A DNA stretch of 64,000 nucleotides from Kribbella antiqua (GTDB lineage: Bacteria; Actinomycetota; Actinomycetes; Propionibacteriales; Kribbellaceae): NCBI RefSeq assembly GCF_004345665.1, contig NZ_SLWR01000009.1, positions 186,001-250,000 on the forward strand, given 5' to 3'. Shown in pieces: positions 1 through 64,000 of this stretch; positions within the stretch are counted from its first letter, which is position 1; each line of letters begins with the position of its first letter. The notes below the pieces were generated by a model, which did no database searches, was not told the origin of the DNA, and was given only the letters and a program-made list of their open reading frames with translations. Both the position numbers and the translations under genes were made by a program.

Positions 1-819
1 CCGGGTCGCGACCCGCTCAGCGACCTCGACACGATCGAGGCCGAGCTGCAGGCCCACGGCGGGCTGGAGGACCGGCCGCGATTGGTTGCCCTGAACAAGA
101 TCGACGTACCGGACGCCCGGGAGATCGCGCAGATGGTGCAGGCCGAGCTGGAACAGCGCGGGCTGCGGGTATTCCCGATCTCCACCGCTTCGCACGAAGG
201 GCTGGAAGCCTTGAAGTTCGCGATGGCGGAGATCGTCGTACGGCGTCGGGCGGAGGCGGAGAAGCCCGACACCACGCGGATCGTGATCCGGCCGCAGGTG
301 CAGGGCGGGCCGGAGTTCAAGGTGAAGAAGCTGCCGGACGACGGCGGCTGGCTGGTGCAGGGCGAGAAGCCCGAGCGCTGGGTCAAGCAGACCGACTTCG
401 CGAACGCGGAGGCGACCGGCTACCTGGCCGACCGGCTGAACCGGCTCGGCGTGGAGAAGGAACTGCTCGAGCTGGGCGCGATGGAGGGCGACGCGGTCGT
501 CATCGGCGACGGGCCGAACGCGATCGTGTTCGACTTCGCGCCCGAGGTCCAGGCCGGCGCCGAGATCCTGGCCCGGCGCGGCGAGGACCACCGGCTGGAG
601 GAGGCCCGGCCGGCTGCTCAGCGCCGCAAGCTGAAGGACACCGAGTACCACGCCCACAAGACGGATCGCTCCGAGTACAAGCAGGGCTGGATCGAGGACG
701 AGGTGGATCTGTCCCCGGCCGAGGCGAGGAGAGCGGCGGAGAAGGCGGAGAAGCTGGCGCGCAAGGACGCGCGCGAGCTCGAAGCGTCGGAGTTGGAAGC
801 CACAGATCAGGACGTCTGA
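1..819 (+). CDS. obg: Obg family ribosome-associated GTPase, C-terminal part (5' truncated)
   Basis: The reading frame is open from the first base, so the N-terminal Obg fold and the P-loop lie outside the window. The G4 guanine-specificity motif NKID is at nt 94-105 and a G5-like ISTAS stretch follows near nt 178-192. A C-terminal OCT-type domain follows (roughly nt 330-560, containing GGWLVQG and the EKELLELGAMEGDAVVIG region). The tail is long, acidic and Lys-rich, as in actinobacterial Obg. Obg GTPases act in 50S ribosome maturation and stringent-response signalling. The stop overlaps the proB start (TGATG), so the two genes are translationally coupled, which is the usual actinobacterial arrangement. 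Confidence 0.95.
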   Translation, partial: PGRDPLSDLDTIEAELQAHGGLEDRPRLVALNKIDVPDAREIAQMVQAELEQRGLRVFPISTASHEGLEALKFAMAEIVVRRRAEAEKPDTTRIVIRPQVQGGPEFKVKKLPDDGGWLVQGEKPERWVKQTDFANAEATGYLADRLNRLGVEKELLELGAMEGDAVVIGDGPNAIVFDFAPEVQAGAEILARRGEDHRLEEARPAAQRRKLKDTEYHAHKTDRSEYKQGWIEDEVDLSPAEARRAAEKAEKLARKDARELEASELEATDQDV

Positions 820-1931
820 TGAAGCTTCGCGCGGAGGCCGTGAAGGCCACGCGAATCGTGGTGAAGATCGGCTCGTCGTCGCTGACCCACCGCGGCAAGA
901 TCGACCATGACCGGCTCCGGCTGCTCGTCGACGCCATCGCGGCCCGGCGGGTGGAAGGGACCGAGGTCGTGCTCGTCTCGTCCGGTGCGATCGCGGCCGG
1001 CCTGGCTCCGATGGGTCTCCGTTCGCGACCGCGTGATCTGGCGACGCAGCAGGCGGCCGCGTCGGTCGGGCAGGGTCTGCTCATGGCCCGCTACAGCGAT
1101 GCCTTCGCCGCGCACGGCCTGCGCGTCGGCCAGGTGCTCCTGACCGTCGACGACGTGACCCGCCGAAGCCACTACCGCAACGCCTACCGGACGTTCGCGC
1201 GGCTGCTCGAGCTGGGCGTCGTACCGATCGTCAACGAGAACGACACGGTCGCCACCACCGAGATCCGCTTCGGCGACAACGATCGCCTGGCCGCGCTGAC
1301 CAGCCACCTCGTGCACGCCGATCTGCTGCTCCTGCTGTCGGATGTCGATGGCCTGTACGACGGGGATCCGCGCAAGCCCGGTACGTCGATGGTCGCCGAC
1401 GTCCGGGGTCCGGCGGACCTGGAACCGCTGCGGATCGGACGGACCGGCTCGTCCGGCGTCGGCACCGGCGGCATGCAGACGAAGGTCGAGGCGGCCGCAA
1501 TCGCCACCGAGGCAGGGATTCCGGTCGTCCTCACCTCGGCCGCGCGCGTCGGCGAAGCTCTTCGCGGTCAACCCGTCGGCACTCTCTTCCACCCCACCGG
1601 CCGCCGCCGCAAGACCCGCTTGCTCTGGCTCGCCCACGCGACCTCGGGCCAAGGCCGGCTCTGGCTCGACGATGGCGCCGTACGGGCGGTGACAGAGCGC
1701 CGTACGTCGCTCCTCCCGGCCGGTATCTCGAAGGTCGAGGGAACCTTCTCGGCCGGCGATCCCGTCGACCTGGTGTCACCCGAGGGTGTCGTCGTCGCAC
1801 GGGGCCTGGTGAACTACGACGCCACCGAACTCCCTGACCTGCTGGGCCGATCGACCCGCGATCTGGCCAGGGAGCTCGGAGCGGCGTACGAGCGTGAGGT
1901 CGTCCACCGCGACGACCTGGTCCTGCTTTAG
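819..1931 (+). CDS. proB: Glutamate 5-kinase
   Basis: This 370-aa protein has the normal length for the kinase-plus-PUA form. The N-terminal amino-acid-kinase domain (about residues 1-260) shows VVKIGSSSLT at the start, the VSSGAIAAG loop, VNENDTVAT and FGDNDRLAA substrate/Mg-ATP motifs, and GTGGMQTKVEAA. A C-terminal PUA domain occupies about 275-370. It phosphorylates glutamate in the first step of proline synthesis in the cytosol. The ATG overlaps the obg stop. The gene ends 4 bp inside the convergent universal stress gene. The expected partner proA is not adjacent but lies about 9.8 kb downstream. Confidence 0.97.
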   Translation: MKLRAEAVKATRIVVKIGSSSLTHRGKIDHDRLRLLVDAIAARRVEGTEVVLVSSGAIAAGLAPMGLRSRPRDLATQQAAASVGQGLLMARYSDAFAAHGLRVGQVLLTVDDVTRRSHYRNAYRTFARLLELGVVPIVNENDTVATTEIRFGDNDRLAALTSHLVHADLLLLLSDVDGLYDGDPRKPGTSMVADVRGPADLEPLRIGRTGSSGVGTGGMQTKVEAAAIATEAGIPVVLTSAARVGEALRGQPVGTLFHPTGRRRKTRLLWLAHATSGQGRLWLDDGAVRAVTERRTSLLPAGISKVEGTFSAGDPVDLVSPEGVVVARGLVNYDATELPDLLGRSTRDLARELGAAYEREVVHRDDLVLL

Positions 1932-2317
1932 GGCTTCACGGCCAGGACCGGGCAGTCGGCTTGGAGCAGGATGGTTTGGGCCTGGCTGCCCAGGAGGAGC
2001 TTGCCGACCGGGGTACGGCGGCGGAGACCGATGACGATCAGCTCGGCGTTGAGTTCGTGCGCCAGTTTGAGGATCTGGTCGCCGGCGTCCTTGCTGTCGA
2101 CGAGCTGGGTCAACTCATGCTCGACACCGGAATCGGCCAGGCGGTGCTCGACCGACTCCCACTCCGAGCCGGACGCGAACCGCTTGTCGACCAGTGACTC
2201 GCCGCGGCTGGAGTTCACCACCACGAGCCGCTGCTTGCGGAGCTTGGCCTCCTCGATCGCGCCCTCCAGCGCCGCGGCGCCCTCGGCGGTCGGTACGTAG
2301 CCGACGATGATCGCCAC
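1928..2317 (-). CDS. Universal stress protein (UspA family), last gene of the tct operon
   Basis: This 129-aa single Usp domain has the usual length. It starts MAIIVGYVPTAEG and ends with the family's nucleotide-binding region (GLRRRTPVGKLLLGSQAQ) and the terminal strand CPVLAV. The GxxxxxxxGK...GS pattern suggests an ATP-binding member. It begins only 2 bp after the tctA stop, so it is very likely transcribed and translated with the transporter. Usp proteins fused to or co-encoded with transporters are known, so a role in modulating transport is an inference. It overlaps the proB 3' end by 4 bp (convergent). Confidence 0.85.
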   Translation of the reverse strand: MAIIVGYVPTAEGAAALEGAIEEAKLRKQRLVVVNSSRGESLVDKRFASGSEWESVEHRLADSGVEHELTQLVDSKDAGDQILKLAHELNAELIVIGLRRRTPVGKLLLGSQAQTILLQADCPVLAVKP

Positions 2318-2319
2318 GA

Positions 2320-3852
2320 TCAGTCTCCTGTCTTCTCAGCATGCTGGAGTACGTCGTTGTCCTTCGGCCTCCGGCGGTTGCGGATCCAGCCGACCAGTGG
2401 CGGAACCACCAGCACCAGCAGGATGACGACGTACACGGCCTTGGAGAACCAGGTGTTGTAGAGCCCGCTGACCTCGCCGTCGCTGATCTGCAGGGCACGC
2501 CGCATCTGCTCCTCGGCGGTCGGGCCGAGGATGATGCCGATGATCGCCGGCACCACCGGCAGGCCGTACCTGCGCATCGCGAAGCCGAGGCCGCCCAGGA
2601 CGAGCAGCAGCCACAGGTCGAAGGTGGACAGGTTCGCGGCGTACGCGCCGATGCTGGCGAAGAACAGGATGCCGGCGTACAGGTACGGCCGGGGGATCCG
2701 CAGCAGCTTGGCCCACATCGGCGCCAGCGGCAGGTTCAGCGCGAGCAGGATCGCGTTGCCGATGAACAGGCTGGCCACCAGGCCCCAGACCAGCTCGGGC
2801 TGCGTCTGCAGCAACCGCGGCCCGGGCTGGATGCCGTACCCCTGGAAGGCGCCGAGCATCACCGCGGCGGTCGCGGTGGTCGGGATCCCCAACGTGAGCA
2901 GGGGAACCAGACCGCCCGCGGCCGACGCGTTGTTCGTCGCCTCGGGACCGGCGACGCCCTCGATCGCACCCTTGCCGAACTCCTCGGGGTGCTTGGTCAG
3001 CTTCTTCTCGGTGACATACGACAGGAACGTCGGGATCTCGGCGCCGCCGGCCGGAATCGCGCCGAAGGGGAAACCGATCACGGTCCCGCGCAGCCAGGGT
3101 TTCCAGGACCGTCGCCAGTCCTCGCGATTCATCCGCGCGGCGCCGACCGGGATGATCTCGGCCGGGGTACGCCGCAGGTGGGCAGCGATCCACAGTGCCT
3201 CGCCGACGGCGAACAGGCCGACCGCGACCACGACGACATCGATGCCGTCGGCAAGTTCCGGGATGCCGAGGGTGAGCCGCTGCTGGCCGGAGGTCGGGTC
3301 GATCCCGATCAGGCCGATCAGCAGCCCGATCGCGAGCGCGGCCAGGCCGCGGACCTTCGACGAGCCGAGCACGGTGGTGACCGCGATGAACGCCAGCACC
3401 ATCACCGCGAAGTAGTCCGGTGCGCCCATCTTGATGGCCAGCTTGACCACGGCGGGTGCCAGCAGCGCCAGGCCGAGCGTGCCGATCGTGCCGGCCACGA
3501 ACGATCCGATCGCCGCCGTGGCCAGCGCCGCGGCGGCTCGGCCTCTCCGGGCCATCTTGTTGCCTTCGATCGCGGTGACCACCGAGGCGCTTTCCCCTGG
3601 TGTGTTCAGCAGGATCGAGGTGGTCGAACCGCCGTACATGCCGCCGTAGTAGATGCCGGCGAACATGATGAAGGCCTGGGTCGGCTCGAGCGAGTACGTC
3701 AGCGGCAGCAGCAGCGCGATCGTCATCGCCGGACCGATCCCGGGCAGTACGCCGATCGCCGTACCGAGCAGGACGCCGAGGAAGGCGTACAGCAGGTTGG
3801 TCGGGTGGGCCGCGGTGGCGAAGCCGTTCAGCAGCTCGGTGAACGCGTTCAT
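2320..3852 (-). CDS. tctA: Tripartite tricarboxylate transporter, large membrane subunit TctA
   Basis: The 510-aa protein is almost entirely hydrophobic, with about 12 predicted membrane segments. It carries the conserved TctA signature [20 protein letters not shown] near residue 30 and the second conserved region around [20 protein letters not shown]. TctA forms the channel of a sodium- or proton-driven, binding-protein-dependent importer for carboxylates. The reading frame is open far upstream, but the ATG at 3852 is chosen because it overlaps the tctB stop (ATGA) and matches the family N-terminus. It sits in the order tctC-tctB-tctA-usp. Confidence 0.93.
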
Positions 3853-4355
3853 CAGAGGATCCCCTTGAGGATGCCGACCGGCAGGGCGATGCCCAGGGCG
3901 AGGTTGAACAGGTACCAGCTGCCGACCGACAACACGATCGAGATGATCGCGTTGCGGATCAGATGCCGGCTGCCCAGGGCGAAGGCGGTGCCGAAGAACA
4001 ACACCGCCCCGGAGATCGGCCAGCCGAGCCGGTCGATCAGCAGGATGTTGGCCAGGAACGCCGCGGCCAGCAGACCAAGGGTCTTCCAGTCGCTGCCGTG
4101 ACCGAGATCGACATCTTCGCCGGCCTCCTGTTCGCCCCTGCCACCGCGCAGTACGTCGATCGCCAGCAGGACCGCGGTCAGGATCAGCAGCCCGCCGACG
4201 ACCAGCGGGATCGTCTTCGCGTCGATCGGCCCCGGGCTCTGCTGCTCGGTGAGCCGCAGCGCGTCGACCACGGCCCAGCCGCCGAGGACGAGGAGCAGGA
4301 GGGCCACTCCGAGCTCGGAGCGGCCCTGCTTCACGCTTGTGGACGGGGTGCTCAT
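3852..4355 (-). CDS. tctB: Tripartite tricarboxylate transporter, small membrane subunit TctB
   Basis: The protein has 167 aa. It shows an N-terminal membrane segment ([20 protein letters not shown]), a second pair around residues 45-65, a charged loop rich in Gly, Glu and Asp, and two to three C-terminal hydrophobic segments. This is the TctB topology and length. It pairs with TctA in the membrane. The start ATG overlaps the tctC stop and the stop overlaps the tctA start, so the three subunits are translationally coupled. Confidence 0.9.
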
Positions 4356-5359
4356 CAGGCCACGAGACCCAGTTCTCGCAGCACGCCGGCGACCCTGTCG
4401 TTCTCGCTGTCGAGGAACGACTTGAACTCGTCACCGGTCTGGAACGCGTCGGCCCAGCCCTGATCGGCCAGCGTCTGCTTCCACTGCGGTGAGTCGTGCA
4501 TCTTCGTCAGCAGCTCGACGAACTGCTTCTTCTTCTCGTCGGACAGCTCCGGCGGCGCGACGATGCCACGCCAGTTGGTGAAGACCAGGTCGACGCCGAG
4601 GCTCTTCAGCGTCGGTGCGTCGACGCCCTCGACCGGCTTGTCGGTGGTCACCGCGAGGATCTTCACGTCACCGCTCTTGGCCTGCTCGGCGACCTCGCCG
4701 ATCCCGGTCGCCGCGAAGGCGATCTTCTTGCCCAGCACCGCGGTGAGCAGTTCGCCGCCGCCGTCGTACGGCACGTAGTTGACGCTCTTCGGCTCGACGC
4801 CGACCGCCTTCGCCAGCAGCATCGGGGTCAGGTGGTCCGGGCCGCCCTTGTTCGAGGCGCCACCGACCGGCACCTTGCCGGGATCGGCCTTCCACGCGGC
4901 CACCAACTGGTCCAGGCTGGTGTACGGCGAGCCCTTCGGTACGACGATCGCCTCGGCCTCCTCGATCAGCTTGGCGATCGGGACGGTGTCCTGCAGGGTC
5001 GCCTTCGACTTGTTGGTGTAGACGGCCCCGACGACGCCGAGTCCCATCTGCATCAGGATGTCTTCCTTGCCCTTCTCGTTCACCAGTCGCTGCAGGCCGA
5101 CGGTGCCGCCGGCGCCCGCGGTGTTGAACACCTCGACCGTGTCGGTCAGCTTGGCGTCCTGCATCGCCTTCGCGGCGGCCCGAGCCGTGGTGTCGTAGCC
5201 GCTGCCCGGGGAGTTCGGGACAAGGATGCGCAGGCCCTTCACCGGGCCGCTGTCGGTTCCGCCGGAGGTGTTGTCGTCGGCACTGACGCCGCAGCCGGTG
5301 GCCGCGACGGCGAGCGCCATGACGGCGGTGATGCTGGTGAACCACGTCCGTGCTTTCAC
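4355..5359 (-). CDS. tctC: Tripartite tricarboxylate transporter substrate-binding lipoprotein TctC
   Basis: The protein has 334 aa. It begins with a lipoprotein signal (positive start, hydrophobic run, lipobox ending at Cys23 in AATGC), then a Ser/Thr/Gly linker. The Bug/TctC fold follows: [15 protein letters not shown] near the start, [16 protein letters not shown], and [12 protein letters not shown]. TctC binds a carboxylate outside the membrane and delivers it to TctAB. The ligand cannot be read from the sequence. It is the first gene of the operon and is divergent from a CitA-type sensor kinase, which suggests that the kinase controls it. Confidence 0.93.
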
Positions 5360-5454
5360 GGCGGTCTCCTTGGTCTGCAGGGGTCCAGTCGCCGTCAGCG
5401 TGCCGCGCGCGCGGTGGCGGTGTCACCGTTACGCACGCAAACTCCGTTGTGTTC

Positions 5455-5502
5455 ATTGTGCTCACGCCAAAGATGGCGCGATCCGGCCCGTCCGAGCACA
5501 AT
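5455..5502. promoter_or_regulatory. Inverted repeat in the tctC / sensor-kinase divergent gap
   Basis: ATTGTGCTC at 5455-5463 is mirrored exactly by GAGCACAAT at 5494-5502. The 9-bp arms are separated by 30 bp (half-site centres 39 bp apart, nearly four helical turns). The right arm lies just before the chosen kinase start. It is a plausible operator for the response regulator or for another regulator controlling tctCBA and the two-component genes. No protein assignment can be made from sequence alone. Confidence 0.5.
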
Positions 5503-5508
5503 CGAGCC

Positions 5509-7125
5509 GTGAAACCGAGGTGGCCGGCGTTGCTGGGCCGGCGTCGCTGGACGCTGGCCGGCCGGATGCTGGCCATGCAGTTGCTGATCGTGTTCGTCGT
5601 ACTGGTCGGCGTCGCCGCCGTCTCATTGGCGCAGTCCAATGCACGCTTCCACGAAACCGAGGGCAAGCGGGCCCGCGAGGTCGCCGAGCGGCTGGCCGTC
5701 ACGTCCGGCGTACGGGGCGCGGCCGCCTCGAACGGCACCGCCTTGGTCGGCCAGGCGCAGTCCCAGGTGGAGGCCGGCCGCACTTTGTCCGGTTCGACGT
5801 ACATCGTGGTGGCGTTGCGGGACCGGCGAATCATCGTCTCCTCCGATCCGTTGCCGAAGAACTCGGTCCTGCGGGTGCAGGCGACGGACGCGTTCCTCGG
5901 CCGCTCCTGGGTGGGGCAGGACGAGGCGACGGGCGCTGCCCTCGCGATGGCACCGATCCTCAACGAGAACACCGGAGCGACGGATGGCGTCGTGGCAGTC
6001 GGCCGGCAGTACCCCTCGGTGCTGGCCAACTTCCAGGAGGCCCTGCCCAACCTGCTCACGTACCTCGGCATCGCGAGCCTACTCGGCGTACTGGGGTCGT
6101 TGCTGTTGGCAAGAACGGTGAAACGGCAGACCCTCGGCTTGGAGCCGCGGGAGATCACCGGGCTGGTGGAGCAGCGGGAAGCTCTGCTGCACGGCATCAA
6201 GGAAGGCGTCCTGGCGGTCGATCTCCAGCGGCGGATCACCATGGTGAACGACGAAGCGGCGCATCTGCTGGGGATTCCGCTGGCGTCGGCCGGACGGGCG
6301 CTGCGCGAGGTGGACGACACCGGCCGGCTGCTGGAGATCTTCGACGGGCCGGATCCGGCCACCGACCAGATCCTGCCGCTGCACGGCCGCGTCCTCACGC
6401 TGAGCCGGATGCCGGTCCGCAGCCACGGCCGGCAGATCGGCTGGGTCGCGACCTTCCGCGACCGGACCGAACTGCTGGAGCTGCAACGTGAGCTCGATCT
6501 GACCCGCAACACGACCGACACATTGCGTGCACAGGCACATGAGTTCAGCAACCGGATGCACATCGTCAGCGGGCTCGTCGACCTGGGCGAGTACGACGAG
6601 GTGCTGCGCTACATCCGGCAGGTGACCGCTGACCAGACCGAGCTGACTGCCGGCGTCACGGCCCGGGTGGCTGACCCGGCCGTCGCCGCCCTGCTGATCG
6701 CGAAGTCGTCGCAGGCTGTCGAGCGTGGCGTCACCTTCGAGATCGAGCCGGGCAGCCTGCTCCCGCGGTTGGACGAGCGGCTCGCGACCGATGTCTCGAC
6801 CGTCCTCGGCAACCTGGTCGACAACGCGCTCGACGCGGCCGCGGGAGCGCCGGATCCGTTCGTCGCCGTCGAGGTGCTCGAGCGCGCGGGTGCGGTCCGG
6901 ATTCAGGTCCGGGACTCCGGGCCCGGCGTCGACAGTGCGATGCAGCATCGGGTCTTCGCGCATGGCTTCAGTACGAAGAACAGCGAGTCCGGCGATCACG
7001 GGATCGGGCTTGCGCTGGTCCGGGTGATCTGCCGCAAGCGCGGGGGCGATGTCACTGTGCACAACGATGCGGGGGCCGTGTTCGTGGCGACTTTGCCGAT
7101 GCTCGCTCCGGTGGTGCGGACATGA
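5509..7125 (+). CDS. CitA/DcuS-family sensor histidine kinase
   Basis: The protein has about 538 aa from GTG 5509. An N-terminal membrane segment is near residues 18-40, followed by an extracytoplasmic sensor region (about 41-180, sCache/PDC-like) and a second membrane segment (LLTYLGIASLLGVLGSLLLA). A PAS domain follows, then an H-box AHEFSNRMH with the phospho-acceptor His at about residue 344, as in CitA/DcuS kinases. The N-box (LGNLVDNALDAA) and G-boxes (DSGPGVD, GHGIGLALV) end the protein. Such kinases sense external di- or tricarboxylates. An in-frame ATG at 5473 is an alternative start, but it would put the right arm of the inverted repeat inside the gene. It overlaps the response regulator by ATGA. 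Confidence 0.9.
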   Translation: MKPRWPALLGRRRWTLAGRMLAMQLLIVFVVLVGVAAVSLAQSNARFHETEGKRAREVAERLAVTSGVRGAAASNGTALVGQAQSQVEAGRTLSGSTYIVVALRDRRIIVSSDPLPKNSVLRVQATDAFLGRSWVGQDEATGAALAMAPILNENTGATDGVVAVGRQYPSVLANFQEALPNLLTYLGIASLLGVLGSLLLARTVKRQTLGLEPREITGLVEQREALLHGIKEGVLAVDLQRRITMVNDEAAHLLGIPLASAGRALREVDDTGRLLEIFDGPDPATDQILPLHGRVLTLSRMPVRSHGRQIGWVATFRDRTELLELQRELDLTRNTTDTLRAQAHEFSNRMHIVSGLVDLGEYDEVLRYIRQVTADQTELTAGVTARVADPAVAALLIAKSSQAVERGVTFEIEPGSLLPRLDERLATDVSTVLGNLVDNALDAAAGAPDPFVAVEVLERAGAVRIQVRDSGPGVDSAMQHRVFAHGFSTKNSESGDHGIGLALVRVICRKRGGDVTVHNDAGAVFVATLPMLAPVVRT

Positions 7126-7805
7126 TTCACGTCCTGGTCGTCGACGACGACTTCATGGTGGCGCGGCTGCACTCGAGCGTGGTCTCCCGGCAGCCTGGGT
7201 TCGAAGTGGTCGGTGCCGCCCGCAACGGTGCCGAGGCGTTGGCCGCCGTACGCTCCTTGCGGCCGGACCTGGTCCTGCTCGACATCCATCTGCCGGACAT
7301 GAGCGGTCTGGAGGTACTGCGGCGGTTCCGCGAGTCGGCGGCCGACTATCCGGTCGACGTCATCGTCATCAGTGCCGCGCGTGATCTGGACAGCCTCCGT
7401 ACGGCGTTGCGCGGCGGCGTGTTCCAGTACTTGGTCAAGCCCTTCGAGATCGAGTCGCTCCGCAGCAGGCTGAAGGAGTACGCCGAGCACCGGGCCGAGC
7501 TCCAGCGCCTGACCGACGTCGACCAGGCGGAGGTCGACCGCGTGTTCCGTGCGCAGGGGAGCCGGGGTGCGGTGGCCGCGCCCAAGGGGATCAGTCCGGA
7601 AACGACCGATCTCGTGGTCCAGGCACTCGGCGATGCTCCGGACGACGGGATGTCCGCCAGCGACTGCGCGGAGGTGACTGGACTCTCCCGCAGCAGCACC
7701 CGCCGCTACCTCGAACACCTGGTCACCATCGGCCGCGCCGAGATGCGTCCCCGGTACGGCGTCGCCGGCCGGCCCGAGCGTCGATACCGGCTCGTCCGGC
7801 GCTAG
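7122..7805 (+). CDS. CitB/DcuR-family response regulator
   Basis: The 227-aa protein has an N-terminal receiver domain with the acidic pocket VVDDD (residues 7-10), phospho-acceptor Asp54 in LLDIHLPD, and the conserved Lys in YLVKPFE. A linker leads to a C-terminal winged-HTH-like region (SASDCAEVTGLSRSSTRRYLEHL). This is the CitB/DcuR layout. It is coupled to the kinase by a 4-bp overlap. Its most likely target is the divergent tctCBA-usp operon; that is inference from position and from the known pairing of CitAB-type systems with Tct transporters. It ends 4 bp inside the convergent GntR gene. Confidence 0.9.
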   Translation: MIHVLVVDDDFMVARLHSSVVSRQPGFEVVGAARNGAEALAAVRSLRPDLVLLDIHLPDMSGLEVLRRFRESAADYPVDVIVISAARDLDSLRTALRGGVFQYLVKPFEIESLRSRLKEYAEHRAELQRLTDVDQAEVDRVFRAQGSRGAVAAPKGISPETTDLVVQALGDAPDDGMSASDCAEVTGLSRSSTRRYLEHLVTIGRAEMRPRYGVAGRPERRYRLVRR

Positions 7806-8458
7806 GGGAGCCGTTCGCCGATCGCTGCGAGGGCTGTATCGCGAGCCGTCAGGGCGTGGGCCTCGGCGAGTTCACGAGCCCGGGCGGCGTCGCGGCCGAT
7901 CAACGCGTCGAGGATGCCGCGGTGCTCCTCCAACGCGGCGGACCTGCGCAGCTGCGACTGGTTCGTGAAGGCCCGGTACCGCGCCATCTGACCGTCGACC
8001 TGCTGGTGCAGCCTGGCCGCCCACCCGTGCGCGGCGATCTCGGCGATCGCGAGATGGAAGTCGTGCCCGGCGGTCATGGCGTCCTCGGCGAACTCGACCA
8101 GCCGCTCGTTCCGCGCCACCAGCCGGGTGAGCGTCTCCGCTGCCGGATCGGTCATCCGCTCGGCCGCCTCCGCGGTCAGCAGCCCCTCCAGCGCCGCCCG
8201 GACCGTGTAGAGCTCGTCGATCTCCTCGGCCGACAGGGACCGCACGACCATCCCGCCGGTCGGCAGCTGATCCACCAGGTCCTCGGCCAGCAACAGCCGG
8301 AGGGCCTCGCGCAGTGGAGTGCGGCTCACCTGCAGTTGCTGGGAAAGCTCCGGCTCGAACAGCCGCCGGCCCGGTGGCAGCTCGAGCGACAGGATCTGCC
8401 GCTTCAGCTCGGCGTACACGACCTGTCCGCCGGAGGCGCGCCGCAGTTTGTCCGTCAT
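7802..8458 (-). CDS. GntR family transcriptional regulator (FadR/FCD subfamily)
   Basis: The protein has 218 aa. An N-terminal winged helix shows VYAELKRQILSLELPPGRRL and SRTPLREALRLL. The all-helical FCD effector domain follows, with putative metal/ligand residues in VRAALEGLLTAEAAER, HDFHLAIAEIAAH and EHRGILDALIGRDA. The ATG at 8458 is chosen over one 17 codons upstream because GGGAGAGG precedes it at good spacing and the upstream stretch would cover the operator. It is divergent from the Ldh_2-ABM-cupin-ALDH operon and probably represses that operon and itself, being released by a carboxylic-acid ligand. Confidence 0.88.
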   Translation of the reverse strand: MTDKLRRASGGQVVYAELKRQILSLELPPGRRLFEPELSQQLQVSRTPLREALRLLLAEDLVDQLPTGGMVVRSLSAEEIDELYTVRAALEGLLTAEAAERMTDPAAETLTRLVARNERLVEFAEDAMTAGHDFHLAIAEIAAHGWAARLHQQVDGQMARYRAFTNQSQLRRSAALEEHRGILDALIGRDAARARELAEAHALTARDTALAAIGERLP

Positions 8459-8477
8459 CTGGCCTCTCCCTTTGCAC

Positions 8478-8491
8478 ACTTGTATACAAGT
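8478..8491. promoter_or_regulatory. GntR-type operator palindrome ACTTGTATACAAGT
   Basis: This is a perfect 14-bp palindrome, 20 bp before the GntR start and 47 bp before the divergent dehydrogenase ATG. Its T-G-T-A-T-A-C-A core matches the style of FCD-subfamily GntR sites, so it is the likely autoregulatory and operon operator (inference). Confidence 0.7.
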
Positions 8492-8538
8492 ATGCTTCAT
8501 TGGTGTCATCCCTGCAAACCGTCAGATTGGAGCAGCGG

Positions 8539-9606
8539 ATGGCATCTGCCCAGCGGATCCGCCCGGAGGCGCTGCTGTCCTTCGCTGAGGCCGTGCTGCG
8601 CGCGGAGGGCGTGCCCGAGCCCGATGCACACCTCCTGGCCGACACCTTGGTGACCGCCGAGCTCTGGGGGCATGCGTCCCACGGCATGCTCCGGCTGCCG
8701 TGGTACGTCGCCCGCCTCCGTAGCGGCGCAATGGAACGGGTCACCCGGATCGAGCGCGTCCGCGACACCGGTGCGCTGCTGGTGCTCGACGGCGGCAACG
8801 GCATCGGTCAGGTGATCACCGGCCAGGCGATCTCGCTGGGCGTCGACCGCGCTCGCGAGTACGGCGTGAGCGCGATCGGCGTCCGGAATTCGGGTCATTT
8901 CGGCACCGCGGCGTACTTCACCCGCAAGGCGGCCGATCAGGGGTGCGTCGCCTTCCTGTGCACGAACGCCAGTCCCGCGATGGCACCGTGGGGCGGCCGG
9001 CGCAAGAGCATCGGCACGAATCCCTGGTCCATCGCGGCTCCGGCCGGCCGGCACGGGACAGTGGTGATGGACCTGGCCAACACAGCCGTCGCCCGCGGCA
9101 AGGTTTATCTCGCGGCGGAGCGCGGGACCGCGATCCCCGAGGGCTGGGCCGCCGACGCCGCCGGCAACCCGACCACCGACCCGCGCCAGGCGATCGAGGG
9201 CCTGATCCTGCCCATGGCTGGGCCGAAGGGCTACGTGATCTCGTTCATGTTCGACGTCCTCGCCGGCGTGCTGACCGGCAGCGCCTTCGGTGCCGACGTC
9301 GCCGGGCCTTATCAGCCGGACGCGCCCAGCGGGGCCGGGCATTTGCTGCTCACCATCGACGTCGCCGCGATGGGCGACCCAGCGTCGTACGCCCAACGTG
9401 TCGAAGCCCTGGTCGACGCGACCCGATCGGCCGAGACCGCCGCCTGGGCGGACCGGATCCTCGTCCCGGGCGAGCTGGAGGACCAGAACCTCGCCGATCA
9501 CGCCGTCACCGGTATCACCCTGACCGCCACCACCTGGTCCGGCCTGGTCACGCTCGGCGCCGAGACCCAGGTCGACCTGCCACCCACGGAGGAACTCGTC
9601 GCATGA
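8539..9606 (+). CDS. Malate/L-lactate dehydrogenase-like (Ldh_2 family) NAD(P)H oxidoreductase
   Basis: The 355-aa protein carries family motifs: HASHGMLRLPWYV near the N-terminus, GNGIGQVITGQA, the catalytic-His region RNSGHFGTAAYF, CTNASPAMAPWGG, and GPKGYVISFMFDVLAGVLTGS. The family reduces or oxidises 2-keto/2-hydroxy acids and related compounds (malate, sulfolactate, ureidoglycolate, diketogulonate), so the substrate is open. ATG 8539 is preceded by GGAG at 6 nt; GTG 8503 is an alternative. It is the first gene of a four-gene operon whose members overlap by 4 bp. Confidence 0.88.
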   Translation: MASAQRIRPEALLSFAEAVLRAEGVPEPDAHLLADTLVTAELWGHASHGMLRLPWYVARLRSGAMERVTRIERVRDTGALLVLDGGNGIGQVITGQAISLGVDRAREYGVSAIGVRNSGHFGTAAYFTRKAADQGCVAFLCTNASPAMAPWGGRRKSIGTNPWSIAAPAGRHGTVVMDLANTAVARGKVYLAAERGTAIPEGWAADAAGNPTTDPRQAIEGLILPMAGPKGYVISFMFDVLAGVLTGSAFGADVAGPYQPDAPSGAGHLLLTIDVAAMGDPASYAQRVEALVDATRSAETAAWADRILVPGELEDQNLADHAVTGITLTATTWSGLVTLGAETQVDLPPTEELVA

Positions 9607-9911
9607 TCAGCCTCACCGTCTCGCTCCAGGTGATCCCTGGACATCTCGGCGACTTCGTCGAGGCGATCCGGACCAACGCCGAACGCTCGTACCACGACGA
9701 GCCGGGCTGCCGGTACTTCGACGTCAGCCAGGACGAGGCTGACGACCACCACTTCACCCTGTACGAGCTGTACACCGACGAGGCCGCTGTCGAGGCGCAT
9801 CGATCGGCCCCGCACTTCAAGGTCTGGCGTGAAGCCGTGGCCGAGCACGTCGTACCCGGCAGCCAGATCAACACCCTGGCCAGCCGTCTCTTCCACTTTG
9901 AGGGCAAATGA
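9603..9911 (+). CDS. Antibiotic biosynthesis monooxygenase (ABM) domain protein
   Basis: This 102-aa single-domain ferredoxin-like dimeric protein of the ABM/YgiN/LsrG type shows SLQVIPGHLGDFVEAI, EPGCRYFDVSQDEAD, FTLYELYTDEAAVEAH and FKVWREAVAEHV. Members act on quinols or on small reactive metabolites without cofactors. It overlaps the dehydrogenase stop and the next cupin start, so it is made in step with both. In this setting an isomerase or monooxygenase step in the same pathway is the likeliest role (inference). Confidence 0.85.
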   Translation: MISLTVSLQVIPGHLGDFVEAIRTNAERSYHDEPGCRYFDVSQDEADDHHFTLYELYTDEAAVEAHRSAPHFKVWREAVAEHVVPGSQINTLASRLFHFEGK

Positions 9912-10324
9912 TGAACCTGCTGATCCGTCCCGGCGAGATCGTGCCGTTCGACCGCGGCAACGGCGTTGTCACCCTGCCGTACGTCGGCCGCTGGAACTCC
10001 GAGACCAACCGCATCACCACCGGGCAGACCGTCTTCGCCCCGGGCACCGGCCTTCCCCTGCACAGTCACAACGTGGAGGAATCGGTCCTGATCCTCGAAG
10101 GCGACGCCGTCGCGGAGATCGACGGCGAGCGGTTCGATCTGGTCGCGGGCGACGCGACCTGGGTTCCGGCCGGCGTGCCGCACCGGTTCCTCAACCGCGG
10201 CACCACGCCGATGCGGATCTACTGGGTGTACGGCGGTCGCGACGTCACCCGGACCATGACCGAGACGGGCGAGACCGTCGAGCACCTGTCAGAGAACGAC
10301 CGTGGCGGATTGAGCGCCCGATGA
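9908..10324 (+). CDS. Cupin domain protein
   Basis: The protein has 138 aa. The single cupin barrel carries motif 1 as LPLHSHNVEESVLILEG (His, His, Glu metal ligands) and motif 2 as PAGVPHRFLNRG (third His). A metal-binding small cupin of this type may be an isomerase, dioxygenase or sensor. Two tandem ATGs (9908, 9911) are possible starts. Overlaps with both neighbours show tight coupling within the operon. Confidence 0.85.
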   Translation: MMNLLIRPGEIVPFDRGNGVVTLPYVGRWNSETNRITTGQTVFAPGTGLPLHSHNVEESVLILEGDAVAEIDGERFDLVAGDATWVPAGVPHRFLNRGTTPMRIYWVYGGRDVTRTMTETGETVEHLSENDRGGLSAR

Positions 10325-11697
10325 TCACCACGGTCAATCCCACCGACGGAACCACGCCGGCGACGTACGACGCGATGACTTTGCAGCAGCTCGAGCAGGT
10401 CGTCGCACAAGCTGCGCAAGCTGCTGCCGAATGGGGATCTGTGCCGGTTGGCGAGCGACTGGAGGCGTTGACCCGGCTGGCTTCTGAGCTCCGGGCTTCT
10501 GCCGATGGGCTTGCCGCTCTGATCACGGCCGAGATGGGCAAGCCGATCCGCGAGGCCGAGGGCGAGATCGAGAAGTCCGCCGTCACCGCCGAGTACTACG
10601 CCGCGAACGGCGCGGCGATCCTCGCCGACGAGCAGGTCATGGTCGATGGTGCGAAGGCGTGGGTGTCGTACGAGCCGATCGGGTTGGTGCTCGCGGTGAT
10701 GCCGTGGAACTTCCCGGTCTGGCAGGTGTTGCGGTTCGCCGTACCGACGCTTGCCGCTGGCAACGGAGTGCTGCTGAAGCACTCGCCGAACGTGACCGGG
10801 TCCGCGCTGGCGATCGAGCAGTTGTTCAGGCGCGCTGGATTCCCTGAGCACTTGGTTCGCACGGTGGTCGTGGAGGAGCCGGACGTGCCGGCGACCATCG
10901 AGCGGCTGATCGCGGATGACCGGATCGCGGCCGTCACGTTGACCGGCAGCAATCGCGCGGGCGCCGCGGTCGGAGCGGCCGCCGGGCGGGCGTCGAAGAA
11001 GTCCGTACTCGAGCTGGGTGGTTCGGACGCGTTCGTCGTACTCGCGGACGCAGACGTCGAGGCGGCTGCCGCGGCGGCGGTCCGGGCGCGCTTCACGAAC
11101 TCCGGTCAGAGTTGCGTGTGTGCGAAGCGGTTCATCGTCGAGGCCGAGGTGGCCGACGAGTTCATCGATCGGTTCGTTACCGGCGTCAAGGGCTTGGTGG
11201 TGGGGGATCCCACCGATCGTGCGGTCGCGGTCGGGCCGCTGGCCCGCGACGACCTGCGGGTCGCCCTTCAGCGGCAGGTGGATTCATCACTTGCGGCCGG
11301 TGCGGTCTTGGCGATTGGCGGCGGGAGCATCGCGGGACCTGGGTACTTCTTCGAGCCGACGGTTCTGACCGGGACCGCTCCGGGGATGCCGGTGTTCGAC
11401 GAGGAGACGTTCGGGCCGGTCGCCGCAGTGGCTGTGGCTAACGGTCCTGCGCACGCGGCCGAACTGGCCGGCGCCACGCCGTACGGGCTGGGGGTGAGCG
11501 TCTGGACTCGCGATGCTTCTCGAGGCGTCGAGCTGGCGCGGCGGGTCACCTCGGGGGCCGCCTTCATCAACGCTGTTGTCGCCTCCGACCCGCGGCTGCC
11601 TTTCGGCGGGACGAAGCGGAGTGGCTACGGCCGGGAGCTGGCCGCTGCCGGGCTTCGCGAGTTCACGAATACCCGCACCTACTGGGTCGCCGGCTGA
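10321..11697 (+). CDS. NAD(P)-dependent aldehyde dehydrogenase (succinate-semialdehyde dehydrogenase-like)
   Basis: The 458-aa protein is of the compact class similar to YneI/Sad. It shows the cofactor-site stretch [11 protein letters not shown], general base Glu in [11 protein letters not shown], and catalytic Cys at about residue 265 in [22 protein letters not shown] and [14 protein letters not shown] are near the C-terminus. It oxidises an aldehyde to an acid and is the presumed last step of the operon's pathway. ATG 10321 overlaps the cupin stop. Frame-open sequence further upstream belongs to the cupin region and is not used. Confidence 0.9.
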
Positions 11698-11734
11698 GGG
11701 TGAGACGGCTGGGTGGGGCTGCGAGGGAGCGCCC

Positions 11735-11750
11735 TACGATAGGGAAGGTG
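11735..11750 (+). promoter_or_regulatory. Leaderless promoter -10 element at proA
   Basis: TACGAT at 11735-11740 is followed after 7 nt by the GTG start of proA. This spacing is typical of actinobacterial leaderless genes where transcription starts at the first base of the codon. It would give proA its own promoter, independent of the catabolic operon in front of it. Confidence 0.5.
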
Positions 11751-12992
11751 AGCGAGATCATCGAGCTGGCCCGGCGGGCGCGTGAAGCGTCCTACGCGCT
11801 GGCGGAGGCTTCCCGGGCGACCAAGGACGCGGCGCTGCACGCGATGGCGGCGGCGTTGCGGGCCGACACCGACGCGATCGTCGCGGCGAACGCGAAGGAC
11901 GTGGCGGCCGCGCGGGAAGCCGGTACGCCGGAGTCGACCGTGGACCGGCTGGCGTTGGACGCGGGCCGGGTGGACGCGATGGCCGCCGGTCTCGAGCAGT
12001 TGGCCGGGCTGACCGACCCTGTCGGTGAGGTGGTGCGTGGGTACACGCTGCCGAACGGGCTCGAGCTTCGTCAGGTCCGCGTGCCGTTCGGCGTGGTCGG
12101 GATCATCTACGAGGCTCGCCCGAACGTGACCGCCGACGCGGCCGGTATCTGCCTGAAGTCGGGCAACGCCGTGCTGCTGCGTGGCTCGTCGTCGGCCGCT
12201 TCCTCCAACGAGGCGATCATCGCCGTACTGCGGGATGCGGCAGCGTCGGCCGGGTTGCCGGCGGATGTGGTGCAGGGGGTGCCGACGGAGCGCGCCGCGG
12301 TGAAGGAGCTGATGCAGGCGCGCGGGCTGGTCGACGTACTGATTCCGCGCGGTGGTGCCGGGCTGATCCAGACCGTGGTCAGCGAGTCGACGGTGCCGGT
12401 GATCGAGACCGGGGTCGGCAACTGTCACGTCTACGTGGACGAGGACGCGGATCTCGAGCTGGCGTTGACGATCCTGCTCAACGCGAAGACCCAGCGGCCG
12501 AGTGTCTGCAACGCGGCCGAATCACTGCTGGTGCATTCGTCCGTCGCTTCCGAGTTCTTGGGTGTCGCGTTGCCGGCCCTGGCGGAGGCTGGTGTGACGG
12601 TGCACGGTGACCCGGCTGTGGTTGCCGCTGGCAAGGATATTGTTGCCGCGACGGACGAGGACTTCGGGGCCGAGTACAGCTCGCTCGATCTCTCGGCAGC
12701 CGTGGTCGACTCGCTCGAGGCCGCGGTGCAGCACATCCGGCGCTACAGCTCCGGGCACACCGACGCGATCATCACCCGCTCACAGTCCGCGGCCCGGCGC
12801 TTTGTACAGGCGGTCGACTCGGCCGCGGTCGTCGTCAACGCTTCGACGCGATTCACCGACGGCGGTGAGTTCGGCTTCGGCGCCGAGATCGGCATCTCCA
12901 CCCAGAAGCTGCACGCCCGCGGCCCGATGGGCCTACCGGAGATGACGTCGACCAAGTACGTCGTCACCGGCGAGGGTCAAATCAGGACCTGA
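11748..12992 (+). CDS. proA: Gamma-glutamyl phosphate reductase
   Basis: The 414-aa protein has the normal ProA length. Motifs are [45 protein letters not shown] and the catalytic Cys254 in [13 protein letters not shown]. The end reads [17 protein letters not shown]. It reduces glutamyl-5-phosphate to the semialdehyde for proline synthesis. The GTG at 11748 ([12 protein letters not shown]) matches family N-termini; a longer frame upstream would place the -10 element inside the gene. It is separated from proB by the catabolic cassette. Its 3' end overlaps the convergent PPTase gene by 16 bp. Confidence 0.96.
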
Positions 12993-13612
12993 GCAGCGTC
13001 CTTCGCCAGTACGACGAGCGGCTCAGCGGCCATCACGGCCAGAGCCGCCACGTACTCGGTGTCGGTTTCCAGATCCACCAGCTGAAACCCAGCCGGTGGA
13101 CCTGTGATTGTCCGCAGATCCGTGCGCAGCCCATCCCCGGTCGCCTTCACGACCGCCTCTTTGCGCGTCCAGTACGTCGTGAATGCGCGCGCTCTGTCGT
13201 CGGATTTGGCGAGCGTTGCGATCTCCTCGTCCGCGAGGCTCAACCTCGCGAGCCCGTCCACATCGATGCCCAGATCAACCTTCTCCACATCGAGCCCGAC
13301 CGGGTGATCGCTGACCGCGACACCGACCAGCTCCCCCGAATGCGTCACTGACAGCTCGGCACCGTCGACCCGCACCTTGCCGTGCGGCTTGCCACAGTCG
13401 GCACAGGTTCTCGTGAGCTCGATGCTTGCTGCCGGCAACGACAACCGGGCTGCGAGCAACCGTCGTACGATTGTGCACCCCAACAGGAATCGCGCCTTGT
13501 CGTCGTCCCGCACGTAGGCCGCGAGGCGTTGCCGTTCGACCGCATCAAGATCGGCGGCGAACTCATCGCGTACCTGACCGATCCGCCCCCACCACACCTC
13601 GACCTCGGTCAT
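12977..13612 (-). CDS. Sfp-type 4'-phosphopantetheinyl transferase
   Basis: The 211-aa protein has the Sfp/Gsp signatures: [20 protein letters not shown] leading to the Mg-binding DVEKVD, and the second box [15 protein letters not shown]. It would transfer phosphopantetheine from CoA to carrier proteins of polyketide or peptide synthetases. An N-terminal CxxC-like pair (TCADCGK) is present. The start is coupled by ATGA to the PadR gene. No carrier protein or synthase is encoded in this window, so its targets lie elsewhere. Confidence 0.88.
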
Positions 13613-14169
13613 ACCGGTCCGGGTGTCCAAGTCAGTGAGCCCTCTTGTAGATCGTCGACAATCGACGCGATCCATGCCACCTCGGCCTCGGCGACCGCCT
13701 TCTGATACTCGGTCTCGAGCAGCGCCCAACGGGGAACCCCATCGCTCTTCAACTCCGCGTCGAAGTCGGCGATCCGTCGCTGCAGCCGTTCCCGCCGTTC
13801 CTGCAGAAGTTCGCCAGCGGTCTCCGGCGTCAGCAGCATCACGAACGACAGCGCCGCCGGGAACTCGGGGAACTCGTTGCGCGGCGTGGTCAGGATGTCC
13901 GCCAGCCACTCGCGGCAGACGGTCCGGCCGGCGTCGGTCAGGTGGTACGTCGTCCGTTCGGGGTAGCGCTCGTCCCGCTCGGTCGCGGCGACGCCGATCA
14001 GGCCGGCTTCCTCCAGCCGGACGATCATCCGGTAGAGGCTGGTCCGCTGGCCGACGTTCACGACCTGGTCCTTGCCCCACTGCTTGATCAACCGCTGGAT
14101 CCCGTACGGGTGCAGCGGCCCGTTCTCCAGCAGGCCGAGGATCGCGAGCGCCAAGGGGGAGCGGTTCAT
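13609..14169 (-). CDS. PadR family transcriptional regulator
   Basis: The protein has 186 aa. The N-terminal winged helix reads ALAILGLLENGPLHPYGIQR, VNVGQRTSLYRMIVRLEEAG and TYHLTDAGR. The C-terminus is a helical dimerisation domain. The ATG at 14169 matches the family start. It is divergent from the alpha/beta hydrolase and separated from it by a 19-bp perfect palindrome. It is co-translated with the PPTase, which would place PPTase expression under this regulator (inference). Confidence 0.9.
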   Translation of the reverse strand: MNRSPLALAILGLLENGPLHPYGIQRLIKQWGKDQVVNVGQRTSLYRMIVRLEEAGLIGVAATERDERYPERTTYHLTDAGRTVCREWLADILTTPRNEFPEFPAALSFVMLLTPETAGELLQERRERLQRRIADFDAELKSDGVPRWALLETEYQKAVAEAEVAWIASIVDDLQEGSLTWTPGPV

Positions 14170-14195
14170 GCTCGCAAGCTTAGGTGTTGCAGATA

Positions 14196-14214
14196 CTAGT
14201 TGCAATGCAACTAG
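14196..14214. promoter_or_regulatory. PadR operator candidate CTAGTTGCAATGCAACTAG
   Basis: This is a perfect palindrome with 9-bp arms around a single A, placed between the PadR start (14169) and the hydrolase start (14236). PadR-type operators typically have the form ATGT/ATGCA inverted repeats, so this is the probable binding site for the neighbouring regulator. Confidence 0.7.
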
Positions 14215-14235
14215 ATCACGTGTAACTATCGATTC

Positions 14236-15123
14236 ATGATGAGCACAGAATTGACGTCCGCCGCGGTCGAATCCCGCGACGGCACCCGCATCGGGTACTG
14301 GAAGACCGGCCGCGGCCCAGCGGTCGTGCTGGTGCACGGCAGCATGGAGTCGGCGCGCAGTCACACGCTGCTCGCCGAGGCGCTCGCCGGCGACTTCACC
14401 GTCTACCTGCCGGATCGGCGGGGGCGGGGGCTGTCCGGTCCGCATCGGCCGGATCACGCCGTACGCACGGAGGTGGAAGACCTCGAGGCCGTGCTGACCG
14501 AGGCCGGCGCTTCGATGGCGTTCGGGGTCAGTGCCGGCGGCGCGGTCGTGATGGAGGCCGCGCGTACGCTGCCGATCCTGCGGAAGGTAGCCGTCTACGA
14601 GCCTGCGCTGGTGATGGAAGGTGAGACGCACCGAGCTTGGCTGGCGCGGTTCGACGAGGAGATCGCCCGCGGTGACATCCCGGGCGCGATGGTCACGAGC
14701 ATGTTCGGTCTGAAGCTGGCGCCGTCGTTCCTGAAGCTGTTCCCGCGGCGGATGCTGATCGCGATGACCGAGAAGATGCTGGCCAAGGACGAGCGCGGGC
14801 TCGACGCCGACGCGATCACGATGCGCAAGCTCGCGCCGACCATTCACCACGAGGGCGCGCTGATCGCCGAGCTGGCCGGGACGTTCGACAAGTTCCGTGA
14901 CGTGTCGGCCGAGGTCCTGTTGATGGGTGGCAGCAAGGGGCTGGCGGCGCTGAAGCCGTGGCGTGACACGCTGGAGAAGGCCCTGCCGCACTGCAAGCGG
15001 ATCGAGTTCGACGGCCTCGACCACGGTGCGTCCAGCGATCCGGGTGGGACGAACCCACGCGGCAACGCCAAGGCAGTCGGCCGGATCGCGACCGAGATCA
15101 GGACCTTCTTCAAGCAGTCGTGA
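14236..15123 (+). CDS. Alpha/beta hydrolase
   Basis: The 295-aa protein has the fold markers VVLVHGSMESARS (oxyanion-hole region), DRRGRGLSGPH, the nucleophile elbow GVSAGGAVV with catalytic Ser, and a late His in LDHGASSD. The substrate is unknown; the family includes esterases, lactonases and haloperoxidase-like enzymes. Tandem ATGs at 14236 and 14239 leave the exact start open. It is controlled, by position, by the divergent PadR regulator. It overlaps the convergent HxlR fusion gene by 14 bp. Confidence 0.85.
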   Translation: MMSTELTSAAVESRDGTRIGYWKTGRGPAVVLVHGSMESARSHTLLAEALAGDFTVYLPDRRGRGLSGPHRPDHAVRTEVEDLEAVLTEAGASMAFGVSAGGAVVMEAARTLPILRKVAVYEPALVMEGETHRAWLARFDEEIARGDIPGAMVTSMFGLKLAPSFLKLFPRRMLIAMTEKMLAKDERGLDADAITMRKLAPTIHHEGALIAELAGTFDKFRDVSAEVLLMGGSKGLAALKPWRDTLEKALPHCKRIEFDGLDHGASSDPGGTNPRGNAKAVGRIATEIRTFFKQS

Positions 15124-15976
15124 GGGCCCAGTCGACGACTTCCGCGATGTCGGTCACGGGATATCTCACCGCCCGTACGACGCGATCCGGCCCGAGCACG
15201 AGCACGACGCGCTTCAACCGTTCGTACCCGCCGGCGCGGAATGTCGGCAATCGGAGCGCGGCGGCGAGTTCCAGCTCGACGTCGGACAGTAGCGGGTGCG
15301 GGATCTCCTCGGCGGCCGCGAATGCCCGCTGTTCGTCGGTGCGCTGGGTGCTGACGCCGCGTACGGCGATGCCTTGAGCAACGAAATCGTCGTACTTCGC
15401 ACCGAAGAGACGGTTTTCGAGGGTGCAGCCGCTGGCGCCGGCGATGTCGCTCCAGCCGTCCGGCAGTGGAGTCGGGCGGCCGGTCGCCGGGTAGCCGAAC
15501 AGCACGGTGGCCTTTTTGTTTTCGTCCACCACGTCCAGCGCTTCGCCGGACGTGGCTGGCAGTGCGATCTCGGGCACTCGGTGGCCGACGAGTTGATGGA
15601 TCCGATGGGCGGGCGGTTCGCCGGCCGCGTTGGTGCCGGTGAGTGAGCCGTCGCCGAGCAGCCAGCGATCGCCCCAGTCCTGGAGCGCGACCAGCACCGG
15701 CAGCAGCGCGCGGCCGCGCGGCGTGAGGCGATAGCTGTAGCGGGTCGGGCGGTCCTGGTACGCCGACCGCTCGGCGATGCCGCTGTCGAGCAGGCCGGTC
15801 AGTCGTTCCGTTAGCACCTTGCGGGAGATGTTCAGCGACGCAGCGAGCTGGTCGAACCGGTCCAGGCCTCGGGCCAAGTCCCGGACGATCAGCAGCTCCC
15901 AGCCGTCGCCGATCACGCCGAGGGACTGCGCGATCGCACAGTCCGGCTCGGGCGAGAAACTGCTTCGCCGCACCAC
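15110..15976 (-). CDS. HxlR-type regulator fused to a peroxiredoxin-like domain
   Basis: The protein has 288 aa. Residues about 10-105 form an HxlR winged helix (CAIAQSLGVIGDGWELLIVRDL, LTERLTGLLDSGIAERSAYQ, YRLTPRGRALLPVL). Residues about 125-288 resemble a thioredoxin-fold peroxiredoxin: VPEIALPATSG, then a Cys in SGCTLENRLF at the place of the peroxidatic Cys of BCP-type enzymes, then GIAVRGVSTQ and HPLLSDVELELAAAL. A roughly eight-residue insertion separates the expected Pro/Thr from the Cys. It is likely a redox-responsive repressor (inference). The start is one of two tandem GTGs. A 33-bp imperfect palindrome lies 10 bp upstream, facing an MFS gene. Confidence 0.8.
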   Translation of the reverse strand: MVRRSSFSPEPDCAIAQSLGVIGDGWELLIVRDLARGLDRFDQLAASLNISRKVLTERLTGLLDSGIAERSAYQDRPTRYSYRLTPRGRALLPVLVALQDWGDRWLLGDGSLTGTNAAGEPPAHRIHQLVGHRVPEIALPATSGEALDVVDENKKATVLFGYPATGRPTPLPDGWSDIAGASGCTLENRLFGAKYDDFVAQGIAVRGVSTQRTDEQRAFAAAEEIPHPLLSDVELELAAALRLPTFRAGGYERLKRVVLVLGPDRVVRAVRYPVTDIAEVVDWALTTA

Positions 15977-15986
15977 GAGCTCCAGA

Positions 15987-16019
15987 CTAGAGTAAGTTCC
16001 TGTCGGGAACTCACTCTAG
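15987..16019. promoter_or_regulatory. Long imperfect palindrome between HxlR-peroxiredoxin and MFS genes
   Basis: CTAGAGTAAGTTCC (15987-16000) is mirrored by GGAACTCACTCTAG (16006-16019) around a 5-bp centre, with one mismatch in 14. It sits between the divergent GTG start at 15976 and ATG 16033 and is the obvious operator candidate for the HxlR fusion protein. Confidence 0.65.
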
Positions 16020-16032
16020 CTGGGGGGTGTCG

Positions 16033-17256
16033 ATGTACTGGCGGCGGATCGCAGAACTACCGCGCTGGCTGAAGGCGGTGATGGTCGGTCAGCTGGTCAG
16101 CTCGGCGGGGGCGCTGGCGTGGATCTACCTCACGCTCTACCTGGTCGAGGACCGTGGGATGTCCGCGCAACAGGCTGGCTTTGCGGCGGCGGCGTACGGC
16201 GTGGGTCTGCTCGGTGGGAATCTATGCGGTGGGTGGTTCGGAGATCGCTTCGGTTTGCGGCAGGCCGCGGTGGTCAGCCAGCTGGCGTGGGCTGTGAGCT
16301 GCTTGGCGATGCCTCTCGTGCCGTCGGTGGGGCTTGGTGTGCTGGCCGCTTTCGCCGGTCTGTTCGGTGGTGCGAGTCGTCCCAATCTGAGCGCGCTTGT
16401 CGCCACTGCGCTTCCGGCCGAGCGTCGCCGCGAGGGGATTGCCCTGTCGCGGACCGCGAGCAATGCCGGCTTCACCATCGGTCCGCCGCTGGGCGGCTTG
16501 CTGGCGGCGTACGACTTCTCGCTGGTCTTCGTTCTGGATGCGGTGACCAGCCTGGTGCTGGCCGCGATCGTGTGGCGGTTCGTGCCGACTGGGCGACGTA
16601 CGGATGTGGTGGCTTCGTCCGGGATGTGGCGGGTGCTGCTGCGGGATCGGGCGGTGTTGGTGCTGCTGGCAACGATCGTGATGGTGGACACCGTGTACCG
16701 GCAGTTGTTCGCGACGATGCCGTTGCTGCTGCGCGACGCCGGTTCGCCCGCGGTCGCGTACGGCGTACTGATCGGGCTGAGCTCCGTCGTCATCGTCTGC
16801 TGTGAGGCACCGCTCGCCGTGCGGCTGCATCGGCATCGTGCTTCGCGGGTGATCGCTCTCGGGTTCGTGCTGGTGGGTCTTGGGTTGGCCGTGCTCGGTT
16901 TCTGGCCCGCCCTCGCGGGAGCTGCGGTGGCCGTCGCGGTCATCACGGCGGGGGAGATGCTCTACAAACCGACCGCGACCGCGCACGTCGCCGATGCCGC
17001 GCCGGCTGGCATGGTCGGGCGTTATTCCAGCCTGTACGCCGCCGCGTCGATCAGCGGCATGTTCCTCGCGCCGGCCATCGGCGGGACCGTCTACCAGCAC
17101 GCGCCGTCGGTGCTCTACCCAGTCGCGGCCACGCTCGCTCTTGCCGCGGGCGTCGTACTGGCGCTAGTCGGGGAGCGGCGCCGGCCGGCCCTCCCAGCGG
17201 GTCGAGAGTACGACGGTCGTCCGCGTCCGGACCACGCCGTTGACGCGGCGCAGTGA
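16033..17256 (+). CDS. MFS family transporter (drug-efflux type)
   Basis: The protein has about 407 aa with 12 predicted membrane segments. Motif A-like GGWFGDRFGLRQ follows TM2, and TASNAGFTIGPPLGGLLA resembles the antiporter motif C region. It fits the DHA1-type exporters. ATG 16033 is preceded by a G6 run at 5 nt; GTG 16027 is possible. The gene is divergent from the HxlR-peroxiredoxin regulator, so redox-active or electrophilic compounds are plausible substrates (inference). Its last 93 bp overlap the convergent Lrp gene, which is more than usual. Confidence 0.85.
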   Translation: MYWRRIAELPRWLKAVMVGQLVSSAGALAWIYLTLYLVEDRGMSAQQAGFAAAAYGVGLLGGNLCGGWFGDRFGLRQAAVVSQLAWAVSCLAMPLVPSVGLGVLAAFAGLFGGASRPNLSALVATALPAERRREGIALSRTASNAGFTIGPPLGGLLAAYDFSLVFVLDAVTSLVLAAIVWRFVPTGRRTDVVASSGMWRVLLRDRAVLVLLATIVMVDTVYRQLFATMPLLLRDAGSPAVAYGVLIGLSSVVIVCCEAPLAVRLHRHRASRVIALGFVLVGLGLAVLGFWPALAGAAVAVAVITAGEMLYKPTATAHVADAAPAGMVGRYSSLYAAASISGMFLAPAIGGTVYQHAPSVLYPVAATLALAAGVVLALVGERRRPALPAGREYDGRPRPDHAVDAAQ

Positions 17257-17616
17257 GCCGACCACTGCCTCCAGTTGTGTGACGTCGGGGACGCGGACTT
17301 TGACGACCAGCTCCTGGTCGCCGGCGACGAACCAGCAGTCCTCGACCGCGGCGATCTCGCGGACCTGGTCGACGATGTCGTCGGTCTCCACGTCGTCGCG
17401 CTGGAACAACCCGATCAGCGCGCTGGTGCCGAGGCCGACGTGCTCCGGGGCGACGACAGCGCGGTACCCGAGCAGTACGCCGCGCTCCTCGAGCCGCCGT
17501 ACTCGCTCCTGGACGCTCGGACCGGACAGCCCGACCACGCGGCCGAGCTCGGCCCAGCTGGACCGGCCGTTGCTCCGGAGTGCCTCGATCAGCTGCCGGT
17601 CGATCGCGTCCATCAT
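17164..17616 (-). CDS. Lrp/AsnC family transcriptional regulator
   Basis: The 150-aa protein has the HTH at residues about 5-50 (LDRQLIEAL-type start read as DAIDRQLIEALRSNGR, VGLSGPSVQERVRRLEERG) and a C-terminal RAM effector-binding domain (WFVAGDQELVVKVRVPD). It senses an amino acid or related ligand. Tandem ATGs at 17616 and 17613 are both possible starts. The C-terminal 31 codons overlap the MFS gene on the other strand. Its target is unknown; the MFS gene is a neighbour but not divergent from it. Confidence 0.88.
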   Translation of the reverse strand: MMDAIDRQLIEALRSNGRSSWAELGRVVGLSGPSVQERVRRLEERGVLLGYRAVVAPEHVGLGTSALIGLFQRDDVETDDIVDQVREIAAVEDCWFVAGDQELVVKVRVPDVTQLEAVVGSLRRVNGVVRTRTTVVLSTRWEGRPAPLPD

Positions 17617-17668
17617 GCCGTTCACCCGCCGATTCGTAGGTTGGTGGCTGGATTTGCCTTTAATTCGT

Positions 17669-17697
17669 TTGTGACAGCCTAGTGGTCGACGTAGAAT
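17669..17697 (+). promoter_or_regulatory. Sigma-70-type promoter TTGTGA-N17-TAGAAT
   Basis: TTGTGA at 17669-17674 and TAGAAT at 17692-17697 have ideal 17-bp spacing and point toward the 42-aa gene and nadD. An inverted repeat TTCGTTTGT (17664-17672) / ACAAACGAA (17735-17743) overlaps the -35 box and ends beside the ribosome site. Confidence 0.6.
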
Positions 17698-17754
17698 GGT
17701 TGGTGTCGGGATGAGCCCGCCCCGACTCCGCCGTACAAACGAAGTGAAGGATTC

Positions 17755-17883
17755 ATGATCACCCCCGAAGTCGCCCGTGCCCATATCGACGAGCTGCACC
17801 GCGTCGCCGCGCAGTACCACCGCCGCGCTGCCGCGCCGTCCGTCTGGCGCCGGCTGCTGACCCGTCACATCCGCCACAGCTGA
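17755..17883 (+). CDS. 42-aa basic protein of unknown function
   Basis: ATG 17755 is preceded by GAAGTGAAGG at 4 nt. The product begins MITPEVARAHIDELHRVAAQ and ends with an Arg/His-rich tail (WRRLLTRHIRHS). It is predicted to be helical and strongly basic in the second half, so nucleic-acid or membrane-surface binding is conceivable but unproven. It has a good promoter of its own and is followed by a strong hairpin (17893-17928). No family is recognised. Confidence 0.6.
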   Translation: MITPEVARAHIDELHRVAAQYHRRAAAPSVWRRLLTRHIRHS

Positions 17884-17892
17884 TGATCGCCC

Positions 17893-17928
17893 GCGCGACC
17901 GGCTGGCCAGTCGGGCCACCGGTCGCGC
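17893..17928 (+). terminator. GC-rich hairpin after the 42-aa gene
   Basis: GCGCGACCGG at 17893-17902 pairs with CCGGTCGCGC at 17919-17928. Inner pairs TGGCC/GGCCA extend the stem, with one bulged C. There is no T run, as is common for actinobacterial terminators. It ends 33 bp before the next small gene. Confidence 0.55.
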
Positions 17929-17961
17929 TCGTACATCAGGCCACGAGATAGGCTCTGCGTC

Positions 17962-18120
17962 ATGCACACGCACCTGCTGCCGCTGCTGGCGGTCGCCGAA
18001 GAAGCCGGCTCCGAGGCCTCGCACATCTCAGCCTGGTGGTACGGCGGGTTCGCCCTGTTCGTGCTCGCCCTGCTGCTGCTCGTCACCGTGATCATGGGCA
18101 AGGGCCGGCCGCACAGCTGA
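17962..18120 (+). CDS. 52-aa single-pass membrane protein upstream of nadD
   Basis: The product has a short polar N-terminus (MHTHLLPLLAVAEEAGSEAS), one clear membrane helix (about residues 25-46, WWYGGFALFVLALLLLVTVI) and a basic C-terminal tail (MGKGRPHS). This gives an N-out/C-in orientation by the positive-inside rule. The -10-like GAGATAGGCT stretch lies just upstream. It ends 18 bp before nadD and is probably co-transcribed with it. No function is recognised. Confidence 0.65.
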   Translation: MHTHLLPLLAVAEEAGSEASHISAWWYGGFALFVLALLLLVTVIMGKGRPHS

Positions 18121-18138
18121 GCGGCTTGAAAGGCTGAC

Positions 18139-18750
18139 GTGGCTTCCGTGGAGCGGGTACGGCGCCTTGGCGTGATGGGCGGCACGTTCGACCCGATCCA
18201 CCACGGTCACCTCGTCGCGGCCAGCGAAGTGCAGTCGTACTTCGACCTGGACGAGGTCATCTTCGTCCCGACCGGCCAGCCGTGGCAGAAGTCCGAACGG
18301 GTGGTCTCGCCGGCCGAGGACCGGTACCTGATGACGGTGATCGCCACCGCGTCGAACCCCAGGTTCTCGGTCAGCCGGGTGGACATCGACCGGCCAGGAC
18401 CGACGTACACCATCGACACCCTGCGCGACCTGTCCAAGCTGTACCCGGACGCCGAGCTGTTCTTCATCACCGGCGCCGACGCGCTCGCCCAGATCCTCAC
18501 CTGGCGCGACGTGGACGAGATGTTCAAACTCGCCCAGTTCGTCGGCTGTACCCGGCCCGGCACCGAGAGCCTCGAGCTGCCGCTGGACAAACTGCCGATG
18601 GACCGCATCACGCTGCTCGAGGTGCCGGCGCTGGCGATCTCGTCGACCGAATGCCGGGCCCGGGTCGCCAAGGGGAACCCGACCTGGTACCTCGTGCCGG
18701 ACGGCATCGTCCAGTACATCGCCAAACGCGAGCTCTACACCAACCGTTAG
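18139..18750 (+). CDS. nadD: Nicotinate-nucleotide adenylyltransferase
   Basis: The 203-aa protein has the nucleotidyltransferase signature [12 protein letters not shown] at residues about 14-25 and the family's second motif [13 protein letters not shown]. It also shows [18 protein letters not shown], typical of NadD. It adenylates NaMN to deamido-NAD in NAD synthesis. The GTG start 18139 has GAAAGG upstream at 6 nt. It forms the conserved nadD-rsfS pair followed by a histidine phosphatase. Confidence 0.96.
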
Positions 18751-18760
18751 AAGGAACTGC

Positions 18761-19138
18761 ATGCCAGCCACCGAACGCGCCATCCAGCTGCTCACCGCGG
18801 CGGCCGAGGCGGCCCACGACAAGAAGGCCGAGAACGTCCTCGCCTTCGACGTCTCCGAGCAGCTCGCCATCACCGACGCCTTCCTGGTCGCCTCCGCCTC
18901 GAACGACCGGCAGGTGCGCGCCATCGTGGACGCGATCGAGGAGAAGCTGCGGGTCGACTTCGACGCCAAGCCGGTCCGCCGGGAAGGCGCCCGCGAGGGC
19001 CGCTGGGTGCTGCTCGACTACCTCGAGATCGTCATCCACGTCCAGCACGCCGAGGAACGCAGCTTCTACTCCCTCGAGCGGCTCTGGCGCGACTGCCCGA
19101 CGATCCCGCTGCCGTCGCCGATTCCTTCGGCAGAATGA
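18761..19138 (+). CDS. rsfS: Ribosomal silencing factor RsfS
   Basis: The 125-aa protein has the RsfS/DUF143 motif set KKAENVLAFDVSEQLAITDAF, VASASNDRQVRAIVDAIEE and LLDYLEIVIHVQ. It binds L14 on the 50S subunit and blocks subunit joining when nutrients are short. The ribosome site AGAAGGA lies 5 nt before the ATG. It overlaps the following phosphatase gene by 4 bp. Confidence 0.95.
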   Translation: MPATERAIQLLTAAAEAAHDKKAENVLAFDVSEQLAITDAFLVASASNDRQVRAIVDAIEEKLRVDFDAKPVRREGAREGRWVLLDYLEIVIHVQHAEERSFYSLERLWRDCPTIPLPSPIPSAE

Positions 19139-19782
19139 CGGCGGGCCGGCTGATCGTCTGGCGTCACGGCCGGACGGAATGGAACCTGCAGGACAAGATC
19201 CAGGGCCAAGCCGACATCCCCCTCGACGAGGTCGGCGTATCGCAGGCCCGCGAGGCCGCCTCCCGGCTGGCGTCACTGGCCCCGACCCGCCTCTTCGCCA
19301 GCGACCTCCAGCGCGCCGCGGCCACCGCATTTGAGCTGGCTTCGTTGACCGGCCTCAAGATCGAGTACGACGAGGCGCTGCGTGAGATCAACGTCGACGA
19401 CTGGGCCGGCATGACCATGGCCGAACTGGCCTCGTTGAATCCCGAGGCTGCCGCCCGGATCCGGGCCGGCGAACCCCAGCGTCGCGGCACCGCCGGCGAA
19501 ACCGTCGAAGAGGTCGCCGCGCGCTTTTGCTCAGCCTTGGAACGGATCGCCGAGCAAGGTACGTCCGAGGACACCATCGTCGTCGCCACCCACGGCCTCG
19601 CCGCCCGCGTCGGCATCTGCCTCTTCCTCGGCATCCCCCAGGACTACTGGCCCGCCTTCGGCGGCCTCTCCAACTGCAACTGGGTCTCCCTCCTCCCCAG
19701 CCGCAACAACCGCTGGCGCATCGAAGAATGGAACGCCGGCTCCCTCCCCGAACCAGTAATGTCCGACGACCCCCAACGCTAG
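19135..19782 (+). CDS. Histidine phosphatase (phosphoglycerate mutase-like) family protein
   Basis: The 215-aa protein has the phospho-histidine motif RHGRTEWN (His11) near the N-terminus and the second catalytic His in VATHGLAAR. The body LFASDLQRAAATAFELAS fits cobalamin-phosphatase or glucosyl-3-phosphoglycerate-phosphatase type enzymes. True substrate unknown. In actinobacteria this gene commonly follows rsfS. It starts inside the rsfS stop (ATGA). Confidence 0.88.
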   Translation: MTAGRLIVWRHGRTEWNLQDKIQGQADIPLDEVGVSQAREAASRLASLAPTRLFASDLQRAAATAFELASLTGLKIEYDEALREINVDDWAGMTMAELASLNPEAAARIRAGEPQRRGTAGETVEEVAARFCSALERIAEQGTSEDTIVVATHGLAARVGICLFLGIPQDYWPAFGGLSNCNWVSLLPSRNNRWRIEEWNAGSLPEPVMSDDPQR

Positions 19783-20152
19783 AAGGGCTCCGCCCAAAGG
19801 ACACCGCTCCGCGGCGGCTGTTCCTTTGGCGCCTTTGGCGGCGGCGCGAAGCGAGCATGCGGCACACCGGTGTTCGGCGGGACGACTGGGGCGCGAGTGG
19901 AGAAGACACCGCTTCGCGGCAGCCCGCCTGGCGCCTTTGGCGGGGGAGCTGCGGTCCGTCGTACCGTGCTCGGCGGACTTTTTCTGGGACCTGCCGAGGG
20001 TCGGCGCCCGTACTGCAGGACACTGGCGGAGGGCAACCAGCACCTCGCAAGAGGTTCTGCGGCACCCTTCGGCGCCTGCCGCGGACAGGCTCTTATCCGA
20101 TTTTTCTTTGGCGCCACTCATCCGCTAAACTTCCGGAGTCGCAAGACACCGC
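19783..20152. other. Intergenic region with degenerate repeated modules before tRNA-Ala
   Basis: About 370 bp without a credible gene. Two related modules begin GACACCGCTCCGCGGC (19800) and GACACCGCTTCGCGGC (19905), and each ends in GGCGCCTTTGGCGG. A shorter echo (GACACCGC...GGCTTTGGCGCAG) coincides with the 5' end of the tRNA gene at 20145-20168. An early GGGCTCCGCCC hairpin (19794-19804) may terminate the phosphatase transcript. The modules could be worn copies of the tRNA 5' region or a local intergenic repeat; neither is proven. Confidence 0.4.
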
Positions 20153-20225
20153 GGGGCTTTGGCGCAGTTGGTAGCGCGCTTCCATGGCATGGAAGAGGTC
20201 AGGGGTTCGAATCCCCTAAGCTCCA
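20153..20225 (+). tRNA. tRNA-Ala (anticodon GGC)
   Basis: The cloverleaf is complete in 73 nt. The acceptor stem GGGGCTT pairs with AAGCTCC with one G-T pair. The D arm is GCGC...GCGC. The anticodon stem CTTCC/GGAAG has loop ATGGCAT, giving anticodon GGC. The T arm AGGGG/CCCCT has TTCGAAT in the loop. The discriminator is A. The genomic continuation is CCG, so the CCA end is not fully encoded. Its 3' half is duplicated at 21231. Confidence 0.95.
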
Positions 20226-20236
20226 CCGCAGTTCAG

Positions 20237-20268
20237 AGGCCGATTTCCCACTCGGGAGACCGGCCTTT
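20237..20268 (+). terminator. Intrinsic terminator of tRNA-Ala
   Basis: AGGCCG (20237-20242) pairs with CGGCCT (20261-20266), and TTTCCC pairs with GGGAGA inside, around a 4-nt loop with one A-C mismatch, followed by TT. The same structure recurs in the duplicated segment at 21280-21311. Confidence 0.65.
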
Positions 20269-20346
20269 CGCGTGACCTGGGGTGGCCAACTGAGTGACTA
20301 CTTAATCGGTTGCACGCCACCGAGACGGGGTGGTCAGATCCCGGCC

Positions 20347-21213
20347 ATGACGATTTTGCTGAGTACGCCGACGGCGGACGGGGTGCGTGAGGCTGTGGCG
20401 GCGCTGCGGGAGTGGCAGCACGACGACGCGCCGATGCAGCTGCATCCCGGGGACATCGGCTGGAACTACCGGTTCGGAACGGCCGAGACGGCCGCGGCGG
20501 TCCGAACCTGGAGCCGGGACGGACGGATCCTCGCTGTCGGGATGCTGGATTCGCCGACGTTGGTGCGGATGACGGTCGCTCCCGACGCCTTCCAGGACGA
20601 GGACTTGGCCTGGCGGCTCGTCGAGGACTTTTCGCTGCCTGAGCGCGGCGTGCTGCCGCAAGGAGCGGTGTCCATCGAGGCGCCGCAGGGCCTGCTGCTC
20701 CACGAGCTGTTGACCAAGGAGGGCTGGGGCGTCGACGAGCCGTGGACGCCGCTCTTCCGCGACCTCGCCGAAGCGGTGGAGGACGCCGGCGTACGGATCA
20801 AGGAGATCGGCCTGGAGCAGGCACAGGACTTTGCCGACGTACTGCGGTCCGCGTTCAACACCACCAAGCCCACGCGCGAGTACATGCACGAGCTGTCCGC
20901 GGCACCGTTCTACGCCGATGCCCGATGCCTGGGGGTGTACGACGACCAGGGCAACCCCGCGGCGGTGGTCACGGTCTGGTCGGCCGGCCCGGGGAAGCCG
21001 GGACTGATCGAGCCGATGGGCGTCCATGTAGACCACCGCGGCCGCGGCTATGGCCGAGCGATCACCGTCGCCGGGGCGGCCGCGCTGCGGGAGATGGGCT
21101 CGTCGAGCGTGCGCGTGTGCACGCCGAGCTCCAACATCGGCGGCGTCGCGACGTACAAGGCGGCCGGCCTCGCAGCAAGGCCAGAGATCGCCGACCGCAT
21201 CCGGAAGGCCTGA
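20347..21213 (+). CDS. GNAT family N-acetyltransferase (two-domain type)
   Basis: The 288-aa protein has a C-terminal GNAT core with the acetyl-CoA loop VDHRGRGYGRAITVAGAAALREMG (core R-G-x-G-Y/G) and VCTPSSNIGGVATYKAAG. The N-terminal half looks like a degenerate second GNAT fold (about residues 1-140). The ATG 20347 is chosen since the longer upstream frame would run through the tRNA. It is the only gene between the tRNA and the duplicated tRNA fragment, so it may have arrived or been duplicated with that segment. Substrate unknown. Confidence 0.8.
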   Translation: MTILLSTPTADGVREAVAALREWQHDDAPMQLHPGDIGWNYRFGTAETAAAVRTWSRDGRILAVGMLDSPTLVRMTVAPDAFQDEDLAWRLVEDFSLPERGVLPQGAVSIEAPQGLLLHELLTKEGWGVDEPWTPLFRDLAEAVEDAGVRIKEIGLEQAQDFADVLRSAFNTTKPTREYMHELSAAPFYADARCLGVYDDQGNPAAVVTVWSAGPGKPGLIEPMGVHVDHRGRGYGRAITVAGAAALREMGSSSVRVCTPSSNIGGVATYKAAGLAARPEIADRIRKA

Positions 21214-21230
21214 CGTCGGGGTCCCCGGAC

Positions 21231-21322
21231 CATGGAAGAGGTCAGGGGTTCGAATCCCCCAAGCTCCACCGCAGTTCAGAGGCCGGTTTCCCACTCGGGA
21301 GACCTGCCTTTTGCATGACCTG
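21231..21322 (+). repeat. Direct-repeat copy of tRNA-Ala 3' half plus terminator
   Basis: Ninety-two bp match 20188-20279 at 87 positions. The copy starts at CATGGAAGAGG (just after the anticodon), carries the full T arm and acceptor 3' strand, and runs through the terminator hairpin to GACCTG. The 5' half of the tRNA is missing, so no tRNA can be made. A repeated tRNA 3' end is the classic trace of site-specific integration, but no integrase is present in the 1,043-bp interval. Segmental duplication is the alternative. Confidence 0.85.
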
Positions 21323-21442
21323 AGTGTCTATCGCCTCGCTGGTCGCACGGTTACGGGTCGTGCCACGCTTGGGCAGGGGCCCGAACGCGCGAGCCGTCAG
21401 CCCAGGGGGCGACATGACAGCGATCACCAAGATCACTAACGC

Positions 21443-21895
21443 TTGGAGGGACGAGTCCCATCCGCACCCGTCCTGATCGGCGGGGTCTACGCCTTGTGTG
21501 TGCTCGCGGTGATCGCGTTCCCTGCTGGCTCGATCGTCTTCACCGACGAGGATCCCCTCCGGAGCGAGGGGCCGGTCGAGGAGATCGTGTCTATCGGTGT
21601 CGCCGGTACCACCGCACTGGTCGTCGGCGTGCTTGCCGGTCTGGCACTGGTCCGGTCGCCAGGCACGGCGCGGGTCGGCGCCATCGTGTTCAGCGCCCTC
21701 GCGATCATCACACTCGTGTTCTTCTGGTCGGGCGCCCCGGGCATCTTCGGGGCTGTGGCCGCCTGGCTCGCCGGACTCACTCGAGGTCGTCGACTCCTCG
21801 ACGGTACCGCCTGCTTCTTCGGGGTTATCGGCCTGTGTGTCGCGATCCTCAACCCGATCGTGTCCCTGGGTGGCTCGCTGCTCCGCCTAGCGTGA
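21443..21895 (+). CDS. Small membrane protein, four predicted membrane segments
   Basis: The protein has up to 150 aa. Hydrophobic segments are LIGGVYALCVLAVIAFPAGS, IGVAGTTALVVGVLAGLALV, GAIVFSALAIITLVFFWSG and ACFFGVIGLCVAILNPIV. A short acidic loop (FTDEDPLRSEGPVEE) follows the first. The start is uncertain: the only upstream candidate is TTG 21443, and a shorter start at an internal TTG/GTG is possible. GGAGGG is at 21446-21451. It is not recognised as a known family; the layout resembles general DUF4190/DUF4064-like actinobacterial membrane proteins. Confidence 0.55.
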   Translation: MEGRVPSAPVLIGGVYALCVLAVIAFPAGSIVFTDEDPLRSEGPVEEIVSIGVAGTTALVVGVLAGLALVRSPGTARVGAIVFSALAIITLVFFWSGAPGIFGAVAAWLAGLTRGRRLLDGTACFFGVIGLCVAILNPIVSLGGSLLRLA

Positions 21896-22054
21896 TCTCT
21901 CAGGAGATCCCGGCAGGCGTGGACGAACGCCACCTGGGGGGCGATCGGCGCCGAGAGCTACCGGCTTCGCGATCCGGGTCGCGGCGAACGGCGGGTGCTG
22001 TTCGAACTCCGCGCCGACTGGTCGCCACCTTCGGCGATCACTGAGCGGGCGCGG

Positions 22055-22501
22055 TCATGCGGATTTGATGATCTTCATCGTCTGGTGGGACTCGATGCGG
22101 TGGATCGCCGGGAGCCGGGTCAGCGAGTTCATCACGAAGTTCTCGTACGCCGCGAGGTCGGCGACGTTGACCCGGAGAAAGTAGTCGGGACGCCCGAGCA
22201 GCCGCCGCACCTCGGTCACCTCGTCGAACGCGGCTACCGCGTCTTCGAACTCCCGGGTGGTCTGCACGTCGGTCATCGAGATCTCCACCGCCACGATGAC
22301 CTCACACGCCCGGCCCGTTGCCACCGGGTCGAGCATGGCCCGGTAGCCGGCGATCACCCCGGCCTCCTCCAGCCGCCGGACCCGCCGCAGGCAAGGAGCC
22401 GAGGTCAGGCCCACACGCCCCGCCAACTCGGTGTTCGTCGTACGGGCATCGCGGCTGAGTTCCGCCAGAATCGCCCGATCGATCTTGTCCAGCGCACGCA
22501 T
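22055..22501 (-). CDS. Lrp/AsnC family transcriptional regulator
   Basis: The protein has 148 aa. The N-terminal HTH reads RALDKIDRAILAELSRDARTT and LTSAPCLRRVRRLEEAGVI; the RAM domain follows with RRLLGRPDYFLRVNVADLAAYENFV. ATG 22501 is preceded by GAGGAG at 7 nt, so the longer open frame upstream is not used. Inverted AGTGCG (22540-22545) / CGCACT half-sites (near 22604) lie in the gap to the divergent ketopantoate-reductase-like gene, which is the likely target. Confidence 0.88.
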   Translation of the reverse strand: MRALDKIDRAILAELSRDARTTNTELAGRVGLTSAPCLRRVRRLEEAGVIAGYRAMLDPVATGRACEVIVAVEISMTDVQTTREFEDAVAAFDEVTEVRRLLGRPDYFLRVNVADLAAYENFVMNSLTRLPAIHRIESHQTMKIIKSA

Positions 22502-22641
22502 CCCTGTTCTCCTCATGCAGTCACCCGTGGCGCAATAATAGTGCGCTTGATCGCCAACAGCGAGCAACTCTATGCCTCAATGGCCTCACAGAGCGCAAAA
22601 TACGCACTCAAATTTCGGTCTTCAGCGGCAACAATTGACTC

Positions 22642-22728
22642 ATGACCGTGACTCTTGAATTCGAGATCGTCCCCAACGCGGTCGCGGCCGATACGGCCAC
22701 CCGCGACTGGTTGGTGAGGCTGCGATGA
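22642..22728 (+). CDS. 28-codon reading frame coupled to the ketopantoate reductase gene
   Basis: ATG 22642 opens MTVTLEFEIVPNAVAADTAT and ends RDWLVRLR, with its TGA overlapping the next gene's ATG (ATGA). It could be a short leader that couples translation, or the surviving N-terminus of a lost enzyme. The opening LEFEIVPN vaguely recalls branched-chain aminotransferase N-termini, but this is weak. No function is claimed. Confidence 0.35.
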   Translation: MTVTLEFEIVPNAVAADTATRDWLVRLR

Positions 22729-23621
22729 ATCCAGGACGTTCCGTCACCGTCATCGGCGCCGGCGCGATGGGCGTGTTGTTCGGCGCGAGTCTCGCCCAGT
22801 CCGGTCATCGGGTGACGATCTGCGCCGGCCGGCCGATCGACCGGATGGAACTGGTCGACGGCGACAGCGCCGAGGCTTTCCCGGTACACCACGTCATGGA
22901 CCCAGCGGACTTGTCACCGAGCGCGCTGGTGGTCCTCGCCGTGAAAGCACACCACACTGTGGCGGTCGGCGACTGGCTGACCGCCGCCACGAAGGATGGC
23001 AGCCCGGTTCTGGTGGCGCAGAACGGAATCGAGCACGGCGACCGGGTCCGCCCCTTCGTGGGCGACGCGCCCGTCATCCCCGCCGTCGTCTTCGCGCCGG
23101 TGGAGCGCACCGCACCAGGCCGGGCCATCGCGCGCCGGTCCGCCGGTCCGGACCTCTGCATGCCCGACAATCCGGTGGCGCGAAGGGTTGCCACGCTGCT
23201 GAGCGAGGGTGGTCTGCGGCCGCGGCTCGAAGCCGACTTCACCACGGCGGCCTGGACCAAGCTCCTGACCAACCTCGTCTCGAACTCCATCACCGCACTG
23301 ACCGGCCGCCGGACGGAGGTGGTCCGGGACCCGGCCATCGCCTGCTACGCCAGAGAACTAGTCACCGAAGCTGCCTCAGTCGCCCGTGCCGCGGGAGCGG
23401 CGATACCCGAACAAAATGCACTGCAGATCGTCGACTGGCTGCAAGCTCTGCCGGAAGGATCGACCACGTCCATGCTCACCGACCGCACGGCGGGCAGACC
23501 GCTTGAGCACGACGCAATCTCCGGAGCGATCCTTCGTGCCGCCGACGGCCACGGCATCGAAACGCCGCGGATCCGCACGCTGCACGCCCTGCTGAACGCC
23601 ACCAGCGAAGGGCTGATCTGA
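22725..23621 (+). CDS. 2-dehydropantoate 2-reductase (ApbA/PanE family)
   Basis: The 298-aa protein has the Rossmann motif VIGAGAMGVLFGASLAQSGH at the N-terminus. VLAVKAHHT and AQNGIEHGDRV follow, and the catalytic Lys lies in TAAWTKLLTNLVSNSITALTG. EHDAISGAILRAADGHGIETP near the end matches the family's substrate domain. It would reduce ketopantoate or a similar 2-keto acid with NADPH. Its divergent Lrp regulator rather than a pan operon suggests a catabolic or stereo-specific role beyond pantothenate synthesis (inference). Confidence 0.85.
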   Translation: MNPGRSVTVIGAGAMGVLFGASLAQSGHRVTICAGRPIDRMELVDGDSAEAFPVHHVMDPADLSPSALVVLAVKAHHTVAVGDWLTAATKDGSPVLVAQNGIEHGDRVRPFVGDAPVIPAVVFAPVERTAPGRAIARRSAGPDLCMPDNPVARRVATLLSEGGLRPRLEADFTTAAWTKLLTNLVSNSITALTGRRTEVVRDPAIACYARELVTEAASVARAAGAAIPEQNALQIVDWLQALPEGSTTSMLTDRTAGRPLEHDAISGAILRAADGHGIETPRIRTLHALLNATSEGLI

Positions 23622-23672
23622 CGCGCCCAACGGCGTACACAGAGGATCCAAGTCGAAGCGCGGCCGAGGATC

Positions 23673-23698
23673 CCGGCCGCCGCTTCCCCGGCGGCCGG
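23673..23698 (+). terminator. Perfect 10-bp hairpin after the reductase gene
   Basis: CCGGCCGCCG (23673-23682) pairs fully with CGGCGGCCGG (23689-23698) around CTTCCC. No T run follows. It lies 51 bp after the reductase stop and is the likely transcript end. Confidence 0.55.
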
Positions 23699-23767
23699 CA
23701 GCCTGGCGACGGTTGCTGGGAGGGCGTCGAGGAGGAGAGATAGCAGCTGCACGGTTGGCGTGGTGCT

Positions 23768-23812
23768 GGGGTGGAGTTTGGGGGAAGTCTGTTTGGGGGT
23801 CCGTTTGGGGGG
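23768..23812 (+). other. Potential G-quadruplex / G-rich tandem motif
   Basis: Four runs of at least four G lie at 23768-23771, 23780-23784, 23795-23799 and 23807-23812, with loops of 8, 10 and 7 nt. Three of them are preceded by GTTT as a degenerate tandem repeat. It lies on the coding strand about 90 bp before the LeuA-domain gene, in a 283-bp intergenic stretch. Confidence 0.5.
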
Positions 23813-23904
23813 TGGAGCGGTTAGGCTCCGGCTAGGGCGCGGGGCGCGGATATGGGCTGGGGAGCGTGCTGGCGCTGGCTTGCTGGGTATCAAGGGGGGA
23901 TCGC

Positions 23905-24279
23905 ATGGCGGAGACGGTTACCGGGTGGCAGCTCGGTGGTATTGCGTACTCCGGGGGTACGCAGGATGGGCCGCGTGTCAGCGTGGAGCTCTCGCGGGGT
24001 GGGGAGCAGGTGCGGGCTGAGGGTTCTGGCACCGGGCTCATCGACGCGGTGTGCCAGTCGATTTCGCAGGCGACGGGCGTGGAGGCGCTGGTAGTTGCGT
24101 TTCGCGCGTACTCGGTCGGGCCGGGCAGCGGGGCTGTCGGAGAAGTCGAGCTCGAGGTGGAGCTGCCGGGTCGGAGGCTTACGGTTCGGGCGTCGTCCAC
24201 AGATGTCGTCGAGGCCGCCGGGCTTGCTCTCGTCGCGGCCCTCAACCAGTACAACTCGAAGCGGCCGGCACGAGGCTGA
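23905..24279 (+). CDS. Free-standing LeuA allosteric (dimer) domain protein
   Basis: The 124-aa protein matches in pattern the C-terminal regulatory domain of 2-isopropylmalate synthase: GTGLIDAVCQSISQATGVEA, the FRAYSVGPGSGAVGEVELEV strand pair, and ASSTDVVEAAGLALVAALNQ. The TIM-barrel catalytic domain is absent. That domain binds leucine or isoleucine and mediates dimerisation, so this may be an amino-acid sensor or a partner of a full-length LeuA (inference). ATG 23905 has AAGGGGGGA at 5 nt. It stands alone between hairpins and a VOC gene. Confidence 0.75.
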   Translation: MAETVTGWQLGGIAYSGGTQDGPRVSVELSRGGEQVRAEGSGTGLIDAVCQSISQATGVEALVVAFRAYSVGPGSGAVGEVELEVELPGRRLTVRASSTDVVEAAGLALVAALNQYNSKRPARG

Positions 24280-24336
24280 GTCCAGTGAGATAACCGTCGC
24301 GCTGCGGCCGGGTTGTCCCAGGATGCTCTGTGGCCG

Positions 24337-24723
24337 TCAGCCCAACAGGGACAGGCAGAACTCGTTGCCCTCGGGATCGGTCAGGACGATGTTGTCCGTG
24401 TACCGGGCTTGCACGGTCGCGCCGAGAGCGGTCAGGCGCTGGATCTCCGGCTCCGGGTCCGCAGCCAGCAGGTCCAGGTGCACGCGGTTCTTCCCGTTCT
24501 TGGGCTCTGGCACGCGCTGGAACCACAGACGAGGTCCGCCGTCTGCCGGCTCGACGAGCACTGTCGGGTCGTCTTCGGTACTGGTGATCCCCAGGGAGCG
24601 TAGACGTGCGAGTTCTGCGTCGTCGTAGGGTGCGACGGCGTAGCCGTCTAGAGCCGCGGCCCAGAAGCGGGCCGTGGCGGCGGGGTGATGGCAGTCGAAG
24701 ACGATGTCATGGAGTCGCGCCAT
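24337..24723 (-). CDS. VOC superfamily (glyoxalase-like) protein
   Basis: This 128-aa member of the Glyoxalase_6 type has LHDIVFDCHHPAATARFWAAAL at the N-terminus, PRLWFQRVPEPKNGKNRVHLDL in the middle and NIVLTDPEGNEFCL at the end. This gives the two beta-alpha-beta modules with His/Glu metal positions. Function is unknown; roles range from lyases to antibiotic binding. ATG 24723 matches family starts, with GAGCGA in front; a longer form from 24759 is possible. Confidence 0.8.
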   Translation of the reverse strand: MARLHDIVFDCHHPAATARFWAAALDGYAVAPYDDAELARLRSLGITSTEDDPTVLVEPADGGPRLWFQRVPEPKNGKNRVHLDLLAADPEPEIQRLTALGATVQARYTDNIVLTDPEGNEFCLSLLG

Positions 24724-24874
24724 TCGCTCATGATCTGCGCCCCTGACGAGCGATGTCACGCAGATTTCAGAGCTGATGACTCGGTGACTCGGCCCTGGGG
24801 ATTCCGCGAGTCGCGATGAGTTCTGCGGCGTCTGACCGTCGTACTGTCGAAACCGTGACCGAGGAGGGCTTCTG

Positions 24875-25438
24875 ATGCGCAGCGTGACGTATTCGATGAG
24901 TGTGTCACTTGATGGCTACATCGTCGGGCCGGACGGCGGCTTTGACTGGACGGTGCCCGACGAGGAGGTCTTTCGGTTCTGGATCGACGAGATTCGAGAG
25001 GTCGGCGTACATCTGCTGGGGCGACGGCTGTACGAGACGATGCTGTACTGGGAGACCGCCGACCAGGATCCGTCGCTCGGCGACGCAGAGCTCGAGTGGA
25101 CCGCGCTGTGGAAGCCGCTCCCAAAGGTGGTGTTCTCCACCACTCTGTCAGCGGTCGAGGGCAATGCCCGGTTGGCTTCCGGCGGCGTGGCGGAGGAGAT
25201 CGAGCGGTTGCGAGCCGAGCCCGGGGAGGGCGACATCGCGATCGGCGGTGCGACTCTCGCCGCCGAGGCGGCCGCGTTCGGTCTGATCGACGAGTACCGG
25301 GCCATGGTCTACCCGGTGCTGGTTGGCGGTGGCATTCCGTTCTTCCCTCAAGGCGAACGCCGGGTGGATCTCGAACTCGTCGAGACTCGCAGCTTCGGCG
25401 CAAGAGTCGTCTATCTGCGCCACCGCGTGGCGCGTTAG
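24875..25438 (+). CDS. Dihydrofolate reductase-like (RibD C-terminal) family protein
   Basis: The 187-aa protein shows YSMSVSLDGYIVGPDGGFDW at the N-terminus, GVHLLGRRLYETMLYWE, LPKVVFSTTLSAVEGNARLA, the NADPH-binding IAIGGATLAAEAAAFGLIDEY, and YPVLVGGGIPFFP. It is an NADPH-dependent reductase of unknown substrate. A strong ribosome site GAGGAGGG is placed 7 nt before ATG. A broken paralogue lies at 26277-26824. Confidence 0.85.
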   Translation: MRSVTYSMSVSLDGYIVGPDGGFDWTVPDEEVFRFWIDEIREVGVHLLGRRLYETMLYWETADQDPSLGDAELEWTALWKPLPKVVFSTTLSAVEGNARLASGGVAEEIERLRAEPGEGDIAIGGATLAAEAAAFGLIDEYRAMVYPVLVGGGIPFFPQGERRVDLELVETRSFGARVVYLRHRVAR

Positions 25439-25480
25439 CTCGTGATTGCACCGGGCGGAGAAGGCTGACAGGGTGAACAG

Positions 25481-26239
25481 ATGTTGAATCAGGTGGCCGA
25501 CGGGGTTTGGGTCCGGCAGAGCGAGTGGGTCTGGAGCAATGCCATCGTGGTGCGCGGGGAGGGTGGGTTGATCCTGGTCGATCCCGGCATCGACGGCTCC
25601 GATCTGAACCAGCTCGCCGATGACGTGGACCGCCTCGGCATTCCGGTGATCGCCGGGTTCTCCACCCATCCCCACTGGGACCACCTGCTCTGGCATTCCC
25701 GGTACGGCGACGTACCGCGCTACGCCACCCCCGGCTGCGCCCAGACTGCCAGCGAAGCCCGAGAGCGGGCGCAGACGGTGGCGGCGGAGAGCGCGTCGGG
25801 AATCCCCCTCGAGCTGATCGGGCTCCTGACCCCCCTGCCCGCGGACGGGGGACCGGTGCCGGGCGAGATCGTCGCGCACGAGGCGCACGCCATCGGACAC
25901 GCCGCGGTTCTCCTTGCGGACCGTGGCGTCCTGCTCGCCGGCGACATGCTCTCCGACGTACTGATCCCGCTCCTCGACCCTCGCCGCCCGGATCAGCTGG
26001 CCGCCTACGAGTCGGCGCTCGACCGGCTGGAGGAGGCCGCCAAGTACGTCGATGTCCTGGTCCCCGGCCACGGCGCCGTTGCCAAGGGCACCGAGGTGGC
26101 GGCCCGCCTCGCTGCCGATCGTGCCTACATCGACGGGTTGCGGCGAGGAACGGAACCGGTCGACGCGCGTCTGGATCAAGACTGGATGTCCGGCCCTCAC
26201 CAGTCGAACCTGCAGCAGGCCCGAAACACATCCGCATGA
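25481..26239 (+). CDS. MBL-fold metallo-hydrolase
   Basis: The 252-aa protein has the metallo-beta-lactamase metal motif HPHWDH (residues about 63-68), a further His in HAIGHAAVLLADRGVLLAGD with the metal-bridging Asp, and VPGHGAV near the end. It could hydrolyse a thioester, lactone or similar; no narrower family is evident. It starts 42 bp after the reductase gene and may be co-transcribed with it. Confidence 0.85.
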   Translation: MLNQVADGVWVRQSEWVWSNAIVVRGEGGLILVDPGIDGSDLNQLADDVDRLGIPVIAGFSTHPHWDHLLWHSRYGDVPRYATPGCAQTASEARERAQTVAAESASGIPLELIGLLTPLPADGGPVPGEIVAHEAHAIGHAAVLLADRGVLLAGDMLSDVLIPLLDPRRPDQLAAYESALDRLEEAAKYVDVLVPGHGAVAKGTEVAARLAADRAYIDGLRRGTEPVDARLDQDWMSGPHQSNLQQARNTSA

Positions 26240-26276
26240 ACTCGGGCGTCATCGCGCTCGTGGTCGAGGACGTCGC

Positions 26277-26824
26277 TCACGAGACGGCGTACCGGAGCAG
26301 CGTGACCCCCGACTCGAACGACCGGGACTCGAGGAGGGAGAGCGCCGGCGGCGTGGTGCCGTGCGCCAGAAGCCCGCGCCCGCGAGCCTGGATCGCCGGG
26401 TAGACAAACAGCCGGAGTTCGTCGGCCAGCCCGGCCGCGAACAGCGCATGGCACAGCTGGATGCTTCCCGTCAGCACCACGTCGCCGTCGACCTCCGCTA
26501 CCAGTCGCCGCGCCTCCTCGACCGGATCTCCGGACAGGACGGTCGAGTGCACCCAACCGGGGTCGTCGAGCGTGGTGGAGACCACATACTTCTGGAGGCG
26601 CTCCAGCGACGCCCCGGCGGGTTCGTCGGTGTGCTGCGGCCAGTAGCAACGGAAGTCCACGAACGTTTGCCGCCCCAAAGCATCGCGGCGCACTCCGAGC
26701 CCTGTCGCGCCATCTCCTCATGGAGGTCGTCGTACCCGGACTCGGGCGACGGCTGGAACCAGTCGTCGAGGAACTCGATACGGCCGTCGACGGTGATGTT
26801 CTGGGTGATCACAAGCCGGCCCAT
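26277..26824 (-). pseudogene. DHFR-like reductase gene broken by a frameshift
   Basis: The 5' part (from ATG 26824) reads MGRLVITQNITVDGRIEFLD and stays in family register to about EMARQGSECAAM. The rest of the domain (DALGRQTFVDFRCYWPQHTD, DGDVVLTGSIQLCHALFAAGL, SFESGVTLLRYAVS) is in another frame, to the stop at 26277. The register change is consistent with loss of one base near 26670-26690. A sequencing error would look the same. If intact, it would be an NADPH-dependent RibD-C-type reductase of about 182 aa. Confidence 0.8.
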
Positions 26825-26965
26825 CGCTCGTGTCTAACAGCCTGAGCAGAAGCGGGCAAGTGGATTCGTCACTGGATCAGCCGTGCGACTGACCCTGGTG
26901 ATGAGTTGTTGCGCCCGTACCCGTCACACCTACAACGGGACACGACGACACGGAAGGATGACTTT

Positions 26966-27979
26966 ATGAGTGCGGACACTTGGCTGAAGGAGCTGAGCGT
27001 GAACGGACTGGGCGGAAGCGGTCTGGGCGAGGTCGACGAGCCGGCGTTCTCGGGGCTGGCGGAGCGGCACCGGCGAGAACTGCACGTGCACTGCTACCGG
27101 ATGCTCGGGTCGTTCCAGGACGCCGAGGACACCGTGCAGGAGACGTTCCTCCGCGCCTGGCGGCGGCGGGAGACCTTCGAGGGGCGGTCGACATTTCGGG
27201 CCTGGCTGTACCGAATCGCCACCAACGCCTGCCTGGACCTGCTCGCTCAGCGCCGCCCGGAGGCCGCGACCGGCGGCGAGGTGCTGTGGCTGCAGCCCTA
27301 CCCGGACCGGCTGCTCGACGAACTGCCCGCGAACGACGCGGACGAGCCGGAGACCGTCGCTGTCGCCCGGGAGACGATCGAGCTGGCGTACCTGGTCGCA
27401 GTCCAGCACCTCGCGCCGCGCCCGCGGGCCGTACTGATCCTGCGCGACGTACTCGGCTGGCCTGCGAAGGACGTCGCGGAGCTCCTCGGGGACTCCGTCA
27501 ACTCCGTGAACAGCGCACTGCAGCGGGCCCGCGCCGGCCTGCGCGAGCACCTGCCCGCCGAGCGGCAGGACTGGACCGGCGGCGAGGAGGATGCCGGGAC
27601 GCGTGAGCTGGTACGGCGCTACACCGACGCCAGCGTGGCTACGGATATCGACCGGCTCGCCGCGATGGTGCGGGACGACGTCCGCTGCTCGATGCCGCCA
27701 ACGCCGGGCCTGTACGTCGGCCGCGACACGGTGGTGAACTACTGGGTCGAGAGCGGCTTCGAGGGCATGAAGGGCCTGCGCGCCATCCTCACCTCCGTGA
27801 ACCGGCAGCCCGCCGTCGCCTACTACCAGTGGCGGAAGCAGGAGGGCGCATACCTGCCGCTGACGATCGACGTCCTGCGCATCACCGGCGGGGCGATCAC
27901 CGAGATCGTCACATTCCACAACGACCAGTTCCCGCGGCTCGCGCTGCCGGAGCGCCTGCCGGCGGACGGCACGGAGTAG
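26966..27979 (+). CDS. ECF sigma factor with C-terminal SnoaL-like domain
   Basis: The 337-aa protein shows sigma-2 (HCYRMLGSFQDAEDTVQETF, STFRAWLYRIATNACLDLLA) at about residues 30-100 and sigma-4 (APRPRAVLILRDVLGWPAKD, GDSVNSVNSALQRARAGLRE) at about 145-205. A SnoaL_2-like domain (about 220-330) follows, as in the SigG/TIGR02960 group, where this domain modulates activity in place of an anti-sigma factor. ATG 26966 has GGAAGG at 8 nt. The downstream YCII gene is the usual companion of such sigma factors. Confidence 0.9.
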   Translation: MSADTWLKELSVNGLGGSGLGEVDEPAFSGLAERHRRELHVHCYRMLGSFQDAEDTVQETFLRAWRRRETFEGRSTFRAWLYRIATNACLDLLAQRRPEAATGGEVLWLQPYPDRLLDELPANDADEPETVAVARETIELAYLVAVQHLAPRPRAVLILRDVLGWPAKDVAELLGDSVNSVNSALQRARAGLREHLPAERQDWTGGEEDAGTRELVRRYTDASVATDIDRLAAMVRDDVRCSMPPTPGLYVGRDTVVNYWVESGFEGMKGLRAILTSVNRQPAVAYYQWRKQEGAYLPLTIDVLRITGGAITEIVTFHNDQFPRLALPERLPADGTE

Positions 27980-28101
27980 TCCCGCGCCCATGCCCCTGCG
28001 AAATCCCGGCCGTGCCACGGCGCAGCGTCATGCCCAGAGCCAGGACCGTCACGTGCCAGTCAACACACCCCGAACGCCAGTACCGAACGATGAGGAACGG
28101 C

Positions 28102-28290
28102 ATGAACAGCATGAAAGACAGCGGGATCGTCGCAGGCCTGGCATCGGGCCAGACCAGCCACACCCACCGACTCCGCGGGCTCGTCGTTGCCGGCTTGACT
28201 GCCGCGCTCGCAGCGATGGTGGCCACCACCCTCGCCGCTGCGCTTGCCCGTTTTGTCGGATTCGGGGTGGGGTGTTCGTTGCAGGGGTGA
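28102..28290 (+). CDS. Truncated small membrane protein (DUF6069-like) between ECF and YCII genes
   Basis: ATG 28102 has GAGGAA at 5 nt. The 62-aa product has one membrane segment (LRGLVVAGLTAALAAMVATT, continuing LAAALARFVGF) and then a short unrelated tail ending GVGCSLQG. The start resembles four-helix DUF6069 proteins often found beside such sigma factors, so the gene is probably a 3'-truncated or frameshifted remnant. That reading is from memory of the family and uncertain. Confidence 0.4.
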   Translation: MNSMKDSGIVAGLASGQTSHTHRLRGLVVAGLTAALAAMVATTLAAALARFVGFGVGCSLQG

Positions 28291-28331
28291 GAGGCGGCCG
28301 GAGGATGGTCGCCGGGACAAGGAGTGATGGG

Positions 28332-28688
28332 ATGCCGAAGTACCTGATCTCGTTCGAGAAGGGCGCGATGGACCACATCGCCGAGGAGGACTGGCCCGAG
28401 GTGGGCAAGGCCGCGCACGCGGTGTGCCAGGAGGCCAAGGACGCCGGCGTGTTCGTCTTCGCCGGCGGACTGAGCTACGACGACGGCGACGTGGAGCACG
28501 CCGTGGTGGCCACCGACGGGATGGTCACCGACGGCCCGTACCCGGAGAGCAAAGAGCTCATCGGTGGCTTCATGATCGTCGACGTACCCACCCGGGAGGA
28601 GGCCCTCAAGTGGGCCGCCAAGAACGCGGCCGCCTGCCGCTGCGCCCAAGACATCCGCAAGTTCATGTACGACCCAGAGATGGACTGA
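28332..28688 (+). CDS. YCII-related (DGPF-type) domain protein
   Basis: The 118-aa protein has the family's DGPYPESKELIGGFMIVDV near residues 72-90 and a start MPKYLISFEKGAMDHIAEED. YCII/DGPF proteins are dimeric ferredoxin-like folds regularly encoded next to SnoaL-type ECF sigma factors; the biochemical role is unsettled. AAGGAG sits 7 nt before the ATG. Confidence 0.85.
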   Translation: MPKYLISFEKGAMDHIAEEDWPEVGKAAHAVCQEAKDAGVFVFAGGLSYDDGDVEHAVVATDGMVTDGPYPESKELIGGFMIVDVPTREEALKWAAKNAAACRCAQDIRKFMYDPEMD

Positions 28689-28708
28689 GACCAACCATCA
28701 CTTGTGGC

Positions 28709-29647
28709 TTAGCTCAGGGTGTCCATCAGGTTGGTGATGTAGGCATCTAGCCGTTGCTCGACGGCTTGTGTTGTGAGGTCTGTTCTGCCTGCCTCCCGCC
28801 ATGGCTGCGAGACCAGTTGGAGTTCTTCGGAGAACGCCAGCGCGTCTCGCACCAGCCAATACAGCCGCTCGCTGGCGACCGCGGCGAGCACCCCGCCGGC
28901 CTCCTCGTACGCCTGAGCGAACCGCAGGCCCCACGCCGGCCCGTGCAGTAGCGCGAGATTCGCGGAGCAGTGCGCCACGTCGAGATCCGTCGGGCCCCAG
29001 GAGGTTGCAGCCCAGTCGACGACGCCGGTGATCCGGGCACCTAGCGCGTCGAAGAGCACGTTGCCGGGTTGGAAGTCGCGGTGCAGGAATCGTCCCTCGT
29101 ACGACGGCGCGGGCTTGCGGATCACGTCGATTGCCGCGGCCCACGCCGCCGCGTCGGCGCCCTTCGGAGTCACGACGGTGTCGGCGGTCGTCAGCGTCAC
29201 ATAGTCCCGGGGCCGCTCGGTGGGTCGTAGCGCGTGGATCGCCACAAGTTGGCGGGCCAGCAGAGGTACGCGCGTCTCCAACCCGTAATCGTCGAGGATC
29301 GTCCGACCCGCCAGATGAGTCATCAGGAGCGATGGATACTCGCAATGCGCGGCTGTCGGATCCACCGCGACCAGTTCAGGAGCCGGTACCTCGGTTCCTG
29401 TGAGCAGGTTTAGCGTGTCAGCCTCCCCGTTCAGCCAGTCCTCGGCGTGCTCCACGTTGACGACGGTCCGCAGTACCAGGTCACGGGTGCCTCCGTCCCG
29501 CGTGCCGATGGTCAGCCTCCGCATTTCGGCAGTGACGCCGCCGTGCAGCGCCTCGGTGCTGACGATCCGTTCGCCGGCCTCCAGGTACCGGCTCACCCAA
29601 GCCTGCGTCAGCGGTCGGACAGCCGCCGCCTCATCGTGGTTGGTCAC
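28709..29647 (-). CDS. Aminoglycoside phosphotransferase-like (APH) kinase
   Basis: The 312-aa protein shows the catalytic loop FLHRDFQPGNVLFDAL and the metal-binding motif GVVDWAATSWGP of the APH/choline-kinase fold. The N-lobe carries LVLRTVV and a VxxxEADTL helix. It phosphorylates a small hydroxylated molecule (aminoglycoside, macrolide, sugar or choline); the substrate is not evident. The start is GTG 29647. It is convergent with the YCII gene. Confidence 0.82.
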   Translation of the reverse strand: MTNHDEAAAVRPLTQAWVSRYLEAGERIVSTEALHGGVTAEMRRLTIGTRDGGTRDLVLRTVVNVEHAEDWLNGEADTLNLLTGTEVPAPELVAVDPTAAHCEYPSLLMTHLAGRTILDDYGLETRVPLLARQLVAIHALRPTERPRDYVTLTTADTVVTPKGADAAAWAAAIDVIRKPAPSYEGRFLHRDFQPGNVLFDALGARITGVVDWAATSWGPTDLDVAHCSANLALLHGPAWGLRFAQAYEEAGGVLAAVASERLYWLVRDALAFSEELQLVSQPWREAGRTDLTTQAVEQRLDAYITNLMDTLS

Positions 29648-29691
29648 CGTGCCACTTCATCATCCATACGACGGCACGTACGACTGTTTTA

Positions 29692-29979
29692 TTGTCGACA
29701 ATCGCCGTACAGGGAGAGCCGGTCGATTTCGGTCCGGATGGCGAGGAGGTTGCCCTCGGCTACATGTTCCTGCCGGAGGCGTGGGGACGCGGGTACGCCG
29801 CCGAGGCGTGCGCGGCGGCACACGACTGGTTCGCGAGCGTGCTTCCCGGCGTGCATGTGGTGCTCTAAACCCAGACCGCCAACGAAGGCTCGATGCGCGT
29901 CGCGGCGAAGCTGGGGTTCACCGAGGTAGACCGTTTCGAGAAGTACGGCGCCGAGCAGTGGTACGGCGTGTGGTCCTAG
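29692..29979 (+). pseudogene. GNAT acetyltransferase remnant with an in-frame stop
   Basis: In one frame the sequence reads GEEVALGYMFLPEAWGRGYA (the acetyl-CoA loop), then HDWFASVLPGVHVVL, a TAA stop at 29866-29868, and then TQTANEGSMRVAAKLGFTEV to TAG 29977. The N-terminal half of the fold is missing and there is no ribosome site. The stop sits where relatives have a Cys or another residue before TQTAN. It is decayed, not expressed as an enzyme. Confidence 0.8.
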
Positions 29980-30078
29980 GGCAGCGGGCGGTGGAAAACC
30001 AGGTGCGCTGTCGCCGGGGTGTGGAGTTGGATCGGCCCTCGTGAGCTACCAACAACCGGACGGGCACGGTTACCGCCG

Positions 30079-30723
30079 ATGATGAGTTATCCGCTCCTCG
30101 ACGTCCGTGTCAGTACGCCCACGCTGGAGTTGCGCGCCGCCACCGACGACCTGATGGACCAGCTCGCCGAGGTGGTGCGTGCCGGCAAGACGCACGCCGA
30201 CCCCGCGCCGTACGACGATCCGATGTCGTTCTACGAGCCAGATCCTGACCTGCGAGTTGCTAAGTGGCTGCGTGCGATATGGCGCGGCAGAGGCAAGGTC
30301 GAGCCCGACTGGTGGCGGCTCTACTTCGTCGTCGTGGTGAATGGTCAGCCGGTCGGAATGCAGGACCTCATCGGGGTCAACTTCGCCACCTTCGGCACAG
30401 TCACGAGCTTCTCCTGGCTGGCAACCGATCAGCGCGGCCGCGGGCTAGGACATGAGATGCGGGCAGCGATCCTGCACCTCGCGTTCGACGGGCTCGGAGC
30501 GAAGGAAGCAGGCAGCGACGCCTTCGTCGACAACCACGGCTCCAACGCAATCTCCCGCAACCTCGGCTACGAGCCCAACGGTTCGGACTGGGCAACCCGG
30601 CAAGGCGAACCCGCCCTGCTGAACCGCTGGCGCCTCACCAGAGCCAACTGGCAACAGCGCCGCAGAAACAACATCCACCTCCACAACATCGACGCCTGCC
30701 GAACGTACTTGCCATTGTCCTGA
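30079..30723 (+). CDS. GNAT family N-acetyltransferase
   Basis: The 214-aa protein has a GNAT core: VGMQDLIGVNFATFGTVTSF, the acetyl-CoA loop ATDQRGRGLGHEMRAAILHL and DNHGSNAISRNLGYEPNG. The C-terminus is basic (RANWQQRRRNNIHLHNIDAC). ATG 30079 or 30082 is the start. It resembles the RimJ/RimL-like group that acetylates protein N-termini or small amines; the substrate is unknown. Confidence 0.82.
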   Translation: MMSYPLLDVRVSTPTLELRAATDDLMDQLAEVVRAGKTHADPAPYDDPMSFYEPDPDLRVAKWLRAIWRGRGKVEPDWWRLYFVVVVNGQPVGMQDLIGVNFATFGTVTSFSWLATDQRGRGLGHEMRAAILHLAFDGLGAKEAGSDAFVDNHGSNAISRNLGYEPNGSDWATRQGEPALLNRWRLTRANWQQRRRNNIHLHNIDACRTYLPLS

Positions 30724-30752
30724 CGCACATCAGAACGTCCGCGCGTTGCCGC

Positions 30753-31229
30753 TCAGAGGCGACGGCTGAGCCGCACGTCTTCGTCCTCGTACCCCAACTT
30801 CTCGTAGAAGCCGCGCGCAATTGTGTTTGCCGCACCCGTCTCCAGGCTCAGCCGCGCCAGTCCACGCGCCCGCCCCCAATCCTCGGCAGCAGCCATCAGC
30901 GCCGTTCCCACACCATGACGAGAGTGCCCCGAGGCGACAATGAGTTCCCCTACATAGGCGTCAACCTCACCACTGAAGTGGCGCCTCGTGGCGACTGTCA
31001 CCGCTCCGACGACGCGACCACCTACCTCGCCGACGAACACGGCGCGGTCGGCGGTGTTCGCGCGTTCGAGAGAGTCGCCGACCCACTCGGTGACGGCACG
31101 CAGTACGGCGCTCCCATCACGCCACGGAGCCACTCCCTCGGTCAGTCTTGGGGCAAGCGCCATGACCGCCTCGCGATCCTGCTCGGTGAAGGTGCGGATC
31201 TGCGGTCGAGCTTCGTCCTCGGCGTCCAT
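30753..31229 (-). CDS. GNAT family N-acetyltransferase
   Basis: The 158-aa protein is of the single-domain GNAT type: GEVGGRVVGAVTVATRRHFS, VASGHSRHGVGTALMAAAED (acetyl-CoA loop with SRHGVG) and LETGAANTIARGFYEKLGYE. It is convergent with the preceding acetyltransferase and divergent from the MazG-like gene. Substrate unknown. Confidence 0.85.
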   Translation of the reverse strand: MDAEDEARPQIRTFTEQDREAVMALAPRLTEGVAPWRDGSAVLRAVTEWVGDSLERANTADRAVFVGEVGGRVVGAVTVATRRHFSGEVDAYVGELIVASGHSRHGVGTALMAAAEDWGRARGLARLSLETGAANTIARGFYEKLGYEDEDVRLSRRL

Positions 31230-31328
31230 GCCTCACACCCTGACACGGCTTCACTGAATGAGACCGGCCATCCGCATGCCCGCGATGATCGATGACTCCT
31301 GGACCAGGACGGCGTGGGAAGGTGAGGC

Positions 31329-31676
31329 ATGGAGCTGGAGGATGTCGTGCGGCGGGCGCGTGAGGTTCGATCGCGCTACGCGTTGCTGGAGGTCGCCCGG
31401 TACGGTCGGGAGTGGTCGACCGCTGATCTCATGAACGGTTTCATGGGTGACGTCGGAGACTTGGCCAAACTTGTCGCGGTGCATTCAGGTGTCAGGGAAG
31501 GGCCGGCCGATCTGAAAGGCGCCCTTGAGCACGAGCTTGCGGACTGTCTGTGGAGCCTGCTGGTTCTGGCCGATGCCGTGGACGTGGATATCGTCTCCGC
31601 GTTTGTGAACACCATGCGATCGATCGATACGTACCTTGACGAGCAACTCAGCGAGACGCCGGTACATAAAGGTTAG
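31329..31676 (+). CDS. MazG-like nucleotide pyrophosphohydrolase
   Basis: This 115-aa four-helix all-alpha NTP pyrophosphatase type shows DLMNGFMGDVGDLAKLVAVH in helix 2 and LEHELADCLWSLLVLADAVD in helix 3. The usual first metal motif ExxE is here DVGD; the second, ExxxD, is present as ELADC. The family degrades non-canonical or damaged nucleotides. It starts 10 bp before the next GNAT gene ends its gap, so the two may be co-transcribed. Confidence 0.75.
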   Translation: MELEDVVRRAREVRSRYALLEVARYGREWSTADLMNGFMGDVGDLAKLVAVHSGVREGPADLKGALEHELADCLWSLLVLADAVDVDIVSAFVNTMRSIDTYLDEQLSETPVHKG

Positions 31677-31685
31677 GGTTGGTGG

Positions 31686-32219
31686 GTGGTGAGGTTTGGG
31701 GAGTTTCCGGGGGAGTTGGGGACGGAGCGATTGTGGTTGCGGCGGTGGGTGCCGGCGGATGCCGAGGTGTATCGGGGGTTGTGGGCTGAGCGGGATCCGC
31801 GGGCGATGCGGCGGATCGGGGCGGATGGGCGGCCTACGGTTGAGGAGATCCGTGGGTGGCTGACGGAGAATCCATTGACGGCCGCGCCGGGGCTGGGACT
31901 GTTGCCGATCGTACGGCGGAGTGAAGGCGACGTGATCGGGTACTGCGGACTGACGGTCGGCCAGGCGACCTTCGAGGAGCCGGAGATCGCCTACGAGCTC
32001 GCCCGCAGGGTGCACGGGCAGGGCTATGCGACCGAGGCCGCCCGAGCTGTGGTCGAGGCTGCGGCGGCGACCGGGCGCAGCAGGCTGTGGGCGACCGTGC
32101 GGGAGTGGAACACGCCGTCGTTCCGCGTGCTCGAGAAGCTCGGCTTCTACCGCAGCGATCGCATCACGGAGGATCCCGAACGCGGCAACTCCATCTGGAT
32201 GACGTGCGAGCTGCGGTAG
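31686..32219 (+). CDS. GNAT family acetyltransferase (RimJ/RimL type)
   Basis: The 177-aa protein begins with the RimJ/L-style opening ELGTERLWLRRWVPADAEVY. It then shows GDVIGYCGLTVGQ, the acetyl-CoA loop RRVHGQGYATEAARAVVEAA and WNTPSFRVLEKLGFYRSDR. Tandem GTGs (31686, 31689) are the start candidates, in a G-rich context. It probably acetylates protein N-terminal amines or an antibiotic; undecided. Confidence 0.85.
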   Translation: MVRFGEFPGELGTERLWLRRWVPADAEVYRGLWAERDPRAMRRIGADGRPTVEEIRGWLTENPLTAAPGLGLLPIVRRSEGDVIGYCGLTVGQATFEEPEIAYELARRVHGQGYATEAARAVVEAAAATGRSRLWATVREWNTPSFRVLEKLGFYRSDRITEDPERGNSIWMTCELR

Positions 32220-32230
32220 AAGCCAACACC

Positions 32231-34552
32231 TCAGCGTTTGCGGTAGGTGGCTGTGTAGGTGGTGTTCACCGTCGGCGCGGTGATGGTGTGGTTCGCCGGA
32301 CCTCCGTCGGACCAGGAGATGAAGCTGTAGGTCGACTTGTTGAAGACTTGAGTCAACGGCGCGCTGACCGAGTTGGCCGAGCCGACGACGACCGTCATGG
32401 CGAACGGGGTTGCGACCGGTTCCTCGTTGACCGCCATGTTGGCAAGGTTGAGGCCGCCGGGGTTCGTCCTGAACGTGAGTACGACGGTCTTCGGATCGAG
32501 GCGACGCGACACCGTCGACGACAGGCCGCCGGAGTCAGTTGCGGTCAGCTGGAGTTCGAGCCAGCACGGATACTCATGATCCGGCGCAGCGATCGAGCCG
32601 CCGGAGACGCCGTCAAACGTCTGCAGGACATGAGAGTGGCAGTCGGACGGCGTGACGCAGTGGTGCATGAGGAGCGACCAGCTGAGCTTCGACGCCGGCA
32701 CAGTTCCGTCCTGTACGTCGGTCGCGTGCCCGCTGAAGGAGATCGCGTCACCCACCTTCCACGTGAGGGTCGACGCGGGCGTGTCGATCACAGCGCTCGG
32801 CGCAGTATTCCCGGCCGTGATAGTCACGAACTTGGTATCACTGGCGCCTTGGTCATCAGTCACCCGCAACCCCGCGTTATAGGTGCCGGCCGCCGTATAG
32901 GTGTACGACGCAGTCGCACCGGTCGCGTCGCCGAACGTCCCGTCGCCATTGAGATCCCATGAGTAGCTGAGCGGACGGCCCTCGGGGTCGGAGGACGCCG
33001 TACCGTTGAAGTTCACGGTCAGCGGCACGGGACCGTTGGTCGGTGTTGCCGTGAGAGCAGCGGTTGGCGGTTGGTTGGCGGCCGTGTAGGTGATGCGGTG
33101 GACGCTGCCGTTCTCCATGTCGACGTAGAACAGATCACCGCCAGGGCCGATCTTCAGGTCAACAGGGTGTCCGGCCGCACCGCCGGTCGAGTCGACGCCG
33201 ACGAATGACACCTGTTGAGCCGGGTCGGGCAACCCGTTCGCACCAGGCAGCATCGCCCAGATCTCGTTGCGGCTGTGGTCCCCGAAGAACAGCGCGCCGT
33301 TGTACGACGACGGATACGACCCGCCCTGGTAGAACGCGATGCCGGTGATGGACGAACCGCCCGTACGGCAACCGGTGTAGGTCACCACGCAGGCGCTGTG
33401 GTTGTAGGCATAGTACGGCGCGACGACCGAGCCCGGCGTGGAGTACAAAGACGCGCACTGGCTGAGCCCGGCGGCCTGGTAACCACCTTGCGCCGAAGCG
33501 CCTTCGTAGCAAGGCCATCCGAAGTTCGCAGCAGGAGTCGGAGCCACCACGCGGTTGATCTCTTCCCAGGTGTTCCAGCCGACGTCGCCGACCCACAGCT
33601 CGTCGGTGCCCGGCCGCTGGGTCATGCGGAACGGGTTGCGCAGTCCGTAGGCGACGATGCGGCGAGCGTTCGCATCGGTCGAGGAGTAGAAGGGGTTCCC
33701 GGGTACGCCGGCACCTGTAGCTGGATCGACTCGGAGAACCGCGCCGTTTAGGGTCGCCGGACCGTCAGTACGTCGTACGCTCTGGCTGCGCAGGGCTCCA
33801 CCCTCAGCGCCGGGCGGGGCCAGCGCGGTGCCGACCGCGCCGGGCGGATCGCCGCAGGGGTTCGCCTTGTCGCCGGCGTACGTCGCGCCGTACTGGCCGT
33901 AGTCGACGTTGTTGAAACTCGCGCCGTCACCGCCGCTGACGTACAGATAGCCGTCGCGTCCGAACAGCAATGTGCCGACGGAGTGGCTCGGGTACTGCTG
34001 GCACCAATCGTTGATGAGCACCTGCTCCGGGCCGGTCATGACGTTGCCGCTGATCTGCAGCCGCGACAGGCGCGCAGACACCAGGCAGCCGTCGGTGGTC
34101 GGGCCAGGCGGCGTCGGGCACGCGTCGTTCCACGTCGGTGCCGTGCCGCCGATCGGAGCTTCGTACGCGTACAGCACGTAGACGTACGGGCTTGCCGGGA
34201 AGTTGGGCGGAATCGCGAGCCCGAGCAGGCCACGGTCCCAGTAGTCGTTGACCGCGACTCTGAGGTCGGCGACCGTGACCGGATTGGTGTCGGTCAGGCT
34301 CTGGAAGACCTTGATGATGCCGTTCTTCTGGCCGACGAAGATCCGCCCGTCGGCCGCGAACTGCAGCACCGTCGGGTTGGTCAGCCCACTCAGTACGACG
34401 GTGTCGCGGAACCCGGTGGGCAACGTCGAAGCCGTTGCCGGGATCTGTGTAATCAACGTTGCGCCGAGCAACACTGTCACCACTGCACTGACCAGTTTGC
34501 GCGTGCGCGTACCACTCCAGAGACGCAACATGTCGGCCCCCACCATTCGCAC
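32231..34552 (-). CDS. Secreted PQQ-type glucose/sorbosone dehydrogenase with PKD domain
   Basis: The protein has up to 773 aa. The signal peptide (to about residue 43) has KLVSAVVTVLLGATLITQIP then PATAST. A GSDH beta-propeller covers about 48-490 (RDTVVLSGLTNPTVLQFAAD, DRGLLGLAIPPNFPASPYVY, VGDVGWNTWEEINRV, GPGGDLFYVDMENGSVHRI). A PKD domain follows at about 495-580 (DPEGRPLSYSWDLNGDGTFG) and a beta-rich C-terminal region ends TYTATYRKR. It likely oxidises a sugar or polysaccharide end outside the cell. Start candidates are GTG 34552, ATG 34546 and ATG 34531; the last has GGGGG at 5 nt. Confidence 0.85.
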   Translation of the reverse strand: MRMVGADMLRLWSGTRTRKLVSAVVTVLLGATLITQIPATASTLPTGFRDTVVLSGLTNPTVLQFAADGRIFVGQKNGIIKVFQSLTDTNPVTVADLRVAVNDYWDRGLLGLAIPPNFPASPYVYVLYAYEAPIGGTAPTWNDACPTPPGPTTDGCLVSARLSRLQISGNVMTGPEQVLINDWCQQYPSHSVGTLLFGRDGYLYVSGGDGASFNNVDYGQYGATYAGDKANPCGDPPGAVGTALAPPGAEGGALRSQSVRRTDGPATLNGAVLRVDPATGAGVPGNPFYSSTDANARRIVAYGLRNPFRMTQRPGTDELWVGDVGWNTWEEINRVVAPTPAANFGWPCYEGASAQGGYQAAGLSQCASLYSTPGSVVAPYYAYNHSACVVTYTGCRTGGSSITGIAFYQGGSYPSSYNGALFFGDHSRNEIWAMLPGANGLPDPAQQVSFVGVDSTGGAAGHPVDLKIGPGGDLFYVDMENGSVHRITYTAANQPPTAALTATPTNGPVPLTVNFNGTASSDPEGRPLSYSWDLNGDGTFGDATGATASYTYTAAGTYNAGLRVTDDQGASDTKFVTITAGNTAPSAVIDTPASTLTWKVGDAISFSGHATDVQDGTVPASKLSWSLLMHHCVTPSDCHSHVLQTFDGVSGGSIAAPDHEYPCWLELQLTATDSGGLSSTVSRRLDPKTVVLTFRTNPGGLNLANMAVNEEPVATPFAMTVVVGSANSVSAPLTQVFNKSTYSFISWSDGGPANHTITAPTVNTTYTATYRKR

Positions 34553-34708
34553 CCCCGACCAGCGGACCCCCTCCGCGTGCCCTTATGGCTCGCATTGTGC
34601 GCGTTCGGGCCGCGAAGGGTAAGTGCTCACCCGCATCGACTACCGCCGGCGCGCGACCGATCTACACTCGGTGACCGCGAACGCTTGGTTGCCGGGGGCA
34701 AGAGCGCG

Positions 34709-35203
34709 TCACATGGGTTCGTGTTCGGCGGTGGTCTTGATGTTGGTGAGGGACGTGATGATGCCGCGGCGTTGCTGCTTGGGCAGCCGCAGTACGGCGT
34801 TCATGGTCTTCTGCACCCACGCACCCTTCTGGGCGGGAAGGACCTGCATGTGGTGGGTCAGGCGGGTGCCGGTCTGCTCCGGGACGATGGTGTAACTCCA
34901 CAGGACGCGGCCGCCCTCGCCCCGGTTCTGCTCCTTCATCGGCGGGAACGAAGCCCAGCCGAACTCGTGACCCGGGTCGAGGATGGTGACTTCGGACCGG
35001 GCGTCGAACTTCTGCGGCCCGGCCTTCTCGTGCGCGATCCACCGGGCTCCGACATGCAGGGTGTCGTCGAATTCGATGGCCTTGGTGATGCTCTTCGGAC
35101 CGGCGTACTCCGGGTGCCGCCGGACGTCGGTGACGAGGCGCCACACGGTCTCCGGCAGCGCGTCGATGTGAACGCTTTCCTCGATGTCGACCAGCGTTTC
35201 CAT
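34709..35203 (-). CDS. SRPBCC family (polyketide cyclase/START-like) protein
   Basis: This 164-aa helix-grip fold shows VDIEESVHIDALPETVWRLV, the AIEFDDTLHVGARWIAHEKA strand region and TGTRLTHHMQVLPAQKGAWV. Such proteins bind hydrophobic ligands. ATG 35203 has GGGAGG at 6 nt, so the longer frame is rejected. No pathway partner is evident nearby. Confidence 0.78.
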   Translation of the reverse strand: METLVDIEESVHIDALPETVWRLVTDVRRHPEYAGPKSITKAIEFDDTLHVGARWIAHEKAGPQKFDARSEVTILDPGHEFGWASFPPMKEQNRGEGGRVLWSYTIVPEQTGTRLTHHMQVLPAQKGAWVQKTMNAVLRLPKQQRRGIITSLTNIKTTAEHEPM

Positions 35204-35405
35204 AACTCCCTCCCCAGGGTGATGCCTCCACAATGCGCCGATCCGGACCGCCCGTCGAGGGTGCCGAACCGTAGTCGCCGTCCGCATACACACGGTGGCG
35301 TTCCGGCGCACCCTGTTCCCCGGTGTGTGCAGCGACTCAGCCTGGCAACCGTCCCGCTGCCGGACGAAGGTTGACCAAGGCAAGGGATTTCGCCGTACGG
35401 CGGCT

Positions 35406-36050
35406 TCAGCCGGGTGGATCGGCCTCGTCGTAATCCTCCCTGACGACGAGGTAGTACATCGGCGTGACCACCAGGACGAAGACGAGCACGATGAACGGGA
35501 TGGTGAACGGGAGGCCGTGTTCGGCGAGCCAGGAGCCGGTCGCCGTGAAGATGGTGCAGACGGTCAGGCCGAGGCCGGTCGTGAAGTAGTTGAGGACGGT
35601 GAGACCGTCGGCTCTTCGCTTCGGCAGGCGGACGCTGTAGACCCAGCTGAAGATCCGCCGGGCAAGGACGAGGCTGGCGCCCGGCGCGACGAGCGGTCCG
35701 ACGAGGTACCCAGCGCCGAAGACGCCCGCCCACCCGAACCCGAGGTACAGGCCGGTGACCAGCGCACAGCCGAGGATGAAGGCGATGAGCCGGCTGAGGA
35801 CGGAGCGCGGGCGGGCGAGGTAGTTGCCGACGGCGGGGTCGCGGCCGATCGTCACGAGGGCGTGTGCGGCGATCGTGCGCATGTCGTCGCCGGCCATGTC
35901 GCCTGCGTCGAGCGGCTCGTTCGGATGCAGCTGATGGTGCACGACGACGTCGTTGATCCGCGAGACGGTCAAGTCCAGATTCAAGTCCCGGAGGTCGTCC
36001 CCGGTCTCGTCACGCTTCTCGTCCGGATCGTCCGGATCAGCCGTTGGCAT
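35406..36050 (-). CDS. Membrane protein of unknown function with acidic N-terminus
   Basis: The 214-aa protein has an acidic, Asp-rich cytosolic N-terminus, a region VSRINDVVVHHQLHPNEPLD, then four hydrophobic segments (SRLIAFILGCALVTGLYLGF; GAGYLVGPLVAPGASLVL; FTTGLGLTVCTIFTATGSWL; FIVLVFVLVVTPMYYLVV). No known family is recognised. Its ATG lies 14 bp inside the end of the VOC gene, so it is translationally coupled to it. The preceding 202 bp (35204-35405) hold only a short CGCCGTACGGCG palindrome. Confidence 0.65.
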   Translation of the reverse strand: MPTADPDDPDEKRDETGDDLRDLNLDLTVSRINDVVVHHQLHPNEPLDAGDMAGDDMRTIAAHALVTIGRDPAVGNYLARPRSVLSRLIAFILGCALVTGLYLGFGWAGVFGAGYLVGPLVAPGASLVLARRIFSWVYSVRLPKRRADGLTVLNYFTTGLGLTVCTIFTATGSWLAEHGLPFTIPFIVLVFVLVVTPMYYLVVREDYDEADPPG

Positions 36051-36432
36051 ACAAGCAGAATGGATGCCCGGCCGGGTCAAGGAGCACGCGGACGTCTTGC
36101 TGGGGCTGGAAGTCGGCGAGGGTGGCGCCGAGTTCGAGGGCGTGTTCGACGGCCGCGTCCAGCTCGCCGACCTCGATGTCCAGGTGCATCATCATCTGTT
36201 GCCGGCCCTCCTCGGCGGGCCAGACCGGGCGTTCCCATGGCGCTGAGGTCTGGGTCTGGAACGCCAGGTAGGTCTCGGAGTTGCCTGGTACGGCGAGACC
36301 GAACCCGCCGGGCTCGTCCTTGTATATCTCCCAGCCCAGCACCTGATGGTAGAACCGCCCGAGCGCCTGGGGATCCGGCGCGTCGATGACCGTACCGAAA
36401 TAATGGCCCTTCTCAGCTCGCCCTCGCAGCAT
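36037..36432 (-). CDS. VOC superfamily protein
   Basis: The 131-aa protein shows KGHYFGTVIDAPDPQALGRF, QVLGWEIYKDEPGGFGLAVP, QMMMHLDIEVGELDAAVEHA and VRVLLDPAGHPFCLY, the typical two-module VOC pattern with His and Glu metal positions. A strong ribosome site GAGGAGG is 5 nt before ATG 36432. It is divergent from the Nudix gene by 39 bp and coupled to the membrane protein downstream. Confidence 0.82.
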   Translation of the reverse strand: MLRGRAEKGHYFGTVIDAPDPQALGRFYHQVLGWEIYKDEPGGFGLAVPGNSETYLAFQTQTSAPWERPVWPAEEGRQQMMMHLDIEVGELDAAVEHALELGATLADFQPQQDVRVLLDPAGHPFCLYANG

Positions 36433-36471
36433 CTGCTCCTCCTCGGGATGTCTCCGTAAGAGACTAGACCG

Positions 36472-36996
36472 GTGAACCGACAAGACGACCTGGCCGCTGA
36501 GGGAGAACCGGAGAAGGAGTTCAATCCGGGAATCGCGTCCCGGCTGCCACGCAAGACCACGGCCGGCGGCGCGCTGATCCGCGACGAGGCCGGCCGCATC
36601 CTCTTTCTCGACCCGACCTACAAGCCGACCCTCGACATCCCCGGCGGCATGGCCGAGTACGACGAATCGCCGTACGACGCCTGCTGCCGCGAACTCCAGG
36701 AGGAGCTCGGCCTCGAACTCCCAGTCGGCGACCTCCTGGTCGTCGACTGGGTCCCCGCACTAGGAGTCTGGAACGACGCTCTAGCTTTCGTCTTCGACGG
36801 CGGCGTCCTCACCCCCGCCACCATCGCCCGCCTCCACATCGACCCAGGCGAAGCCCGCGGCGCCGAGTTCCTCACGCTGGACCAAGCGCGCCCGCGGCTC
36901 CGCCCCTCCCTAGCCCGCCGCCTCACCCTCGCCCTCAACGCACTAACGGCAGGACACCCGCTGTACGCCGACTTCGGCCGCCAGCCGGCCGAATAG
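36472..36996 (+). CDS. NUDIX hydrolase
   Basis: The 174-aa protein carries the Nudix box GGMAEYDESPYDACCRELQE followed by ELGLEL, i.e. the GX5EX7REUXEEXGU pattern. LFLDPTYKPTLDIPGG precedes it. It hydrolyses a nucleoside diphosphate linked to another moiety. GTG 36472 follows TAGACC closely, so the transcript may be leaderless. Confidence 0.88.
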   Translation: MNRQDDLAAEGEPEKEFNPGIASRLPRKTTAGGALIRDEAGRILFLDPTYKPTLDIPGGMAEYDESPYDACCRELQEELGLELPVGDLLVVDWVPALGVWNDALAFVFDGGVLTPATIARLHIDPGEARGAEFLTLDQARPRLRPSLARRLTLALNALTAGHPLYADFGRQPAE

Positions 36997-37007
36997 CCGG
37001 GCGGCCG

Positions 37008-38030
37008 TCAGAGGTCCGCGATGTTGATGAGGACCTTGCCGGTGGTGCTGGATTCTACGGATTGGTGGGCGGCGGCGGTTTCGGATAGGGGGTAGTGGTG
37101 GAGGGGGAGGCCTGCGGGGGTGCCTACGGGGAGGGCGTTGGCTTTCAGGGCGGTGTTGATGTCTTCGGCGGCGGCGGTGAGGAATTGCCAGCCGACGCTG
37201 TAGAGGAGGACGAACTGGTAGCGGGCGTTCAGGCCCATGTTCTGGCCGACGTCGACGGTGAACGGTTTGTCGCCGTTGTTCGCGTAGATCGCGATGGTGC
37301 CGCGCGGCCGCAGTACGGCGAGGTCGAGCTCGTTGTTGGCGCCGATGGCTACCTCGACGACGAGATCGACGCCGTCAGGCGCAACGGCGCGGATCTGCGA
37401 GGCCGCATCCGCGTCCTGGTAGTTCACGACGTGGTGCGCGCCGGCCGCCTCGGCGTACGCCGTCTTCGTGGGGCTGACGGTCGCAATGACCGTGGCGCCG
37501 GCCCAGCGGGCCAGTTGGATCGCCGCGTGTCCGACTGCGCCGGCTCCACCGGCGACCAGGACCACCTTGCCTTCGAGGGCGCCGGGCGCTAGCCGCGTCG
37601 GGCCGCCCTCGGCGACCGTCAGAGCGCGGTGCGCCGTGATCGCGGGGATGCCGATGCTCGCGCCGAGCTCGAAGGAGGCGTTGTCGGGCAGCGCGAACAC
37701 GCGCTCGACGGGGACGACTGTGTACTCCTGTGCGGTACCGCTTGCTGGGCGTCCGTACGCAGCCAACGTCACCCAGACCCGGTCGCCGACGGCGAATTCG
37801 TCGACGCCTGGCCCGACTGCGTCGATGATCCCCGCGCCATCCTGGTTAGGGACGGACTCGACCGCGTCGCCGCCGTACAGGCCCGTGCGGGCCTTCCAAT
37901 CTGTTGGGTTCACGCCGGAGACGGCCACCCGAATCCGTACCTCGCCCGCCGCGGGCTCCGCGACCTCGCGATCCACCAAGCGAAGTACGGCGTCAGCGGG
38001 GCCGAGTTGGTCGTGCACGATTGCCTTCAT
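37008..38030 (-). CDS. NADPH:quinone oxidoreductase (zeta-crystallin-like, MDR family)
   Basis: The 340-aa protein has an N-terminal GroES-like domain (VSGVNPTDWKARTGLYGG, NQDGAGIIDAVGPGVDEF) and a Rossmann domain with VVLVAGGAGAVGHAAIQLAR and GATVIATVSPTKTAYAEAAG. There are no zinc-ligand Cys, so it is a zinc-free quinone reductase. ATG 38030 has GGAG at 6 nt; the much longer open frame upstream is antisense shadow of the TerC gene. Divergent from the Mn-riboswitch/TerC unit. Confidence 0.87.
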   Translation of the reverse strand: MKAIVHDQLGPADAVLRLVDREVAEPAAGEVRIRVAVSGVNPTDWKARTGLYGGDAVESVPNQDGAGIIDAVGPGVDEFAVGDRVWVTLAAYGRPASGTAQEYTVVPVERVFALPDNASFELGASIGIPAITAHRALTVAEGGPTRLAPGALEGKVVLVAGGAGAVGHAAIQLARWAGATVIATVSPTKTAYAEAAGAHHVVNYQDADAASQIRAVAPDGVDLVVEVAIGANNELDLAVLRPRGTIAIYANNGDKPFTVDVGQNMGLNARYQFVLLYSVGWQFLTAAAEDINTALKANALPVGTPAGLPLHHYPLSETAAAHQSVESSTTGKVLINIADL

Positions 38031-38170
38031 CAGGAACTCCAGAGCAGCGGCGTCATGGTCATCCGCTATAGCCGAGAGCGCCGCTGACATATTCCATCTC
38101 GACCAGGAAACTGTATCCGGTATACGATTGGAGCCTGATGTACCGCGTTGGGTAGGGTTGGTGCGTTTGT

Positions 38171-38327
38171 GGAGGGGAGTATTCCCTCGCGGGTGGCGCC
38201 GAGCGTCGCCTGGAGTGGCAGTGTCGTCATCACGGGAGGCCTGGACGGCCGAACCGGTGCTGCCGGCCTGGGGTAGCCCAGGCGGAAGAGACCTCCGGAC
38301 CGCGTTGTCGTCGTCCGGAGGTTTGTG
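38171..38327 (+). promoter_or_regulatory. yybP-ykoY manganese riboswitch with translational switch
   Basis: The aptamer (38171-38296) shows family features: GGAGGGGAGTA at the 5' side, GTCATCACGGGAGGC, then GGCCGAACCGGTGCTGCCGG, closing AGAGACCTCC. The P1 stem is GGAGG (38171-38175) with CCTCC (38292-38296). The same CCTCC strand also lies in ACCTCCGGAC (38291-38300), which pairs perfectly with GTCCGGAGGT (38313-38322). That downstream strand is the terC ribosome site. Mn2+ binding would favour P1 and free GGAGG to start translation. The aptamer identity is recognised by eye, not by a covariance model. Confidence 0.82.
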
Positions 38328-39326
38328 ATGGTCTCGAGCATGTCCCCTGTCGTCTGGGTGGTCACGATCGCCGGCCTGCTCGCGATCGTCGCGTTCGACC
38401 TGATCGTGATCGCCAGGCGGAAGCGCACCGTGACGATCAAGGACGCGACCCGGTGGGTGCTGTTCTACGTCGGGCTGGCGGCGCTGTTCGGCGTCGGCTT
38501 GTTCGTGTTCAGCCCGGGAGCCAGCGGCGGTGAGTTCGTCGCCGGGTACATCACCGAGTACAGCCTGAGTGTCGACAATCTGTTTGTCTTCGTCATCATC
38601 ATGGCGCGGTTCGCCGTACCGTCGCTGGCCCAGGACAAGGTGCTCTACATCGGCATCGTGGTGTCGATGCTGCTGCGGGCGGTGTTCATCCTGGCCGGGG
38701 CGGCGGCGATCGCGGCGGCGAGCTGGGTGTTCTACCTGTTCGGCGCGTTCCTGGTCTATACCGCGGTCCGGCTGGCGCTCGAGGGCGACAACGACGAGAC
38801 CGACTTCCAGGAGAACGCCGTACTGCGCGGGATGCGCCGGGTGCTGCCGCTGTCGCACGACTACGACGGCGCCAAGCTCACCACCCGGGTCGACGGCCGC
38901 CGGATGGTGACGCCGCTGGTGATCGTGATCGCCGCGATCGGGATGGCGAACGTGATCTTCGCGCTCGACTCGATCCCGGCGATCTTCGGCCTCACCCAGG
39001 ACGCGTACATCGTGCTCACCGCGAACGCGTTCGCGCTGATGGGCCTGCGCCAGCTGTACTTCCTGATCGGCGGTCTGCTGGAGCGGATCATCTACCTGAA
39101 CGTCGGCCTGTCGGTGATCCTCGCCTTCATCGGCGTGAAGCTGATCATCGAGGCGCTGCACGGTTCGCACATCGACGACATCGGCGCGATCCACCTGCCG
39201 CACATCGGCATCCTCACCTCGCTCGGCTTCATCGCCGGCACCCTGTTCATCACCACCGTCGCCTCACTGATCAAGTCGTCGTACGACCGCCGCCGGGTCG
39301 AGGTCCGGATCAAGACCGACGAGTGA
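38328..39326 (+). CDS. TerC/Alx family membrane protein, probable Mn2+ exporter
   Basis: The 332-aa protein has eight to nine membrane segments. Conserved acidic residues lie in membrane segments: FDLIVIARR, YITEYSLSVDNLFVFVIIMA and NVIFALDSIPAIFGLTQDAY. This matches the TerC/Alx family, members of which export manganese and are often controlled by the yybP-ykoY riboswitch. ATG 38328 is 6 nt after GGAGG; GTG 38325 is less likely. Control by the upstream riboswitch strongly supports a role in Mn2+ homeostasis. Confidence 0.9.
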   Translation: MVSSMSPVVWVVTIAGLLAIVAFDLIVIARRKRTVTIKDATRWVLFYVGLAALFGVGLFVFSPGASGGEFVAGYITEYSLSVDNLFVFVIIMARFAVPSLAQDKVLYIGIVVSMLLRAVFILAGAAAIAAASWVFYLFGAFLVYTAVRLALEGDNDETDFQENAVLRGMRRVLPLSHDYDGAKLTTRVDGRRMVTPLVIVIAAIGMANVIFALDSIPAIFGLTQDAYIVLTANAFALMGLRQLYFLIGGLLERIIYLNVGLSVILAFIGVKLIIEALHGSHIDDIGAIHLPHIGILTSLGFIAGTLFITTVASLIKSSYDRRRVEVRIKTDE

Positions 39327-39359
39327 CGCCAGTACGACGTACGGCTGGCTTTCCGGAAA

Positions 39360-40607
39360 CTAATCTGCACCCACTGACGACTTTGTTCCGGATAGCGAGG
39401 GCGCTCGGAGGCGGAGGTAGAGGAGCGGGATCGGGGTGAGGATCAGGCCCGAGGCCGTCAGCGCGGCTCTCAACGACGTACGGCCGATCGCGCCGAGCGG
39501 CGGGCCGCCGACGACCTGGCCGATCGCGTTCGCCTGCGACACCATCGAGATCACCGTCGCGCGGGAGCGCGAGTCGACGTGCCGGTTCAGCCAGGCCGAC
39601 TCGATCGGCCAGGCGAGCGTGCCGGCGATTGTCCGCACCCACATCGCGGCCAGCGCGAGCCAGAGATGATCGAGCAGCGCGAACGCGGTCACAGCGGACA
39701 GTTCCACCAGGCTCAGCACCGCGAGTACGCCGTTCGGATGCGTCGCGCTGAGCCGCTCCGGCGAGAGCCGGTTCAGTACCACGGAGGTGACGAGCGCGAG
39801 CAGCGTCCCGACCAGGGCGAGGACGGTGAACCAGAACGCCGGGTCCGACGTACCGAAGACCGCCGGGAAGCTGAAGTGCAGGATCTTGACCGACCACAAT
39901 CGGTCGAACGCCTCGCTGGACAGCCCGGAGATCAGGCTGATCAGAACCAGCGTCCGTACGACGGGACGCCGCCGGGCGACGGCGAGTCCGTCCTTGAAGG
40001 TCTCGGCCATCGACCGTTCCGCCCGCGGGGTGCGGTGGAAGTTGTCCTCGCGCATGAAGACCGCCAGGGCCAGCGCGAGCAGGAGCATCCCGCCGCCTGA
40101 GAGCGCCATCGGCAGCGGCAGGCTGACCAGGCCGAGTGCGCCGGCGGTGACGGTGCCGGCGATCTTGGCGGCCAGGCTGATCTGCTGACTGCGGACGAAC
40201 ACCTTCGCGGCCCGGTCGGTACCGACCTCGTCGGTGATCCAGGCCTGGTCGGCGCCGGAGGTGAAGGTGTAGCCGACACCCCAGAGCACCTGCGCGGCGA
40301 GGATCGCCAGGAACGCCGGCACCAGGCCCTGCAGCAGGAGACCGGCCCCGATCAGGGCGAAGCCGATGATGATGGACAGCCGGCGGCTGTAGATGTCGGC
40401 GACGATGCCGGTCGGCACTTCGAACAGGAAGCAGGCGAGTTCGAGGGTGGTCCCGACCAGGACCATCTGGAGTGGGTCCAGTCCGGCGTCGCGGACGTAA
40501 TACACCATGCTGAGCGTGAACGCGAGCGCGGACAGGAACGCCCAGGCGCCGTTGTAGACGTAGTACGTCCGGGCCGGATCAGCGGACCCGTAGGCAGGCA
40601 AATGCAT
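39360..40607 (-). CDS. MFS family transporter
   Basis: The protein has 415 aa and 12 predicted membrane segments. Typical parts are FLFEVPTGIVADIYSRRLSI (motif A-like), VLWGVGYTFTSGADQAWITD and SAWLNRHVDSRSRATVISMV. It resembles the DHA-type exporters annotated as multidrug or macrolide transporters. ATG 40607 has GTGGAGC at 6 nt. Upstream on the same strand is a five-codon leaderless reading frame followed by GC hairpins, which suggests attenuation control. Confidence 0.85.
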   Translation of the reverse strand: MHLPAYGSADPARTYYVYNGAWAFLSALAFTLSMVYYVRDAGLDPLQMVLVGTTLELACFLFEVPTGIVADIYSRRLSIIIGFALIGAGLLLQGLVPAFLAILAAQVLWGVGYTFTSGADQAWITDEVGTDRAAKVFVRSQQISLAAKIAGTVTAGALGLVSLPLPMALSGGGMLLLALALAVFMREDNFHRTPRAERSMAETFKDGLAVARRRPVVRTLVLISLISGLSSEAFDRLWSVKILHFSFPAVFGTSDPAFWFTVLALVGTLLALVTSVVLNRLSPERLSATHPNGVLAVLSLVELSAVTAFALLDHLWLALAAMWVRTIAGTLAWPIESAWLNRHVDSRSRATVISMVSQANAIGQVVGGPPLGAIGRTSLRAALTASGLILTPIPLLYLRLRAPSLSGTKSSVGAD

Positions 40608-40656
40608 CGGAAGCTCCACGTTGTGCGGGCAGACGGAAGCGCCGGCCGTTCACGCG

Positions 40657-40671
40657 GCGGGGTCTCCCCGC
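40657..40671 (-). terminator. Compact GC hairpin in the MFS leader
   Basis: GCGGGG-TCT-CCCCGC is a perfect 6-bp stem with a 3-nt loop, located between the short leader frame and the MFS start. It could act as an attenuator or pause hairpin; there is no T run. Confidence 0.4.
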
Positions 40672-40757
40672 GACGTGGCGCTACGAAGGCGCGCGACGGC
40701 AAGCGCTTGACGTGACGCACGACGGCGGCTCGCGGTGGCGAGAGCGGTGGTGCGCTT

Positions 40758-40775
40758 TCAGGAGCGACGTTGCAT
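40758..40775 (-). CDS. Five-codon leaderless leader peptide candidate (MQRRS)
   Basis: On the minus strand TACCCT (40782-40787) is followed after 6 nt by ATG CAA CGT CGC TCC TGA. The layout, a -10 box, a start codon at the predicted transcript end and a tiny Arg-rich frame about 150 nt before an exporter, resembles ribosome-arrest leaders of actinobacterial resistance genes. No clear -35 box is seen. The remaining intergenic sequence (40776-40992) is the divergent gap to the SDR gene. Confidence 0.4.
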   Translation of the reverse strand: MQRRS

Positions 40776-40992
40776 GGCGTCAGGGTAGGCGACGGTCCGG
40801 CGAGTCCGCCTCCGAATTAACCGACTGCATCGGGCTTTCAGGGGTACCATCGAAAGTGCCTGGCCCGGCCGTTCCCCCGTGATGGTCGGGTCAGGTTTTG
40901 CCCTCTCGCGGACATCTCTCGCTGACGTGTCGAGAACCGGCGGGCGGCTCCGTCTCCCTTGTAGAAGCTTCGACAGGGAGAGGACCCCGATC

Positions 40993-41742
40993 ATGTTGCT
41001 CGAGAACAAGACCGCGATCGTGTACGGCGGCGGAGGCGCGATGGGCGGCGCGGTCGCCCGAGCCTTCGCGGCCGAGGGCGCCACCGTGCACCTTGCCGGC
41101 CGGACGCTCGCTAAGTTGGAGAAGGTCGCCGCTGACATCGCCGAGGCCGGTGGCCGGGCGACGGTCGCCGTCGTCGACGGGTACGACGCTGAGTCGGTGA
41201 ACGCACACGTGGCGTCGATCGAGGGCCGGATCGACGTCGTCTTCAACGGCGTGAGCGTGCGGGTGAAGCAGAGCATCCCACTGGTCGACATGGCAGTGGA
41301 CGACTTCGTCCGGCCGGTCGAGGACGCCGCGCGGACGAACTTCATCACCGCGACCGCGGCCGCGCGCCGGATGATCGAGCAACGCGGCGGCGTGATCCTG
41401 ATGCTGTCTTCGTCGGCCTCCCGCGAGTCCGGCCCTGACTTCGAGATGGGCGGCTTCAGCCTGGCCTGCGCGTCAATCGAGACACTGACCAGGTCACTCG
41501 CCGGCGAGATCGGCCAGTACGGCGTACGCGTCGTCGCCCTGCGCCCGAACTTCACCCCCGACACCCACCCCGAGTGGAACATCGAGGAAGGCGGCCTCGA
41601 CCACCTCATCAACCGCACCGCGCTGCGCCGCCTGCCCCGAATGGCCGAGGTCGCCCACACCGCCGCCTTCGCCGCCTCCGACCACGCCGGCCCCATCACC
41701 GCCGCCGTCCTCAACCTCAGCTGCGGCGCCATCGCCGACTGA
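40993..41742 (+). CDS. Short-chain dehydrogenase-like protein lacking the catalytic Tyr/Lys
   Basis: The 249-aa protein has an SDR Rossmann start (TAIVYGGGGAMGGAVARAFA), a catalytic-type Ser in LMLSSSASRESGP and the late PNFTPDTHPEW region. Where the family has YxxxK, this protein reads GGFSLACAS, so Tyr is Phe and Lys is Cys. Either it is a divergent active subfamily using other residues, or it is a non-catalytic binder. ATG 40993 starts the Rossmann strand correctly. It is divergent from the MFS gene and is followed by a very strong hairpin. Confidence 0.8.
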   Translation: MLLENKTAIVYGGGGAMGGAVARAFAAEGATVHLAGRTLAKLEKVAADIAEAGGRATVAVVDGYDAESVNAHVASIEGRIDVVFNGVSVRVKQSIPLVDMAVDDFVRPVEDAARTNFITATAAARRMIEQRGGVILMLSSSASRESGPDFEMGGFSLACASIETLTRSLAGEIGQYGVRVVALRPNFTPDTHPEWNIEEGGLDHLINRTALRRLPRMAEVAHTAAFAASDHAGPITAAVLNLSCGAIAD

Positions 41743-41753
41743 CCCCGCCCTCA

Positions 41754-41810
41754 CCTTGAGCACCCACCGACCAGATTTCTTCCCGAAATCTGGTCGGTGG
41801 CTTCTCAAGG
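41754..41810. terminator. Very long bidirectional-looking hairpin
   Basis: CCTTGAG (41754-41760) pairs with CTCAAGG (41804-41810). Inside it CCACCGACCAGATTT (from 41764) pairs perfectly with AAATCTGGTCGGTGG around CTTCCCG. That gives 22 pairs with one small internal loop. It lies 12 bp after the SDR stop and is the obvious terminator. Confidence 0.75.
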
Positions 41811-42166
41811 TCAACTGCGAGGATGGCCGGATGCCCAGTACGACGGCGAAGGCAACGACCTGAGCTGGCCGATCGGTGTACGGGCGATGGACGCTGCGCC
41901 TCGCCGGGGCTTGACAGCGGCACCGGCGCCAGGTTGACTTCGACATAGTTCACAGAGGAAATAAAGTCGGGATCCGATCGAAGCCGGTGGCTCAGAGCGA
42001 CTTCGGACGGGGCTGACGCACATCCTGATCCGCTGGCGGGCCATCGGGTCGATCCGTGCTGTCACCCCATTGGTTGCCTGATGCAATGAGTGATAACCCT
42101 TGAAAACAAGGGATCTGAGCCGATCGGTCAAGGTCTGGTCTCGGCCGCAGAGATAGTCTTCCGCAG
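41811..42166. other. Intergenic region before the ABC operon
   Basis: About 355 bp with no credible gene. An open frame on the minus strand (41811-42131) has no ribosome site, no family resemblance and a composition typical of antisense noise. A small CCCTT-GAAAAC-AAGGG hairpin lies at 42097-42112. The stretch is less GC-rich than its neighbours. Confidence 0.4.
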
Positions 42167-42201
42167 CAGAACGTTCTGTGTCATCCTCGCCGGGACAGAA
42201 C
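42167..42201. promoter_or_regulatory. Palindromic operator candidate of the ABC-fucosidase operon
   Basis: CAGAACGTTCTG (42167-42178) is a perfect 12-bp palindrome with a CG centre, as LacI-family sites often have. Its half GTTCTGT (42173-42179) is also mirrored by ACAGAAC (42195-42201). It lies 34-68 bp before the first permease start. Confidence 0.55.
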
Positions 42202-42234
42202 CCGAGATCCTATCGGATATTGGAAGGACGCGGA

Positions 42235-43230
42235 GTGAGTGCAACCCTGAAACCGGCCGCGCGGCCGGCGCCGGTACGCAGCGAGGCGGTGAGACCCGCC
42301 CGGATCCCGCGGCCGAGCCGGTGGACCGCGGCCCGGCGGAGTCTGCGCCGGCACTGGCAGCTGTACCTGCTCATCGTCGTACCGCTCGCGTACTTCGTCA
42401 TCTTCAAGTACGTCCCGATCGCCAACGCGGTGATCGCGTTCAAGAACTACAGCCCGGTCAAGGGTCCGTGGGGCAGCGAGTGGGTCGGGTTCCGCAACTT
42501 CGAGCTGTTCTTCGCCAACCCGACGTTCTGGACCCTGGTGAAGAACACCTTCCTGCTCTCGGTCTACACGGTGCTGGCCAGCTTCCCGATCCCGATCATC
42601 CTGGCGATCGCACTGAACGAGATCCGCAACGGGCGGTTCAAGAAGACCGTCCAGCTGGTGACCTACGCGCCGTACTTCATCTCCACCGTCGTGGTGGTCT
42701 CGATGACGATCCTGGTGCTGTCGCCGCGGCTCGGCTTCGTCAACGACGCGATCGGGCTGTTCGGCGTGCCGTCGATCGACTTCCTCGGCAGGCCGGACTA
42801 CTTCCGCCACATCTACGTCTGGTCCGACGTCTGGCAGACCACCGGATACTCCGCGGTGATCTACCTGGCCGCGCTGTCCGGTATCGACCCGGCCCTGCAC
42901 GAGTCGGCCCGGATCGACGGCGCCAGCCGGCTGCAGCGGATCCGGCACGTCGACCTGCCCGGCATCATGCCGACCGCGGTGATCATCCTGGTGCTCGGCG
43001 TCGGCAACATCATGTCGATCGGGTTCGAGAAGGCGTTCCTGCTGCAGAACCCGCTGAACACGGCCCAGTCCGAGATCATCGCGACGTACGTCTACAAGAC
43101 CGGTCTGCTGAACGCCGACTTCAGCATGGCGACCGCCATCGGGCTGTTCAACTCCGTCCTCAACCTCTTCCTGCTGCTCGGCGTGAACTTCGCCGCCAAG
43201 CGCATCACCGGAAACGGACTCTGGTCATGA
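42235..43230 (+). CDS. ABC sugar transporter permease (LplB/UgpA-like)
   Basis: The 331-aa protein has an Arg/Pro-rich cytosolic N-terminus, six membrane segments (first LYLLIVVPLAYFVIFKYVPI) and the EAA loop LHESARIDGASRLQRIRHVD LPG split around residue 220. It belongs to the CUT1 group that imports oligosaccharides. GTG 42235 has GGAAGGA at 6 nt. It overlaps the second permease by ATGA. No ATPase gene is in the operon; CUT1 systems commonly share an MsmK-type ATPase encoded elsewhere. Confidence 0.9.
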   Translation: MSATLKPAARPAPVRSEAVRPARIPRPSRWTAARRSLRRHWQLYLLIVVPLAYFVIFKYVPIANAVIAFKNYSPVKGPWGSEWVGFRNFELFFANPTFWTLVKNTFLLSVYTVLASFPIPIILAIALNEIRNGRFKKTVQLVTYAPYFISTVVVVSMTILVLSPRLGFVNDAIGLFGVPSIDFLGRPDYFRHIYVWSDVWQTTGYSAVIYLAALSGIDPALHESARIDGASRLQRIRHVDLPGIMPTAVIILVLGVGNIMSIGFEKAFLLQNPLNTAQSEIIATYVYKTGLLNADFSMATAIGLFNSVLNLFLLLGVNFAAKRITGNGLWS

Positions 43231-44159
43231 CAGTGATCGCCCGTACGACGTCCCGCCGGTCGGAGCGCACCACGATCGAGGAGACCCGGACCGACAAGAT
43301 CTTCCTGACCGGGGTGAAGATCATGCTCTGGCTCGCCCTGATCGTCGTTGCGGTGCCACTGATCTACATCGTCGCCAACTCATTCAGCAGTCCGTCCGCG
43401 GTCAGTGCCGGCCGGGTGCTGCTCTGGCCGATCGAGCCGAGTGTCAAGGCGTACCAGGAAGCCTTCAGTGATCCGCTGATCATGAAGGGCTACCTGAACT
43501 CGTTCATCTACGCGATCGGCGGCACGCTGATCTCGGTCACGCTGACGGTCGCCATCGCCTATCCGTTGTCGCGCCGTACCTTCTTCGGCCGGAACGTGAT
43601 CATGAGCCTGCTGATCTTCACCATGCTGTTCTCCGGCGGCATGATCCCGACGTACCTGGTGGTCCAGGACCTGGGCATGCTGAACACCCGTTGGGCGATG
43701 GTGATTCCGAGCGCGATCGGGGTCTGGCAGGTGATCATCGCCCGGACTTTCTTCCGCTCGACAATCCCGGATGAGCTGTACGAGGCGGCCACCATCGACG
43801 GCGCGAGCGATCTGCGCTTCCTCTGGTCCATCGTGCTGCCGTCGTCCAAGCCGGTGATCGCGGTGATCGCGCTGATGTACGCGATCTTCCAGTGGAACAG
43901 CTACTTCGACGCGCTGGTCTATCTGAAGGACCCCGGCCTGTACCCGCTGCAGATCGTGCTCCGGAATGTGCTGATCCTGAACACCCTCACCGGGTCCACC
44001 ACCACCACAAGCCTGGCCCAGCAGCTCGAACAGCAACAGCTGGCCAACGTCCTCAAGTACGCGCTCATCGTCATCTCGAGCCTGCCCGTACTGATCATCT
44101 ACCCGTTCGTCGCCCGCCACTTCACCAAGGGCGTGATGGTCGGCGCGGTCAAGGGCTGA
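43227..44159 (+). CDS. ABC sugar transporter permease (LplC/YtcP-like)
   Basis: The 310-aa protein has six membrane segments and the EAA loop LYEAATIDGASDLRFLWSIV. The end HFTKGVMVGAVKG is typical of YtcP/LplC permeases. It forms the membrane channel with the preceding permease. ATG 43227 overlaps the first permease stop. The binding protein starts 30 bp later. Confidence 0.9.
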   Translation: MTVIARTTSRRSERTTIEETRTDKIFLTGVKIMLWLALIVVAVPLIYIVANSFSSPSAVSAGRVLLWPIEPSVKAYQEAFSDPLIMKGYLNSFIYAIGGTLISVTLTVAIAYPLSRRTFFGRNVIMSLLIFTMLFSGGMIPTYLVVQDLGMLNTRWAMVIPSAIGVWQVIIARTFFRSTIPDELYEAATIDGASDLRFLWSIVLPSSKPVIAVIALMYAIFQWNSYFDALVYLKDPGLYPLQIVLRNVLILNTLTGSTTTTSLAQQLEQQQLANVLKYALIVISSLPVLIIYPFVARHFTKGVMVGAVKG

Positions 44160-44189
44160 AAAGCCTACTCCAGAAGGGAAACACCAGAC

Positions 44190-45848
44190 ATGCGCTCATC
44201 CGTGAGCAAGGTTGTCGCGCTGGCTGCGGCCGGCGTGCTCGCCCTGGCGGCGTGCAGCTCGGACAAGTCGAAGGGTGCGGCGAACGAGACCACGGCCGAC
44301 GGCAAGGTCGTCATCGACACCTTCACGCCGGCCGACCAGAGTACGAACCTGGACACCAATGCGGTGACCAAGATCATGAGCGACAAGTTCAAGATCCAGT
44401 TCCGCTGGCAGACCACGACGTACGACGCCGGTCCGGCCAAGGAGAAGCGGCAGATCTCGCTGGCCAGCGGCGACTACCCGGACCTGTTCTTCCTGATCCC
44501 GTGGATCGACGCGTTCACCCAGGCCGAGGTGCTCAAGCTCGGTCAGCAGGGTGTCGCCGTACCGCTGGAAGACCTGATCAAGGAGAACGCGCCGAACATC
44601 CAGAAGGCGCTGGACTCCAACAAGGAGTACAAGGAGATGTCGACCGCGCCGGACGGTCACATCTACGCGCTGCCGCAGTGGGCCGACTGCTTCCACTGCA
44701 CCTACCCGGACAAGTTGTGGATCAACAGCACCTGGCTGAAGAAGCTCGGCCTGCAGGTGCCGAAGACGACCGAGGACCTGCGCACGGTGCTCGAGGCGTT
44801 CAAGACCAAGGACCCGAACGGCAACGGCAAGGCCGACGAGATCCCGATGACCACCGACGTCCAGGACAGCAGCCTCATCGCGTACCTGATGAACGCGTTC
44901 GCCTATGACCCGGTCGGCGCGAACAACGGCGTACGGTCGCTGATCACCCTGAATGGCGACAAGGTCGTCACTCCGGTGACCTCGCCGCAGTGGAAGGAAG
45001 GACTGAAGTACATCGCGTCCCTGTACAAGGACGGCCTGATCGACCAGGCCGCGTTCACCCAGAACGCGCAGGCGCTGCAGGCCCAGGGCAACAATCCGAA
45101 GGCTGTCGTCCTCGGCTCGGTGCCTGTGCTCTGGCCGGGCATCTTCGTGCAGCTCGACTCCAAGGACGGCCGGGACAAGCAGTACGACGCGGTGCCGCCG
45201 CTGACCGGTCCCGAGGGGAAGAGCTACACCGGGTACAACCACCCGACCTCCACCGGCTACACGTTCATGCTGACCAACAAGGCCAGCAAGGAGGCCCAAG
45301 TCGCGGCGATCAAGATGCTGGACTGGATCTACTCCGACGAGGGTCAGATGATCACCAACATGGGTCCGGAGGGCGTCGGCTGGACCAAGCCCGGTGCCGG
45401 TGACATCGCGCTCGACGCGAACACCAAGCCGCTGTACAAGCCGAAGCAGGACCCGCCGAAGAACATCAGTTGGGGCGCGCTCGGCCAGTACAACAACACG
45501 CTGGCCTTCCGGAACGCGCAGGTCGTGCCGAAGGACATCTACGCCGGCGCCGGCCTCGAGCGGCGGCTGTGGGAGGCGACGAAGCTGTACGAGGGTCACG
45601 AGGACAAGGCGCAGTGGTTCCCGCAGACCTCGGTCTGGCCGGACCCGAGCCTGAGCGGTGAGACCGCCACTCTGCAGACCAACCTCAACAACTACGTGAA
45701 CCAGAACCAGCTGGCGTTCATCACCGGCTCGAAGAACATCGACACCGACTGGGATGCTTACGTGAAGGGTCTGGACAGCACCGGCATGCCGCGGTACCTC
45801 GAGATCCAGCAGCAGGCCTACGACAAGTACAAGTCCGGGAGCAAGTAG
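44190..45848 (+). CDS. ABC sugar-binding lipoprotein (LplA/YtcQ-like)
   Basis: The 552-aa protein has a lipoprotein signal with the lipobox LAACSSDKS near residue 20, and then a long SBP_bac_1-type binding domain. Its size (over 500 aa) and motifs such as ASGDYPDLFFLIPWIDAFTQ match the YtcQ/LplA group that binds complex or pectin-like oligosaccharides. GAAGGGA lies 9 nt before ATG. The adjacent GH95 enzyme points to fucose- or galactose-containing glycans as ligand (inference). Confidence 0.9.
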   Translation: MRSSVSKVVALAAAGVLALAACSSDKSKGAANETTADGKVVIDTFTPADQSTNLDTNAVTKIMSDKFKIQFRWQTTTYDAGPAKEKRQISLASGDYPDLFFLIPWIDAFTQAEVLKLGQQGVAVPLEDLIKENAPNIQKALDSNKEYKEMSTAPDGHIYALPQWADCFHCTYPDKLWINSTWLKKLGLQVPKTTEDLRTVLEAFKTKDPNGNGKADEIPMTTDVQDSSLIAYLMNAFAYDPVGANNGVRSLITLNGDKVVTPVTSPQWKEGLKYIASLYKDGLIDQAAFTQNAQALQAQGNNPKAVVLGSVPVLWPGIFVQLDSKDGRDKQYDAVPPLTGPEGKSYTGYNHPTSTGYTFMLTNKASKEAQVAAIKMLDWIYSDEGQMITNMGPEGVGWTKPGAGDIALDANTKPLYKPKQDPPKNISWGALGQYNNTLAFRNAQVVPKDIYAGAGLERRLWEATKLYEGHEDKAQWFPQTSVWPDPSLSGETATLQTNLNNYVNQNQLAFITGSKNIDTDWDAYVKGLDSTGMPRYLEIQQQAYDKYKSGSK

Positions 45849-45854
45849 ACCTCC

Positions 45855-48134
45855 ATGTCGCATGATCTGTGGTTCCGAACTCCGGCTCCGGACTGGTTCG
45901 AGGCGTTGCCGGTGGGCAACGGTCACCTCGGCGCGAAGGTGTTCGGCCGCGTCGACGAGGAGCGGATCGCGCTCAACCTCGACGACGTCTGGTCCGGCGA
46001 CGGTCCGCGCACGTTGAACGTCACTGATGGTCCTTCCGTGCTGGCCGACGTACGGCGGTTGCTCGCCGAGGGCGATCAGTTGGCGGCGACCGAGCGGACC
46101 CGGGCGTTGCAGGGTCCGCTGGTCGAGTCGTATCAGCCGCTCGCCGACCTGCGGATTCTGTCGTCGGGGGAGCCCGAGGAGTACCGGCGGAGTTTGGATC
46201 TGGAGACCGGAATCGTCGCCGTCGACTACACGGTCGGCGGCGTACGGTTCCGGCGGGAGACGTACGTGTCCACGCCGGACCAGGTGATGGTGTGGACGAT
46301 CACGGCCGACGAGCCGGGTGCAATCGACCTCGCCCTGGAGCTGACCAGTCAGCATCCGGTGCAAGTGGAAGTTGCCGATGGCACCTATGGGATCGTCGGT
46401 CACGCGCCGTCGGAGCTCACCATCGAGTACCGGAAGAGCCCGGACCCGATCCGCTACAGGGATGGCCACGGGATCGGTTTCGGCGTCGCGCTCCGGGTTC
46501 ACAGCACCGGCGGCACAGGCGACGTCGGCGCGGCGGGCGTTGCTGTCCGCGGAGCCGACAGTGTGACCGTGGTGTTGTCGGCGGCAAGTACCTTTGCCGG
46601 GTGGTCGGTCCCGCCCGGCCGGGATCCGCTCGTCGCATTGCGCGAGGCAACCGCCGTACTGGATGTGGTTGCCCTCGACAAGCTTCGGGAGCGGCATCTC
46701 GAAGATCACCATCGGTTGTATGACCGTGCTGAGTTGCAGCTGGGCGAGCCGTCGGAGTTGCCCACCGACGAGCGAATCAAGGCCGGTGGCAACGATCCCG
46801 ACCTGGTCGCGTTGATGTTCAACTTCGGCCGTTATCTGCTGATGGCGTCGTCCCGCCCTGGGACGCAGGCGGCCAACCTGCAAGGCATCTGGAACCAGGA
46901 CCGCCGGCCGATGTGGGCCAGCGACTGGACCAACAACATCAACACCCAGATGAACTACTGGCTCGCCGACCTCACCGGCCTCACCGAGTGCTTCGACCCC
47001 CTCACCGACCTGCTCGAAGGCTTGGCCGAGTCCGGTGCCGAGACTGCGCGCATCCTGTACGACGCACCCGGCTGGGTGTCGCATCACAACGCGGACATCT
47101 GGCGCGCGACCTGGCCGGTGGGTGAAGGCGGCGACGACCCGGTGTGGGCGATGTGCGCGACCTGTGGAGTCTGGCTGACCGCGCACCTGATGGAGCACTA
47201 CCGATTCCAGCAGGACCTGGACTTCCTGCGCGATCGGGCGTATCCGCTGCTCGCCGGCGCTGCCGAGTTCGTCCTGGCGATGCTGGTGGAGGACCGTGAC
47301 GGGCGACTGCAGTTCATCCCGTCCACCGCGCCGGAGCACCACTTCGTCCTGCCGTCGGGCGACAAAGCCTCGGTCGACCTCACCACGACGTACGACATCT
47401 GGGTCATCAGAGAACTGTTCTCCAACCTGCTGGAAGCGGAGGCAGCGCTGGGTCTGGCGACGGACCTGGCTCGAGAAGCTCGTGTTGCCCGGGAGCGCCT
47501 GCCGGAGATCCGTACGGCGGACGACGGCCGGCTGCTCGAATGGCCGACCGATTGGCAGCCGTCCGAGCCTGATCATCGGCATCAGTCGCATCTGTACGGC
47601 CTCTACCCGGGCGCCGAGATCGACCCCACGCGTACGCCGGAATGGGCATCAGCCGCCCGAAAGTCGCTCGAGGTCCGGACGGCCGGTGCGAAGCCGGGCG
47701 GTTGGACGAGCGCTTGGCTGGTCGCGTTGTGGGCACGACTGTTCGAGCCGGAGAAGGCGGCGGCTGTCATCCGCGACTATCTCAGCCGGCTCGTCTCGGA
47801 CAACCTGCTGCACCGCGACGGCGACATCTTCCAGATCGACGCCAACTTCGGCATGACCGGCTGCATCCCCGAGCTGCTGATCCAGAGCCACACCGACACC
47901 ATCCGCCTGCTGCCGGCTCTCCCGAGCGACTGGCCGGACGGTTCCTTCCGCGGTCTCCGTGCCCGCGGCGGCCTGACCTTCGACGTCACCTGGCGCGAGG
48001 GCAAGCTCACCGCCGTCACAGTCCACGCCACCCACCCCGGCACCTTCCAGATCGCCCTCCCCGCCAACGGCACCACCACCGTAACCCTCGCCGCCGGCGA
48101 CTCCCGCACTCTCCTCCCGCCCGCAGCCATTTGA
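45855..48134 (+). CDS. Glycoside hydrolase family 95 (alpha-L-fucosidase/galactosidase)
   Basis: The 759-aa protein shows an N-terminal beta-sandwich (FEALPVGNGHLGAKVFGRVD, LNLDDVWSGDGP) and an (alpha/alpha)6 barrel. The barrel carries NNINTQMNYWLADLTGL (residues about 358-374, the Asn pair used in GH95 catalysis) and DANFGMTGCIPELLIQSH (Asp at about 662). It has no signal peptide, so it probably works on oligosaccharides already imported by the upstream ABC system. It starts 7 bp after the binding-protein gene. Confidence 0.92.
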   Translation: MSHDLWFRTPAPDWFEALPVGNGHLGAKVFGRVDEERIALNLDDVWSGDGPRTLNVTDGPSVLADVRRLLAEGDQLAATERTRALQGPLVESYQPLADLRILSSGEPEEYRRSLDLETGIVAVDYTVGGVRFRRETYVSTPDQVMVWTITADEPGAIDLALELTSQHPVQVEVADGTYGIVGHAPSELTIEYRKSPDPIRYRDGHGIGFGVALRVHSTGGTGDVGAAGVAVRGADSVTVVLSAASTFAGWSVPPGRDPLVALREATAVLDVVALDKLRERHLEDHHRLYDRAELQLGEPSELPTDERIKAGGNDPDLVALMFNFGRYLLMASSRPGTQAANLQGIWNQDRRPMWASDWTNNINTQMNYWLADLTGLTECFDPLTDLLEGLAESGAETARILYDAPGWVSHHNADIWRATWPVGEGGDDPVWAMCATCGVWLTAHLMEHYRFQQDLDFLRDRAYPLLAGAAEFVLAMLVEDRDGRLQFIPSTAPEHHFVLPSGDKASVDLTTTYDIWVIRELFSNLLEAEAALGLATDLAREARVARERLPEIRTADDGRLLEWPTDWQPSEPDHRHQSHLYGLYPGAEIDPTRTPEWASAARKSLEVRTAGAKPGGWTSAWLVALWARLFEPEKAAAVIRDYLSRLVSDNLLHRDGDIFQIDANFGMTGCIPELLIQSHTDTIRLLPALPSDWPDGSFRGLRARGGLTFDVTWREGKLTAVTVHATHPGTFQIALPANGTTTVTLAAGDSRTLLPPAAI

Positions 48135-48151
48135 CGGGTTCACCAGTCAAA

Positions 48152-48191
48152 TGGTGGGTTCCCCGCTCGCATCCGGGCGGGGAACCCACCA
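48152..48191 (+). terminator. Strong hairpin terminator of the ABC-GH95 operon
   Basis: TGGTGGGTTCCCCGC (48152-48166) pairs perfectly with GCGGGGAACCCACCA (48177-48191) around a 10-nt loop, 18 bp after the GH95 stop. TCAAATG motifs repeat on both sides (48147, 48209, and inverted at 48127). Confidence 0.75.
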
Positions 48192-48223
48192 GGTCGGCGG
48201 GTAACCCATCAAATGGGGGCGGT

Positions 48224-48241
48224 GGTTAGGGGTGCCTAACC
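48224..48241. promoter_or_regulatory. Iron-box-like inverted repeat GGTTAGGGGTGCCTAACC
   Basis: Perfect 7-bp arms surround GGTG, 23 bp before the siderophore-binding-protein ATG. TTAGG...CCTAA is the hallmark of DtxR/IdeR/DmdR sites, though the spacing is shorter than the 19-bp consensus. Fe-dependent repression of the following gene is the natural reading. Confidence 0.6.
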
Positions 48242-48264
48242 AAACTTGTTGTAGGGTCTGCGGC

Positions 48265-49281
48265 ATGAAAATCCGCCTTGGGGTTGTTGTCGTGGCCACC
48301 GCGTTGCTGGCGCTGACCGGGTGTGGGGGAGGGGAGACGAAGAGCTCCGACTCCGGGCCTGGCGACACCGAGGTGGCGACGGGCGGCCGGTTGTTCAAGA
48401 CGGCGGATGCGGAGACGGCCAAGCTCGGGTCGGACGCGGAGCCGGGGGTGTTCCCGCGGACCGTGAAGCACGCGCTGGGCGAGACCAAGCTGGAGAAGAA
48501 GCCCGAGCGGATCGTCGTCCTCGACAGTGGTGAACTGGACGACGTACTCGCGCTCGGCATCACCCCGGTCGGGATGGCGACGACCGCGGGTCAGAGCGGC
48601 GTACCGTCGTACCTCGCGGACAAGGCGCAAGGGATCAAGACGGTCGGCGGGATCAGCGAGCTGAACCTCGAGGCGATCGCCGCCCTGAAGCCGGACCTGA
48701 TCCTCGGCAGCAAGCTGCGCGCGAACGATCTCTACGACAAGCTGAGCGCGATCGCGCCGACGGTGTTCAGCATCCGGCCCGGGTTCCCGTGGAAGGAGAA
48801 CTTCCTGCTGGTCGGGGACGCGGTCGGCGAGGAGACCAAGGCGACCCAGCTCCTGAACGACTACCAGAAGCGCGCCGACGAGGTGAAGGCGAAGGTCGAC
48901 GGGTCGCCGACGATCTCGCTGGTCCGGTTCCGGCCGGGTGAGATCCGGCTGTACGGCAACCTGTCCTTCATCGGCGTGATCCTGAAGGACGTCGGGCTGC
49001 CGCGGCCGAAGATCCAGGACGTCCAGGACCTGGCCGTCGAGGTGTCGCAGGAGAACATCGGCAAGGCCGACGGCGACTGGATCTTCTACTCCAGCTACGG
49101 CAAGCCGGACACCACCGCCGAGAACACTGTTGTCAACGGCAACCTCTGGAAGGCGCTGCCGGCGGTGAAGGCCGGCCACGTCGCCCGCGTCGACGACGAG
49201 GTCTGGTTCCTCGGCCTCGGCCCGCTCGGCGCTCAGGGCGTCCTCTCCGACCTGGAGAAGCTCCTCGGCCCGAAGGGCTAG
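48265..49281 (+). CDS. Iron-siderophore ABC transporter substrate-binding lipoprotein
   Basis: The 338-aa protein has a lipoprotein signal (LLALTGCGGG; lipid Cys about residue 21). Its FecB/PBP2 type III fold shows PERIVVLDSGELDDVLALGI, GGISELNLEAIAALKPDLIL and LSAIAPTVFSIRPGFPWKEN. It captures ferric siderophores outside the membrane. No permease or ATPase is adjacent, so it serves a transporter elsewhere. The last 12 codons (LEKLLGPKG and the stop) are the first unit of a tandem repeat continuing downstream. Confidence 0.9.
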   Translation: MKIRLGVVVVATALLALTGCGGGETKSSDSGPGDTEVATGGRLFKTADAETAKLGSDAEPGVFPRTVKHALGETKLEKKPERIVVLDSGELDDVLALGITPVGMATTAGQSGVPSYLADKAQGIKTVGGISELNLEAIAALKPDLILGSKLRANDLYDKLSAIAPTVFSIRPGFPWKENFLLVGDAVGEETKATQLLNDYQKRADEVKAKVDGSPTISLVRFRPGEIRLYGNLSFIGVILKDVGLPRPKIQDVQDLAVEVSQENIGKADGDWIFYSSYGKPDTTAENTVVNGNLWKALPAVKAGHVARVDDEVWFLGLGPLGAQGVLSDLEKLLGPKG

Positions 49282-49422
49282 TCGCCTGGAGAAGCTCCTC
49301 GGCCCGAAGGGCTAGTCGCCTGGAGAAGCTGCTCCGCCCGGAGGGCTAGTCGCCTGGAGAAGCTGCTCCGCCCGAAGGGCTAGCCGACCGGAGGAGCTGG
49401 AGACGCCCGAAGGGCTAGCCGA
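49252..49422. repeat. Five-copy 34-bp tandem repeat derived from the binding-protein gene end
   Basis: Units start at 49252, 49286, 49320, 49354 and 49388; the first four are exactly 34 bp and the last is 35 bp and diverged. Unit 1 is the coding end of the siderophore-binding gene including its TAG. Units 1 and 2 are identical; units 3 and 4 carry a few changes. Each unit contains a GCCC-GAA-GGGC-type mini-hairpin and CTAG. Unit 5 provides the stop codon of the convergent CMD gene. Confidence 0.9.
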
Positions 49423-49834
49423 CCGGGAGCAGGCCGCGTTCAGCGAAGACCTTCTTGGCGACGAAGATCGCGTTCAGTGCCTTCGGGAAACCGCAGTAGC
49501 CGGCGGCGTGGGTGAGTGCCTCGACGATCTCCGTGGTCGTGAGCCCGACGTTGAGCGACGTACGCACGTGGACTTCGAGCTGCGGCTCGCAGCCGCCGAG
49601 GGCGGTCAGGATGCCGAGGGTGACCAGCTGCCGCTGCTTCGGGTCGAGGCCGGGCCGCGCGTAGATGTCTCCGAAGCCGAACGCGACCACGTGGTGCGCG
49701 AGGGCGGGGGCGATGTCGGCGAGGTTCTCCATCACCGCCGGCGCTGAACCCCCGTCGACCGCGGCCAGGACGGCGAGGCCTCGCTCGTACCGGGTCTGTT
49801 CTTCCGGGCTGTTGATGTCGGGAACGTGAGTCAT
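49415..49834 (-). CDS. Carboxymuconolactone decarboxylase family protein
   Basis: The 139-aa protein shows FGDIYARPGLDPKQRQLVTL, GGCEPQLEVHVRTSLNVGLT and EIVEALTHAAGYCGFPKALN, matching the PcaC-like gamma-carboxymuconolactone decarboxylase family rather than the CxxC AhpD type. No other aromatic-pathway gene is near, so the true role is open. ATG 49834 starts at THVPDIN; the reading frame is open further up without a ribosome site. Its stop lies within the last tandem-repeat unit. Confidence 0.85.
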   Translation of the reverse strand: MTHVPDINSPEEQTRYERGLAVLAAVDGGSAPAVMENLADIAPALAHHVVAFGFGDIYARPGLDPKQRQLVTLGILTALGGCEPQLEVHVRTSLNVGLTTTEIVEALTHAAGYCGFPKALNAIFVAKKVFAERGLLPVG

Positions 49835-49952
49835 GCTCTCGACGCTAGCCCCGGCCGGGATCACTAATCATTTCGGCCGGTTCGGTCCTTCGTAGGGATG
49901 AAAGACCGGGTGTGGACTTTGGTCCGGACCCGGTGTCGGCAAGAATCGCAGC

Positions 49953-50948
49953 ATGTCGGACCGCCAAACCGCTGTCGCCGCCCGGAACCCGCCGTCGCGC
50001 GGTTCGGCCAGGCGACGCCGGAAAAGCAGCCCCTGGCGTCGCGGGTGGGTGATCGCCGTGCTCGCCGTGCTGACCGCCGTACCGCTGATGTTCCATCGCT
50101 ACGTGCCGAACTCGATCGGCAACCTCGGCAGCTTGCTCGACACGTTCCTGCCGTGGGTCGGCGTCGCCATACCGATTCTGGCGGTGTCTGCGGTGGTACG
50201 ACGTTCCGCGACGGCTGGGGTCGCGTTGCTCCTTCCGGCGGCGGTGTGGGGGCTGATGTTCGGGCACCTCCTAATCCCCGGCAAGGGCGGTGGCGCCTAC
50301 GACCTGCGGGTGCTCTCGCAGAACGTCGACGCGGACAACCCGGATCCGCAGAAGACGGCGCAGGAGCTGCTGGCGGCGGACGCGGATGTGGTGGCGCTCG
50401 AGGAGATCACCACGGCCGACATGAAGATCTACAAGGCAGCGTTCGCCAAGACCTATCCGTACGAGGTCCAGCGCGACACGGTCGCCCTCTGGTCGAAGTA
50501 TCCGGTCGCCCAGAGCAAGTCGGTCGACGTCGGCTTCAAGTGGACCCGAGCGCTGCGGGCCGAGGTGAATACGCCGGAGGGCAAGGTCGCGGTGTACGTC
50601 GCCCACCTGGCCTCGGTCCGGGTCGGAGCCGGCGGGTTCACGTCCGGCCAGCGCAACGACACGATCAAGGCGCTCGGCCGGCAGATCTCCGACGAGAAGC
50701 TGAACGGCGTGATCGTGATGGGCGACTTCAACGGTACGGCGAACGACCGCAGCCTGGCGCCGTTGACCACCGGACTGCGATCGGCGCAAGGCGCGGCCGG
50801 CTACGGCTTCGGATTCACCTGGCCGGCCAAGTTCCCGATGGCGCGAATCGACCACATCCTGGTCCGCGGCGTCACCCCTACCAAGGCCTGGGTAATGAAG
50901 TCCACCGGCAGCGACCACCGCCCAGTGGTAGCCGAGCTCAGGATCTAG
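49953..50948 (+). CDS. Membrane-anchored endonuclease/exonuclease/phosphatase family protein
   Basis: The 331-aa protein has a basic N-terminus, three membrane segments (WVIAVLAVLTAVPLMF; TFLPWVGVAIPILAVSAVV; GVALLLPAAVWGLMFGHLLI) and then an outward EEP domain. That domain shows LSQNVDADNPDP, VVALEEIT, GDFNGTAND, RIDHILVRG and GSDHRPVVAEL, so the catalytic Asp/His set is intact. It probably cleaves a phosphodiester or phosphoester outside the membrane; the substrate is unknown. Confidence 0.87.
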   Translation: MSDRQTAVAARNPPSRGSARRRRKSSPWRRGWVIAVLAVLTAVPLMFHRYVPNSIGNLGSLLDTFLPWVGVAIPILAVSAVVRRSATAGVALLLPAAVWGLMFGHLLIPGKGGGAYDLRVLSQNVDADNPDPQKTAQELLAADADVVALEEITTADMKIYKAAFAKTYPYEVQRDTVALWSKYPVAQSKSVDVGFKWTRALRAEVNTPEGKVAVYVAHLASVRVGAGGFTSGQRNDTIKALGRQISDEKLNGVIVMGDFNGTANDRSLAPLTTGLRSAQGAAGYGFGFTWPAKFPMARIDHILVRGVTPTKAWVMKSTGSDHRPVVAELRI

Positions 50949-51148
50949 TCCGCGATCGCCTTGAGGGAGGCGTAGCGGACCGCTTCGGCGCGGTGCCGGA
51001 CGACCTCGACGTTGCCCTCAGCAACAAGGTCGACTACGGGTGGAGATTCGGGTGGAGACGCGGGTCGGCGCGACTCTAGTTGAAAGCAGGAGTAACGTTC
51101 CGAACCGGTAACACCACCATCCGTCACATCGACGATGCGGGAGGCCGG

Positions 51149-52828
51149 ATGCTTGCGCAAGACTCGATCCTGAGGCTGGACGCCACGGCGATCGACTACA
51201 TCATCATCGCGTTGTACTTCACCTTCGTGCTCGGCATCGGGTACCTGGCCAAGCGCGCCGTCTCCAACAGCCTGGACTTCTTCCTCTCCGGCCGGTCGCT
51301 GCCGGCCTGGGTCACCGGCCTGGCGTTCATCTCGGCGAACCTGGGCGCGATCGAGATCATGGGCATGTCCGCGAACGGCGCGGAGTACGGCATGCCGACG
51401 GTGCACTACTTCTGGATCGGCGCGATCCCGGCGATGCTGTTCCTCGGCGTCGTGATGATGCCGTTCTACTACGGCTCGAAGGTGCGCAGCGTGCCGGAGT
51501 TCATGCTGCGCCGGTTCGGCAAGCCCGCGCACCTGGTGAACGCGATCAGCTTCGCCGTCGCCCAGGTGCTGATCGCCGGGGTGAACCTGTTCCTGCTGGC
51601 CACCATCGTCAACGTGCTGCTCGGCTGGCCGATCTGGGCGTCGGTGATCGTCGCCGCGCTGATCGTGCTCAGCTACATCACCCTCGGCGGCCTGTCCGCG
51701 GCGATCTACAACGAGGTGCTGCAGTTCTTCGTCATCGTCGCCGCGTTGCTGCCGCTGACCATCGTCGGCCTGCACAAGGTCGGCGGCTGGCAGGGCCTGG
51801 TCGACAAGGTGACCGCGTCGCCGGGCGGCTCCGAGCAGCTGAGCGCCTGGCCCGGCAACGCCCTGAGTGGCTTCAGCAGCAACTTCCTGTCCGTGATCGG
51901 TCTGGTCTTCGGCCTCGGTTTCGTCCTCTCGTTCGGCTACTGGACGACCAACTTCGTCGAGGTCCAGCGGGCGATGGCGTCGAAGAACATGTCGGCCGCC
52001 CGCCGTACGCCGATCATCGGGTCCTTCCCGAAGATGTTCGTCCCGTTCATCGTCATCATCCCGGGCATGATCGCGGCCGTGGTCGCGCCCGAGCTGGCCC
52101 AGTTCAAGGCCACCGGCAGCGGCGACGTCGACTACAACGATGCGCTGCTGATCCTGATGCGCGACCTGCTGCCGAACGGCATGCTCGGTCTCGCGATCAC
52201 CGGTCTGCTGGCGTCGTTCATGGCCGGTATGGCGGCCAACCTCAGCTCGTTCAACACGGTCATGACGTACGACCTGATCGAGCGGTACGTCGTCAAGGAC
52301 CGGCCGGACGGCTTCTACCTGCGTACCGGCCGCTGGGTGACTGTCGTCGGCACGCTGATCGCCATCGGGACCGCGGCGATCGCCTCCGGCTACAGCAACC
52401 TGATGGACTACCTCCAGCAGCTGTTCTCGTTCTTCAACGCGCCGCTGTTCGCCACGTTCATCCTCGGTATGTTCTGGAAGCGGATGACCGCGACGGCCGG
52501 TTGGGTCGGCCTGGTCAGCGGTACGGCGACCGCGGTGGCTGTGTTCGTTCTTTCGGAGAACGGCGTCATCGACCTGCCCGGCCAGGGTGCGAGCTTCGTC
52601 GGCGCCGGCGCGGCCTTCGTGGTGGACATCATCCTCAGCGTGATCGTCAGCCTGGTGACGACGCCGAAGCGCGACACCGAGCTCGTCGGACTGGTGTACT
52701 CGCTGACGCCCAAGGAGCACCTGAAGGAGGACGCCCAGCACGGCGACGGCGGCTGGTACCGCAAGCCGGTGCTGCTGGCCGGCATCTCGCTGGCGCTGAC
52801 CGTCGCACTCAACTTCGTCTTCGGCTGA
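51149..52828 (+). CDS. Sodium:solute symporter (SSS family)
   Basis: The 559-aa protein has 13-14 membrane segments. AKRAVSNSLDFFLSGRSLPA and FISANLGAIEIMGMSANGAE mark the SSS core, and GLLASFMAGMAANLSSFNTV forms the Na-site region. The C-terminus is a long hydrophilic tail followed by one last helix. It resembles the sugar or myo-inositol branch of the family. ATG 51149 has GGGAGG at 5 nt. In the 200 bp upstream (50949-51148) no gene is evident. Confidence 0.88.
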   Translation: MLAQDSILRLDATAIDYIIIALYFTFVLGIGYLAKRAVSNSLDFFLSGRSLPAWVTGLAFISANLGAIEIMGMSANGAEYGMPTVHYFWIGAIPAMLFLGVVMMPFYYGSKVRSVPEFMLRRFGKPAHLVNAISFAVAQVLIAGVNLFLLATIVNVLLGWPIWASVIVAALIVLSYITLGGLSAAIYNEVLQFFVIVAALLPLTIVGLHKVGGWQGLVDKVTASPGGSEQLSAWPGNALSGFSSNFLSVIGLVFGLGFVLSFGYWTTNFVEVQRAMASKNMSAARRTPIIGSFPKMFVPFIVIIPGMIAAVVAPELAQFKATGSGDVDYNDALLILMRDLLPNGMLGLAITGLLASFMAGMAANLSSFNTVMTYDLIERYVVKDRPDGFYLRTGRWVTVVGTLIAIGTAAIASGYSNLMDYLQQLFSFFNAPLFATFILGMFWKRMTATAGWVGLVSGTATAVAVFVLSENGVIDLPGQGASFVGAGAAFVVDIILSVIVSLVTTPKRDTELVGLVYSLTPKEHLKEDAQHGDGGWYRKPVLLAGISLALTVALNFVFG

Positions 52829-52847
52829 TCCCGGAAGGAGCACAGTC

Positions 52848-53111
52848 ATGGCTGATCGCGAGAAGAAGAAGGCCGGGGCGTTCGACATCCGGGTGGTGAT
52901 CGCGACGCTGATCGGGATCTACGGCCTGGTGCTGACGATCCTCGGCATCATCGCGGACCCGAAGGAGGTGGACAAGGCGGCCGGGATCAACATCAACCTC
53001 TGGGGCGGCATCGCGATGCTCGCCTTCGCCGCGTTGTTCGTCGCCTGGGCCCGGCTGCGGCCGATCGTCGTACCGATCACGGAAAGGCCGGCCGACGCTC
53101 CGGAGGAGTGA
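52848..53111 (+). CDS. Small two-helix membrane protein paired with the SSS symporter
   Basis: The 87-aa protein has a basic start (MADREKKKAGAFD), helix 1 (VVIATLIGIYGLVLTILGII), a short loop DPKEVDKAAGININL and helix 2 (GGIAMLAFAALFVAWARL), then a Pro/Glu tail. It lies 19 bp after the symporter with its own GGAAGGAG site. Small helical partners of SSS transporters are known, so a subunit or stabiliser role is likely. Confidence 0.78.
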   Translation: MADREKKKAGAFDIRVVIATLIGIYGLVLTILGIIADPKEVDKAAGININLWGGIAMLAFAALFVAWARLRPIVVPITERPADAPEE

Positions 53112-53146
53112 TCAGTACGATCGTGGCAGCCACCGGAGGCTGCGCC

Positions 53147-54070
53147 ATGACCACATCTCCGCCGCGCTGGGAGTACACGAGGCGACTCAACCGCGTCGTG
53201 AATCACATCAGCGAGCACCTCGACGAGCCGCTCACCCTGCGCGAGCTCGCCGACGTCGCCGGCTTCTCGCCGTACCACTTCCACCGCATCTTCAAAGGCG
53301 TCATGGGCGAGACATTGAGCAGCTTCATCTGGCGGCTGAGGGTGGAGCGAGCAGCCAGCCTGCTCCTCTGGCAGCCGACAACGCGAGTCACCGACATCGC
53401 GCTCAGCTGCGGTTTCTCCTCACACTCCAACTTCGCGCGGGCTTTCAAGGAGCGCTTCGGTGTCAGCGCCTCCGAGTTCCGCAAGGGTGGAGACATACAC
53501 CGCAAGGAGGGAGAAGGTGACAGCAGGCGTGCGCTCTACGCTCCGAAGGACTGGGACCTGTACCCCGAGGAGAGCCGCACGATGAACGTCGAAGTCAAGA
53601 CCCTGCCCGCCTACCACGTCGCCTACATCCGTCGCTTCGCCTACAGCAAAGGCGTCTTCGCCGAGCACCTCAACGCGGCCTTCCAGCAGGTCTGCGGCTG
53701 GGTCGCCGGCCAGGGCCTCTTCGGTCCCAACACCTTGGTCATCGGTGTACCCCACGACAATCCCGACGTCACGCCCAACGACCTCTGCCGGTACGACGCA
53801 TGTGTCACGGTGCCGGCGACTGTCACGACCGCTTCGGCAGAGGTCGACATCCAGGATCTCCCGGGCGGGCGCTACGCCGTACAGCGCCTGGACGTCGACG
53901 ACCCGGCCGAGATCGGCCGCAGCGTGGATGCGATGTACGGCGGTTGGCTGCCCGGCAGCGGCTTCCAGGCCGACGACCGCCCACCACTGGAGATCTACTA
54001 CGACAGCGCCGAGCCCGGCCCCAAGAAGCGCATCGTCCTCGACTTCTGCATTCCCGTCACCCCGCTGTGA
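53147..54070 (+). CDS. AraC family regulator with GyrI-like effector domain
   Basis: The 307-aa protein carries the AraC double HTH at residues about 10-110 (NHISEHLDEPLTLRELADVA, PYHFHRIFKGVMGETLSSFI, VTDIALSCGFSSHSNFARAF). The GyrI/SbmC ligand-binding domain fills about 155-305 (VKTLPAYHVAYIRRFAYSKG). This is the Rob/SoxS-with-effector layout that senses hydrophobic or drug-like ligands. ATG 53147 has GGAGG upstream. A GTG at 53108 overlapping the previous stop is an alternative. Confidence 0.88.
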   Translation: MTTSPPRWEYTRRLNRVVNHISEHLDEPLTLRELADVAGFSPYHFHRIFKGVMGETLSSFIWRLRVERAASLLLWQPTTRVTDIALSCGFSSHSNFARAFKERFGVSASEFRKGGDIHRKEGEGDSRRALYAPKDWDLYPEESRTMNVEVKTLPAYHVAYIRRFAYSKGVFAEHLNAAFQQVCGWVAGQGLFGPNTLVIGVPHDNPDVTPNDLCRYDACVTVPATVTTASAEVDIQDLPGGRYAVQRLDVDDPAEIGRSVDAMYGGWLPGSGFQADDRPPLEIYYDSAEPGPKKRIVLDFCIPVTPL

Positions 54071-54166
54071 GCATGTCCGTTTGGCGAACATCGGCGTCCG
54101 GTGTGGTCCTGCCGTCCGGGCGCCTGTGTTCGTAGGCTCGAAGTACCCGATCAGGAGGACTTCGAG

Positions 54167-54934
54167 ATGACCATCACTTCCGGTTCTTCGGACCTCGCGA
54201 CGCTGGCCGAGCGGTACGCCGAGGACGGCTTCGTGCTGGTGAAAGGCCTGCTCAGCAAGGAGGAAGCTGCCTTCTACCGGCAGCGCAGCCACGACCTGCT
54301 GGCCTTGCTGCACCGGGCCGACGACCCCACCTGGGCCGCCGCGCGGGAGATGACGGACGCACCGACGAAGCTGCAGCATCTGCACGACGCGCAGTTCTAC
54401 GACGCCGCGTTTTCCCGGCTGCTGGTGGACCCGCGGTTCACCGACGTGGCCGCCGCGGTGATGGGGGTGGAGAACGTGCAGCTGCACCACACCAAGCTGT
54501 TCGTGAAGCCGCCGGAGAACGGGTCGCCGTTCCCGCTGCACCAGGACTACCCGTTCTTCCCGCACAAGTACCACCGGGTCGGTGCGGCGATCTTCCACTT
54601 CGACGACGCGCCAGTCGAGAAGGGGTGCGTCAGGGTCATACCGGGCAGCCACAAGGAGGGGCCGCGGGAGCACGACCCGGAGGGGTCGTACCACTTGCCC
54701 GACGTACCGTTCGACTCGGCGATCCCGCAGCCGGCCGAGGCGGGCGACGTACTGTTCTTCACCTATCTGACCGTGCACGGGTCCGGGGTGAACGTCAGTG
54801 AGGAAGCCCGGACGACCTGGCTGATCCAGTACCGCGATCCGGCGGACCCGCCGACGGTGAAGACGCACGACTTCTCGCTCGGTCAGGGCATGATGCTGCG
54901 TGGAGTCGACCCGACCGGCAGGAGTGGCGTTTGA
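54167..54934 (+). CDS. Phytanoyl-CoA dioxygenase (PhyH) family protein
   Basis: This 255-aa Fe(II)/2-oxoglutarate oxygenase has the metal triad as HQD in PFPLHQDYPFFPHKYH and the distal His in TVHGSGVNVS. VRVIPGSHKEGPREHD is the typical second region. The substrate may be a natural product or sugar-related compound. ATG 54167 has AGGAGG at 8 nt. It is coupled to the following AraC regulator, which suggests joint control. Confidence 0.88.
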   Translation: MTITSGSSDLATLAERYAEDGFVLVKGLLSKEEAAFYRQRSHDLLALLHRADDPTWAAAREMTDAPTKLQHLHDAQFYDAAFSRLLVDPRFTDVAAAVMGVENVQLHHTKLFVKPPENGSPFPLHQDYPFFPHKYHRVGAAIFHFDDAPVEKGCVRVIPGSHKEGPREHDPEGSYHLPDVPFDSAIPQPAEAGDVLFFTYLTVHGSGVNVSEEARTTWLIQYRDPADPPTVKTHDFSLGQGMMLRGVDPTGRSGV

Positions 54935-55821
54935 CGCTTTCGGATGTCGCTGACGCGGACCGTTTCGTCGACCTCGCCGGGCTGCTGGAGTCCTGCGAGG
55001 TCGACGGGTTCCGTGCCGACTTCCTGAGCTGGGGGCACTACCGGCCGGAGTACTGGCGCAACTACTGGCACAGCCACTCCTTCCACGAGGTCTGCCTCGC
55101 GTACTCCGGCTCAGGCCGCTTCAACTCCGGAGACGTGCAGTACGACGTCCAGCCCGGCTCGGTCTTCATCGCCCGCCCCGGCGACGTCCACGAGATCGAG
55201 TCCAGCCGGTCCGAGCCCTTAGGCATAGCCTTCTGGGGCTTCACCTTCCGCCCGGGCTCTGACCAGCCTGGATGGTGGTCGGGCCTGACTCGAGCCGACG
55301 GCCCAGTGGTGTCCGACCGGACAGACTCGTTGCCGGCACTCATCACCGCGCTGGCCGCCGAGGCAGCAGCACCGTTGTCTGGCTACAACACCGCTCTAGC
55401 GGCTCTCGCCTCCACACTGGTGCTGGAAACCGCCCGCGCCTTCGCCCTCGACGAGGACCTGGCCGTCGAGCCCGTCGTACGTGACCGGGCTCCACTGGCC
55501 GTCGCCGCGATGCAGCGGCACCTCCGAGACAACCTGTCCCGGCAGATCACCGTCCGGGACGTCGCAGCCGCTGCCCACCTCTCCGAGCGCCATGCAGAGC
55601 GCCTGTTCCACCAGCAGACCGGAACGTCGATCATGTCCACCTTGCGCCGGCTGCGCCTCGAGCTGGCCGCACAGCTGCTGCTCGACCCAGCCGTCACCGT
55701 GACCGAGGTAGCCCGCTCCTGCGGCTATTCCGACGTACGCCCGTTCTCCACAGCCTTCCGCCGCCACTATGGCCGCACACCAGGCGACCACCGCCGCAGT
55801 GGAGGCACCGAGTTTATCTAG
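54931..55821 (+). CDS. AraC family transcriptional regulator (cupin N-terminus)
   Basis: The 296-aa protein has an N-terminal cupin-like sensor domain (WHSHSFHEVCLAYSGSGRFN, QPGSVFIARPGDVHEIESSR) and a C-terminal AraC double HTH (ITVRDVAAAAHLSERHAERL, TVTEVARSCGYSDVRPFSTA). The start is TTG 54931, overlapping the dioxygenase stop (TTGA), with AGGAG at 7 nt. A sugar or sugar-like ligand is usual for this layout. It is probably the local regulator of the PhyH gene. Confidence 0.88.
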   Translation: MTLSDVADADRFVDLAGLLESCEVDGFRADFLSWGHYRPEYWRNYWHSHSFHEVCLAYSGSGRFNSGDVQYDVQPGSVFIARPGDVHEIESSRSEPLGIAFWGFTFRPGSDQPGWWSGLTRADGPVVSDRTDSLPALITALAAEAAAPLSGYNTALAALASTLVLETARAFALDEDLAVEPVVRDRAPLAVAAMQRHLRDNLSRQITVRDVAAAAHLSERHAERLFHQQTGTSIMSTLRRLRLELAAQLLLDPAVTVTEVARSCGYSDVRPFSTAFRRHYGRTPGDHRRSGGTEFI

Positions 55822-55888
55822 AGCGACACCTGGACAGTGTTTCGCGTGGCTGCTCCAATGCAGCAACCACACCTCTGGGAGGGGTCAT

Positions 55889-56749
55889 ATGAGAAGTCGA
55901 CTCGGCCGCGTCATCGGCATCTGCGCGCTGGCACTCGGGCTGATCAGCCTGCCGGCGCTGTCCGCCTCCGCCATCACCGGCGGCGAGCCCGATGGCAACG
56001 GTCATCCCAACGTCGGCGTGATCCTGTTCTACCAACCCGACGGGCGCTTCCGCTGTACGGCGACCCTGGTCTCGCCGACGGTGCTGGTGACCGCGGCGCA
56101 CTGCACGCTGGGCACGCTCGGCAAGACGCTGGTGACGTTCGACTCGGTGATCGCCGAGCAGCCGCCGTCGCCGTTCCCGGTCGCTGCCGACCCGTCGAAG
56201 GGCTACACCCAGGCCGAGCTCGAGAAGGCCGGCTACAAGTCGGGTACGGCGTACGCGCACCCGAAGTACTCCGACTTCACCGACATGGACAACTGGAACG
56301 ACGTCGGCGTGATCGTGCTCGACAGGCCGGTCACCAACATCGCACCGGCCAAGATCGCGCCCACCAACTACCTGAACGCCTACCAGCAGCCGAAGCTGAA
56401 CAGCACGCTCTTCAGGTCTGTCGGCTACGGCACCGAGGTCCGCAAGGCCGACAGTGGTCCGCAGAAGCCGACCCCGATGTCGTACCCGCTGCTGCGCCGC
56501 TGGGCCGACGAGCCCGGCCAGAAGCTCACTCCGCAGATCCTGCAGGTGAACGGCAACGAGCACGACACCCGCGGCACCGGCGGCACCTGCTTTGGTGACT
56601 CCGGCGGCCCGACGTTCCTCGGTGGCTACCAGGTCACCGTGACCAGCTACGGCTACACCGCCAACTGCCGCTACCTCGACGGCCTGCAGCGGATCGACAT
56701 CAAGGTCGTCCAGGACTGGCTGAAGACGTACGGCGTACCGATCGGCTGA
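55889..56749 (+). CDS. Secreted trypsin-like serine protease (S1 family)
   Basis: The 286-aa protein has a signal peptide (VIGICALALGLISLPALSAS) and starts the mature fold with ITGG. The catalytic triad is visible as His in VTAAHC, Asp in NWNDVGVIVLD, and Ser in CFGDSGGP. A Cys pair (CTATL/AAHC and TCFGDSGG/NCRYLD) forms the usual disulfides. A strong GGGAGGGG site precedes ATG 55889. It stands alone with its own terminator. Confidence 0.92.
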   Translation: MRSRLGRVIGICALALGLISLPALSASAITGGEPDGNGHPNVGVILFYQPDGRFRCTATLVSPTVLVTAAHCTLGTLGKTLVTFDSVIAEQPPSPFPVAADPSKGYTQAELEKAGYKSGTAYAHPKYSDFTDMDNWNDVGVIVLDRPVTNIAPAKIAPTNYLNAYQQPKLNSTLFRSVGYGTEVRKADSGPQKPTPMSYPLLRRWADEPGQKLTPQILQVNGNEHDTRGTGGTCFGDSGGPTFLGGYQVTVTSYGYTANCRYLDGLQRIDIKVVQDWLKTYGVPIG

Positions 56750-56760
56750 CCGCTCTCCCT

Positions 56761-56799
56761 ACCGGTGCCGCGACCGTCTCAGTCGGTCGCGGCACCGGT
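56761..56799 (+). terminator. Perfect 16-bp hairpin terminator after the protease gene
   Basis: ACCGGTGCCGCGACCG (56761-56776) pairs fully with CGGTCGCGGCACCGGT (56784-56799) around TCTCAGT. The leuS leader promoter begins directly after it. Confidence 0.8.
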
Positions 56800-56801
56800 G
56801 C

Positions 56802-56807
56802 TATCCT
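56802..56807 (+). promoter_or_regulatory. -10 box of the leuS leader promoter
   Basis: TATCCT lies 6 nt before the leader ATG at 56814, the spacing of leaderless actinobacterial promoters. No good -35 hexamer is visible, and the upstream bases belong to the preceding terminator. Confidence 0.6.
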
Positions 56808-56813
56808 GATCGC

Positions 56814-56840
56814 ATGCGAGTGAGCCTGCTCCTTAGTTAG
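56814..56840 (+). CDS. leuS leader peptide with three consecutive Leu codons (MRVSLLLS)
   Basis: The codons are ATG CGA GTG AGC CTG CTC CTT AGT TAG. Three adjacent leucine codons, one of them the CTT that is rare in such GC-rich genomes, in an eight-codon leaderless frame just before hairpins and a terminator, are the signature of ribosome-mediated attenuation by leucyl-tRNA supply. It is followed at once by the first hairpin (56841). Confidence 0.8.
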   Translation: MRVSLLLS

Positions 56841-56908
56841 CCGTACTGGCATTCAGGCGCTAGAGCGCCGGTCAGTGCGGCACCCCCTCCTGTGCGAGGG
56901 GCTTTTTT
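56841..56908 (+). promoter_or_regulatory. leuS transcription attenuator
   Basis: Hairpin 1 pairs CCGTACTG (56841-56848) with CAGTGCGG (56873-56880), one T-G pair, and encloses a small GGCGC/GCGCC hairpin. The terminator is CCCCTC (56884-56889) / GAGGGG (56896-56901), followed by C and six T (56903-56908), a true U-run terminator. A ribosome stalled on the leader Leu codons would cover the 5' arm of hairpin 1. The exact antiterminator pairing was not resolved by eye. Such control would raise leuS when charged tRNA-Leu is scarce. Confidence 0.75.
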
Positions 56909-56970
56909 ATTTCTAGGTATGCCGTCTGGCAGATTAAGGCTCAACAAACACACGAAGCAGGAGTAGGACC

Positions 56971-59451
<2,481 letters not shown>

Positions 59452-59470
59452 CACGGGCTAGGCTGCTCAG

Positions 59471-59890
59471 ATGCGTTCTGAGCTGATCGATGTCGAGACC
59501 GGCGGTTCCGAGGTCGTCTTCGACCTGACGAGCAAGTGTGAGCAGTTCGTCGACTCTGAGGCCCATCAGGCTCAGGGCGACGGACTGCTGCACGTGTTCG
59601 TGCCGCACGCGACGGCCGGGATCGCGATCCTGGAGACCGGTGCGGGGAGCGACACCGACCTGCTCGCCTTGCTCGAGGAGGTGTTGCCGCGGGACTTCGG
59701 CTGGCGGCACCGGCACGGCACTCCTGGCCATGGGCGAGATCACGTGCTGCCCGCCTTCGTGCCGCCGTCCGCGACGATCCCGGTGCTCGACGGGCGGATG
59801 ATGCTCGGCACCTGGCAGTCCATCTGTCTGGTCGACACCAACGTGGACAATCCGCGCCGGCAGGTCCGGCTTTCCTGGCTGCCCGGTTAA
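59471..59890 (+). CDS. YjbQ/UPF0047 family protein
   Basis: The 139-aa protein has the family's conserved HVFVPHATAGIAILETGAGS, RHRHGTPGHGRDHVLPAFVP and GTWQSICLVDTNVDNPRRQV. Some members show thiamine-phosphate synthase-like side activity, but the physiological role is not settled. It starts 19 bp after leuS and is probably co-transcribed. Confidence 0.9.
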   Translation: MRSELIDVETGGSEVVFDLTSKCEQFVDSEAHQAQGDGLLHVFVPHATAGIAILETGAGSDTDLLALLEEVLPRDFGWRHRHGTPGHGRDHVLPAFVPPSATIPVLDGRMMLGTWQSICLVDTNVDNPRRQVRLSWLPG

Positions 59891-59991
59891 TGGACCACCC
59901 GGTAACCACGAGTTCCGGAATTCTTGTGACTTATCGCGATGTTGCGGGTCGCGTTACGCATGCGAAACACAGCTCCGGTTGAATTGCCCGC

Positions 59992-60198
59992 ATGGCAGCG
60001 CTTGACAACCTTCGGGCCCAGTGGGCGGGGCTAGGCACCGAACTTCTGATCCGCGCCACCCGCGGTATTTGTGATGGCAGCCTGCTGAATGCCGACACCG
60101 GCCGTGCCGACACCAGCGCCCGCCTCGAAGACTGGGCCGGCGTCCTTTCCCTTTACACCGGTGAAAATGAATCAGCCTCGGTTCGCGCGACGGCTTGA
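59992..60198 (+). CDS. 68-aa hypothetical protein
   Basis: ATG 59992 opens MAALDNLRAQWAGLGTELLI; a Gly/Asp middle and a polar tail (YTGENESASVRATA) follow. There is no ribosome site; TTGAAT 7 nt before the ATG could be a leaderless -10. Its third-codon GC is lower than that of neighbours toward the end. No family is recognised. The rest of the 478-bp gap between YjbQ and the large regulator (59891-60368) shows nothing else. Confidence 0.4.
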   Translation: MAALDNLRAQWAGLGTELLIRATRGICDGSLLNADTGRADTSARLEDWAGVLSLYTGENESASVRATA

Positions 60199-60368
60199 AA
60201 CGCGCATTCTGCCCCTTCAGTAATTGCAGACTTAATCACACTCGTTGCCTTTATTGCCCGTCCCCTGTGACCTGCGCCGCAGCAGACGTCACCGGGCGTC
60301 CCGGCGCCGGCGCCGTTGTCACGCTATGTTGTGACGGGAACGTGGGGCTGCAAGAGGGGTGACGGGCT

Positions 60369-62930
60369 TTGTCGGACACGGATGGCCGGGCTGAGGGACG
60401 GCGGGGTTTTGCCGATCTCCTGCTCGACTTGAGGGTCCAGGCGGGGCTCTCCCAGGAGGAGCTGGCCGATCGCGCCGGACTCAGCGTGCGGACCATCCGT
60501 GAGCTGGAGGCCGGCCGAGTGGCCCGGCCCCGCAAGGACTCCGTCCGGCTGCTGGCCGCAGGTTTGAAGCTCCATGACGGCGACGCCGAGCGCTTTCTCG
60601 CCGCCGCCGGCCACGGCACCGTGCGACCCGTCATCTCCGTTGCGGCGCCCGCACCGACCGGTCTGCGCTGGCGCGGCACGCGCCCGATCCCCGACGGCCT
60701 TGTCGGTCGCGAGCAGGAGCTGCAGGAGCTGCAGGCCCTACTGCGTCAGAACAGGCTCGTCACGCTGGTCGGCCCGGGTGGAGTAGGCAAGACCGAGCTT
60801 GCGCTGGCAGCGGCTGACCGCTTCTCCGGTGCTGACACCACAGTCGTGGTCGTCGACCTCACCACCGTCCAGCGCGATGCCGCCGTACCGTCTGCGATTC
60901 TCGACGCGTTCGGAACCGCACCAGGTACGTCGGACCTGGACGACGTACTGTCCGGTCGCGAGCCGGGGGACCTGGTGATCGTCGAGGACAACGCCGAGCA
61001 CGTGCTCGACGGGGTCGCGACGGTGGCGAACCGGATGGTCCGCAGCTTCCCGGGCATCGGCGTACTGGTGACGTCGCGGATCCCGCTCGGCCTGCCGGAC
61101 GAGGTGGTCCGCCGGGTCCAGGTGCTCGAGGTGCCGGCGAACGACAAGGACTTCGCGGAGATCGCGGCCAGCCCGGCGGTGGAGATGTTCTCCCGCCGGG
61201 TCGCGCGAGTGCGGCCTGACTTCCAGCTGACCGAGGAGAACGCTCCGACCGTAGCCAGGCTGTGCCGTCGGCTGGACGGGCTGCCGCTCGCGCTGGAGCT
61301 GGCGGCCGCGCGGGCCGGGTCGCTGTCGGTGGAGACGATCCTGGCCGCTCTGGACGACCGGTTCCGGCTGCTATCCGGGCCGCGGCGGTTCGGAGCGCCA
61401 CACCAGCGCACGCTGGCGGACACGATCGCGTGGAGTGTGGACGCGCTGTCGGACCCCGCGCGGCAGATGCTGTATCGCGCGTCAGTGCTCGGGTCGCCGT
61501 TCACGCTGGAAGCGGTGGCCGGCGTGTGTACGGGCGAGCCGATCGACGGCGCCGACGTACCGATGTTGCTAGCCGAGCTGGTGGACAAGTCGCTGCTGCA
61601 GCCTGTGCTGGAGTTCGAGCAGCTGTACGGCGCTCGCTACAAGCTGCTGGAGACGATCCGGGAGCACGCGTACGCCGGTCTGGCGTCGCAGGGTGACGAC
61701 CTGACCGAGTTCCAGGACCGGGCGGTCGAGTGGTGCTCGACGTACGTCTCGGGGTTGGAGGGCGCCTGGTCCTCACCGGATCGCGACCGCCGCTACCGGG
61801 CAGCGCACGCGAACTCGGCCCTCTTCGAGGTAGCCCTCGAGCGAGCAGCTGCGCTGGAGAAGTGGGATGTGGCCGCGCAGATCGTGCTGGGCTTCCGGAT
61901 CGCGTGGCAGTACCAGGCGAGCGTGGCCGAGAGCGGGATCCGCTGGGCGACGCTGTGCGCGGAGAACGTCGAGAACAAGGAAGTCAGCGGCATGCTGCGG
62001 GCGATCGCCGGGCGGCTGTCCAGTCTGACCGGTGACATCCGTGGTGCCCGCCGGCACTACGGTGAGGCGCGCACACTCATCCCCGGCGAGACGGAGATGG
62101 GGCTGGTCGCTCGTGGCGGGTGGGTGTCCTCCGGTTCCCACTTGCTCGACATGCAGAGCCTGGCGGAGGTGCCTGCGCTGGTCGAGGACGCGCGTAAGCA
62201 CGGGAACGTGCAGCGGTCCGCAACAGTCCAGGCGATCTGCGGGCTGGCCCTGCTGCGCTGGGGACGCCTGCCCGAGGCCAAGGAGCTGCTGCTCGCCTGG
62301 CAGGCCGCGCTGGTCAACCCGGGCGTCTACCCGGACGAGATCGCGTACATGGCGCTCAGCCGGGTTGAACTCGAGTTGGGCAACCTGTCCGAGGCACGGC
62401 GCTGGGCGAAACTGGCCCAGGACAGCCAGGCGTCGGACGACCCCGAGCGTACGAAGGTGGCCGGCTGCCTGGCCATGGTCGAGTACCACGACGGCCGGTA
62501 CGACGAGGCTCGCGCTCTGCTCGACGAGGCCGACGCCGACATCCGGGGCCACCGTGGGTACTTCGACTACCTGGTGATGCTCCACCGGTCCCGGCTCGCC
62601 CGTGACGCCGGAGACCTTGATCAGGCACGGCTGTGCATCCGTGACGCGGTAAACCGGCTCCTGGCCGAGGGCCGGGTCGTGTACCTGCTCGACGTACTGC
62701 CCGAGGCGGTGGCCGTGCTGCACGCCCTGGGGAAGTCTGCTGAGGGTGACCAGCTCTGCGGGCAGTTGCTGGCGTGGCAGCGGTCTATGGACCCGCCGAT
62801 GCTTCCTACCGCGTGGTCGGTGCTGCAGGAGTCGTGTGCCAGTGCGTCGGTGGCCGATGGGTGGCCCGAGCCTGACCCGGCGGCCGCCGTACAGCGGCTG
62901 GCGAACGACGTACTCGCTGCCCTTTCGTGA
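60369..62930 (+). CDS. XRE-type regulator with NB-ARC ATPase and TPR-like repeats
   Basis: The 853-aa protein has an N-terminal HTH (LRVQAGLSQEELADRAGLSV, RTIRELEAGRVARP; about 15-60). A STAND/NB-ARC ATPase follows (P-loop VTLVGPGGVGKTELALAAAD at about 132; Walker B-like LVIVEDNAEHVLDG; LCRRLDGLPLALELAAARAG as the GLPL motif). The alpha-helical region (about 460-853) is TPR-like. This is the AfsR/SARP-related STAND regulator design without the SARP output domain. The start is TTG 60369. Target genes unknown. Confidence 0.85.
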   Translation: MSDTDGRAEGRRGFADLLLDLRVQAGLSQEELADRAGLSVRTIRELEAGRVARPRKDSVRLLAAGLKLHDGDAERFLAAAGHGTVRPVISVAAPAPTGLRWRGTRPIPDGLVGREQELQELQALLRQNRLVTLVGPGGVGKTELALAAADRFSGADTTVVVVDLTTVQRDAAVPSAILDAFGTAPGTSDLDDVLSGREPGDLVIVEDNAEHVLDGVATVANRMVRSFPGIGVLVTSRIPLGLPDEVVRRVQVLEVPANDKDFAEIAASPAVEMFSRRVARVRPDFQLTEENAPTVARLCRRLDGLPLALELAAARAGSLSVETILAALDDRFRLLSGPRRFGAPHQRTLADTIAWSVDALSDPARQMLYRASVLGSPFTLEAVAGVCTGEPIDGADVPMLLAELVDKSLLQPVLEFEQLYGARYKLLETIREHAYAGLASQGDDLTEFQDRAVEWCSTYVSGLEGAWSSPDRDRRYRAAHANSALFEVALERAAALEKWDVAAQIVLGFRIAWQYQASVAESGIRWATLCAENVENKEVSGMLRAIAGRLSSLTGDIRGARRHYGEARTLIPGETEMGLVARGGWVSSGSHLLDMQSLAEVPALVEDARKHGNVQRSATVQAICGLALLRWGRLPEAKELLLAWQAALVNPGVYPDEIAYMALSRVELELGNLSEARRWAKLAQDSQASDDPERTKVAGCLAMVEYHDGRYDEARALLDEADADIRGHRGYFDYLVMLHRSRLARDAGDLDQARLCIRDAVNRLLAEGRVVYLLDVLPEAVAVLHALGKSAEGDQLCGQLLAWQRSMDPPMLPTAWSVLQESCASASVADGWPEPDPAAAVQRLANDVLAALS

Positions 62931-63533
62931 CGGCGATCCCGCTGAAGCTGCCGGGTAACTGCCGGGTCTTCTGCCTCGTCCTGACATGGCTGCCGGACGA
63001 AGAATTACAGCCGTAGGACAGGTTCCACGAAGCAGAGACCGATGCCGGGCTCGGGCATCACGGGCAGGGAAAGAGGCGGTGACCATGACGAGGCAGCCAT
63101 GGCTCACCAGACTGCCCGGGTACTCATCGAGCTTTGGAAAGGCGACGCGGAGGGCATCCGGCGGCCGGACGGTGGGGGCGCCGATCGGCTGTCGAGAGCT
63201 CCGGAGTGCTGCGACGTGCGGATCTGTCCTGCCAGTACCGGGTGCCGTGCGCCGTCAGGGCACCACACCCGGGGCGGGGTCCCAGCACTGGACCGGGCAC
63301 ACGACACAGGGGACGAGTGCCGGTCCTGCTGACACGGGGAAACCGGCGGGCTTGGTCACCCGCCGGTGGGTCAGATGCTGGGGCTCCCCGGGGACCTCGG
63401 CGAGCTCGCGGTCAGGCCGGCCTTCGCGGGACCGGTACGGGGAGTAGCTCACCGAGGAACTTGAACTCTGCTGACGACGAGGGGGAGTCAGCACAAGTGA
63501 GGCAAAGGCTGATTCACAGGGGAAGTCAGCCGC
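62931..63533. other. Gene-poor 600-bp stretch with one Cys-rich candidate frame
   Basis: No family is recognised here. The best candidate is 63099-63332 on the plus strand: ATG with ACGAGG at 6 nt, 77 codons, opening MAHQTARVLIELWKGDAEGI and with a Cys-rich second half (PECCDVRICPASTGC; DECRSC). An overlapping frame from ATG 63087 reads MTRQPWLTRLPGYSSSFGKA and runs to 63447. Both could be noise; the region has many GC-rich short palindromes. Confidence 0.3.
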
Positions 63534-63573
63534 AGCGAGGTGAAGGCCCCGGAGGGGTGGCCTTCACCTCGCT
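63534..63573 (-). terminator. Strong hairpin at the 3' end of the PPOX gene
   Basis: AGCGAGGTGAAGGCC (63534-63548) pairs perfectly with GGCCTTCACCTCGCT (63559-63573) around CCGGAGGGGT. It overlaps the PPOX stop codon by two bases and probably ends that transcript. Confidence 0.75.
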
Positions 63574-64000
63574 AGTCTTTCGCGTCCTTCAGGACCGCCG
63601 TCTTGTCGAAGGCGTAGCCGACGATCCAGGTGGGCTGCAGGCGGCAGTAGACGATGTCCTCGCCCCAGCTGGACGGTGAACTGCCATAGTGCTTGGTCAG
63701 ATGTGCCTCGATCTCGGCGAAATCCGCGTGTTCCGGGGTCAGGAACTCCACGTCGCCGTGACTGAACACCCCGATCCGCTCCCCGTCGACGTACGAGATG
63801 CTCGCCGCCGGTCTCGCCTTGAGCTGCCTCGCCTTCGCAGCCGAGCCAGACGTGGTGAACACCCACCGGGCATGCAGGAAGTGCCCGTCGACCGCGCTGA
63901 TCCGTGGCTCACCGCGCGCGGTGACCGTGGCGAGGTTGATCGTGCACATCCCGGTCAGAACCCGCACCAGCTCGGCCGCGGTCAGCCGGCGTGGGCCCTT
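63572..64000 (-). CDS. Pyridoxamine 5'-phosphate oxidase-like (PPOX/F420-type) protein, N-terminus beyond the window
   Basis: The frame is open to the right edge (KGPRRLTAAELVRVLTGMCT) and continues TINLATVTARGEPRISAVDG, VFTTSGSAAKARQLKARPAA and WGEDIVYCRLQPTWIVGYAF. This split-barrel flavin or F420-binding fold is typical of actinobacterial PPOX proteins. The true start is probably just outside the window. It is followed by a strong terminator hairpin. Confidence 0.82.
   Translation of the reverse strand, partial: KGPRRLTAAELVRVLTGMCTINLATVTARGEPRISAVDGHFLHARWVFTTSGSAAKARQLKARPAASISYVDGERIGVFSHGDVEFLTPEHADFAEIEAHLTKHYGSSPSSWGEDIVYCRLQPTWIVGYAFDKTAVLKDAKD

Follow-up and report, generated by a model that had tools for sequence, protein, structure and literature searches.

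The leucyl-tRNA synthetase gene (leuS) of Kribbella antiqua is preceded by a short leader for which the assignment as a leucine-specific leader-peptide attenuator is strongly supported by comparative sequence analysis, and this element likely acts as a ribosome-mediated transcription attenuator through which leuS expression would respond to how fully leucine tRNA is charged. The leucine-specific assignment is backed by the conservation of the leader, the covariation of its stems, the encoding of Leu-Leu in every leader recovered by a scan that specified no amino acid, and an isoleucine counterpart upstream of the citramalate synthase gene (cimA). The computed evidence further includes a marked bias toward the codon CTT, a fixed geometry, and a first hairpin (P1) whose predicted state is decided by the modeled position of the ribosome. 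The window referred to throughout is the whole 64,000-nt stretch of DNA that was analyzed (contig NZ_SLWR01000009.1, positions 186,001 to 250,000), and coordinates are numbered from its first base.

A preliminary description of this region had claimed a -10 box, an eight-codon open reading frame with the codons CTG CTC CTT, a hairpin at its stop codon, and a U-run terminator; all of these are present in their places on the plus strand, with 107 bp from the -10 box to the T run. The -10 box reads TATCCT (of the form TANNNT; 56802..56807), while a sigma-70 scan of the window sequence returned no -35 consensus and no full promoter upstream of the leader. The leader ORF, recognized from the sequence and its homologues, is ATG CGA GTG AGC CTG CTC CTT AGT TAG (MRVSLLLS*; 56814..56840), eight codons and a stop, with the ATG at 56814 located six bases 3′ of the -10 box. 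This spacing, together with an RNA-seq statement on the Streptomyces lividans homologue (see below), suggests that the transcript is probably leaderless in this species as well. The Leu codons CTG CTC CTT occupy 56826..56834, and comparison of leaders identifies the CTT at 56832-56834 as the constant codon. Hairpin P1 (56840..56881), delineated by folding, a register test, and covariation, has 11 bp (56840-56850 with 56871-56881) and an inner hairpin in the 56855-56869 region; its first base is the G of the leader stop codon TAG (56840), and it starts 5 nt past the CTT and ends 2 nt ahead of the terminator. The predicted intrinsic terminator hairpin, CCCCTC-CTGTGC-GAGGGG (56884..56901; terminator scan, folding, and covariation), is followed, one C after the stem, by the run TTTTTT (56903..56908). 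The leuS gene itself starts with GTG at 56971 and encodes 826 amino acids (56971..59451), and its product matches TIGR00396 (leuS_bact) with 958 bits against a cut-off of 548.

Attenuators described as classical were predicted before leuS in Streptomyces coelicolor and Streptomyces avermitilis by Seliverstov et al. (2005; PMC1262725), and the RNA-seq reannotation of S. lividans TK24 reports, as LeuL2, a leaderless peptide, MRAVRLLLSEPR, with a hairpin and a U stretch before leuS (PMC8079986). The use of a short leaderless peptide on a tRNA synthetase, which the preliminary description had called notable, is thus already known from these two sources. The resemblance to the S. coelicolor and S. 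avermitilis element includes a Leu-codon leader ORF, hairpins, and a poly-U terminator before leuS, and that to LeuL2 includes the leaderless peptide, three Leu codons, the hairpin, and the U stretch ahead of leuS; the LeuL2 peptide, however, has 12 residues rather than the eight found here (PMC1262725; PMC8079986). Among the genomes compared, the LeuL2 peptide recurs letter for letter in 7 of the 14 leaders of family f22, which we infer to be Streptomyces because of this identity. In all 14 f22 genomes where leuS was matched, the leader is present, before the same gene and with the same order and geometry (ORF, CTT, P1, terminator), although the f22 ORF has twelve codons and ends inside P1, whereas that in the window has eight and its stop codon lies at the foot of P1, and the Leu codons are CTT CTG CTT in 13 of the 14 f22 leaders instead of CTG CTC CTT. 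Judged by these correspondences, the window element is the Streptomyces leuS attenuator, or LeuL2 element, in another genus and with a shorter ORF. A Leu-codon leader peptide also occurs in the LEU element upstream of actinobacterial leuA (PMC1262725). What the present analysis adds is the breadth across the class, the CUU rule, the geometry in which P1 abuts the terminator, and the cimA counterpart. In four f22 loci (L115, L116, L117, and L119), a tRNA gene with anticodon TGC, resembling tRNA-Ala by eye, lies upstream of the leuS leader.

Within the genus Kribbella, the leader was found ahead of leuS in all 37 genomes examined. The peptides read MRVxLLLx in 36 of these and MRATLLLS in one, and the Leu codons are CTG CTC CTT in 36 and CTG CTT CTT in the remaining one (L035). 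The preliminary description had named relatives without the Leu codon run or the terminator as the finding that would speak against it; in the genus, no genome of the 37 lacks the Leu run, and a terminator was scored in every one, its T run being interrupted in L010. Aligning the leuS upstream regions of relatives, as had also been proposed there, revealed conserved Leu codons and covarying P1 and terminator stems. The interruption in L010 (1405-1428) follows the terminator stem and reads GAGGGGCATCTTCTTTTT, and because of it termination may be weak in that genome.

To look beyond the genus, a scan blind to residue identity was applied, defined by TANNNT, a gap of 4-9 nt, a reading frame of 5-25 codons starting with ATG or GTG, and a terminator, whatever amino acids were encoded. 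Of 171 genomes, 105 gave a positive result in the region before leuS, a lower bound obtained on a non-random set that comprises 50 of the 58 relatives (a leuS match was present in 58 of 58 searched), loci from further searches, and 40 places hand-picked from the list of one of these (one a repeat). The same scan returned 0 of 171 antisense strands and 0 of 112 leuS coding stretches, which argues that the leader is more than a chance arrangement. Every one of the 105 leaders encodes Leu-Leu, and 83 of them have 6 nt between -10 box and start codon while the other 22 have 7 nt, out of the 4-9 nt that the scan permits. The 66 scan-negative loci are a mixture of apparent real absences (as in family f7), cut or misplaced loci, and leaders missing one criterion. 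At least eight of them (L049, L064, L074, L084, L087, L126, L136, and L141) have a leader by eye with one criterion missed; L154 and L163 are shortened by contig ends; and at least L056, L070, L075, and L076 were misplaced because of contig ends, with leuS coding sequence seen by eye in the place of the expected upstream region. Families without a scan match include f7 (0/5) and f21 (0/4), yet one f21 genome (G280) has a match before leuS to the covariance model described below, as does the genome of the misplaced locus L076.

A covariance model was built from 47 leaders, selected among those with CTT and a length of at most 95 nt; given this selection, the model cannot test CTT itself. In the K. 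antiqua genome it yields one strong match, the leuS leader (77.7 bits), and the next match (21.7 bits, E 0.07) does not look like an attenuator by eye. Of 383 genomes of the class, 165 have a match at E ≤0.001 and 218 do not, and the model covers own-genus and f22 leaders alike. Outside the genus, then, the leader is absent from part of the class, which counts against a universal role. Among the matches listed, 80 were taken, of which 76 lie in genomes where the place of leuS is known; 72 of these are situated 47-236 nt before leuS on the same strand. The other four of the 76 comprise two before a leuS-like sequence (by eye) and two before a citramalate-synthase-like gene (cimA).

Both hairpins are supported by covariation. 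In a MAFFT alignment of the 47 leaders, changes on both sides with pairing kept occur in 5 of 9 P1 pairs, and both-side changes occur in 2 of 4 terminator consensus pairs (a covarying pair being one for which at least one sequence has both sides changed and the pair kept); three pairs at the foot of P1 are invariant. The position of P1 was further examined with a register test, in which the 5′ arm was made to begin 5 nt past the final CTT and the 3′ arm to end 2 nt ahead of the terminator core. Five of the 105 leaders, lacking either CTT or a C-rich core, were excluded, and the remaining 100 rows contained 73 unique ones. Over these 73 rows, 94% of positions pair at the fixed register, compared with 27-63% when the arms are slid by 1-4 nt in either direction. 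The spacing from the last CTT to P1 is 5 nt in 80 of 103 leaders. From the end of P1 to the terminator, as these were delimited in the folding analysis, there are 0-2 nt in 95 of 105 leaders and 4 nt in 7, with an overlap by 4 in the other 3.

The choice of leucine codons is strongly skewed. The 105 leaders contain 314 Leu codons, namely 134 CTT, 104 CTG, 75 CTC, and one TTG. At these loci, CTT accounts for 43% of the leader Leu codons and for 1.3% (87/6918) of those in the leuS coding sequence. CTT is present in 103 of the 105 leaders, the exceptions being L149 (CTC CTC) and L173 (CTG CTC CTC). Because CTT sits in differing contexts (CTT CTG CTT, CTG CTT CTT, CTG CTG CTT, CTG CTT CTC), it is apparently the codon that is constrained, rather than a hexamer at the RNA level. 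A role of CTCCTT as an RNA signal, either resembling an anti-Shine-Dalgarno sequence or pairing with the AGGAG of leuS or with GAGGGG, was considered and dropped, as other families show CTTCTGCTT, CTGCTTCTT, CTGCTGCTT, and CTGCTTCTC. From 55 tRNA matches in the K. antiqua genome, eleven stretches were taken (ten long matches and one more), and in these ARAGORN identified four tRNA-Leu genes, with anticodons TAG, TAA, GAG, and CAG, the GAG gene being present once. By the decoding rules, a tRNA-Leu with anticodon GAG should read CUC and, by wobble, CUU. No description of this CUU rule for leuS leaders of Actinobacteria was found in open PubMed Central papers. The leu operon of Salmonella and E. 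coli likewise has a rare Leu codon as control codon, and there, according to PMC1183508, citing Carter (1986), changes from CUA to CUG lower sensitivity; that system differs in belonging to a biosynthetic operon and in using CUA, not CUU (PMC1183508).

The same arrangement, a short ORF and then a hairpin that abuts a terminator, occurs before cimA. A follow-up on 24 relatives, 23 of which have a cimA match, found it in 18 of the 23 genomes and in 16 of 16 from the own genus, and all 18 leader ORFs contain an ATT codon. In K. antiqua, the leader peptide is MKNYRGIIP with codons ATT ATT (L246; G000:C10, upstream of 93364-94050, minus strand). At L228, the clear case of the two cimA matches to the covariance model, the leader reads VPSSLIIIARRAG with codons ATC ATT ATT, and the assignment of the gene as cimA is based on a piece from this locus, whose best family is the TIGR00977 citramalate synthase at 288 bits (a partial protein, against a whole-protein cut-off of 450). 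ATC ATT ATT also stands ahead of the hairpin before the cimA-like gene of L227. One further cimA leader (L233) was recognized by eye and missed by the layout search, and is not among the 18. Once more the encoded amino acid matches the gene and once more the codon ends in U, which supports amino-acid-specific attenuation for the leuS and cimA leaders. No cimA leader was found in print among open PubMed Central papers. Loci with the isoleucine module (L246, L231, L237-L253, L227, and L228) have a terminator with a T run.

The preliminary description had called this a complete leucine attenuator of leuS. The attenuator itself is upheld by the conservation, the covariation, and the Leu-Leu in 105 of 105 leaders, while the completeness is not: no antiterminator appeared in nested folds, and the terminator is predicted in nearly every state. 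For these folds, a ribosome footprint was modeled at three positions, reaching 18 nt to the 5′ side and 12 nt to the 3′ side of the first base in the A site. When the first Leu codon occupies the A site, P1 is predicted to be closed in all 105 leaders; for the last Leu codon this holds in 26, and for the stop codon in none. As the state of P1 follows the modeled position, P1 reports where the ribosome is. These counts take the helix from the free fold, and the independent checks on P1 are therefore the register test and the alignment only. The terminator, in contrast, is predicted with a probability above 0.5 in 102, 102, 99, and 92 of the 105 leaders for the first Leu codon, the last Leu codon, the stop codon, and the ribosome-free RNA, respectively, and in the window's own sequence every terminator pair has at least 0.91 in all states tried. 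Terminators were mis-delimited in L043, L052, and L137 in the folding analysis, and three low terminator values are consequently artefacts. Since the terminator is predicted to fold in nearly every state, no two-state switch of the expected sense is visible, and nested secondary structure does not supply the full set of parts for a classical switch. Constrained nested folds with a stalled ribosome, for the window's sequence and the 105 leaders including those of f22, contained no antiterminator that excludes the terminator. The enteric leu attenuator includes an overlapping antiterminator, and its leader carries a ribosome site of its own. For leuS of S. coelicolor and S. avermitilis, the authors of the prediction describe an attenuator with an antiterminator, and the same paper refers to mutation work on the S. 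coelicolor ilvB and leuA leaders at odds with classical attenuation (PMC1262725).

A working model for the leuS leader can be assembled from these observations. Transcription would start at or near the A of the ATG at 56814, and a ribosome would translate the eight-codon ORF from the 5′ end of the transcript. With ample Leu-tRNA, the ribosome would reach the stop codon and cover the 5′ arm of P1, and polymerase would stop at the U run (OFF). With scarce Leu-tRNA, it would halt on CTG-CTC-CTT, mostly at the rare CTT read through wobble by tRNA-Leu(GAG), which would make CTT the main sensor. With the ribosome stalled on the Leu run, P1 would be closed or half closed beside the terminator, and read-through into leuS would increase (ON). 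The step from P1 to the terminator might consist of pausing, or of a steric action of P1 on the abutting terminator.

Other readings of the leader have to be weighed against this model. In some leaders the Leu-codon/stop region can pair with the 3′ arm of the terminator around P1, which would give an occupancy switch of opposite sense, in which ribosome-free RNA permits read-through while any ribosome, stalled or at the stop codon, imposes termination. The ribosome-free terminator probability is below 0.5 in 6 of 37 own-genus leaders and in 4 of 11 leaders of family f20, and in the six inspected (L011, L012, L024, L029, L059, and L062) the leader takes the terminator 3′ arm in the ribosome-free fold. 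When leaders and terminators were swapped, native pairing was stronger in f20 (-16.3 vs. -12.2 and -12.4 kcal/mol) and less clearly so in the own genus (-13.4 vs. -12.6 and -11.1 kcal/mol; within-genus p 0.13). Across families, however, native beats swapped pairing in only 4 of 14, with permutation p values of 0.61 (14 representatives) and 0.70 (49), and on this class-wide test the pairing was rejected as a general antiterminator. In the window's own ribosome-free RNA, it is 3.8 kcal/mol worse than the terminator. A ribosome stalled on the leader would prevent the pairing, the reverse of the usual logic, and such a switch would reduce leuS expression under leucine shortage, a response of little physiological sense; we regard it as improbable.

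Predicted termination in nearly every ribosome state would also be consistent with an early terminator that acts constitutively downstream of a small leaderless ORF whose Leu codons have no sensing role. Against this stand the Leu-Leu of all 105 residue-blind leaders, the CTT in 103 of them, and the Ile codons in the same layout ahead of an Ile-pathway gene, and we give it little credence. Least credible is that the ORF is a bystander and control lies with some other RNA device, for instance a T-box or a leader bound by a protein: the ORF is conserved, P1 stands at a fixed distance from the CTT, and an Rfam search of 50000-64000 up to E 1 returned no T-box or other relevant match, its sole match being a chance one at 55546-55653 (E 0.37, below the gathering score).

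With the present results, the leuS attenuator predicted in 2005 for two Streptomyces extends, in a rigid geometry, over much of the class, and its leaders constitute a strong body of comparative data for studying how such an attenuator switches. The near-universal CUU, together with the AUU before cimA, also offers a clear test of which tRNA state is sensed, and of the selective-charging idea outside E. coli. As a tentative generalization, which we consider conceivable but not probable, the two leaders may represent a portable actinobacterial layout composed of a U-ending wobble codon (CUU for leuS, AUU for cimA), ∼5 nt, a variable but strictly paired P1, 2 nt, and a terminator, with no antiterminator helix, in which the ribosome would be read out only via P1 acting by pausing or sterics.

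Additional features flank the leader in the window. Between a trypsin-like gene and the -10 box lies a perfect inverted repeat with 16-bp arms (56761-56776 and 56784-56799), which spans the -35 region; L004 and L010 have a similar repeat, judged by eye, and that in the window probably marks the end of the upstream transcript. On the other side, a Shine-Dalgarno-like AGGAG at 56959..56963 (plus strand), identified from the sequence, presumably serves leuS. Between the terminator and this ribosome site, the block TCTGGCAGATTAAGGCTCAAC (56925-56945) recurs by eye, slightly altered, in many members of the genus; a second promoter, independent of the terminator, or some other signal may be located there.
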